This document shows, in pieces, positions 1 to 38,787 of a stretch of 38,787 bases of DNA (the first letter of the stretch is position 1; every line of letters begins with the position of its first letter). Location: contig PASN01000002.1 of the NCBI GenBank assembly GCA_002711995.1, forward strand, positions 1 through 38,787, in the 5' to 3' direction. A model generated the notes under the pieces. That model ran no database searches. It was not told the origin of the DNA and saw nothing but the letters and a program-made list of their open reading frames with translations. The position numbers were made by a program, and so were the translations under genes. This DNA comes from Halobacteriovoraceae bacterium (lineage in GTDB: Bacteria > Bdellovibrionota > Bacteriovoracia > Bacteriovoracales > Bacteriovoracaceae).

Positions 1-90
1 TCTTAATGCGTTAACCAGCACGCGAATAAAAGCGAACTAGTTTCCAAAGGTTTTGTTAAAAGACTTTTTTATTGACAGGCGGTCATACAT

Positions 91-116
91 AAAAGGCCTT
101 CGAAAGAAGGCCTTAT
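91..116 (-). terminator. Intrinsic terminator of typA
   Basis: A perfect 9-bp stem (AAGGCCTTC / GAAGGCCTT, arms 93-101 and 106-114) closes on a 4-base loop. Read on the minus strand it is followed by TTTTAT. It lies about 30 bases past the typA stop, so it probably ends that transcript. The 90 bases to its left hold no gene I can support. Confidence 0.8.
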
Positions 117-142
117 ATGATCAACTATTGAAAGTTTTTAAA

Positions 143-1957
143 TTAACGAACAACACTTCTCTTGTTTGAAGCAAGCTCTTTCTTTCTGATTCTGATGTTC
201 TCAGGAGTTACTTCTACCCACTCATCATCATCAATCCAGTCAAGTGCCCACTCAAGAGTTCTTGGAGGAATTGGAGGAAGAATAAGGTTTTCATCCTTCC
301 CGGCGGTTCTTACTGAAGTAAGGTGCTTCTCTCTAACACAGTTGATGTTTAGATCGTTTGGACGAGTGTGCTCGCCAACAACCATTCCTTCATAAACTTT
401 CTCGCCAACCTTAACAAACTGCTTTCCAGAAGAAAGAAGGTTGAAAAGAGCGTAAGCAGTGGTTTTACCTGCTCTATCAGAGATAAGAGCTCCGTTTTGT
501 CTTGCAAGCATTTTACCTGCATACTCGCCGTATCCAGCAAAGTAAGAGCTCATAAGCCCTTCACCACGAGTATCTGTTAGGAATTTTGATCTATAGCCAA
601 TAAGTCCACGAGAAGGAACTCTAAATTCGATTCTAGTTCTAGACTCGCCAATTGGCGCCATAGTCGTCATGATACCTTTTCTAGTTCCCATTGCTTCAGT
701 TACTGCTCCAGTAGATTCAGATGGAACATCAAATACAACGTTTTCATATGGTTCAGTTTTATTTCCGTTTTCATCTTCTTCAAAAAGAACCTGAGGTCTT
801 GAGATCATAAGCTCATAGCCAGCTCTTCTGATTTCTTCAAAAACGATGGCAACTTGAAGCTCGCCTCTGGCCTTAAGGATAAATACCTTTGGGTCATCAG
901 TAGCTTCATATTTAAGAGAAACGTTCTTTCTAATTGCTTCTTGCAAGAACTCTTCAAGCTTTCTGGAAGTAAGGTATTCCCCTTCTTGTCCAGAAAGAGG
1001 AGAAGTTGAAACAGAAACTCTAACACTTACTGTTGGCGGATCCACCTCAATTCTTGGAAGTGCTTGTGGGTTATCCATTGAAGTAATAGTGTCACCAATG
1101 AAAGCATCATTTACACCAGAAAGGATTACGATCTCGCCAGCTTCAGCTTGTGGGACATCAGCAAAACCAAGTCCGTCAAAGATTTGAATTTTTCCAATCT
1201 TTACTTGCTTTGGTTTTCCAGATTCATTGATCCACATATATGGTTTGTTTTCATACATAACACCAGAGTGGATTCTACCAATCATAAGTGTTCCAAGATA
1301 TTTTGAGTAACTAAGGTTTGTAACTAGAAGCTGAAGGTTTCCTTCTTTATCAAGTTGCGCCATTGGGAAGAAGTCACCTACAAAAAAGTCTAGAAGTGGC
1401 TTAAGATCTCCAGATCTAGCTTCTGGATCTGTTGAGGCGTAACCGTCTCTACCCGATCCAAAAAAGAATGGGATATCGAGATCGAAGTCTTCAATGCCAG
1501 CAAGATCAACAATCTCAAGCATAAGGTCTTCAACCTCAGTTTGAACTTCTTCGTATCTTTGATCCGCTCTATCGATTTTGTTAATCATAACAGCGATTTT
1601 AATTCCTCTTTCAATTGCCTTTTGAAGAACAAATCTTGTTTGAGGAAGTGGCCCTTCAGCAGCGTCAACTAAAAGAACAACACCATCAACCATCATTAAT
1701 GATCTCTCAACCTCACCACCGAAGTCGGCGTGGCCTGGAGTGTCTAGCAGATTTACTTTGTAGTCTTGCCATTGGAATGCACAGTTCTTAGCGGTAATTG
1801 TAATCCCTCTTTCTTTCTCCAGCTCTCCAGAGTCCATAACTCTTTCGGATACAGCTTCGTGCTCAGCAAAAAGTCCGGATTGTTTTAGTAGTTCGTCCAC
1901 AAGCGTGGTTTTTCCGTGGTCAACGTGCGCCACAATAGCAATGTTCTTAAGTTTCAT
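143..1957 (-). CDS. typA: Ribosome-associated GTPase TypA/BipA
   Basis: This is a translational GTPase of the EF-G-like superfamily. It binds the 70S ribosome and helps 50S assembly and growth under stress or cold. The 604-aa length is normal for the family. The G1 motif AHVDHGKT lies at residues 10-17, followed by the switch region ERGITI, the G3 motif DTPGHADFGGEVERS and the G4 motif NKIDR. The C-terminal half keeps the BipA signatures, including RGLIGYRSKFLTDTRGEG and the unique C-terminal domain (GEHTRPNDLNIN). The start follows a GGAG ribosome-binding site 10-13 bases upstream. It is monocistronic: a terminator follows, and 104 bases separate it from the gene upstream. Confidence 0.97.
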   Translation of the reverse strand: MKLKNIAIVAHVDHGKTTLVDELLKQSGLFAEHEAVSERVMDSGELEKERGITITAKNCAFQWQDYKVNLLDTPGHADFGGEVERSLMMVDGVVLLVDAAEGPLPQTRFVLQKAIERGIKIAVMINKIDRADQRYEEVQTEVEDLMLEIVDLAGIEDFDLDIPFFFGSGRDGYASTDPEARSGDLKPLLDFFVGDFFPMAQLDKEGNLQLLVTNLSYSKYLGTLMIGRIHSGVMYENKPYMWINESGKPKQVKIGKIQIFDGLGFADVPQAEAGEIVILSGVNDAFIGDTITSMDNPQALPRIEVDPPTVSVRVSVSTSPLSGQEGEYLTSRKLEEFLQEAIRKNVSLKYEATDDPKVFILKARGELQVAIVFEEIRRAGYELMISRPQVLFEEDENGNKTEPYENVVFDVPSESTGAVTEAMGTRKGIMTTMAPIGESRTRIEFRVPSRGLIGYRSKFLTDTRGEGLMSSYFAGYGEYAGKMLARQNGALISDRAGKTTAYALFNLLSSGKQFVKVGEKVYEGMVVGEHTRPNDLNINCVREKHLTSVRTAGKDENLILPPIPPRTLEWALDWIDDDEWVEVTPENIRIRKKELASNKRSVVR

Positions 1958-2061
1958 TAGTGATAGTCTCCGAGGATGTTATGATCACCGGCATTATTAC
2001 GGATTAGACATTGATTGTATATAGTGAATTTGGAATTTTGGACCTATGCAGTATGACCGAT

Positions 2062-3120
2062 TTATGCAGTCTTAACCTCATCCACATAACCGCTTAGATT
2101 CTTTCGCTGAGAACGTTTGGCAAACTCAAATTTAAGCCCAAAAAGTTTCTCTTCTCCTTCACTTTCAACATTGCGAACCACCAGTGCTTTATATGGCCCA
2201 TCAAGCTCTTTTAATTCAATTTCAACAACATCTCCAATACTTAGAGACTCCTTTGTGCTCAAAAGAGCTCCGCCTTGAGAGATATCAACAACTGTTGCAG
2301 AAAAGTTACGCTCCCCAACAAAAACCTGGACCTCACAATCAAGCTTTACTCTTTCATTGGCCCTAAAAACTTCCTTGGCCTTTTTGATGAATGGCCTTCT
2401 ATGCTCAGGAATTAAAAAATATAAAAGTATCGCGCTGTTTAAAACCAAAAGAAGGTTCGAGCTAATATGCGGTGTTTCCTGAACATACGGCCAACTAAAC
2501 TCATCATAAACGATATGGGCGTACAGTGAGTACAGATGAGTTCCGACAAATACAAAGATGCTCCACCAAGCTGTTCTTGCCAGTGCAAGGCCTGCCAATG
2601 GAAAGAGAACCCAATACTCGAATATCTTTATTGGTGACTCAATGCTGAGGATGATTCCAAAGACTGTTTCATAAGAAAAGCCTGTGGTGTATTTTAAATA
2701 GGCCGTCTTTATGAGTGGCTCAAGAATCAATAACCCACTTAGAAGATAGAATGCCACTCCTCTTCTTTGAGTGGATATCTTGGTAATCTGCTTATCCAAC
2801 GAGTTAAGCTTTTCAAGCTTTTGAACTGATTCTTCAAAAAGCTCATCCAGATGCTTGGAACTAATAACCTCAATATGCTCCAATCTGTCATATTGTGCCA
2901 TGATCTCGTCATCAGAAATTATAATGGTTGGTGTTTTGCTTCTTAATAAAACAGTGATGATTCGGTCCACATCCTCTGCAACAAGCTTCATTCCACCAAG
3001 GTTGATCGCAACTAGCTTTGACCTATCCTTCTCCAACCTAGAGAGCCCGCGAAATAAATCTGGCTCAATTTTAACCGCTGAAATATCTTTGATTGGCACG
3101 CCAATAAATAGCTCAATCAT
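2062..3120 (-). CDS. Membrane PilZ-domain protein, probable c-di-GMP receptor
   Basis: The 352-aa protein has three parts. Residues 1-115 form a soluble region resembling a STAS-like or phospho-relay fold, which I cannot assign firmly. Residues about 120-245 carry roughly four hydrophobic segments. Residues about 255-345 form a PilZ domain with the c-di-GMP-binding pattern RxxxR (RANER) and DxSxGG (DISQGGALL). The expected role is to sense cyclic di-GMP at the inner membrane and act on motility, surface or envelope functions; the output is unknown. The start is well supported by a perfect AGGAGG ribosome-binding site at 3125-3130. It appears to be transcribed alone. Confidence 0.85.
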   Translation of the reverse strand: MIELFIGVPIKDISAVKIEPDLFRGLSRLEKDRSKLVAINLGGMKLVAEDVDRIITVLLRSKTPTIIISDDEIMAQYDRLEHIEVISSKHLDELFEESVQKLEKLNSLDKQITKISTQRRGVAFYLLSGLLILEPLIKTAYLKYTTGFSYETVFGIILSIESPIKIFEYWVLFPLAGLALARTAWWSIFVFVGTHLYSLYAHIVYDEFSWPYVQETPHISSNLLLVLNSAILLYFLIPEHRRPFIKKAKEVFRANERVKLDCEVQVFVGERNFSATVVDISQGGALLSTKESLSIGDVVEIELKELDGPYKALVVRNVESEGEEKLFGLKFEFAKRSQRKNLSGYVDEVKTA

Positions 3121-3202
3121 GATGCCTCCTAAATGGAAAGGATTGGTTTCAGATAAGTAATTCTGGAATATCTAAATATTACCATACTAAGACGGTGACG
3201 TA

Positions 3203-3235
3203 TAAAAAAAGCTCAAAGATATGTAATTTAAAGCA
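3203..3235 (-). terminator. Possible intrinsic terminator after the FAD protein gene
   Basis: On the minus strand, directly after the stop of the FAD protein, an imperfect stem (GCTT-T-AAA with TTT-GAGC, one bulge) closes a 9-base loop and is followed by CTTTTTTTAT. The stem is weak but the T-run is good. Confidence 0.4.
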
Positions 3236-3236
3236 C

Positions 3237-4778
3237 TTAGCTATTAACACCTAAAATCGAATCAGCAACCTTAATCCCATCCACAGCGGCGGAAGTAATT
3301 CCTCCAGCGTAGCCAGCACCCTCTCCACAAGGATAAAGACCTCTATGGGAAACAGACTCAAAGCTCTTTTTATCTCTAAGTATAGTTATAGGAGCAGAGG
3401 TTCTCGTTTCAGGGGCAATCAGCACGGCCTTGCCACTAGAATAGCCTTTCATCTTTCGATTAAATTCTTTTAAAGCGCCTTTTAGGTGCTCTGAAATAAA
3501 CTCTGGAAGTATCTTGGTGATATCCGCTTTTACAAGCTTTGATGGACAAGATGTTTTAGGAAGCTCTTCGTTATTAAGTTTTCCTTTTAGAAACTCTTCC
3601 ACTGTCATGGCCGGAAGCTCTTTTCCAGATGCAAGCTCTTTTGAAACCTCATATGCCTTTCTCTCAATGGACTCTTGAAATTCAAGCCCAGCAAGAGGGT
3701 CGTCATCTTTAAAGTCTCTTCCCGCTTTCACACTTACAACCAATGCAGAGTTTGACCATGGGGAGTTTCTAGCAAAGTTGCTCATCCCATTGATTACAAT
3801 GCCGCCTTCATCAGTTCCTGAGGAAAGAACATATCCACCAGGACACATGCAGAAGCTATATGTGCCTTTGTCTGCTTTTTGTTCGTGATGAGTAAGTTTG
3901 TATCTTGCTGCTTCAAGCTCCTCAGCGAAACGTCCGTGTTGAATGGAATCAATTACACTTCTTGGGTGTTCAATTCTTACACCAACCGCAAAATCTTTTT
4001 GGGAAAGGGCCACATCATTCTCGTTCAAGTGATGATAAAGCTCTTTAGCGCTATGGCCTGCGGCAAGCACAATATGGTCTGAATAAAGCTTTTCTCCATT
4101 TGAGAGCTCAACGCCCGTGACTTTTCCTTCTTCGTAAATCAGCCTATCCACTCTTGTGTTGTAGTAGAATTTGCAGCCATTCTCTTTTAGATACCCGCTT
4201 ATTTTTCCAATCAAAGCTCTGATCTTATTTGAGCCTAAGTGTGGATTGGATATATAAGCAGTCTCCTCAGGAGCTCCAAATTCAACAAACTTATGCATAA
4301 CATATTTAACCAGTGGAGACTTCACTCTAGTGATTAGTTTCCCGTCACTAAAAAGCCCTGCTCCACCTTCGCCAAAACAGACATTGCTTTCAGTGTCTAG
4401 CTGGCCTCTTCTCCAATATTTGGAGATTGCGAGCATTCTTTTGTTCGCCTCGTCACCTCTCTCAATAATGATGCAGGGAACACCTTTTTCCACCATTCTC
4501 AAAGCGCCAAATAACCCTGCAGGGCCTGCCCCTATAAATATGGGAGGTTTGCTTGGAGCTTTGATCACCTTTGACTCTTCTTGATAGGAGCTAAATTCCT
4601 CTCCCTCTTTTATTGCTTCCAGTATGTAGTGATAAACCGGTTTTTTGCCACGGGGCGCGCCTCTGGCGTCCAGGCTCTTAGAAAGTATGCGATATTGCTT
4701 GAACTCGGGAAATTTAGATTTAAAATAACTCCCAAGGTCTTGGTTAAAATCAAGCTTAAATTGAATTGTCTTTGGCAT
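3237..4778 (-). CDS. FAD-dependent dehydrogenase-like protein (COG2509 type)
   Basis: An FAD/NAD-utilising flavoprotein of the poorly characterised COG2509 group; its substrate is not known. A Rossmann dinucleotide-binding motif, GAGPAGLFGA, appears near residue 80, followed by IIERG at the end of beta-2. The middle carries SNVCFGEGGAGLFSDGKL and GVRIEHPR, both typical of the group. The C-terminal GLYPCGEGAGYAGGITSAAVDG is the second FAD-contacting motif. I place the start at the ATG beginning MPKTIQFKLDF, 513 aa. A longer frame to 4829 would add 17 residues, but it would run into the cinA promoter and start. It is divergent from cinA with only 39 bases between start codons. Confidence 0.88.
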   Translation of the reverse strand: MPKTIQFKLDFNQDLGSYFKSKFPEFKQYRILSKSLDARGAPRGKKPVYHYILEAIKEGEEFSSYQEESKVIKAPSKPPIFIGAGPAGLFGALRMVEKGVPCIIIERGDEANKRMLAISKYWRRGQLDTESNVCFGEGGAGLFSDGKLITRVKSPLVKYVMHKFVEFGAPEETAYISNPHLGSNKIRALIGKISGYLKENGCKFYYNTRVDRLIYEEGKVTGVELSNGEKLYSDHIVLAAGHSAKELYHHLNENDVALSQKDFAVGVRIEHPRSVIDSIQHGRFAEELEAARYKLTHHEQKADKGTYSFCMCPGGYVLSSGTDEGGIVINGMSNFARNSPWSNSALVVSVKAGRDFKDDDPLAGLEFQESIERKAYEVSKELASGKELPAMTVEEFLKGKLNNEELPKTSCPSKLVKADITKILPEFISEHLKGALKEFNRKMKGYSSGKAVLIAPETRTSAPITILRDKKSFESVSHRGLYPCGEGAGYAGGITSAAVDGIKVADSILGVNS

Positions 4779-4795
4779 AATGAAGTACTTATAAT
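4766..4795 (+). promoter_or_regulatory. Likely sigma70-type promoter of cinA
   Basis: A consensus -10 TATAAT sits at 4790-4795, and TTGTCT at 4766-4771 is a possible -35 with an 18-base spacer. The -35 lies inside the first codons of the divergent FAD gene. The predicted transcript start leaves a leader of only about 15 bases before the cinA ATG. Confidence 0.55.
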
Positions 4796-4817
4796 ACCGC
4801 AAAAGCTTGGAAGCAAC

Positions 4818-6071
4818 ATGAAAATACAACTGATCACAATTGGAAACGAACTTTTAAACGGAAAGATTCAGGATAAGAATGCCTTCTGGCTGGCACAGTT
4901 CTGTTACGAGCATCATATTGATTTTACTAAGAATCATATAATTCCAGACAATCGCGAGGCGTTTTTCACAGCTTTAAAAGAAGCATGGAAAGACGCGGAC
5001 CTTGTAATAACTTCAGGGGGCCTAGGCCCTACAAAAGACGATCTTACCAAAGATCTCCTTTCCGAGTTTTTTGAGTGCCCTCTCAAAGAGAGTGATCAGG
5101 CCATGGAAGTCACTCTCAATAACTATAAAAAATCTAAAAGAGAATATAATCCAAAACAGAACTATTCAAAGATTCCTGATGGCTTCACGGCACTGGACAA
5201 TGAAATTGGCTACGCTCCAGGACTTCTTTTCGAGAAAGACTCAAAAATGATAGCGGCCCTTCCAGGGGTTCCAGCGGAATTTAAAACAATGTTTAAAGAC
5301 GAAGTTCTTAAAAGAGCTAATGGAAGGTTCCAGGAGTCAGAAAATCTAAAAAAACACGTCATAGTTAAAACCTACAAGGCCCCAGAGGCCATGATCTTTA
5401 ATAAGCTTGCTCCAGAGCTTTGGGACAAATTAGAAGCTTTTGGGGAAGTAAGCTCTCTCCCTCACCCTATGGGGGTGGATATAGGTGTCAAGATTGAGGC
5501 CCGTGACGAAGAAGCTCTAAAGCAAAAAGAGCAGCAAGTAATTGACTGTGTAAATTCAAGTCCAATTAAAGATTACATCTGGCACATTGGAAAAGAATCC
5601 CTTGAGGAAGTCATTATTCAAAAAGCAAAAGAGAAGAACATGACCCTAGGGTTTGCGGAGTCTTGCACTGGAGGTCTTTGCGCTTCTCGCATCACAGACA
5701 TTTCAGGCAGCTCTTCTGTGTTTCTTGGAAGTGTTATTGCCTATCACAATAGTGTTAAGGAAAATATTCTCAATGTTAACGCCTCCACTCTAAAAAAATA
5801 TGGAGCAGTATCCAGTGAGACAGCTTGGGAGATGGCCCAAGGTGCAAGAAGCGCCCTTGGAGCAGACCTTGTGGTTACCACTACAGGTATCGCAGGCCCT
5901 GGTGGAGCCACTCCCGATAAGCCTGTCGGCACAATTGGAGTTGGCTATTCATCTGAAAGAAAATGTGCTGGAGATCTTCATCACTTCTCAGATAGAGACA
6001 GAGTGGATATGAAGTATCTGTTTTCTCAGATTGCTCTATTCACGATGCTTGAGCAAATTCAGAAGTTTTAA
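4818..6071 (+). CDS. cinA: CinA-family protein (nicotinamide-nucleotide amidohydrolase, two-domain)
   Basis: The N-terminal COG1058 domain (residues 1 to about 170) starts MKIQLITIGNELLNG and contains the nucleotide-binding loop TSGGLGPTKDD; it is linked to ADP-ribose/NAD-related pyrophosphatase activity. The C-terminal domain (about 255-417) is the NMN deamidase (PncC) domain, with FAESCTGG, GAVSSETA and TTGIAGPGGATPDKPVGT. Together these recycle pyridine nucleotides, and CinA is often linked to competence. The 417-aa length is standard. I chose the ATG at 4818 because homologues begin there; the frame stays open upstream to 4581, but that stretch is antisense to the FAD gene. The stop overlaps the convergent gene by 4 bases. 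Confidence 0.93.
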   Translation: MKIQLITIGNELLNGKIQDKNAFWLAQFCYEHHIDFTKNHIIPDNREAFFTALKEAWKDADLVITSGGLGPTKDDLTKDLLSEFFECPLKESDQAMEVTLNNYKKSKREYNPKQNYSKIPDGFTALDNEIGYAPGLLFEKDSKMIAALPGVPAEFKTMFKDEVLKRANGRFQESENLKKHVIVKTYKAPEAMIFNKLAPELWDKLEAFGEVSSLPHPMGVDIGVKIEARDEEALKQKEQQVIDCVNSSPIKDYIWHIGKESLEEVIIQKAKEKNMTLGFAESCTGGLCASRITDISGSSSVFLGSVIAYHNSVKENILNVNASTLKKYGAVSSETAWEMAQGARSALGADLVVTTTGIAGPGGATPDKPVGTIGVGYSSERKCAGDLHHFSDRDRVDMKYLFSQIALFTMLEQIQKF

Positions 6072-6829
6072 TTTTCTTCTTTTACAAACTTTCTGGCTAT
6101 TCTTTGATCCGCGTCCCTGAGTCTATGAGACAAAGTGGTCATAAGAGATCTAAACCATCTAGGCTGACTGTCTAGTACATCCATAAACTTTTTATGAGGA
6201 ATCACCAAAACTTCGCTATCTTCGGTCGCTTTAACGGAAGCGCTTCTTGGAAGACTATCAAGAAAGCTCATCTCTCCCACAAGCTCGCCCTGTTTTACAT
6301 GTCCTATGATAATGTTCTTTTCTTCTTTATTCATCTTGGTGATTATAAACTCACCACTTAACACCCAGTACATCTCTTGATTCTTGGAGCCACCTTCAGT
6401 AATTAAGTACTCACCTTCAGACACTTTGCGAATGTTTTCATTTTTAAAGTTTGAGGTTCTTTGAATGCTTGCTACTTTCTTTTTAAACTCCAAAGCTGTG
6501 AATGGCCTTGGAAGAAATTGAAGATTATCTATTTGGGAACATTCTTCTTGAATTGCCTCAGCATCTTCCCCAGTCACCAAGAAGCTAGTTCTATCTCTTA
6601 CGTTTTTTCTTTTTTCCGCCTCTTGAATTTGTTTTATAAACTCAAGTCCAGCAACTCCTTTGATATCCATGTTAATCACAACAAAGTCAAAACCTTGGTT
6701 GCCGTATTTTAGCCTGGCCTCTGTGCCTGTTTTGGCATGAATGACCATATGGCCGCTGAGAGCTTCTTTCATGGCGGAAAAGTCTTCATCAGACTTTTCC
6801 ACAATAAGAATGTTCATGTTTTTTTTCAT
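6068..6829 (-). CDS. Pseudo-receiver / cyclic-nucleotide-binding signalling protein
   Basis: A 253-aa two-domain protein. Residues about 5-120 have a response-regulator receiver fold (MNILIVEKSDED at the start, LPRPF near the end). The phosphoacceptor Asp is replaced by Asn53 (VVINMDIKG) and the usual KPF lysine by Arg, so ordinary phosphorylation is unlikely. Residues about 133-235 form a cNMP-binding domain with the phosphate-binding cassette GELVGEMSFLDSLPRSAS. No DNA-binding HTH follows, so it is not a CRP-type regulator; it may act through protein contacts. Either Met1 or Met5 could be the start. It overlaps cinA tail-to-tail by 4 bases with no visible terminator. Confidence 0.85.
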   Translation of the reverse strand: MKKNMNILIVEKSDEDFSAMKEALSGHMVIHAKTGTEARLKYGNQGFDFVVINMDIKGVAGLEFIKQIQEAEKRKNVRDRTSFLVTGEDAEAIQEECSQIDNLQFLPRPFTALEFKKKVASIQRTSNFKNENIRKVSEGEYLITEGGSKNQEMYWVLSGEFIITKMNKEEKNIIIGHVKQGELVGEMSFLDSLPRSASVKATEDSEVLVIPHKKFMDVLDSQPRWFRSLMTTLSHRLRDADQRIARKFVKEEN

Positions 6830-6861
6830 GCTAAGTCTAACGGCTAAACTAATCTGCTTCT

Positions 6862-9800
6862 TTAGTCGTCAACATGAAGAAGTTTTGGGGTAAATGGATA
6901 AACTGAGCCCTCAGCCCATGAGTCACCACTATTTAGAAGGTTGTTTAATTCAGGGGAATCAGGCAAATCATTAAATGCCTGAGTAATCAGAGTACCTGAA
7001 ACATTTAGGTTACTAGGATTGTAGGCAACTAAATGATCTCCAAAGTGAGATATGGTATAGTCAAGATCGATATTCATTACGTTTGAACCAGCTGAACCTG
7101 ATTGTACCCTCATGTAGTCCGGCCTTCCAGCTGCACTTCGATGATAAAGGATATCTCCTCCTGTCACACCGTCAAACCCTGGGGCAGAATATGATAAAAA
7201 ACAACTGGTTCCTGTGCAGGATGCACTTATGGAAGTTTCTGAGTCTAGCTTTAACAATGGATTGAAAAGGTAATAATTGCTTGTTACATCTATAGAGGTT
7301 TGCCCTACTAGACCGCCGATATCTGCCTGGTGCCCGCTTGATTGGTGGACTATGACTTTATTCATAGAGTAACTGTTCCTTATGGTGCTTTGGTTATCAC
7401 CAACGAGGCCTCCAACGTTCTCAGTGATGTTTGGAGTATAAATGGTGGATCCAAGTTTAGAATATGAGTCAGAAATGCTCCCCTCATTCAACCCGACGAG
7501 ACCTCCAACTTCGCTAACCCTATCAGGTCCTACGAAGTCCATATAGGTCTCTCCAGTGCTTTCAGACAAGTTACCGGTTGCAGTGTTATGCCCTACTACC
7601 CCACCAAATACGGCAGCTGGAGCATTATCCATCACACCTAATTCAGCTTTGGTTCTAGTTATAGATCCTCTGTTAATACCAGCGACACTGCCAAAACTGT
7701 TTAATGCCTTAGATTTTCCGTAGACTGATGTATTGAAAACTTCACCATTGTTTTCGCCAGCAAGTATCCCATAAGAAGAATGCATTTCCGTACTGTCGTT
7801 AACCCCAAAAACGTGGACACGGTTAATTTTCCCATTATTAACACCCGCTAAAATCGCTTGGCCTTTTTCTGTTCGTCCAAAAACATTTAAATTTGAAATA
7901 GAGCCAGTTGCATTAATTTCATTAAAGATCGCTGGGTGGTGAGTGACAACACTTCCAACATTGTTTATAATGATTGAGTGGTTATTGCCATCAAGATGAC
8001 TTTTGAGACTGTAGCCGCCTCCTCCATTTGGTAAATTAATGGATTTTCCGAGTTTAAAGTAAAGTCCGGCCCTATTATCTATATCAAAAAATTGTGCTCT
8101 GGTGCAAATAATGATGGGCTCTTCTTTTGTAAACCCAAATCTGTTATCTATTTGATCATCCACAGAAAGTAGAGCATCTCCCCTACACATTGATTTTTCT
8201 GAGATCAGAGTTGGTTGAAGATGATTTTCCCATGGTGAAACTAACCACGCTCCAGAAAGCGCTCCAAAGTCACTATGGGTTGTAGCCGGTGAGCTTTGGA
8301 TGTTTCCGCTGCTTTCACTATGACTTAGAGAGGTTGAAATAACTGGGGCGATACCATTAAATTTACCGAAGAGACTGTTACACCTGGAATTAGTGCCACA
8401 GTCCGGATCGGCATACATTTTACCCCAGAAGTAAGAATTTAAAAACTGCGCACCGTCTTTGTTGATATGCCCAACGAGTCCACCGATGTTAAGAGTTGGG
8501 CCGCTCATTGTGCTCATTATGCCCATTTCTGAATAAGAGCTTGAAAGATCACTATTTAAGAATCCAGCAATTCCTCCTATGGTCTTTGCGTTTCCATAGA
8601 TAATACCTTTGGAGGATAATTGTTCGTAAACAGGAGAAGCGTGAGCCGATTTACCTACTATTCCACCCACATACTCATTATGTCTTGCTTCGAAAGGAGA
8701 CAGGATGATTCTACCGTTGAAAAAAACATCCCTAACGATGCTTGATGTTGTATTATAACCAATCGCGCCGCCAATGTGTTGACCGCCTTTAACATTTTTA
8801 ACTTCAACATTATCTAGGTGAATTCTCTCTAGACGAGAGTTTCCAGCCAAGTATCCAACAACCCCTCCTAGATTCACTTCGTCGTGATCAAGTCCAATCA
8901 TCTTAGCGTTATCAATTTTTATTTCATTAATATCCCCTGTGCCATTGGCGACACCTACAAGCCCGACATTTCTATTCCCTTTAATGAATAATTTTTCAAA
9001 CTTGGTATAAAAAAGTTTAGCACCATTGTGAGTACGTACAAATCCCACATCATTTAATTCTTTAAAAACAACTCTGGCGTTTTTGATAACTTTTCCGTTA
9101 CCGTTAAACGTTCCAGTGAACGTAGCCGCCGAACCTGATTCGCTAGCACATTCCCCCACACTCAGCCCACCAATTGGCGTCATAGTGCCACCGCCTTCTC
9201 GACACGGAATTTTTGAAGGATCAACATACTTCATGTCTATATCTCTTCCAACAATGAAGTGATCACTTGCATAGTTATTTGAAATTTCATTGATGTCGTC
9301 ACCGTCACAAAGAATAAATGGCATTCCATCAGATCCGGCTCCTCCCTTAAATGGTGCATTGTTTCCGGTTGCATCAACTGTTTGATCACTTCTTGATTCA
9401 CAAACATCTTGTGTTGTTGTCTTAACGAACATTGTGTTTGTTTTTGTTGTTCCATTAAAGAATGTCTTTGGAGTTTTTGCACCTTTAATTAAAGGGATGT
9501 CTTTATGAGCATAAGTATCAATACAGTTTTCACTTCCAAAATAAGCTCTTAATTTGAATCTAAATTTTGAACCAAAGCTTCCAGGAGGGATGTTTAGTCC
9601 GTCGATATCACCACTTCCTCCAAAGCCTAAAACTTCTCCACTACTAAGTCCGCCAGTAGTGCCGGCAGGGTCTACCGCCACACAACTGCTTTCATAAAAA
9701 GAGTTTGAAAGCTCATTAAAGGAAGGACCAGCCTGGTTAAAACCTGTGGCGATAATTTTATAAGAACGAGCAGTTCCTTTAGTGTAATTATATGAGTTGG

Positions 9801-10314
9801 GGTCTGAATTATAATTACAGTCTGTAGCACTACTACCGTTGTTGATGATGCTTAAATCATTACAACTTACGATATCAATGTTCGGGAATCTTACTTCATT
9901 ATTATCGTCAGCGTCTGTTTCCGAATAAGCCTGTCCAAAAATTGGGAGTGCACACTTTGCGTTAGTTGCAGTTAGTTCTACTTTAGTGGCAGTGCCGTTG
10001 AGGCTAACGTTTTTTGCGACCGCACAGTAGACTTTGCCAGTCATTTTAGTTCCGCCATTGCCGTCCCAGCCTAGAACATAGAAATCCCAAGTGCCGTTTG
10101 GAACGAGCTCGTCTTTTATATTAGAATCCATGATCCTACTGAAAGACATCTTGTCGGAAACGCCGTAAAGAATTAGGCCGCCAGGAAATAGCGATGAGTT
10201 AGCAGCTGAGTTTCCAACCATGTTTCTCATGCTTACCTGGAAGTTCGCTTCTGTGTCCTGCTTAGCGGAACAACCTGCGAAAATGAATATAAAAATAAAA
10301 ACGAGATTTTTCAT
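6862..10314 (-). CDS. Giant lipoprotein with GLUG-type repeats (putative surface/adhesin-like)
   Basis: A 1150-aa exported lipoprotein. The signal peptide ends in a lipobox (IFAGC, Cys at about residue 15). Residues up to about 330 match no family I recognise. From about 330 the protein has the pattern of GLUG-motif beta-solenoid proteins: FTGTFNGNGKVI, then repeats built on GG-[ILV]-[VA]-G at roughly residues 485, 518, 551, 580, 611, 908, 938, 970 and 1001 (for example GGLVGLNEGSISDSYS and GGLVGDNQSTIRNSYS). Such repeats occur in secreted adhesins and IgA-protease-like surface proteins, so surface attachment is inferred. AGGGGA precedes the start. It is divergent from the next giant lipoprotein gene. 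Confidence 0.82.
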   Translation of the reverse strand: MKNLVFIFIFIFAGCSAKQDTEANFQVSMRNMVGNSAANSSLFPGGLILYGVSDKMSFSRIMDSNIKDELVPNGTWDFYVLGWDGNGGTKMTGKVYCAVAKNVSLNGTATKVELTATNAKCALPIFGQAYSETDADDNNEVRFPNIDIVSCNDLSIINNGSSATDCNYNSDPNSYNYTKGTARSYKIIATGFNQAGPSFNELSNSFYESSCVAVDPAGTTGGLSSGEVLGFGGSGDIDGLNIPPGSFGSKFRFKLRAYFGSENCIDTYAHKDIPLIKGAKTPKTFFNGTTKTNTMFVKTTTQDVCESRSDQTVDATGNNAPFKGGAGSDGMPFILCDGDDINEISNNYASDHFIVGRDIDMKYVDPSKIPCREGGGTMTPIGGLSVGECASESGSAATFTGTFNGNGKVIKNARVVFKELNDVGFVRTHNGAKLFYTKFEKLFIKGNRNVGLVGVANGTGDINEIKIDNAKMIGLDHDEVNLGGVVGYLAGNSRLERIHLDNVEVKNVKGGQHIGGAIGYNTTSSIVRDVFFNGRIILSPFEARHNEYVGGIVGKSAHASPVYEQLSSKGIIYGNAKTIGGIAGFLNSDLSSSYSEMGIMSTMSGPTLNIGGLVGHINKDGAQFLNSYFWGKMYADPDCGTNSRCNSLFGKFNGIAPVISTSLSHSESSGNIQSSPATTHSDFGALSGAWLVSPWENHLQPTLISEKSMCRGDALLSVDDQIDNRFGFTKEEPIIICTRAQFFDIDNRAGLYFKLGKSINLPNGGGGYSLKSHLDGNNHSIIINNVGSVVTHHPAIFNEINATGSISNLNVFGRTEKGQAILAGVNNGKINRVHVFGVNDSTEMHSSYGILAGENNGEVFNTSVYGKSKALNSFGSVAGINRGSITRTKAELGVMDNAPAAVFGGVVGHNTATGNLSESTGETYMDFVGPDRVSEVGGLVGLNEGSISDSYSKLGSTIYTPNITENVGGLVGDNQSTIRNSYSMNKVIVHQSSGHQADIGGLVGQTSIDVTSNYYLFNPLLKLDSETSISASCTGTSCFLSYSAPGFDGVTGGDILYHRSAAGRPDYMRVQSGSAGSNVMNIDLDYTISHFGDHLVAYNPSNLNVSGTLITQAFNDLPDSPELNNLLNSGDSWAEGSVYPFTPKLLHVDD

Positions 10315-10604
10315 TCATCCCCTATTCGGCATGGCCGATCAGTTTGTTTAATTTTAAATCAGCGCATGGTGATTTTTTGAAAATATTCATTTCTTCTCTG
10401 TAAATGTTCGTAAAGACTTCAATCATTAAGAAATTCAAAGTTTGGAAATATGGAGCTTGGAAGGTGTGAGTGCCTACCAATATTGGCAATGACAATAAGT
10501 ATATTGATAGTTTTCAAGGGGTTAGCATGATGTTAGTCGGCAAAAAACTCCCTATGCCATACTAAATTAAGTTCACAAAGAGCTTAATCCGAAAAGTAGA
10601 GAGC
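10315..10604. promoter_or_regulatory. 290-bp divergent control region between two giant lipoprotein genes
   Basis: This stretch holds no open frame of note. It must carry both outward promoters, but I see no strong -35/-10 pair; the AT-rich tract near 10345-10390 and the TACTAAAT near 10560 are only candidates. A short CGGC-ATG-GCCG inverted repeat lies just upstream of the minus-strand gene. Confidence 0.4.
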
Positions 10605-13600
10605 ATGATTAGTAGATCTATCTTTATATTCATTACACTGGGACTTCTGGCATCTTGTCTGCCGGAACAAGCTCCTATTAGAAATCTTGATGAAGAGCTC
10701 GCAGGAGCTGTGGATGGATCTATAGATGACTCTCCTGAAGACATCTCAACAGGAATCTCAGAGCAAAACTTTATTCAGCAGGGTGCGACTACGACCTACT
10801 CTACTTTGAATCTTTTTTCAGACTTTCAAGACAGCTTCATTATGCGTGGAGACAATGTGCATAACTACCTTAAGGATCACATTGTTGGCACGAGCAACAG
10901 ACTGTGCATGGCGCTTAATTTTCCACAAGCAAGTGGCACAGGGGCAAAGAAGGTGCTAGTCCTAGCTGCAAGAGTAAGAAACTACTTCAACAACAATTTG
11001 AATGGCAAAGAATACTTTATACAGATGGAGCCATCAAACTCCACCGCCAACATCAATGATTGTTTAAGTGTGAACCTGACAAATACTTTGCAGACAACAT
11101 TTGGAAGCAACTCCTTTGCTTTTAAGATCTCTGACGTTTGCCCTGAGTGCAATACCAATATTGCATCCTCTACCCTTAACTTCTACACCTCTGATGGATC
11201 AGAAGTTTTAGACATAGAAAAAGGAAGTTTCGGCGTGAACCTTATGCCAGAAGTTGGGAGCACTCCACCTTCAGGACTGTCATGCTCCAATGACTCTACT
11301 TGTAAAATTGAAGGCTTTAATTGTTGCATTCAAGGACAATGCGTGAATCACGGAGAAACAAGGCCTAGTGTCGATGTTAATTCTTCAAGCTATCTAAGCG
11401 CGGTTGAGCAGTTGCTGACTCGTCCAGAACTAATAGCAAACTACAGCGGCTTCTTCTATATATGCCCAGAGCTTGTTAGCACACCACCTTCCAACGGCAC
11501 AGGGGATCCAGTTGATCCTGTACAACAGTCTCAGGATTTGTTCACAGAGCTTGATGACTTGTACCACTGTATAAACCCACAAGTGGACGAAATCTCAATT
11601 TGTTCAACTTTTGTGGATATCGACACCAGCAAAATTGGCTCAGGCGGAACCACAATTAGCGCTGGAGCTGATGACATTACATTTAACAGTGTCACTCCAA
11701 CGGTGACCTCTAACAATATTGTGCAAATCGACTACGCCGGTTCCACAATTTACAAGCAGAAGCTTCTGTCTACAGGACAGGAGATTGCTCTGCCTACAGG
11801 CGCCTCTCTGTCGCCTGCAAACGATGATCTATTTAACGCTCAGTCTGCCACAGTGGATATGACGATCCCTAGCGACGCTGTAAACAGCATTTTAAAGATT
11901 GGGTATAAGGTTGATGGCACATGCGAGCGTTTAGGTTCAACCCTCGCTCGTTGTCAGAAACAATATGTTCAAGGACAAAGCAGCTCTCCAGCAAGGTCAA
12001 GCGACCACAATAGCTCCTCTTCAAACTTTAAGATTCCAGCCTACGCCAATCTTAACTACAACGTAATCGTTGAGGTAAATGGAGCTCAGATTCCTCCAGG
12101 AACGGACACTTGGAGCGTTAACACAGCATCATATGAGGTGCAGTTTAATGGCATGAGCATCTATGCCAATCAAAAAGTTGATATCACCTATTTTGTTACT
12201 AACAATGTAGACGCTTTAATGGCCTCAAAAGAGGCCGCTCAAGAACAAGTAAATATGCACTGCAAGTGCGATCCTGAAATTGGATGTAATTTAAAACCAG
12301 TGTATGAAACTCAAAATGATCAAGAAAAACTTGTTGCTTATGAATGTCTATACCCTCAACCCGACACGCCAGAGCCTCCCCTTCAAGCGACTGTATATTT
12401 AAGCTCTAAGACAGTTCCTCACAGATATTATGACGCTTCAGGAGGGCACTATGAAGTCCAGGATATGGGCGATGCCCAAGACCAAGAGGGCAATGAGTTT
12501 AAGTATCATCAGCAAAACACTCTAAAGCCTAACAATCAAGATGGGTATGTGGGCTTTAACGAGATCTATGGATCTTTTAGAAGAGATGAAATAAGCGCCA
12601 TGCCAGCAACTGTTGTGGATATTAAGAAGGGCAAGACTTATGACCTTTTTACAGATTCTGGGATCTTCTCCACTTGTCTAGACTGTGGAAACGACTACTT
12701 CTCAAATCTTCAAAAGCTCTTCCCTGGAAGCTTCCTGCATATGGGCGGTGGTTACCTTCCAGATATGGTGGAATCTAGAACAAAAGAAAATCAAGGTGAG
12801 TTTTCAAGTGTGGATTTAAAGTTTGGCAGAGCATGTTTTGTTCCTGCAACCATGATCCCTTGGACACATAAAACGAATTCGGATGTGACCCAGCAAAGAA
12901 GAGACAGACTTAAAGCTCAACACTTCCTATTTGCCAATGGCTACAACAAAGACTGGTATGGTTTTGACTACGGTTCTCTTATTGGATCTTTTGATGGGGT
13001 TAAGTGGTTCTCAATAGGAAACGAAAGAAGAATCCAGGCAAAATCAAATAAGCTATACCTGGCCATCAACGCTTACTTTGGCGACATGACTATAGACAAC
13101 TCATTTCAGGTGACTATTAATGAGACTTTGAGTGATCTTAACTCTGGCGCATCTGTCGCCCATGACACAGACAGTGATGGAGCTCAATGTCAGAAAGCGC
13201 ACTACTGCTCCACCGACAACGACTGTATGGCACAGCTTGGCTACGAATACGCTTGCGAAAGTGTGTCCGGAATAAGAACCCCATGGCCTATGTTTGACTC
13301 CAATGGAAACGAAATGTCTGGATCAAGTGACCTAAGCCTACTCTCTCTAGTGGGAGGAAGCAACGGCCAGGTGAAAAGATGTGTTTATAGAGGCGCTGGG
13401 GCGGCATGCAACAAACAACTTGCCACTATAACGGACGCCAACAGCTATAATTCAGATGATAGGGCCTCGCTTCACGCATGTTCAAGCAACACTTATTGCG
13501 CTGACTTCTCTGAAGCAAGGTTTAATGATCGAATCTCAAGATACGGCAGAACTCCTGCAACTCAAAACAACTACAGCTTCATTACGGACGTTCTAGGCCT

Positions 13601-15731
13601 AGGAGACACCTTTGGTCTTGGAGCAAGACAGATAGGAAGGCCTTTAAAATTCTATGGCGATTCACTTCCTCCATCTGGAGTAAAGTCTCACTTGGAGTCT
13701 TTAAGAGTGAATGGCCTTTGTGTTCCAGGGAAAGACCCTCAAGGGGCGCAAAATATTGGAGATTTAAATTCAATTTTTGGAACTAGACTTGCTGACAAGG
13801 CGTTGGGCATCGGAAGAACTTATCCAGATGACGTTCTTCAAGACCCTGCCTACTATGCGGCATGTCCAGCGGTCGATAGTGATGGCAACTTTACTCACAC
13901 AGAAAATCTTACTCAGAACTTAAATAGTCATGCGCCTGGCTCCCACGCAGTCAACGCAAGTGCTCAAAACATGTCCACAAACGCTTTAGATGTTCCAAGC
14001 TTTGCTGATCTAGACCTTTTTAATGACAGCTCTGCCACGATGAATAAGCTAGGAGTTCAAAAGGCCGCATGTTTAAGAGCTCCAGGAGCAAGCTGTTTTA
14101 CCGATATGGACTGCTCTCCCAACAAGTTTATAGGACAAAAGGTTCGCTCAATAGCAAGCTTTGGAACAGACCTAAACAAAGCAGAACAAAACTTCTGGAA
14201 AGAGGAGCTTGTGTGCGCAAACTCTCAAGAGAGATACCTAACAGGATCAATATACCCTAATCCAAGCTATGAGCTTTTTGAGCATAAGTGTTGTAGAGAG
14301 CTTGGAAAAGACTTCACCTACTCTTCCCAAAGACATATGGAGAGCGACTTTGAAGTTGTTCAGGGAGACGACCCATCTGGCGCCATTGTCCTTCCAGGGG
14401 TGAATCAGGATATCAACAGTCCACAAAGATATTCAAGAACACACACAGTTTACGACAAGCTAATAAATGAGCGCTCAACTCACGCTCCTCTATACGCTCC
14501 AGGAAAGACAAGAACCAATATCGTAAATTACGACTCTCTTTCGGAGCTTCTTCAATACAATACCCTGCATACGAACAACTCTAGAATGTGTTGTACTGGA
14601 CATTGGGTAAGAAACTTTGCAGGTGGCTCTGAAGACTCAAACGGAGGACACAAGTTCTCAGGAGCCACTCAACAGAACATTCCAAAGGAAACCTTCAAAA
14701 CCTTGGCATGGCTTGGAAATAAAGAGGTTCCAGGCCCTGACAATGATTTTGAAAACTACGACCCAGCATCTTTAAGATTTTTCTGTAATGGGCAAGATTA
14801 CGCAACAAGTGATTGTGAAATTAAACATATTCCTGAGGCAAGCTCAGAGGAAACAAAGTTTCTTGATTGGTTTGGAAAGTTTGAGCTTGTAGGAATTCCA
14901 CAAGTCCTTATTGAAACAAACGATGAAATCTTTAGAGATGTTGCAGATCCAATTACCATTACTCGCGACACTGAAGATTCAAACAACTCAGTGACTGATG
15001 ACAATGGAGAGGTTCTTCACCAACAGTCCCCTATAGCCTCTTTAAAAAGACCTGTGCCCAACACAATCAAAGATGTGTTCTCTGCAGATCCAAAGTACCA
15101 AGGAATCCCAGACGCTCAAGTCAATGGCAAGCAGTACTATTCTGCCGCTAGCTATGACAACCTTGAAGTAGACAGCGGTAAACTCAAGAAAGTCTTCTCT
15201 GAAGACTCTTTCGCATGCTGCATGCCTACAGGTGTGGAAGTTGATGGATCTATGCCAAACAGTCAGTGTTGCACAGGCCAAGTGAATACTGATGATGAGG
15301 GTGTTTCTAGATGTTGCCTTAATGACTTTAGCGATGTGAGTGTTTACACAAATAGATATGTATCAAGCGAAGGAGCCACAATAAATGGAAATCCTATAAG
15401 CGACAATGATATCGACAAGCTTACAGGCTATATAAGAAAAGAAATTGTTCTTGAGATGGCATCAAGCATGTGCTGCTCAGGCAAGGCCGCATACGGCGTT
15501 GCAATCGGAAACTACTACATCCCTATGGATGGTGGTGGCAAGATTGAGGGCGCAAAAACCAGACGCTGGCTATACAAAGAAGATCTAGACAACGCCACAG
15601 GTGTTGGTGGAGCTGCCACGTTCTATGATGCAGGCCTAAAGTGGAACAACCATGTATACTGCATCCCTGCAGATATGGATCCAGGCCAAGGCTCAGGCGA
15701 CGGCGGCGGAAGCGGCACGATTCAAAACTAA
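10605..15731 (+). CDS. Very large Cys-rich lipoprotein of unknown function (1708 aa)
   Basis: I do not recognise a family. A signal peptide ends in the lipobox LLASC (Cys about residue 18), so it should be lipid-anchored in the outer or inner membrane and face the periplasm or the outside. It is rich in cysteines in two styles: C-x(2-4)-D-x-D/S-x-C segments (CSNDSTC, CSTDNDC, CFTDMDC), and at least seven vicinal pairs near residues 240, 1228, 1328, 1537, 1554, 1569 and 1622, three of them as CC[ST]G. These suggest many disulfides or metal contacts. The C-terminus is Gly/Asp/Ser-rich. An AGAGAG site precedes the ATG. The stop overlaps the uppP stop by 4 bases. Other conserved partners are not evident. 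Confidence 0.75.
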   Translation: MISRSIFIFITLGLLASCLPEQAPIRNLDEELAGAVDGSIDDSPEDISTGISEQNFIQQGATTTYSTLNLFSDFQDSFIMRGDNVHNYLKDHIVGTSNRLCMALNFPQASGTGAKKVLVLAARVRNYFNNNLNGKEYFIQMEPSNSTANINDCLSVNLTNTLQTTFGSNSFAFKISDVCPECNTNIASSTLNFYTSDGSEVLDIEKGSFGVNLMPEVGSTPPSGLSCSNDSTCKIEGFNCCIQGQCVNHGETRPSVDVNSSSYLSAVEQLLTRPELIANYSGFFYICPELVSTPPSNGTGDPVDPVQQSQDLFTELDDLYHCINPQVDEISICSTFVDIDTSKIGSGGTTISAGADDITFNSVTPTVTSNNIVQIDYAGSTIYKQKLLSTGQEIALPTGASLSPANDDLFNAQSATVDMTIPSDAVNSILKIGYKVDGTCERLGSTLARCQKQYVQGQSSSPARSSDHNSSSSNFKIPAYANLNYNVIVEVNGAQIPPGTDTWSVNTASYEVQFNGMSIYANQKVDITYFVTNNVDALMASKEAAQEQVNMHCKCDPEIGCNLKPVYETQNDQEKLVAYECLYPQPDTPEPPLQATVYLSSKTVPHRYYDASGGHYEVQDMGDAQDQEGNEFKYHQQNTLKPNNQDGYVGFNEIYGSFRRDEISAMPATVVDIKKGKTYDLFTDSGIFSTCLDCGNDYFSNLQKLFPGSFLHMGGGYLPDMVESRTKENQGEFSSVDLKFGRACFVPATMIPWTHKTNSDVTQQRRDRLKAQHFLFANGYNKDWYGFDYGSLIGSFDGVKWFSIGNERRIQAKSNKLYLAINAYFGDMTIDNSFQVTINETLSDLNSGASVAHDTDSDGAQCQKAHYCSTDNDCMAQLGYEYACESVSGIRTPWPMFDSNGNEMSGSSDLSLLSLVGGSNGQVKRCVYRGAGAACNKQLATITDANSYNSDDRASLHACSSNTYCADFSEARFNDRISRYGRTPATQNNYSFITDVLGLGDTFGLGARQIGRPLKFYGDSLPPSGVKSHLESLRVNGLCVPGKDPQGAQNIGDLNSIFGTRLADKALGIGRTYPDDVLQDPAYYAACPAVDSDGNFTHTENLTQNLNSHAPGSHAVNASAQNMSTNALDVPSFADLDLFNDSSATMNKLGVQKAACLRAPGASCFTDMDCSPNKFIGQKVRSIASFGTDLNKAEQNFWKEELVCANSQERYLTGSIYPNPSYELFEHKCCRELGKDFTYSSQRHMESDFEVVQGDDPSGAIVLPGVNQDINSPQRYSRTHTVYDKLINERSTHAPLYAPGKTRTNIVNYDSLSELLQYNTLHTNNSRMCCTGHWVRNFAGGSEDSNGGHKFSGATQQNIPKETFKTLAWLGNKEVPGPDNDFENYDPASLRFFCNGQDYATSDCEIKHIPEASSEETKFLDWFGKFELVGIPQVLIETNDEIFRDVADPITITRDTEDSNNSVTDDNGEVLHQQSPIASLKRPVPNTIKDVFSADPKYQGIPDAQVNGKQYYSAASYDNLEVDSGKLKKVFSEDSFACCMPTGVEVDGSMPNSQCCTGQVNTDDEGVSRCCLNDFSDVSVYTNRYVSSEGATINGNPISDNDIDKLTGYIRKEIVLEMASSMCCSGKAAYGVAIGNYYIPMDGGGKIEGAKTRRWLYKEDLDNATGVGGAATFYDAGLKWNNHVYCIPADMDPGQGSGDGGGSGTIQN

Positions 15732-16543
15732 ATATTGCCCAGAGACAATATAATCACTCCTAGAATGATTCTATAAATGGTGTAAATTCCCAATCCTACC
15801 TTAGCAAGAAACTTCAAAAAGTAATGGATCGTTAAGATGCCAATGATGAAGCTCACGGTAACACCAATAGCGATATGCCAAACATTAACCATTGCCATGG
15901 CCGACTGCTCGCTGGTAAGGATGTCTTTACCTTTGTAAAGGATACTCGCAAAGATTATTGGAAGTGAAAGTAGAAAAGAAAATCTTGAGGCCTCAAGGCG
16001 TGACAGCCCTGCCACTCTTCCAGCAGTAATAGTTATTCCAGATCGGCTAACCCCAGGAAAGATTGCTAAGGACTGAGACGCTCCAACAAGAAGAGATATC
16101 TTAGATTGAGATGAAGTCTCCATAGAAAGACCTTTTGGTATCTTTCTATCGGCCAAGTACATGAGAATGCCAAAAAAGATCAAATTAAATGCTATGAATA
16201 GAGAGTTTCGGCCATAGTCCAGAGCAAAGTCTTTTATTGCCAAGATAAGAACAACACTAGTAATTGTCGCAATGGTGAAGTTAACAGCAAAAAGCTTATC
16301 CACGCTATAGGGGTCTTTTCTAATAAAATCGCCAAGTCCCTTAAAAAGCCTGATCACATCTCTTTTGAAGTATACAAGAATCGCCAAGGCAGTTCCCAAG
16401 TGCATCATAAGATCAAAGAACACACCTGGGTCCTTAAGCTCGAAAAAGAAAGGAATTAGCGCCAAATGCCCACTTGAGCTAATTGGAAGAAATTCAGTTA
16501 TACCTTGAACAAGGCCGTAAAATAGTGCCCACCACTCTGTCAT
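15728..16543 (-). CDS. uppP: Undecaprenyl-diphosphate phosphatase UppP/BacA
   Basis: An integral membrane enzyme that dephosphorylates undecaprenyl diphosphate to recycle the lipid carrier for peptidoglycan and surface polysaccharides; overexpression gives bacitracin resistance. The 271 aa match the family's usual length and about eight membrane segments. Both signature regions are present: GLVQGITEFLPISSSGH at residues 10-26 (with catalytic Glu17 and His26 by homology) and FPGVSRSGITITAG in the second half, with the conserved Arg. The start codon overlaps the stop of the FHA-RDD gene (TAATG), implying translational coupling. It ends in TAG, showing that TAG is a normal stop in this genome. 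Confidence 0.96.
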   Translation of the reverse strand: MTEWWALFYGLVQGITEFLPISSSGHLALIPFFFELKDPGVFFDLMMHLGTALAILVYFKRDVIRLFKGLGDFIRKDPYSVDKLFAVNFTIATITSVVLILAIKDFALDYGRNSLFIAFNLIFFGILMYLADRKIPKGLSMETSSQSKISLLVGASQSLAIFPGVSRSGITITAGRVAGLSRLEASRFSFLLSLPIIFASILYKGKDILTSEQSAMAMVNVWHIAIGVTVSFIIGILTIHYFLKFLAKVGLGIYTIYRIILGVIILSLGNI

Positions 16544-18849
16544 TATATTACTCCAACGCTGCTGATACCGAAGAAGTCCATATCCTTCTCCTTTAAGGCC
16601 AAAATCAAGTCTGAAAGGTTCTGTGAAAGCTTGTCAGAGATCTTCTCAGGAAGGCCTAAAGACTTTGCATTCTTAGAAAGTAGCTGAAGCACATCGCTTG
16701 CAGACTTTATAACTCTTCTTTGCATCTGATCATCTCCCCTCTCAAAGGCGAGCTTGGACATCTCAAAGTATTGTCCATAAACGGATTGAAAAAGTCCCAA
16801 TACAAGATCACTCTGTTCTTTGAGCTCCTTTGAGGTGAGAAGATCAACAAATGCAAGAAGACGATCTTCGCTCACATCATCAACCTTGCTATTGAAGGCC
16901 ATCAGTTGATAAGTATCCACTCGCTCATTCGATGGATATGAAACTTGATATAGCCTAGTCTTTTTATTGTTAATAGGAAGAAACTTAACTCGTTCCATGC
17001 GACCTTGTTTGTAAGTCGCCACAAGGGCCAAAGAATCACCTACCTGGCCAAAAGATAGCTTATTAGGTTTCTGTCCCAAAAGAGCAATAACTTTATCTTT
17101 AAAGTCTAAATACGAGCCAAGGAAAGGTCCTGACCTTTCAATTGTTGTTATAATTGAATCAACACTCATATCGCCAAGAGAGAAGGCCGTTTCAGTAAGC
17201 CTCTGCAACTCACTTACAATTGTCTCTTGAGGAAAGATTCTAGATTTAAAGTTTTTATTAGTGTTGCTTACATCATTTACCAGTTGTGAGATTGCCGGAT
17301 ACCTTGTAGAGGCCAAAGGATTGGCCATAACAAAATCTTCCAAGAACACACCTAGGTCCAACTCTTTTAAAATTGCAAGCTTTAGCTCCTCACCCTCTTT
17401 GCCAATAAAGCTTAGTGTGGGGTCCAGGGTTAGTCTGCCCTTTCTTCTTGAAAATTTAAAGTTTGGCAAAGCGTAGTCTACTTGATCTGCAGGATAGCTC
17501 ATTTTGAAGAACTTGGAGTTCACTGCCTGGTCGCCTGGAGTGTATGCTGCAAGTTTAACAGTTTTAAGCGTGCTCACTCTCATAGGAGTCGGAGTTTCAA
17601 GACCTCTAAATAGCGGACTCACAAAAAATAAAGTCACCAGAACAGGAGTGAAAACAACTATCGATAAGAGGGATACAAGATTGGATGGTGTCCTAAGTCT
17701 AGTAAAAGAAATGACCTCTTTAAATGACCTTTTAGAGAATAGAGTTGTGAAGTCTAAAATGAAAAACAACGGCAATAGCGCAAACCCTACCACACTTCTT
17801 ACAATTGAAAGAAATCTCTTTGGCAAAAACTCCCCATGCGCCCTAATGCCTGCAAGGGTCTGCCCTAGGGTTTGACCAAAGATAATCGAGCTTATAAATC
17901 TAGAAATCATTACAAGGATTGCAATCTGAAAATAAAAAGAAAAACCTCCGCCAAAGAAAGCTGTTATGGCCTCAGCAATTTGCTGAAGGGCCGGAACGAA
18001 CTCAAAGGCCATTTGAAGCATAGGCACAAATACAAGCTCGTGCAATGGGAGAAGCATTTGAAAAATCGCCCCAGGTAGCCCTTCCACAATGTCATTAAAC
18101 TCAGTAAAGTTTGAAAAGAGATTGTAGATAATTCCCACAATCAAAATATCAAAGCTCATCCCAAATATTCTGATAACCGCATTGGATGAATCAGTTGGTC
18201 TATCTGCAAATGCGGCCACTTCTTTTTTGGGTGCTTCGGTTATGGGAGAGGGTTCTTGATATTCTTGATTCTCTTCTTCCAGGTTGCTAAGGGACTCTTC
18301 AAGGTTTAGTGAGGATGCAGTGGCCTCATCTGGAACAGCTGGGACTTCCTCATCTTCTCCTTGAGGAATTTCAGGAGTAAATTCTTTAGGTGCGGGCTCT
18401 TCAGTCTCACTTTTAAGTGGAGAGGCTTCTTCCTCTTCCTTTATGGCATGATCCTCGACTATACTTGATGCTACTTCCTCTCGTTTGACGACTTTACACT
18501 TAAGTTCACCAAGTCTTATTTTGTCCTTAGGGTCCATGATAATCATTTTCCCAGTCGGTATCTTTTTATTATTTATAAACGTCCCAGTGGAGCCACCATG
18601 ATCTATCACAGAAAGCACCCCCTGGTTCAAAAGAAATGAACAGTGCTTAGGGGCAATGCCCTCATGCTTTATTAAGGCCTCACCCTCCTCAGATCCCACA
18701 GCTAAGGAATTGTCCAACTCAAAAATAGGCTGGCCGGAAGCGTCGGGGAACTCCAAATAAAATTTGGTTACAGACTCTTCACTTTTCAGATCCGGGCTGC
18801 CAACAATGGTAGGCGATTCGTTTTTCCTAAACAAGTCTCTAAGGGCCAT
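16543..18849 (-). CDS. FHA-RDD fusion membrane protein, coupled to uppP
   Basis: A 768-aa protein with three parts. Residues about 30-120 form an FHA phosphothreonine-binding domain with IAPKHCSF and DHGGSTGTFIN (residues 65-92). A long acidic linker (about 125-215) follows, with no predicted fold. Residues about 222-415 form an RDD-type membrane region that keeps the expected R, D and GQTLGQTLAG motifs. The C-terminal 350 residues have no recognised domain and probably lie outside the cytoplasmic membrane. It is the first gene of a two-gene unit with uppP. The fusion suggests that a phosphorylated protein in the cytoplasm is linked to an envelope process, possibly lipid-carrier recycling; that link is inference. 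Confidence 0.8.
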   Translation of the reverse strand: MALRDLFRKNESPTIVGSPDLKSEESVTKFYLEFPDASGQPIFELDNSLAVGSEEGEALIKHEGIAPKHCSFLLNQGVLSVIDHGGSTGTFINNKKIPTGKMIIMDPKDKIRLGELKCKVVKREEVASSIVEDHAIKEEEEASPLKSETEEPAPKEFTPEIPQGEDEEVPAVPDEATASSLNLEESLSNLEEENQEYQEPSPITEAPKKEVAAFADRPTDSSNAVIRIFGMSFDILIVGIIYNLFSNFTEFNDIVEGLPGAIFQMLLPLHELVFVPMLQMAFEFVPALQQIAEAITAFFGGGFSFYFQIAILVMISRFISSIIFGQTLGQTLAGIRAHGEFLPKRFLSIVRSVVGFALLPLFFILDFTTLFSKRSFKEVISFTRLRTPSNLVSLLSIVVFTPVLVTLFFVSPLFRGLETPTPMRVSTLKTVKLAAYTPGDQAVNSKFFKMSYPADQVDYALPNFKFSRRKGRLTLDPTLSFIGKEGEELKLAILKELDLGVFLEDFVMANPLASTRYPAISQLVNDVSNTNKNFKSRIFPQETIVSELQRLTETAFSLGDMSVDSIITTIERSGPFLGSYLDFKDKVIALLGQKPNKLSFGQVGDSLALVATYKQGRMERVKFLPINNKKTRLYQVSYPSNERVDTYQLMAFNSKVDDVSEDRLLAFVDLLTSKELKEQSDLVLGLFQSVYGQYFEMSKLAFERGDDQMQRRVIKSASDVLQLLSKNAKSLGLPEKISDKLSQNLSDLILALKEKDMDFFGISSVGVI

Positions 18850-18929
18850 GATTTCTCGCTATTTTTTAAATGATTACACTTATTTAGTTTATCTCAACGA
18901 CTCATTTTGCCAAGACTATTGTGTCCTCA

Positions 18930-18959
18930 TTACCTGACTTTTGCGCACGCCTATATAAT
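18930..18959 (+). promoter_or_regulatory. Candidate promoter of the exported coiled-coil/protease gene run
   Basis: TATAAT at 18954-18959 is a consensus -10. The best -35 at acceptable distance, TTACCT at 18930-18935 (18-base spacer), is weak. It lies about 90 bases before the start of the 1042-aa protein, in the 199-bp divergent gap. Confidence 0.4.
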
Positions 18960-19048
18960 TAAAATAACAAAATCAGACGACTAATTAATATTTCAAAGAG
19001 TTATAGCCGATATGTAGATTGAAAAGCTGACTGAACGAGGATTAAAGC

Positions 19049-22000
19049 ATGCTGAAACAAAAAACTAGTAGCGCGAAAAAACAAAAATCAATAAGGGTAC
19101 TCCCCCTATTGCTAGCGCTTCAAATGTTTATGCCTACACAGGTAATGGCACAATCTGCTGATGGTAGTAAAGAAGACAACTGGGTTAAAACCGCAGAGTA
19201 TTTAAAAACAGCAAATCAGCTAGGCCAAGAGTTTTTAAAACAGCACCAGGCCATCATGCAACAAAGAAACGCTCAGGCGCAAACCCAAAAGCTTCAACAA
19301 TCAATTGGTATCAATCCAGTGAACCCAGCTCAGCTACCACCTATCCTTGCCCAAAACGGATGTATGGTTCTTGAAGCAAGAACTGACAAGGTAAGCAGTG
19401 GACTAAGCTGTAATGCTCCTTTGGACAATACCCTATTTCAACAAGGTCATTACCACGCACTCTTTAGTGTTGCGGAACAAAACGTGAATACCCTAGAGAA
19501 CTATCTGACACAAGGCCATGAGAGATTTACCACTCAGGGCGTTGGGTGTTACGACAAAGCAAGAAAGCAGCTAGAAGCTCAACTAAAGTCAAGAGAAGTC
19601 CTTCTAGCTCAAATGAAAGAATCCATTGAAAAACGAATAGAAGCATTCAAAAAACTTGCAGAGAAAGACCTGGAAGAAATAAGAAAAGGCGACATTCTCT
19701 TAAATGGAAAAGATGCAAACAGTCTATCAGGCCAAGATAAAGATAAATACTCGAAGGCCCTAGAGGATTATAAGTTTGAAAACCAATTCCAGGATCCTCA
19801 ATGTAAAGCGCTATTTTCAGGCACGGAATACTCCGCTCTTGGACAAAGAGGTGGATTAAAAGGAATTGAGAAAACACTTAGAGCTAACACTGAAGAGATG
19901 GAAGCTGAAAGTTTCTTTAATAAACAAAAACAGCTTGAAGCAGAAATTAGAAAAATAGGAAACGAGGCCTACAGAACCGCTGTTACAAATAAAAGCATCT
20001 CTGTAGCTCCGGACGAGGTTCTTGGTGGAATTAGAACAAGAAACTTTACTTCCTCTTCCAAGGCCTTAACACAATCATTTAGTATTGCGGCAAAGAGAGC
20101 GGAAAAAAGACAAAACGAAATGCAAAGAAAACTTCTTAAAACAGTGGGTAAAGAGCCTGAGCTGGCGTCCATTGCTCAAGCAGTTGAATCAGACTCAGCT
20201 GACGTTGACCAAGCGTTAAGAGACTGGGAAAGAAAAGAAAAAAATTCATGTATGAGCCAGCACCTTAAAAATGAGTTTGGCGGAGTTGATGGTTTTATTG
20301 GAAAACTTGTTGATCCGCAGATCTCTAGACAAGCAAACAGAGAGGCTGACAGCGCATACAAAAACTATGTAAAAAGCATTCTTTCTGACGACAGATTTAC
20401 TGTTGAAGAAAAAATGGAAAAGATAGCTAATGATCAGCAAGCGAGAGGCTCAAGATACACTTTTGTAACGGGTAAATCATTCACAGTAAAAGGAAAGCTT
20501 ATAAGCGCTTCCACAAGACTGAGAGCTTCTGACCTTGTAACCCTGCTTGCAAGAGACTGTGCTGAAGGATTTAAGAGCGACCCAAGAGATGGTGGTTTTT
20601 CCGCGAAAGATAAAGTTAAGGCTCTAAGAAGCTACGCTTCTGGTTACAAGAAGAACAGACAAGAATTCGCTTCTAATTTAAGAAAAGAAATTGTTGAGGG
20701 CGTTCTTAACTGCCCTAGCGACACATCAACAGGCTCAGCTGTTGGAAGCTGTGGCAAAGATGCCACCAATGTAAACAGTCCAGGTTTTTGTGTTAGAACA
20801 GCTAATACATGTGCTTCAAGCGCTTTGGCCTGTACAGAAAAGGCCCAAAGAGTTGTTGAGAAGACCAGAAAACAACAAAAGACAATTGCTCAAAGATACA
20901 AGAAGAACATGGATAAGCTAAAGTCCGACCTGATTGCCGAATTTGAAATGGTAAGCAAAAACCTTGAGCAAAGTGCCAGAACAATTGATGGCCTTTACCA
21001 AATGGGCACTCAGTATGAAAAAGAAAACAGGGCCAATCCAAGTTTGACTCTTAATTTTACAGACACAGAGCTTCTTCAAGGAGTTGACCCTTCCCTAGTT
21101 GTGGAAGATCCGGATAAATACAAAGAAAAAGTATTTGCCAACATCAGCGCAGTTGAAAAACAAATAAAGAAGCATAGACAAGATGTTGTTAAAGCATATG
21201 ACACAGAGATAGCGAAATACACAAAGAACTACGGAGCTCAAAAAAACGAATGGGCACAAGTAGTATCTCAATGTAACTCTGCGATTAACAGTCACTATGC
21301 AGCGATGGAAGCGGCACAGAAGGCTGCTCAAGAAAAAGCAATGGCTGCAAACAAGAAGGCCCAAGAAGATGCGAAAAAGGCAAATGAAAAAATAGCTGAA
21401 GCATGTAACAAATACTCGACTTTCAAAGTAAACCCATGTCCAGGTTCAAGCTCTGGAGCATTTGGTGAACTTGCTGATGACATAGCGAGTATTGCAGCCT
21501 CCTCTGCGGATGTTCAAGCTGCACAAGATATCAGGTCAATTGTCGCCTCATGCGACGCCTTTGCGAATGAGTCTGGCGCCAATATTTTTCACCAGACTAG
21601 CACTGACAATAAAAATGCAATGGATCTCGGAGATTTCTGTGAAAAGGTCGGAACTAACAAGGAAATTGTCAAAATCGCTTGTGAAGATTACAAAGAGGCA
21701 CGCCAAGATAGGAATTTAGCAGGTAAAAACATTTGCGATGAAGATGAGCACCTCCCTACGGGCTACGATAAAATGGCAGAGAAACACATCTTTTGTAAAT
21801 GGGAAGGCGATGATTACTATAAGAAAAAGATTCAATATGAAAGTTGCGAAGACTGGAAATCTGACGCAGTCGAAGTTACCGCCCTGGACGAAATAAAAAA
21901 CGAAACGATACGAGAAGACATCCTTCATGCATCAGGCTGTTCAAAGAAAGGTTCAGGCAAAGATAGCCTTGAGCAATATGAAGCAGCTGAAAAGAAACTT

Positions 22001-22177
22001 CTTGGCTACTTAGCTCAATACCAACAACACAAGCTAAAAGATCAAGTTGGCCAAATAGAAGTGGCAGCTTGCGAAGCCGGAGTGGATTCTGATCCAAGCA
22101 TGCCGGATATGAATACGCCTGCAGCAGGACAAAATGGAATGATGGGTGTTATGGGCTCAGGAGTATATGGTTTTTAA
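19049..22177 (+). CDS. Exported coiled-coil protein of unknown function (1042 aa)
   Basis: I do not recognise a family. A signal peptide covers about residues 1-35 (basic start, LLLALQMFMPTQVMAQS, probable cut after A-Q or M-A). The mature part is highly charged and rich in Gln, Lys, Glu and Ala, with long coiled-coil-like stretches near 170-240, 280-380, 600-660 and 700-790 (AQKAAQEKAMAANKKAQEDA). Cysteines recur between helical parts, especially after residue 790. The C-terminus is a Gly/Met tail ending in GVYGF. It has a GAGGA ribosome-binding site and heads a run with the protease lipoprotein, 19 bases downstream. A structural or scaffold role in the periplasm or outside is a guess. Confidence 0.78.
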   Translation: MLKQKTSSAKKQKSIRVLPLLLALQMFMPTQVMAQSADGSKEDNWVKTAEYLKTANQLGQEFLKQHQAIMQQRNAQAQTQKLQQSIGINPVNPAQLPPILAQNGCMVLEARTDKVSSGLSCNAPLDNTLFQQGHYHALFSVAEQNVNTLENYLTQGHERFTTQGVGCYDKARKQLEAQLKSREVLLAQMKESIEKRIEAFKKLAEKDLEEIRKGDILLNGKDANSLSGQDKDKYSKALEDYKFENQFQDPQCKALFSGTEYSALGQRGGLKGIEKTLRANTEEMEAESFFNKQKQLEAEIRKIGNEAYRTAVTNKSISVAPDEVLGGIRTRNFTSSSKALTQSFSIAAKRAEKRQNEMQRKLLKTVGKEPELASIAQAVESDSADVDQALRDWERKEKNSCMSQHLKNEFGGVDGFIGKLVDPQISRQANREADSAYKNYVKSILSDDRFTVEEKMEKIANDQQARGSRYTFVTGKSFTVKGKLISASTRLRASDLVTLLARDCAEGFKSDPRDGGFSAKDKVKALRSYASGYKKNRQEFASNLRKEIVEGVLNCPSDTSTGSAVGSCGKDATNVNSPGFCVRTANTCASSALACTEKAQRVVEKTRKQQKTIAQRYKKNMDKLKSDLIAEFEMVSKNLEQSARTIDGLYQMGTQYEKENRANPSLTLNFTDTELLQGVDPSLVVEDPDKYKEKVFANISAVEKQIKKHRQDVVKAYDTEIAKYTKNYGAQKNEWAQVVSQCNSAINSHYAAMEAAQKAAQEKAMAANKKAQEDAKKANEKIAEACNKYSTFKVNPCPGSSSGAFGELADDIASIAASSADVQAAQDIRSIVASCDAFANESGANIFHQTSTDNKNAMDLGDFCEKVGTNKEIVKIACEDYKEARQDRNLAGKNICDEDEHLPTGYDKMAEKHIFCKWEGDDYYKKKIQYESCEDWKSDAVEVTALDEIKNETIREDILHASGCSKKGSGKDSLEQYEAAEKKLLGYLAQYQQHKLKDQVGQIEVAACEAGVDSDPSMPDMNTPAAGQNGMMGVMGSGVYGF

Positions 22178-22196
22178 TAATTAATAAAGAGGTAAA

Positions 22197-24857
22197 ATGA
22201 GAATGTTCTACGGAGGGGCCTTCAAATTCACCAAAGCAACAGTACTTGCAGTAATATTAGCAAGCACTACCCTTTTGACTTCATGCCAAGAGGCCCTTCA
22301 AGCTCCAAGCAGCAATGCAAGAAAAGATGCTATTTCTGGTGATTTCTATTACACTGGCAATGGCCTAATTTACGAAAACAACCCTATCATTGCCTCAGGA
22401 AACTATAATCTTGCAAGGCCATCTATGGGTGATTACGTTACAGCCAAGCATGTAACAGATGAGCCATCCCTTGAAACAAAGTGTTCTTACAACTCATCAG
22501 AAACCAGTGATGAATGTTTTAAAGTCTTAAACGACACTTCCACAACAAGTGTGCTTCAAGCAAACAATGGCGGATGGGACTATGGAGTTGGAACAGATGA
22601 GTTCTACCAAATAAACACCTTCTATCACGTTAATAAACTACTTAAAAGATTTTATGAGGCCTTGGAAAGTGGAAACAGCAATATTCACTTTTCTGGCAGC
22701 AATCTGGTTCCACCATCCTCCAAGTATGGGATAGAGAACACACTCTCCTTCTGGCTTGCGAAAGGACTTAGAGATCCAAATGATTTTAACAATATTCTAG
22801 GTGTTGAGAACTCAACCTTAAAAGTATATTCAAAATGTTACTTAGATCCTTTTAATGCATTCTATTCACCATCAGAAAATAAGGTATGCCTTGGATGGAA
22901 CGATAACAGCAGTTTCTTATATGCAGCTCAGGATCCTTCAGTAATTTATCACGAGATGGGCCATGTACTGGTGAAAGTGATGATGAACCAAAGAAATATC
23001 TCCTACAACATGCCAAGCTATCATGTGACTCCTTTTCAGTCAGACTTGGGATCTTTGTTTTACGACGAGGCCGGAGCAATAAATGAAGGTCTTTCAGACT
23101 GGTTTAGCTATTTCATTACAGGAAGAACTCACTTTGGAGAATGGGCACTCTGCAGGTTCTTTGACGCCTCAAGGGCATTAACTGAGGATGACCCAATTCA
23201 CAATGGTATGGTATCCAAGGCCTCAGGAGAAAGACTCTCCTACCCTGAGTATTTATACTATGATCCAAACAATCCAGATTCTAAAAGTGAAGATGTTCAC
23301 TACGCAGGTCAGATAGTCTCTCACTACTTAACGAGCCTTACCGAAGAGCTTAAGTCCACATGTTCAGCCTCTCACACAGATGCCGGCAATATGGTCTTAG
23401 GAGTGGTGAATGAAACACTCGCTGAGCTTGGAGACATGACAGGTAAAGGCAGTGATGTATTTGATGAGTTCATTAGAGGGAATGATGTAAATTTTGGTGC
23501 GTTTTTCACGAATCTAAATAATCAGCAGTCGTACCTATGGGGACATCAGGTAAATCCACCAAACTTTAGAAAGTTCTTTCAAACTTTGGCAAAAAACATC
23601 ACTTATCACATTACAAATAAAAGCTGCATTCAGTTCACTAAAGACAAGTCTGAAACCCTGCTCGACGAGTATGGACTACTTCTATTTAAAACCTATGGGG
23701 AAAATAAAAAGGGTGTGAAACTTACAGACTTGGGTGGCGGCGTAATTCAAAAGGCGGACACAACTTATCAAGACGCATTCAATGACTTCTTTACAAACTG
23801 TTCAAACACTACTTTCATCTACCCAATTGACAACTATTGTCCTCTTGGAACAAACACAACCGTAAATGAGAGCAATAGAAGAAACTCTGTATTAATCGCC
23901 AAGGAGTTCTTGGAATACCCTGAAGACAGAGATGGAGTGTCGCCAGCGTACATCGTTGATGAAAGATCCAGTATAGAACAACTTCTTGCAAATCTTCTGT
24001 ATGAGGGAAAACCTGTACAAACATCAGAAGGGAGCGCTGGAGTTGAGTACAACAATAACAATATTAAAATTAGCCCAGGTGAGATCGTAGGAATTAACCT
24101 GAACCTATTTAATAACTCAAACTCCACAATGGGCGGAGTGCACATCCTTGCAAATGACTGGGACCACATGAGAATGGATGACCTATCCTCAACCTATGTA
24201 AACAGAGTGGAAAATAGAAATGCTGCCAAAGACATAGCAAATTGGAGTCCATGTCAAATAGATGGATGGCCAAGCGTTGATGAGGGTGGCATCCCAAGCG
24301 ATGGACAGTCTCCTGGAAACTGTGACTATATCACTCGAGATAACTTTGTCATTGAGCTAGATGGCACCAACAATCAAAAATACGCTCAGGATGCTTCACA
24401 ACCTGTATGTCTGGTTCAGCACAGTTCTGAGAATGAAACTCAATGGGTATCGCAAGACTTTCACAGAAGAAGTGAGCTTGGACTGGAAGCATCTCAATGC
24501 TTGAATCCTCCAGGTTACTCTGGTGATGACTTCAATCCAAATGAATGTTTAGTAAGGTTTTTACCTGGAGCTGACCAAGCTGTTCTAGGAAAGATAAATC
24601 CACAAAAGTCGTGGGCACAAACTCTAACGGACAATTCGGAAACTGGACTTACTATTCAGCAAAACGCAGTAACTCTTCTTGAGGTGAACAAAAGAATTAG
24701 GCCAGGAACGACTTTTAACTGTCGACTAAGAGCTAGGTTCTCAAACTGTTCAGATTGCTTCGAAGACCCTGACACAGGTGAAGAGTATGCAGACTATGAA
24801 ATGGTGGGAGAAAGGCCATTCAAAGTTATTAACTTTAAATTTACAGTGGTGGATTAA
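22197..24857 (+). CDS. Lipoprotein with gluzincin zinc-metalloprotease signature (886 aa)
   Basis: A lipid-anchored exported protein: the signal peptide ends in the lipobox LLTSC (about residue 30). The catalytic motif HEMGH is at residues 252-256, and AINEGLSDWF places the likely third zinc ligand at Glu297, as in the gluzincin (M4/M36-like) clan. The preceding segment FYQINTFYHVNKLLKRF resembles the region before the active site in fungalysin-type proteases. The spacing between HEXXH and Glu (41 residues) is long, so substrate class is uncertain. The last 300 residues are probably accessory beta-rich domains with several Cys. AGAGG precedes the start; the stop overlaps the next start (TAATG). 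Confidence 0.82.
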   Translation: MRMFYGGAFKFTKATVLAVILASTTLLTSCQEALQAPSSNARKDAISGDFYYTGNGLIYENNPIIASGNYNLARPSMGDYVTAKHVTDEPSLETKCSYNSSETSDECFKVLNDTSTTSVLQANNGGWDYGVGTDEFYQINTFYHVNKLLKRFYEALESGNSNIHFSGSNLVPPSSKYGIENTLSFWLAKGLRDPNDFNNILGVENSTLKVYSKCYLDPFNAFYSPSENKVCLGWNDNSSFLYAAQDPSVIYHEMGHVLVKVMMNQRNISYNMPSYHVTPFQSDLGSLFYDEAGAINEGLSDWFSYFITGRTHFGEWALCRFFDASRALTEDDPIHNGMVSKASGERLSYPEYLYYDPNNPDSKSEDVHYAGQIVSHYLTSLTEELKSTCSASHTDAGNMVLGVVNETLAELGDMTGKGSDVFDEFIRGNDVNFGAFFTNLNNQQSYLWGHQVNPPNFRKFFQTLAKNITYHITNKSCIQFTKDKSETLLDEYGLLLFKTYGENKKGVKLTDLGGGVIQKADTTYQDAFNDFFTNCSNTTFIYPIDNYCPLGTNTTVNESNRRNSVLIAKEFLEYPEDRDGVSPAYIVDERSSIEQLLANLLYEGKPVQTSEGSAGVEYNNNNIKISPGEIVGINLNLFNNSNSTMGGVHILANDWDHMRMDDLSSTYVNRVENRNAAKDIANWSPCQIDGWPSVDEGGIPSDGQSPGNCDYITRDNFVIELDGTNNQKYAQDASQPVCLVQHSSENETQWVSQDFHRRSELGLEASQCLNPPGYSGDDFNPNECLVRFLPGADQAVLGKINPQKSWAQTLTDNSETGLTIQQNAVTLLEVNKRIRPGTTFNCRLRARFSNCSDCFEDPDTGEEYADYEMVGERPFKVINFKFTVVD

Positions 24858-25360
24858 TGAAGAGAAAGCACTACATTGCCTTAGGAATTGTGGCAGTAAC
24901 TGGAATTGTGGTTGGCTGGAAGCTTCTCTCAACCAAAGACACGAGAAGTTTTGTCTACACTCCCACTCCCTTCAAAGAGGAAAAGGTCTCTGAACAATCA
25001 GTTGTATCAAAAGAGACAATCAAAACTGAAGAGAAGGCTCCCGCAAGAAACGTGGCAAGCATTCCGGCACCTAAAAAACAAAAATGGCGCAAAGGCCTGG
25101 ACGCAAACTTAAAAAAGCATTTAAGCGCGATTGGAGCGAAGGCCTCCGTAAAAAAACTTGGAAGAAGAACACTGCCCTCAGGTTCTAAACATAAAGAGGT
25201 TCTTCACGTTTTAGTGTCAATAGACGCAGGAAAAGGAAACATTTCAAGCTATGAAGCGTACGTGAATCCCGAAAGCGGAAGTATTCTGAAAACTTGGAAT
25301 CAGACCAGGTTTGAAAATAAAAAACCAATGAAGCTAAGTCTAAAGCCTTTTAGGCCTTAG
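24857..25360 (+). CDS. Membrane-anchored PepSY/FTP-like protein, possible trans-propeptide of the upstream protease
   Basis: A 167-aa protein with one N-terminal membrane segment (about residues 5-24, IALGIVAVTGIVVG), a Lys/Glu-rich linker to about residue 75, and a compact C-terminal domain (80-165). Its end, SSYEAYVNPESGSILKTWNQT, follows the pattern of PepSY/FTP propeptide domains of thermolysin- and fungalysin-like proteases (Y-x-V-[YF]-V-[DN]-x-x-[TS]-G-x-[IVL]). It is coupled to the protease gene by TAATG. I infer an inhibitor or folding chaperone supplied in trans. The similarity is by eye only. It ends in TAG and overlaps metG tail-to-tail by 11 bases. Confidence 0.65.
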   Translation: MKRKHYIALGIVAVTGIVVGWKLLSTKDTRSFVYTPTPFKEEKVSEQSVVSKETIKTEEKAPARNVASIPAPKKQKWRKGLDANLKKHLSAIGAKASVKKLGRRTLPSGSKHKEVLHVLVSIDAGKGNISSYEAYVNPESGSILKTWNQTRFENKKPMKLSLKPFRP

Positions 25361-25365
25361 ACTTA
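25335..25365 (-). terminator. Hairpin within overlapping convergent gene ends
   Basis: Arms 25335-25347 and 25353-25365 pair over 13 positions around a 5-base loop. In the metG transcript every pair forms, one as a G-U wobble; in the plus transcript that pair is an A-C mismatch. Both stop codons lie in or beside the loop and right arm. No T-run follows directly, so a terminator role is probable rather than certain. Confidence 0.45.
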
Positions 25366-27044
25366 AGTTCCTGCTCAAGCTCTTTTACTCTGTCAGAATC
25401 AATTTTCTTAACAAGGCCTTTAGGCTTCTTTGCTAAAGTGACCATGTCTTTTGAGAAGAAGCTCTTAACCGTTTCAGTATCATTTCTATAAGCAGCAGTG
25501 AATGCCTCTTCAGACTCCTCCCCAAAGTAAGCTTTAATCTTTGAAGAAAGAGTTGGAAGGTATGGAGAGAATAACGCTCCAAGATAAAATGCGTATACTG
25601 CAGAATGAGCAATTGTTTCTTTTGCTGCCTCTTCATCTTCTTTTATCTGCGCCCACGGGGCTCTATCGGAGAAGTATCCATTTGCCTTCTGTCCAATATG
25701 CATCAGTACTTCAAGACCTTTTTTAATTTGAACTTGATCAAGGTGTTCATGATAGTTTGAGATCATTTCTTTAAGCTCTTTAGCTTCATCAGACTCAAAG
25801 AAGCTTTGGAAGTGCTTCGCTTCTATCCCCTCTTTCCAATTCTTATAGAAAAAAGAAAGGGATCTATTGATGAAGTTTCCGATATTGTTTGCTAGCTCGC
25901 CATTGATCTTTGCCTCAAACCCCTGCCAAGTGAAGCTTGAGTCTGTGGATTCAGGAATAAGCGTTGTAAGGTAGTATCTTAGATTATCAGAGCCAAACTC
26001 TTTAACAGCTTTATCAGCGTCAATATACCAGCCTTTCGACTTAGAGAACTGCTTCCCCTCAAGGTTTACATATTGGTTGGCAGGAAGCTCATCCACCGCT
26101 CTTGCTCTACCTGATGCGAGAGACATTGCAGGAAAAATGATTGCGTGGAAAATGATATTGTCTTTACCGATAAAGTTTGTGATTTTTACATCTTTATTTT
26201 GCCACCAGTCACTTAGGTAGTCTTCTCCAGTGGTTTTACATAGTTCTTTTGTATTAGAAACGTATCCAATTGGAGCGTCGAACCATACGTATAGTTTTTT
26301 ACCAACTGCTTCTGTAAGTGGGACATCAATTCCCCAGTCGAGATCTCTGGTAATCGCTCTATCAACCATTTCATCTTTTGAAAGAGAATCCACGAAAGAG
26401 TATACTGTTTTCCTCCAAGAGTCTTTTTTGGACTCAAACCACTCTCTATATTCTTTGTGAAACTTGGAGAGCATCAAATACCACTGATCCACACTTTTAA
26501 CTTCAATGTTCTTTGATCCACAAAATTTACACTGAGGATTTTTTAGTTTAACGGCGTCAATCCATGTCCCACATTGAGGACACTCGTCTCCTCTGGCCTC
26601 TTCATACCCACATTCGTAGCATTCCCCTTCAACAAATCTATCAGGAAGAAAGTTGTTGCAGTCTTGGCATTGGAGTTGGTCTTGAGCTCTTTTCTCTATA
26701 AGGCCTTTATCGTGAAGCTCTTTAAACCATATTAGAGTTTCCTCTTTGTGGTATTCTTCAGAAGTTTGGCCAAAATAATCAAATTGCACATCATATAAGT
26801 CAAAAAGCGCCTTATGGGTTTTATGCCACTTATTTACATAATCCTTATATGACTTTTTTGCCTTTTGAGCGTTCTGCATAATCGCAACACCATGCTCATC
26901 TGAGCCTGAAATATGGATGGCCTTCTCGCCGTTCATTTTACGGTGTCTTGTATAAATATCCGCTGGGAGATAGACACCGGCCATGTGTCCAAAGTGCAGT
27001 GGTCCATTGGCATAAGGAAGAGCTGATGTGATCAAGTGTTTCAT
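25350..27044 (-). CDS. metG: Methionyl-tRNA synthetase
   Basis: A class I aminoacyl-tRNA synthetase that charges initiator and elongator tRNA with methionine. The HIGH signature is HFGH at residues 17-20 and the KMSKS loop is FSKSKG. The zinc-binding region (about 130-180) has four Cys pairs (CQDC, CYEC, CPQC, CKFC), as in the two-zinc MetG type. The protein is 564 aa, without the C-terminal tRNA-binding/dimerisation domain found in some bacteria. I choose the ATG at 27044, which begins MKHLITSALPYANG and has AAGGA upstream; a longer frame to 27077 adds 11 residues not expected in the family. It is divergent from the helicase gene. Confidence 0.96.
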   Translation of the reverse strand: MKHLITSALPYANGPLHFGHMAGVYLPADIYTRHRKMNGEKAIHISGSDEHGVAIMQNAQKAKKSYKDYVNKWHKTHKALFDLYDVQFDYFGQTSEEYHKEETLIWFKELHDKGLIEKRAQDQLQCQDCNNFLPDRFVEGECYECGYEEARGDECPQCGTWIDAVKLKNPQCKFCGSKNIEVKSVDQWYLMLSKFHKEYREWFESKKDSWRKTVYSFVDSLSKDEMVDRAITRDLDWGIDVPLTEAVGKKLYVWFDAPIGYVSNTKELCKTTGEDYLSDWWQNKDVKITNFIGKDNIIFHAIIFPAMSLASGRARAVDELPANQYVNLEGKQFSKSKGWYIDADKAVKEFGSDNLRYYLTTLIPESTDSSFTWQGFEAKINGELANNIGNFINRSLSFFYKNWKEGIEAKHFQSFFESDEAKELKEMISNYHEHLDQVQIKKGLEVLMHIGQKANGYFSDRAPWAQIKEDEEAAKETIAHSAVYAFYLGALFSPYLPTLSSKIKAYFGEESEEAFTAAYRNDTETVKSFFSKDMVTLAKKPKGLVKKIDSDRVKELEQELKSKA

Positions 27045-27196
27045 GATTATCCTTAAAAATTGATGTTTGCTAAACAACTGATATCATATAGGACACGGTA
27101 TTAAAATACACCATGGTTTTATTTTGATCTGTTCAAAAACACGATGCTCGTTTATATTGCAACTGACCTTAACACACAGCTAAAAAAATACTATTT

Positions 27197-29236
27197 ATGA
27201 TCGATCTTTCCGGATTAAACCCTCAACAGCGACACGCCGCCGAAACCATCGATGGTCCAGTGCTAATCCTAGCTGGAGCTGGTTCAGGGAAAACTCGTAC
27301 GGTTACTTTCCGAATCGCACACATGATCGACAACCTCAAAATTCCACCAAAAGATATATTGGCGGTAAGCTTCACTAATAAAGCATCCATGGAGATGCAT
27401 GAGAGGGTTTCCAAGCTCCTAGGACCTAGAAAAAAGAGAGGGATCACACTGTCCACCTTTCACTCTCTGGGAATAAGAATTCTAAGAGAAGAGATCCACA
27501 AAATTGGATACAATAAAGACTTCACTATCTATGACTCAAGTGACCAGATGAGTATTGTACGTGAAGGGCTCAAGCAATTTAAGGCCGACAAAGCTGCTTA
27601 TGACAAAAAAACCATCATGAGCAAAATTGGAACCCTTAAAAACAATGGCATCTCTGCTGAAGAATTTGCAAACACAGAGTTTTTTGACCCAGAAGACCCA
27701 TACGACGCGGCCATAGAGTTTGTTTACCACTATTACCAAGACAAGCTTCGTTTCTACAATGCTGTCGACTTCGATGACATTTTGTTCCTGTGTGCTCAGC
27801 TATTTGAGGCACACCCGGACGTGGCAGAAAAATACTCGAACAAATACAAATACCTGATGATAGACGAATATCAAGACACCAATGGCCTTCAAATGGAAAT
27901 GGTAAAGGCCCTAACCAGCGCACACCAAAATATTTGCGTTGTAGGTGATGATGACCAGTCAATTTACGCATTTAGAGGTGCGGACATTACGAATATTTTA
28001 AACTTTGAGAAGCTGTTTCCAGCAGCCAAAGTAATTAAGCTTGAACAGAACTATCGCTCAAGCTCTCTAATTTTGGATTTGGCCAACACTATCATCAAAG
28101 AAAACAAAAAAAGAAAAGATAAAACCATGTTCTCAGAAATTGAAACAGGACCTAGACCAGTATTGTGGGCCTGTGGAAATGGAGACCATGAAGCACAGAC
28201 AGTTGTTGATGAAATTATTAAATACCAGATGGAGGGAAAGTTTCTCGGAGAAGTGGCCATCCTTTATCGAAGTAACACTCAGGTGCCCCCATTTGAAGAT
28301 CAACTGCGTCTAGCACAAGTCCCCTACACCATAATCGGTGGACAAAAGTTTTACGAGAAAAAAGAGATCAAGGATCTAATCGCCTACCTCTCGGTTATCA
28401 ATAACCCTAAGGATGAACTAAGTCTTAGAAGAATCTTAAACATTCCTCATCGGGGAATTGGAACAAAAACGCTAAACACCTATCTCGCTCAAGCGAAGGA
28501 AGAAAACTGCACCCTGTTTCAGGTTATTCAAAAAAAATCGCATGAGGATAGTAAAAGAGGCAATGCCCTTAGGGAGTTTTGTCAGATTATTTACAAGTGT
28601 AGAGATTACTTCACATCCATGAGATTGGACCAGGCCCTTGCATGTCTAATTGAAGAAACAAACTACATGGACTTTGTTGAAAAAGGCTATGATAGTCCAA
28701 AGATTGTCGCTCGAAAAAAAGACGACGTTAAAAACTTTATCTTTAGCGCTGACAAGTTTCAGGACAGGTTTGAAGAGGAGGCCACTCTTTCATTTTGGCT
28801 AGAAAGGCTTCTGCTTGCAGATATGCAGGACAAGCAAAATGATGAAGATGGACTGCTTAAGAATGAAGTCCAGATGATGACATTTCACGCTTCAAAAGGC
28901 CTTGAATTTGACACAGTCTTTATGGTTGGTACCGAAGAAGAACTACTGCCGCACAAAAACAGTATCCAAGAGGCAGATGGTGTCGATGAGGAAAGAAGAC
29001 TTTGCTATGTTGGAGTAACTAGGGCCAAACGAAAACTCATCATGACTTATGCAAAAGAGAGAAAGCTCTACGGTAAGGATGTTAAGCGTTTTCGCTCAAG
29101 GTTTTTTGAAAAACTAGCAGGGAAAGAGCTTCTAGAACAAGACAGAACCAACTTTGGTCATCTTGAAAGTGAAGAGGAAGTTGAGGAGTACAAATCAAGC
29201 TTCTTCAATGACTTGCTCTCCTCACTGGAAGATTAA
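27197..29236 (+). CDS. Superfamily I DNA helicase, Rep/UvrD/PcrA family
   Basis: A 3'-5' ATP-dependent DNA helicase of 679 aa acting in replication restart or repair. All motifs are visible in order: Walker A AGAGSGKT (26-33), TFHSLG, Walker B MIDEYQDT, motif III VVGDDDQSIYAFRGAD, motif IV LEQNYRSS, motif V MTFHASKGLEFD, and motif VI RRLCYVGVTRAKRKL. The middle region (YDSSDQ...NAVDFDD) and the short C-terminus resemble Rep more than UvrD, but I cannot separate these by eye. No clear ribosome-binding site precedes the ATG. In the 119-bp gap to metG, TATATT at 27153-27158 is the best -10. The stop overlaps the convergent porin gene by 4 bases. Confidence 0.93.
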   Translation: MIDLSGLNPQQRHAAETIDGPVLILAGAGSGKTRTVTFRIAHMIDNLKIPPKDILAVSFTNKASMEMHERVSKLLGPRKKRGITLSTFHSLGIRILREEIHKIGYNKDFTIYDSSDQMSIVREGLKQFKADKAAYDKKTIMSKIGTLKNNGISAEEFANTEFFDPEDPYDAAIEFVYHYYQDKLRFYNAVDFDDILFLCAQLFEAHPDVAEKYSNKYKYLMIDEYQDTNGLQMEMVKALTSAHQNICVVGDDDQSIYAFRGADITNILNFEKLFPAAKVIKLEQNYRSSSLILDLANTIIKENKKRKDKTMFSEIETGPRPVLWACGNGDHEAQTVVDEIIKYQMEGKFLGEVAILYRSNTQVPPFEDQLRLAQVPYTIIGGQKFYEKKEIKDLIAYLSVINNPKDELSLRRILNIPHRGIGTKTLNTYLAQAKEENCTLFQVIQKKSHEDSKRGNALREFCQIIYKCRDYFTSMRLDQALACLIEETNYMDFVEKGYDSPKIVARKKDDVKNFIFSADKFQDRFEEEATLSFWLERLLLADMQDKQNDEDGLLKNEVQMMTFHASKGLEFDTVFMVGTEEELLPHKNSIQEADGVDEERRLCYVGVTRAKRKLIMTYAKERKLYGKDVKRFRSRFFEKLAGKELLEQDRTNFGHLESEEEVEEYKSSFFNDLLSSLED

Positions 29237-30336
29237 AAGTTTAGCATCGCGTAGGCATAAGTTCTTTCAGACTCTCCACCCTTTCCATCTCTTTTATAAG
29301 CAATCCCATACCTTCTAGAAGCGTCGAGCTCGTAATAATTAAGCCCTAGAGTATAGGTTTTCAATTCACGATGACGATTAAGATATTCAAAACCTATGTA
29401 AGGCGCCCACTTGTGCAAAACATACTCAGTGCTTACATATCCGCCATAAGAGTTTCCAAGAATTTCTTCTTTATCTGTTTCATCAAGGTTCACAATATCT
29501 CCGCCAAACTCGAAATATTCAGCAAGAAGCCTAAAACTATTTAAAGCAACTGAGAGTTCTGCGTTTACAAGGTCTCTTGAGAAGGAGAATTCGGAAGTGT
29601 CGCTAAGTTCTGTTGTTATTTTATCATTGGCAAAATAACCTAACCCGATCGAAACAGACTTCTTTTGCCCATAAAACGTGTCTTGCACTTTATTCTCTTC
29701 GGAGCTGCCTAAAAAGTAATACCTAAGCTTGCCACCATATGTGAACTTCTGCCCTATCACCTTCTCGACAGTTCGATTTCCCTTGGATGATTCAAGGTCA
29801 TCTGATTGAACACCATCAGAAATCACCAGTTGAAAGGCAAGCCTGTCTATGTTGCCATTGACCTGAGCGTTTGCGGCCCGTCGATTGGAAACAACATAAC
29901 TGGCAGCGTGCTCAGAAGGCGCAGTTCGGTCAGGGTTAAAAAGATTCTTTGAACTAGAAGTCTGAGAATAAGAAACATCCACTTTTGCTCTAAAAAGTCT
30001 TACATTGTTTATCCAAGATGAGTCTTCAACATCTATCTGCCAATAAGCATCGCCAATTGCAAAGCCGCCATCGCCGTCATCTTCAAAGTTGGATTTGTCA
30101 TTTCTAATATCATAAACGAAGGTATGTTTCTCCCACGGCTGGTAAACAATATTCAGTCGCAGTCTTCTCAGATAAAAGTCTTGAGAGTCACTGTCAGAGT
30201 TATCCTCTGCGATGGCCTGAATCCTGCCACCAATTTTAACTTTCCTACTGTCATCTTCGTAGGTTGCTCCCCAGCTAGAGTGCGCTGTTGGGATATATTG
30301 AACGAATAATAGAAGAATAGTAAATAGTCTTTTCAT
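29233..30336 (-). CDS. Porin-like outer-membrane beta-barrel (phosphate-selective porin O/P type)
   Basis: A 367-aa protein with a cleavable signal peptide (MKRLFTILLLFVQYIPTAHS). The rest alternates hydrophobic and polar residues, as expected of beta strands. The N-terminal part, KVKIGGRIQ and then DFYLRRLRLNI and HTFVYDIRND, has the pattern of OprP/OprO-type porins. The last residues (YAYAMLNF) end in an aromatic, as outer-membrane barrels do. It would form a channel for anions or other small solutes; specificity is not visible. The start at 30336 is preceded by AAGAAGG; an upstream extension to 30423 would not begin with a signal peptide and is rejected. Confidence 0.8.
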   Translation of the reverse strand: MKRLFTILLLFVQYIPTAHSSWGATYEDDSRKVKIGGRIQAIAEDNSDSDSQDFYLRRLRLNIVYQPWEKHTFVYDIRNDKSNFEDDGDGGFAIGDAYWQIDVEDSSWINNVRLFRAKVDVSYSQTSSSKNLFNPDRTAPSEHAASYVVSNRRAANAQVNGNIDRLAFQLVISDGVQSDDLESSKGNRTVEKVIGQKFTYGGKLRYYFLGSSEENKVQDTFYGQKKSVSIGLGYFANDKITTELSDTSEFSFSRDLVNAELSVALNSFRLLAEYFEFGGDIVNLDETDKEEILGNSYGGYVSTEYVLHKWAPYIGFEYLNRHRELKTYTLGLNYYELDASRRYGIAYKRDGKGGESERTYAYAMLNF

Positions 30337-30452
30337 CTGCTGCCTTCTTTGTTTAAAAGATTCAACAAATATGTACAACTGAAGCCAAGCTATAGCAACC
30401 GTGCATGATCCAAGTTTTGACAAGATTTTGTTAAGAAATAATTGAGAAGATT

Positions 30453-30483
30453 CTCTTTATAAATTGTGTGGATTTATAAAGAG
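30453..30483. repeat. Perfect 12-bp inverted repeat between porin and small lipoprotein genes
   Basis: CTCTTTATAAAT (30453-30464) and ATTTATAAAGAG (30472-30483) pair perfectly around a 7-base loop. It lies downstream of the small lipoprotein gene and about 120-150 bases upstream of the porin start. No T-run follows on the minus strand, so it could be a terminator, an operator or part of an RNA. Confidence 0.7.
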
Positions 30484-30511
30484 GGCCTTCCTTGGCCCGC
30501 GGGCAATGCCC
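30483..30511. repeat. GC-rich stacked hairpins next to the 12-bp inverted repeat
   Basis: Three overlapping self-complementary units: GGGCC-6-GGCCC (30483-30498), the perfect palindrome GCCCGCGGGC (30495-30504), and GGGC-AAT-GCCC (30501-30511). They compete with each other and share an edge base with the preceding repeat. They stand out sharply from the AT-rich surroundings and help end the small lipoprotein transcript or form a structured RNA. Confidence 0.55.
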
Positions 30512-30532
30512 TTACCATCCGTGGATGTTTGC

Positions 30533-30868
30533 TTAATTCGATTTGCCTCTTAGCACATAAGAATTCGGTGTATAGAATCCAAATGTAAGAACACTCCAAA
30601 CAATGTTCGTCTTCCTTGTAACCTCTTCAATGCTCACTTCCGCGACTGATTTGGCGCCAACTCTTTCGAACTCTTTGTCTAAAGCAATGTTATGAGTGCT
30701 TGGTAAAAGCCCCCATAGGTAATAGTCTCTTTGAACTTCAACAGATATGTCTCGTGTGTGGTCTGTTTTACTTTCAAATGTAACAGGAATGGAAGAAGTC
30801 GATTGAATCTTTGCTGTTGAACATCCAAAAGATATCAACATTAAAAATAAAATTTTGATTCTTGCCAC
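30533..30868 (-). CDS. Small lipoprotein, possibly Bor-like
   Basis: A 111-aa lipoprotein with a lipobox (ISFGC, Cys16). The mature part has the order of a small outer-membrane lipoprotein of the lambda Bor type: DYYLWGLLPSTHNI, then FERVGAKSVAEV, then a hydrophobic WSVLTFGFYTPNSYVL near the end. Bor proteins sit in the outer membrane and relate to serum resistance. The likeness is by pattern only and could be chance. It is transcribed alone, with TTGACA upstream and stacked hairpins downstream. Confidence 0.65.
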   Translation of the reverse strand: MARIKILFLMLISFGCSTAKIQSTSSIPVTFESKTDHTRDISVEVQRDYYLWGLLPSTHNIALDKEFERVGAKSVAEVSIEEVTRKTNIVWSVLTFGFYTPNSYVLRGKSN

Positions 30869-30896
30869 TAACGATTCCCAAAAAGTTTATGTATTT

Positions 30897-30925
30897 ATTT
30901 TGGTGGTTGGATTAATGTCTGTCAA
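30897..30925 (-). promoter_or_regulatory. Possible promoter of the small lipoprotein gene
   Basis: On the minus strand a perfect -35 TTGACA (30920-30925) is followed after 17-18 bases by an AT-rich CAAAATAAAT, which is a poor -10. Just upstream is a T9 tract that may end the leucine-operon transcript after a weak TTCA/TGAA stem. Confidence 0.35.
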
Positions 30926-30963
30926 AAAAAAATTCAACTTTTATGAACTATTCTTAAGAACAA

Positions 30964-31758
30964 TTATTTATGTTTAAATTTTGACTGACTTTTTTGGACC
31001 AAAGATTGGAGTCCTTCAAAGTGATCCTCTGTTCTTTGCGATATCCCTTGATAGGCCGCAAGCAGGTCCAGTGCTTCTTGTAGAGAAGAATTTCGAGCAT
31101 GTTGAATTGATCTTTTGGCCATTTGAACAGCGATAGGGGCATTTGAACTTATCTGAGTTGCAAGCTCCAGTGCTTTATCTTCGAAATCCTCCCCCACATA
31201 GGAGACAAGATTCATTTTCAAAGCTTCCTCGGAATCATAAATATTGGCAGTCAAAGTCATCTCCACCGCCTTCGAGTATCCCACTACTCTTTGTAAAAAC
31301 CACGTCCCTCCATCCCCAGGAATCAGGCCAAGCTTAGCAAAAGTTTCTCCAAATTTTGCTCTAGTCGATGATACTCTTATATCGCACATACAAGCTAGAT
31401 CTAGTCCGGCTCCAATCGCAGCACCATTCACGACTGCAACTACAGGAGTTGATAGTCTTTCAAAAGTGAGAGGTATTTGTTGAATACCTCTTTTGTATCG
31501 CTCTCTAAGCTCATTAGGTTCTCCAGCAAACATGCCTTCTTTATTAAGCATCTTCTTTACATCACCACCAGCGCAAAAATGCTTGCCAGCGCCCGTTAAA
31601 AGAATACAGCGAATATTATTGTCTATATCTAAGTCGGTAAGCGCAGAAGTAAGCTCTTCGATCATTTCCTCATCGAGAGCATTGCTTGACTCCGGACGAT
31701 TCAAGGTGATCTTAGCTATATGATCATTTTTTTCGAGGATGATTTTTGAAAATTTCAT
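30964..31758 (-). CDS. Enoyl-CoA hydratase/isomerase family protein
   Basis: A 264-aa crotonase-fold enzyme that hydrates or isomerises an enoyl-CoA. Oxyanion-hole segments are CAGGDV and GAAIGAGLDLA. The segment FGETFAKLGLIPGDGGTWFL carries the usual catalytic-site Glu and the GDGGTWFL pattern of one enoyl-CoA hydratase group. It is the last gene of the leucine operon and starts directly after the hmgL stop. It is a second crotonase besides LiuC, so it may serve another acyl-CoA substrate, such as a fatty-acid or branched-chain intermediate; its exact substrate cannot be read from sequence. Confidence 0.9.
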   Translation of the reverse strand: MKFSKIILEKNDHIAKITLNRPESSNALDEEMIEELTSALTDLDIDNNIRCILLTGAGKHFCAGGDVKKMLNKEGMFAGEPNELRERYKRGIQQIPLTFERLSTPVVAVVNGAAIGAGLDLACMCDIRVSSTRAKFGETFAKLGLIPGDGGTWFLQRVVGYSKAVEMTLTANIYDSEEALKMNLVSYVGEDFEDKALELATQISSNAPIAVQMAKRSIQHARNSSLQEALDLLAAYQGISQRTEDHFEGLQSLVQKSQSKFKHK

Positions 31759-32676
31759 TTATTTCTCGTTTGATAGAAGTGCTTTTAGGTATTTTGAGGT
31801 CGTGCTCTTATTCAACTTTTCCAAAATAAACTTAGAAGCGTCTACAAGAGCTTTCATATCCACGCCATGTTCAATGCCTAAAGAGTCAAATAAATAGATT
31901 AGGTCCTCGGTTCCAACATTACCTGAGGCTCCTTTAGCGTAAGGGCAGCCGCCCAAACCACCAGAGCTTGCATCAAAGACAGAATATCCGTTTTCAAGGG
32001 AAACCAATACATTTGTAACGGCCATCCCTCTCGTGTCATGAAAGTGCATTGCAAGTTTATTTTTATCAAATTCAGAGGATAATCTCTTTAGTATGCTGTC
32101 TACCTGTTTAGGCGTGGCGACTCCAATCGTGTCTCCCACACTTACCTCGTAAACACCCAAATTAAAGAACCTTTTTACAACCTCTAAAAGTTTATCCACA
32201 GAGACTTCACCTTCGTAAGGACAGCCAAAAGCGGTGGAAACATAGCCCCTCATTTTGATTTTGTTGTCTTGAGCGATCTTTGCAACTTCACCCATTCGAT
32301 TAAAGCTTTCTTCCACAGTGCAATTTATATTTTTCTTAGTGAAGGAGTCACTCGTTGCAGAGAATAAACTTATTTCACTGACTCCGGACTCCATTGCGGC
32401 CTCTAGGCCTTTAAGATTGGGGACAAGACATGGCTTGTTGATGTCTTTGTTTAGGGACTGATCCACAGCCTTAAATAGCTCATTGGCATCACCCATTTGA
32501 GGGATTGCTTTAGGGCTAACAAAGCTTGTGACTTCGATGGTGTCAAGGCCAGTCTTGCTTAAAAGCTTTATATACTCAAGCTTGTCCTCTAGAGGAAGAA
32601 TTTCCTTCTCGTTTTGCAAACCATCTCGAGGCCCAACTTCAACAATTCTAACTTTAGAAGGCAAACTTTTAAACAT
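31759..32676 (-). CDS. hmgL: Hydroxymethylglutaryl-CoA lyase
   Basis: Cleaves 3-hydroxy-3-methylglutaryl-CoA to acetyl-CoA and acetoacetate, the last step of leucine breakdown. The TIM-barrel motifs are all present: VEVGPRDGLQNE (metal and catalytic Arg), FVSPKAIPQMGDA, SVGDTIGVATP, the metal-binding MHFHDTRGMA, and the active-site loop GLGGCPYAKGASGNV with its catalytic Cys. The 305 aa are normal for the bacterial enzyme. I prefer the ATG beginning MFKSLPSK, with ATAGG 7 bases upstream; a TTG two codons earlier is also possible. It starts 8 bases after the biotin-carrier stop. It appears intact, unlike the carboxylase genes before it. Confidence 0.95.
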   Translation of the reverse strand: MFKSLPSKVRIVEVGPRDGLQNEKEILPLEDKLEYIKLLSKTGLDTIEVTSFVSPKAIPQMGDANELFKAVDQSLNKDINKPCLVPNLKGLEAAMESGVSEISLFSATSDSFTKKNINCTVEESFNRMGEVAKIAQDNKIKMRGYVSTAFGCPYEGEVSVDKLLEVVKRFFNLGVYEVSVGDTIGVATPKQVDSILKRLSSEFDKNKLAMHFHDTRGMAVTNVLVSLENGYSVFDASSGGLGGCPYAKGASGNVGTEDLIYLFDSLGIEHGVDMKALVDASKFILEKLNKSTTSKYLKALLSNEK

Positions 32677-32684
32677 ATTCAAAC

Positions 32685-33161
32685 CTATTCGATCTCACAA
32701 AGTTCAACTCCGCCTTGAACTTGGGCGCCCTCGGCGAAATGAATTTTCTTAACGACACCATCTTGCTGGGCCTTGATAGTGTGCTCCATCTTCATTGCCT
32801 CAAGAACAAGTATTGCTTCCCCTGCCTCAACAGCGTCTCCCTCATTCTTTAAAACTTTGAAAATTTTCCCAGGCATTGGGCTTTGTAAACTTCCGGCACC
32901 ACCCAAAGAGCCGGTCGCCTTCTGTGCCTTTTCAATGAATTTAACCTCATCCTCTAATTCCTCAACAAACACCTGTTTAGTTTCAGCTGAAGGAATGTAA
33001 GAGCTTGAGAAAGAGTATTTCTTACCTTTAAAAAACAAGCTTTCCTGGTCCCTTTTAAAGCTGTATCTTTTGCCATTGAACATGAATTCAATTGCATTGT
33101 TGTCACTTGATAAAATATCAACAACAACCTCTTCTTTGCCTAATAATAACTTCTTTTTCAT
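32685..33161 (-). CDS. Separate biotin-carrier subunit of methylcrotonyl-CoA carboxylase
   Basis: A 158-aa protein with a C-terminal biotinyl domain: the motif EAMKMEH places the biotin on Lys124, and SPMPGKIFKV and GDAVEAGEAILVLEAMK are typical. The N-terminal 80 residues are beta-rich and resemble the small linker (BT-type) domain that joins carboxylase and carrier in larger enzymes. In most methylcrotonyl-CoA carboxylases the carrier is fused to the biotin carboxylase; here it is its own gene, with the carboxylase stop overlapping its start (TAATG). The overlap argues for a natural split with coupled translation rather than a lesion. It ends in TAG. Confidence 0.9.
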   Translation of the reverse strand: MKKKLLLGKEEVVVDILSSDNNAIEFMFNGKRYSFKRDQESLFFKGKKYSFSSSYIPSAETKQVFVEELEDEVKFIEKAQKATGSLGGAGSLQSPMPGKIFKVLKNEGDAVEAGEAILVLEAMKMEHTIKAQQDGVVKKIHFAEGAQVQGGVELCEIE

Positions 33162-34623
33162 TAAACGTTCCTAAAGTTAGAAATTCCAGTCCAAGCCCCA
33201 TTGTACTCTGGCAGCTCTCCTACCAAAGCCGCAGCTATAAGCATCGCCTTTTCATCATCACTCTTTTCAACTTTACCTAAGTCGTTTTCATAATCTTTTA
33301 TGAAGTGAGTGTGAATATCCCCCTCTTTAAACTTTGGATGCTTCAAAATTCTTCTTAGGTAGTCCCTGTTTGTTTTAACACCACTAAAAGTATAGCTATT
33401 TAAGGCCCTAATTGCTTTGTCTATAGCTTCATCTCTAGTGCTTGCATGAACTATAAGTTTAGCGAGCATGGGATCATACTTAATGGAGACATAGTTACCA
33501 CTTTCAAAGCCGCTATCTAAGCGAGCGTCTTCCTCTGCGTGCTCGCCAACACGAGACACTTTGCCAATACTTGGCAGGAAGTCATTATCTGGGTCTTCAG
33601 CATAGATTCTCATCTCTATCGAGTAACCACTTTGGGTAATATCCGATTGAGAAAATGGGAAGGCCTCGCCTTGTGCGGCCTTTATTTGAAGTTCGACCAA
33701 GTCAAAACCTGTGACCATTTCAGTCACTGGGTGCTCCACTTGAAGGCGGGTGTTCATCTCAAGAAAGTAAAAGGAGTTGTCTGGAGAAAGAATAAACTCA
33801 ATAGTTCCCGCTCCAAGGTAGTTAATTCCTTTAGCAATGCTGACGGCACTTGAGCACATCTTTTCTCTAAGCTTTTCATCCAAAGCAACAGATGGCGTTT
33901 CTTCTATCACTTTTTGATATCTTCTCTGGATTGAACACTCTCTTTCAAAGAAGTGAAAGTGATTGCCCTGTCCATCACTCACTAACTGCACCTCTATATG
34001 GCGTGGATTAACGATATATTTCTCAAGAAGAACCTTATCATTTCCAAATGCGTTTTTAGCCTCTCTCTTAGCTCCCTCTAGGGCGGCCACGAATTCACCT
34101 TCGCTTTCAACAATTCTCATACCTTTACCACCACCACCGGCAGTCGCTTTTATAAGAACTGGAAAGCCTATTTTTTTGCTTCCTCGAATAAGAAGTCAGA
34201 GTCTTGGTTCTCACCATGGTAACCGGGAACGAGAGGAACACCAATTTCTTCCATTTTCACTTTGGAAGTTTTCTTGTCACCCATAAGCTCCATGGCCTGA
34301 GGTGCAGGACCTATGAAAATGATTCCAGCATCAGTAACTTTATTACAGAACTCTGAGTTTTCAGAAAGAAAGCCATATCCGGGGTGAATCGCATCGGCGC
34401 CACACTCTTTGGCGATTGAGATGATCTTATCTTGGTTTAAGTAAGTCTGTGCCAAACTACCCATTCCCAGATAAAAGCTTTCATCAGATGCCTTGGTATG
34501 TGGCAGGTCTTTATCGGTTTCTGAGTAAATACTGGCACTTTTAATTCCTAGTTTCTTACAAGTATTTGCTACTCTTATTGAAATTTCACCTCTGTTGGCG
34601 ATCAATATTTTATTTATTTTCAT
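33161..34623 (-). pseudogene. mccA: Biotin carboxylase subunit of methylcrotonyl-CoA carboxylase, frame broken by one base at an A7 run
   Basis: Biotin carboxylase (ATP-grasp) carboxylates the carrier biotin in leucine breakdown. The first 151 codons (ANRGEISIRVANTCKKLGI, HPGYGFLSEN) stop at TAG just after an A7 run at 34171-34177. Shifted by one base, the frame continues IGFPVLIKATAGGGGKGMRIV, the expected ATP-binding loop, then QRRYQK, FLEMNTRLQVEHPVTE and EMRIYAEDP to the stop. The joined product is about 487 aa, full length. Either half alone lacks an intact ATP site, so without slippage no enzyme forms. The start lies 14 bases inside liuC. The choice between decay, -1 frameshifting and a homopolymer error cannot be made from sequence alone. 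Confidence 0.88.
34171..34177 (-). other. A7 slippery site at the mccA frame break
   Basis: Read on the minus strand: GC-A-AAA-AAA-TAG. The seven As fit the X-XXY-YYZ form of a -1 slip, and a -1 slip here restores the mccA frame exactly (AAA AAA ATA GGC). The zero-frame stop follows at once, and a GAGGA tract lies only 3 bases upstream. No strong downstream structure is obvious. Confidence 0.6.
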
Positions 34624-35407
34624 GTTTCACCCAATTTGGTTTTGATTTTGTTAACAAGGCCTGCATTCCTTCCTGTCCCTCTTCTGAGACTCTTAGTTCC
34701 GCAATTCTTTCCAATGTGTATTCCTCAACATCAGAGGTCGGCAATGTGGTTATACTCTTTATCAAAGCTTTGGCAGCAACAGAGGCCTTTGGTCCGGCCT
34801 TTAAAAAGCTCTCCACAAGCTCATCGACTCTTTCATTCAATCTTTCCAATTCGCATGTCTCATGAACAAGCTTAAGCTCAAATGCCTTAGCAGCATTAAA
34901 TATCTCACCAGAAAGAAACCATGCTCTTGCATTTGAAACGCCAATTTTTTGGACGCAATAAGGAGAAATAACAGCAGGGATTAGACCCAGTCTAGTCTCA
35001 GTAAAGCCAAACTTTGCTCTTTCACTTGCGACTACGTAATCGCAAACTGCTGCAAGTCCAACTCCTCCCCCTAGAGCGTGCCCATTAACTTTACCTATCA
35101 AAGGCTTTGAAAAGCTGTCGATGGTAGAGAACATTTTTGCCATTTTTCGCGAGTCTCTTATGTTCTCACTCTTAGAGTAATTCACCATGGACTTCATCCA
35201 GTTGAGGTCCGCTCCAGCACAAAAGGACTTTCCCTCGCCGGTTAAGATCCCCAGTCGACAATTTTCATTTTGGTCGAGTTCGAAAAACACATGCCTAAGC
35301 TCCTCAATGAGGTCGTCGTTAAAGGCATTGTGAATCTCTGGCCGGTTTAATGTTACTGTCGCAACACCACTGTTATCTATCTTAAGCTTTAGGTATTTAT
35401 AATCCAT
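34610..35407 (-). CDS. liuC: Methylglutaconyl-CoA hydratase
   Basis: A crotonase-family enzyme that hydrates 3-methylglutaconyl-CoA to HMG-CoA, the step between the carboxylase and HMG-CoA lyase. The oxyanion segments are CAGADLNWM and GHALGGGVGLAAVCD. The segment FTETRLGLIPAVISPYCV is characteristic of LiuC-type hydratases. I place the start at the ATG beginning MDYKYLKLKID, 1 base after the mccB stop, with AGGA upstream inside the end of mccB; a further seven residues upstream are possible but not needed. The end overlaps the mccA start by 14 bases. The 265 aa are of normal length, and the gene shows no sign of damage. Confidence 0.93.
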   Translation of the reverse strand: MDYKYLKLKIDNSGVATVTLNRPEIHNAFNDDLIEELRHVFFELDQNENCRLGILTGEGKSFCAGADLNWMKSMVNYSKSENIRDSRKMAKMFSTIDSFSKPLIGKVNGHALGGGVGLAAVCDYVVASERAKFGFTETRLGLIPAVISPYCVQKIGVSNARAWFLSGEIFNAAKAFELKLVHETCELERLNERVDELVESFLKAGPKASVAAKALIKSITTLPTSDVEEYTLERIAELRVSEEGQEGMQALLTKSKPNWVKHENK

Positions 35408-35408
35408 A

Positions 35409-37022
35409 TTACATCCTAAATACGCCAAACTTAGTAGGCTCTATTTCTTTGTTATGAGCGACAGAAAGCGCCAACCCCAAGATATCTCTGGTTTGGGCAG
35501 GATCAATTATCCCATCATCCCAAAGTCTTGCTGTTGAATAATATGCGCTTCCCTCTTTTTCATATTTATCCAAGATCGGTTTTTGGAAGTTCCTGACTTC
35601 CTCTTCACTCATCTCTGCCTTACCTCTATACTTAAGTCCGTCCTGACGAACAGTTGTAAGAACATTGGCTGCCTGCTCTCCACCCATCACAGAGATTTTT
35701 GCATTAGGCCACATCCACAAGAATCTTGGGTCGTAAGCTCGTCCACACATCCCATAGTTTCCAGCGCCATAAGAGCCTCCGATAACCACAGTAAACTTTG
35801 GCACATTGGTTGTGGAAACTGCAGTCACCAACTTTGCACCATGCTTAGCGATGCCTTCATGTTCATACTGCTTGCCCACCATAAAGCCGGTGATATTCTG
35901 AAGAAACAGTATAGGTATATTTCTTTGAGAGCATAGTTCTATAAAGTGAGCGCCTTTTTGCGCACTTTCAGAGAACAAGATGCCGTTATTGCCGAGGATT
36001 CCGACTTCTTGATTGTGAATCTTTGCAAATCCACAAACCAAAGTTTCGCCAAATCTTGGCTTGAACTCATGAAAGCGTGATCCATCCACAAGTCTTGCTA
36101 TAATTTCTTTAACATCATAAGGAGTTCTTGAGTCCTTTGAGACAATTCCATAGATGTCATCAACAGGATGAGCAGGCTCCTCTGGCCTATTTAAATGAAA
36201 CTTTTTTTGTGGGTACTTAAAGTTTAGGTTTTCAATTACATTTCTTGTTAAGTGAAGTGCGTCCTCTTCATCCTGTGCGAAGTGGTCCGCAACACCACTT
36301 ATGCGAGTGTGAACATCTGCGCCACCCAACTCTTCTGCAGTAACTTCTTCTCCTGTAGCCGCCTTTACTAGTGGAGGTCCTCCCAAAAAGATTGTTCCAT
36401 TTTCTTTTACGATTATCGTCTCATCACTCATTGCAGGAACATATGCACCCCCTGCAGTACAAGATCCTAGAACTACTGCGACTTGAGGGATTCCCTTTGA
36501 GGACATTTGTGCTTGGTTGAAGAAAATTCGTCCAAAGTGATCTTTGTCCGGGAATACTTCATCTTGTTTTGGCAAAAAAGCTCCACCCGAATCCACGAGA
36601 TAAATACAAGGCAAGTTGTTTTGAAGTGCCACCTCTTGAGCTCGAAGGTGTTTTTTAACTGTTAATGGAAAATAAGTTCCTCCTTTAACAGTGGCATCGT
36701 TAGCCACGAACATACATTGAATTCCATGAACACTACCTATACCAGTAACAACTCCAGCACTTGGCACATCTTCTTCATAAACTCCATTTGCAGCAAGTGG
36801 GCTTAACTATAAAAAGGGTGAGCCATCATCAATAATTTTTTCAATTCTTTCACGGGCAAGGAGCTTGCCCCGAGACTTGTGCTTATCTACATACTTATCA
36901 CCACCACCCTGCTTTACCTTTTCCAGTTTGCCGAGCAGCTCTGACTTAAGTTCCAAGTGAAACTTCTTATTTTCCTCAAATTGTGCTGAGGAATTGTCGA
37001 CCATCGATTTAATAATTTCCAT
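35409..37022 (-). pseudogene. mccB: Carboxyltransferase (beta) subunit of methylcrotonyl-CoA carboxylase with one in-frame TAG
   Basis: The carboxyltransferase moves CO2 from biotin to 3-methylcrotonyl-CoA. The frame from 37022 runs to the stop at 35409 without any shift, about 537 codons, the usual length. One codon, 72 (36807-36809), is TAG, between GSPFL and [13 protein letters not shown]. The family normally reads S-P-F-L-E-L-S here, so GAG to TAG is the simplest change. The rest keeps [36 protein letters not shown] and the MCC-type [20 protein letters not shown]. The start has AGGA at good spacing. A restart at the internal GTG (36767) would lose the first 85 residues. TAG ends other genes here, so it is not globally reassigned. 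Confidence 0.9.
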
Positions 37023-37052
37023 GATGTTCCTAGTCCTAAAAATTTTTTGGAT

Positions 37053-37081
37053 ATCCTATCTAGGAAGCATAAAACTGACAA
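37053..37081 (-). promoter_or_regulatory. Promoter of the leucine-catabolism operon
   Basis: On the minus strand, -35 TTGTCA (37076-37081, 5 of 6 consensus) is followed by a 17-base spacer and -10 TAGGAT (37053-37058, 4 of 6). The start would be about 20-25 bases before the mccB ATG. Confidence 0.55.
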
Positions 37082-37094
37082 GTTTTGTTCAGTT
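37073..37094. repeat. Inverted repeat over the operon -35: operator or terminator
   Basis: AACTGA (37073-37078) and TCAGTT (37089-37094) are perfect arms with a 10-base centre that adds three more pairs with one bulge. It overlaps the -35 box, as a repressor site would. In the minus direction TTTAT follows it, so it might also be a weak terminator of the upstream membrane-protein gene. Confidence 0.5.
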
Positions 37095-37109
37095 CTCTTT
37101 TGCGCCGAA

Positions 37110-38787
37110 TTATGGTTTTGAAAAGTTATAAATATTGTTCCCTCTAAGGCCATTGTTTGTGTACTGAATCAATGCTTTTAGTTCCTCAAGTAGATCAGGT
37201 GAATCATCTTTTGAAGGTTCGAGTCCAAGGAGATCTTCAGATACAGAGAAATACTTTGGGGATGAACCATCAAAGCGAACCAACGCGTTATTACTTAGGA
37301 GGAAGTGTCCCCCTGAGTTAAAGTTAATCATTCTTCCTTCATCTTTATTAAAAACAGAAGAACCAAAATACAGCCTTTTCTCATGATTGATTTTTAAGAA
37401 GTCCAAGACACTTGGAAGAATGTCTGCATGCTGAGTAATTTTATTATTATTTACTGTTTTGAGATCAAAGCTAGGGTGAAAAAACATCAATGGAACTCTG
37501 TAACGGCCAAGCAATGTTTGATATTTCTTACTTTTAAGCTTCTGAGTGTGGTCAGCAGTAATAACAAAAAGGGTATTTTTAAACCATGGTTTGTCTTTGG
37601 CCTTTTCAAAAAACTTAGACAGAGCGTAGTCCGCATAACCAATGCTTTCGTGAATAGGAAGATTCCCCTTTGGGAACTTCCCTTTGAGCTCATCAGGGAT
37701 TGAATAAGGTTGATGTGAACTTAAGGTGAAAATTCCAGAGAAGAAAGGCTCTTTATGTCTATCCAGCTCGTCCACAACATAATTCAAATAATGATGATCA
37801 TACACTCCCCAGTGACCGTCATAGTGAGACTGGTTAGGGTAATCCTCCAACGCAAAATACTTCTCAAAACCGATTGAATAACAATAAGCATCGAAGTCCA
37901 TTGTTCCTCTCTTGCCTCCATGAAAAAAACTTGTGGAGTACCCCTCTTCCTTCAAGGCCCTAGGAAGTGGATAGAATTGATTCGATTGGTACTGGCTTTG
38001 ATAAATTGGAGTGCCAATTATTGAAGGAAAAGAAGTCATAATCGATGGTAAGGCCTCTATAGACCTGCGACCATTTGCGAAGTTCTTATTGAAATAAACT
38101 CCCTTCTCAGCAAGCTTAGAAAAGAATGGAGTAAAGCCCTCTTCAACATACTCTTGAGAAAGACTTTCTACGATTATAATTACAACATTTTGCTCTTTAA
38201 GCCCTAGTTCGGATTGGTCAAAGCTCCGTTTCTTAAAAAGTGCTTGAAATGCTTCCTCATCTGAAGAGAAAAACTTCAAAGCTGGAGCACCTTCTTTACC
38301 CAAAGAGCGCACAAGAGAATAGGCAGAGTTGAGGGCAAAATTTCCTAGTTCATAGGTTTTAAAGACAAAAGCTTGCTTAGGACTTAGACTTCTAAGCTGA
38401 AGTCCACCCCTTACACCAATACCGGTGAGAACAAAGACCAGTAAAGATAATGGCACAGCTTTGAACCACTTTACCTTTACTCCAGCACTTTTTCTTTGTG
38501 GGTAATAAAACCAAGATGCAACACCAAAACCAATGGACAAAAGACTTAAATACCAATGATTAAATATGAGTTGCAAAGATTGATCTTGAATATCACCACT
38601 TGTAAGAAAAAGATCATAAGTTAACTTTTTTCCATTAAAAGAGAAGTATTCATAGTCGCCCACGATAAAACTCAAAAATACAAAATTACCCAGAACAAAG
38701 AGAGACTTTAAGAACTTCTCATAAAATTTTGACCTATAAGGCACAAGACTAAATAGAATGAAAACCAAATTAGCAATTAATGTTGTT
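37110..38787 (-). CDS. LTA-synthase/phosphoglycerol-transferase-like membrane sulfatase-fold protein (5' end outside window)
   Basis: A partial protein of at least 558 residues whose open frame continues past the window's right edge (TLIANLVFILFSLV is a membrane segment there), so the TTG at 38768 is not a safe start. Several membrane segments come first, then a large extracytoplasmic sulfatase-fold domain: NVVIIIVESLSQE, FANGRRSIEALPSI (probable nucleophile region with Ser, where LTA synthase has Thr), SSHQPY, and a C-terminal ITADHTQ metal site. The family moves phosphoglycerol or phosphoethanolamine onto glycans or lipids outside the inner membrane. In a Gram-negative this would decorate periplasmic glucans, lipid A or polysaccharide; the substrate is not visible. 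It lies upstream of the leucine operon, which has its own promoter. Confidence 0.82.
   Translation of the reverse strand, partial: TTLIANLVFILFSLVPYRSKFYEKFLKSLFVLGNFVFLSFIVGDYEYFSFNGKKLTYDLFLTSGDIQDQSLQLIFNHWYLSLLSIGFGVASWFYYPQRKSAGVKVKWFKAVPLSLLVFVLTGIGVRGGLQLRSLSPKQAFVFKTYELGNFALNSAYSLVRSLGKEGAPALKFFSSDEEAFQALFKKRSFDQSELGLKEQNVVIIIVESLSQEYVEEGFTPFFSKLAEKGVYFNKNFANGRRSIEALPSIMTSFPSIIGTPIYQSQYQSNQFYPLPRALKEEGYSTSFFHGGKRGTMDFDAYCYSIGFEKYFALEDYPNQSHYDGHWGVYDHHYLNYVVDELDRHKEPFFSGIFTLSSHQPYSIPDELKGKFPKGNLPIHESIGYADYALSKFFEKAKDKPWFKNTLFVITADHTQKLKSKKYQTLLGRYRVPLMFFHPSFDLKTVNNNKITQHADILPSVLDFLKINHEKRLYFGSSVFNKDEGRMINFNSGGHFLLSNNALVRFDGSSPKYFSVSEDLLGLEPSKDDSPDLLEELKALIQYTNNGLRGNNIYNFSKP

Follow-up and report, generated by a model that had tools for sequence, protein, structure and literature searches.

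A probable split zymogen in Bacteriovoracia: a zinc lipoprotease without a propeptide encoded beside a membrane-anchored, propeptide-like partner

Introduction

Zymogens of the M4 family (thermolysin, vibriolysin MCP-02 and LasB) and the M36 family (fungalysin) are normally made as one chain, in which an N-terminal propeptide of roughly 200 residues is cut off and degraded. M4 propeptides serve both as a folding aid and as an inhibitor (PMC6490944, PMC4282423). A PepSY protein can also act on a separately encoded enzyme, as in YpeB/SleB, where SleB is a spore-cortex lytic enzyme and not an M4/M36 protease (PMC4282423). In protealysin/emfourin and RhpP/RhpC, the gene of an M4-type protease is followed by a small gene whose product inhibits the protease, and RhpC has been described as mimicking prepropeptides functionally (PMC6490944, PMC9505478). 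Of the latter pair, RhpP lacks a Sec signal and RhpC resides in the cytoplasm. The lipase LipA and its partner Lif/LipH are encoded in one operon, the partner consisting of a membrane helix, an unstructured linker and a periplasmic client-binding domain (PMC13381987). The chaperone domain of Lif is helical and unrelated to PepSY. The metalloprotease CpaA of Acinetobacter is a type II secretion substrate rather than a lipoprotein. CpaA has a dedicated membrane-associated chaperone, CpaB (PMC4713064), which has been cited as one of only two known classes of steric foldase (PMC13381987); no homology link of CpaB to PepSY was found or claimed.

The locus described here lies in a 38,787-nucleotide stretch of DNA from a Halobacteriovoraceae bacterium, which is referred to as the window. 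With the M4 and M36 enzymes it shares the catalytic fold (Z 20-23), the HExxH...E site and the family of the propeptide domains, the last being clearest in related partners from other families of the phylum. It differs in that the protease is a lipoprotein and the propeptide-like protein is separate, membrane-anchored and encoded downstream; the protease gene comes first, opposite to the order of the domains in ordinary zymogens. The partner has the layout of Lif/LipH with a protease in place of a lipase as its neighbour, and it appears to belong to another family than the partners of protealysin and RhpP. Neither a published description of such a split zymogen nor an experiment on either protein was found in the literature searched, which was mostly outside subscription papers.

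Results

Two coupled genes. The pair consists of two open reading frames.

22197..24857, + strand: M4/M36-type zinc-protease lipoprotein of 886 aa without a propeptide (from the sequence and a model of its relative L067, fold Z 20-23 versus M4/M36 enzymes)
24855..24859, + strand: TAATG stop/start overlap coupling the two genes
24857..25360, + strand: partner, a separate membrane-anchored propeptide-like protein of 167 aa

An earlier note on this DNA had described an HEMGH...NEGLSD lipoprotein coupled by TAATG to a membrane-anchored second protein. Both descriptions held, the first protein having a lipobox-like LLTSC followed by Q, HEMGH at residues 252 to 256 and NEGLSD at residues 296 to 301, and the second starting inside the stop codon of the first. 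Among 107 pairs, the spacing of the genes was −1 in 28 and between −8 and +10 in 82%. The gene upstream of the protease (19049-22177) encodes an exported 1042-aa protein and, together with 10605-18849, forms a syntenic region; the order large lipoprotein, UppP, FHA/RDD protein, 1042-aa protein, protease and partner recurs in many genomes of the class. A biotin-carboxylase-like protein is divided between two open reading frames, 34168-34623 and 33161-34120, on the − strand (within 33161-34623), which may reflect a frameshift, an error of assembly or a genuine split.

The protease. The following features were assigned to the first protein.

22197..22286, + strand: lipoprotein signal peptide with the lipobox Cys30 (LLTSC) at its end
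22359..23687, + strand: catalytic domain, approximate limits transferred from residues 25-446 after the lipid Cys of the L067 model
22950..22964, + strand: HEMGH zinc-binding/catalytic motif, residues 252-256
23082..23099, + strand: NEGLSD, with the third zinc ligand E297
23298..23300, + strand: H368 (EDVHYAG), His in 32/34 aligned proteases
23724..24854, + strand: Cys-rich C-terminal beta domain, approximate limits from conservation (Ig-like matches with Z of about 6 only)

The protein showed the HExxH motif and third-ligand Glu that characterise clan MA: H252, E253 and H256 were identical in 33/33 sequences, and E297, G298 and D301 in 34/34. Judged by eye, H368 is likely to be the equivalent of thermolysin H231. 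A lipobox-like pattern was detected by regular expression in 29/34 protease rows; the other five comprised L049 and L060, whose N-terminus was outside the stretch read, and three non-standard forms. The 886-aa protein itself fell below the Pfam cut-offs (Peptidase_M4_C, 16 bits versus 24.4; Peptidase_M4, 15 versus 22.4), while Peptidase_M4_C was matched by 19/36 of its relatives. Single-sequence searches of the PDB with the protease and with the partner gave nothing useful. The model of the relative L067 exhibited a thermolysin/fungalysin fold, matching 4k90 with a Z of 23.4 and thermolysins with a Z of 20 to 22. Nearly all of the matching M4/M36 structures aligned to this model from residue 22 to 27 after the lipid Cys, indicating that there is no space for a propeptide in cis; by this start of the catalytic fold, no FTP/PepSY propeptide was found within the protease chain. 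Short open reading frames (about 170 to 226 aa) whose match to the protease profile is confined to its C-terminal domain were observed in L128 (3363-4022), G150:C54 and G082:C9.

The partner. The second protein is predicted to consist of an anchor, a linker and a small domain.

24866..24940, + strand: N-terminal membrane anchor helix, residues 4-28 (AF2 helix 4-28)
25046..25060, + strand: RNVAS, a copy of the recurrent linker motif R-x-(P/V/I)-A-S
25082..25306, + strand: PepSY-like domain of one helix and four strands (AF2 pLDDT 90-97 in most of the domain)
25259..25288, + strand: YVNPESGSIL, the counterpart of the PepSY end motif VDAxTGkIL by sequence/profile comparison

A hydrophobic N-terminal stretch was present in 88/112 partners and an AxA-like cleavage pattern in 7, and the anchor helix would be of the uncleaved type. 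The strict linker motif occurred in 48/112 partners compared with 0.3 in shuffled sequences, the sequences being related and so not independent; the motif might mark a site of contact or of cleavage.

The earlier note had suggested a PepSY/FTP-like domain at the C-terminal end, of which the PepSY-like part stood and the FTP part was not detected. PepSY (PF03413) was the best Pfam match of the 167-aa protein, but at 14.3 bits against a cut-off of 24 (E = 0.051), and was matched by 4/33 orthologues (best E, 0.0032). Alignment of the class partners with 23 PepSY domains from the phylum by hhalign gave a probability of 76 to 77%, with only the C-terminal half of PepSY covered; among the controls, shuffled columns reached at most 1.8%, the reversed set 0.5% and one block of the protease alignment 8.7%. 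FTP (PF07504) was not matched by the 167-aa protein at an E of up to 1. It was also absent from the families listed for the 33 class partners (25 of 40 families). Emfourin was likewise absent from the families listed for the partner and, within 25 of 40 families, for its relatives. A Foldseek search of the PDB with the partner alone found nothing below an E of 0.001, and its top 50 matches included no propeptide chain; a VIA-align comparison of the model found only weak common folds of the cystatin/NTF2-like type (best Z, 6.3). Stretches of MotB in the PDB that were matched by the class-partner profile were judged to be chance matches arising from the anchor and linker.

Linkage across the class. 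Among the first relatives fetched, the partner was directly downstream of the protease in 33/36 loci, often at −1. The class set consisted of 129 genomes of Bacteriovoracia, all of one family, of which 118 had protease matches and 117 had partner matches. A partner lay downstream on the same strand for 112/121 protease matches, indicating that the coupling of the genes is not due to chance. Joint presence of the two genes gave a Fisher p of 5e-8, a descriptive value only as phylogeny is ignored. Neither gene was found in eight genomes, including all four of genus g32. Nine proteases were without a downstream partner (G030, G070, G074, G010, G016:C84, G100, G079, G128 and G140); those of G070, G074, G010, G016:C84 and G100 begin no more than 5 bases from the end of a contig. 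In G030 the partner was kept, unlinked from the protease, on another contig (L123, 4797-5504), and this position may reflect a local rearrangement. Its neighbours there begin like genes for HMG-CoA lyase and biotin carboxylase, and in the window this cluster is located about 6 kb downstream. The G001 assembly (82% complete, 5% contamination) contained two protease-partner pairs, L045 and L060, and contamination is possible because the partner in L060 closely resembles that of G090.

Paralogues of the partner, with a membrane helix and a PepSY-like domain, were observed in L113, L118, L120, L121 and L126. They adjoin exported proteins that carry RicinB or C-type lectin domains and lack HExxH; hence, the PepSY-like domain is not specific to the protease, and this type of domain is probably also used for other purposes. 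A 647- to 667-aa open reading frame with a partner-profile match (G077 and G079) was considered as a fused zymogen and rejected, as no HExxH was found.

Related pairs in other families of the phylum. A search of the phylum with the protease profile detected matches to the M4 core in 22 genomes outside the class. Twelve of these and G053 were read, giving 13 lipoproteases, and the pair was present in six other families. The HExxH was too near the N-terminus for a cis propeptide in all 13, and a lipobox was detected by regular expression in 12, the remaining one (L241) having a plausible SSAC. Directly downstream of each of the 13 was a protein of 233 to 297 aa with an N-terminal hydrophobic segment. 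FTP was matched by 10/13 of these partners at an E of up to 0.5 (best E, 6.5e-5, with L233 over the cut-off) and Pfam PepSY by 2/13. The top three PDB matches of their profile were the thermolysin precursor 5a3y (7.7e-9), the vibriolysin propeptide 3nqy_A (3.2e-6) and the fungalysin propeptide 4k90_B (1.1e-4). Peptidase_M36 was matched by 8/9 split proteases scanned, five at or over the cut-off. A single-chain enzyme with FTP and PepSY also occurs in the class (L246), without such a neighbour.

The earlier note had proposed looking for the same gene pair in other genomes, and it was found with 112/121 matches within the class and 13/13 outside it. Its central proposal, a propeptide supplied by a separate membrane-anchored protein, gained support from the linkage across the class and, decisively, from the match of the partners outside the class to M4/M36 prodomains. 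By sequence, partners in the other families carry FTP and PepSY, and those in Bacteriovoracia appear reduced to PepSY. The direct link between the two partner profiles was weak (hhalign probability, 24%), and it is from the same position and topology that the 167-aa protein would be a reduced form of the longer partners.

Modelling of the pair. An AF2 model of the L067 pair, fused by reading through the TAG stop, had a pLDDT of 89.8 and a pTM of 0.81, which are overall scores and not a reading of the interface. Foldseek matched this model to the vibriolysin propeptide chains 3nqz_A (E = 0.77) and 3nqy_A (E = 1.6), which is suggestive and not significant.

Discussion

These results indicate that the two genes probably encode a split zymogen, comprising a lipoprotease without a propeptide and a separate propeptide counterpart that would be held in the inner membrane and fold or restrain the protease. 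As a split variant of the M4/M36 zymogens the pair is well supported; folding help, inhibition, activation by separation and the inner-membrane site of the partner are what we infer, with function taken by analogy from the known M4/M36 propeptides. The M4/M36-type zinc lipoprotease would be exported without any propeptide, while an N-terminal helix would hold the partner in the inner membrane and place its PepSY-like domain in the periplasm. The tethered domain could then bind the protease on its exit from Sec and either aid its folding or prevent its activity close to the inner membrane; on moving to the outer membrane or surface, the lipidated enzyme would be freed in active form. There would be no covalent propeptide to cut in this scheme.

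The partner could instead be a dedicated inhibitor or immunity-type protein, with a role like that of emfourin, which shields the periplasm of the producer and has no part in folding. The two-gene layout resembles protealysin/emfourin and RhpP/RhpC, whose downstream genes encode inhibitors of the protease (PMC9505478, PMC6490944), and proteins with the PepSY/BLIP fold have been proposed to inhibit either in cis or in trans (PMC2954215). An inhibitor-only role and a split zymogen are not separable from sequence data, but the partners outside the class are homologous to M4/M36 propeptides, which both fold and inhibit, and emfourin was absent from the listed families (25 of 40); we regard this reading as unlikely. 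The Bacteriovoracia partner might also be no longer a propeptide but a general membrane-anchored PepSY adaptor which, like YpeB, tethers or stabilises exported proteins. While the undetectable FTP, the sub-threshold PepSY score and the paralogues beside lectin-domain proteins would fit such an adaptor, the tight linkage of partner and protease and the joint lack of both across the whole class, and a position and topology the same as those of the FTP- and PepSY-containing partners, make it more doubtful still. That the protease and an unrelated small membrane protein are chance neighbours in a conserved operon is highly improbable: the other genes of the locus are also syntenic and the single-sequence PepSY match is weak, but the pair recurs in six other families with partners recognisable as propeptides, the partner was kept when unlinked in G030, and the retrieval of M4/M36 prodomains from the PDB by the profile of partners outside the class already disfavours this explanation.

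For a split zymogen, prediction and gene position give the layout of a membrane-anchored foldase of the Lif/CpaB kind, with an N-terminal membrane helix, a linker, a periplasmic domain and a gene beside that of the client. A more tentative proposal is that these partners might form a third class of membrane-anchored steric foldase, derived from the M4/M36 propeptide, which would fold and block each lipoprotease molecule in turn; activation would follow from the physical parting of enzyme and tethered propeptide between the inner and the outer membrane rather than from cleavage.

If true, a phylum-wide two-gene form with an inner-membrane propeptide would mean that folding and inhibition are provided by a reusable, spatially fixed partner, and the separate propeptide gene suggests a novel means by which a dangerous enzyme is folded and held in check. 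The natural separation of propeptide and enzyme would also allow the contributions of FTP and PepSY to be tested, because the partners of the other families carry both and those of Bacteriovoracia only PepSY. Some members of the class prey on bacteria, and a restrained protease of the envelope could, hypothetically, bear on the attack of prey.
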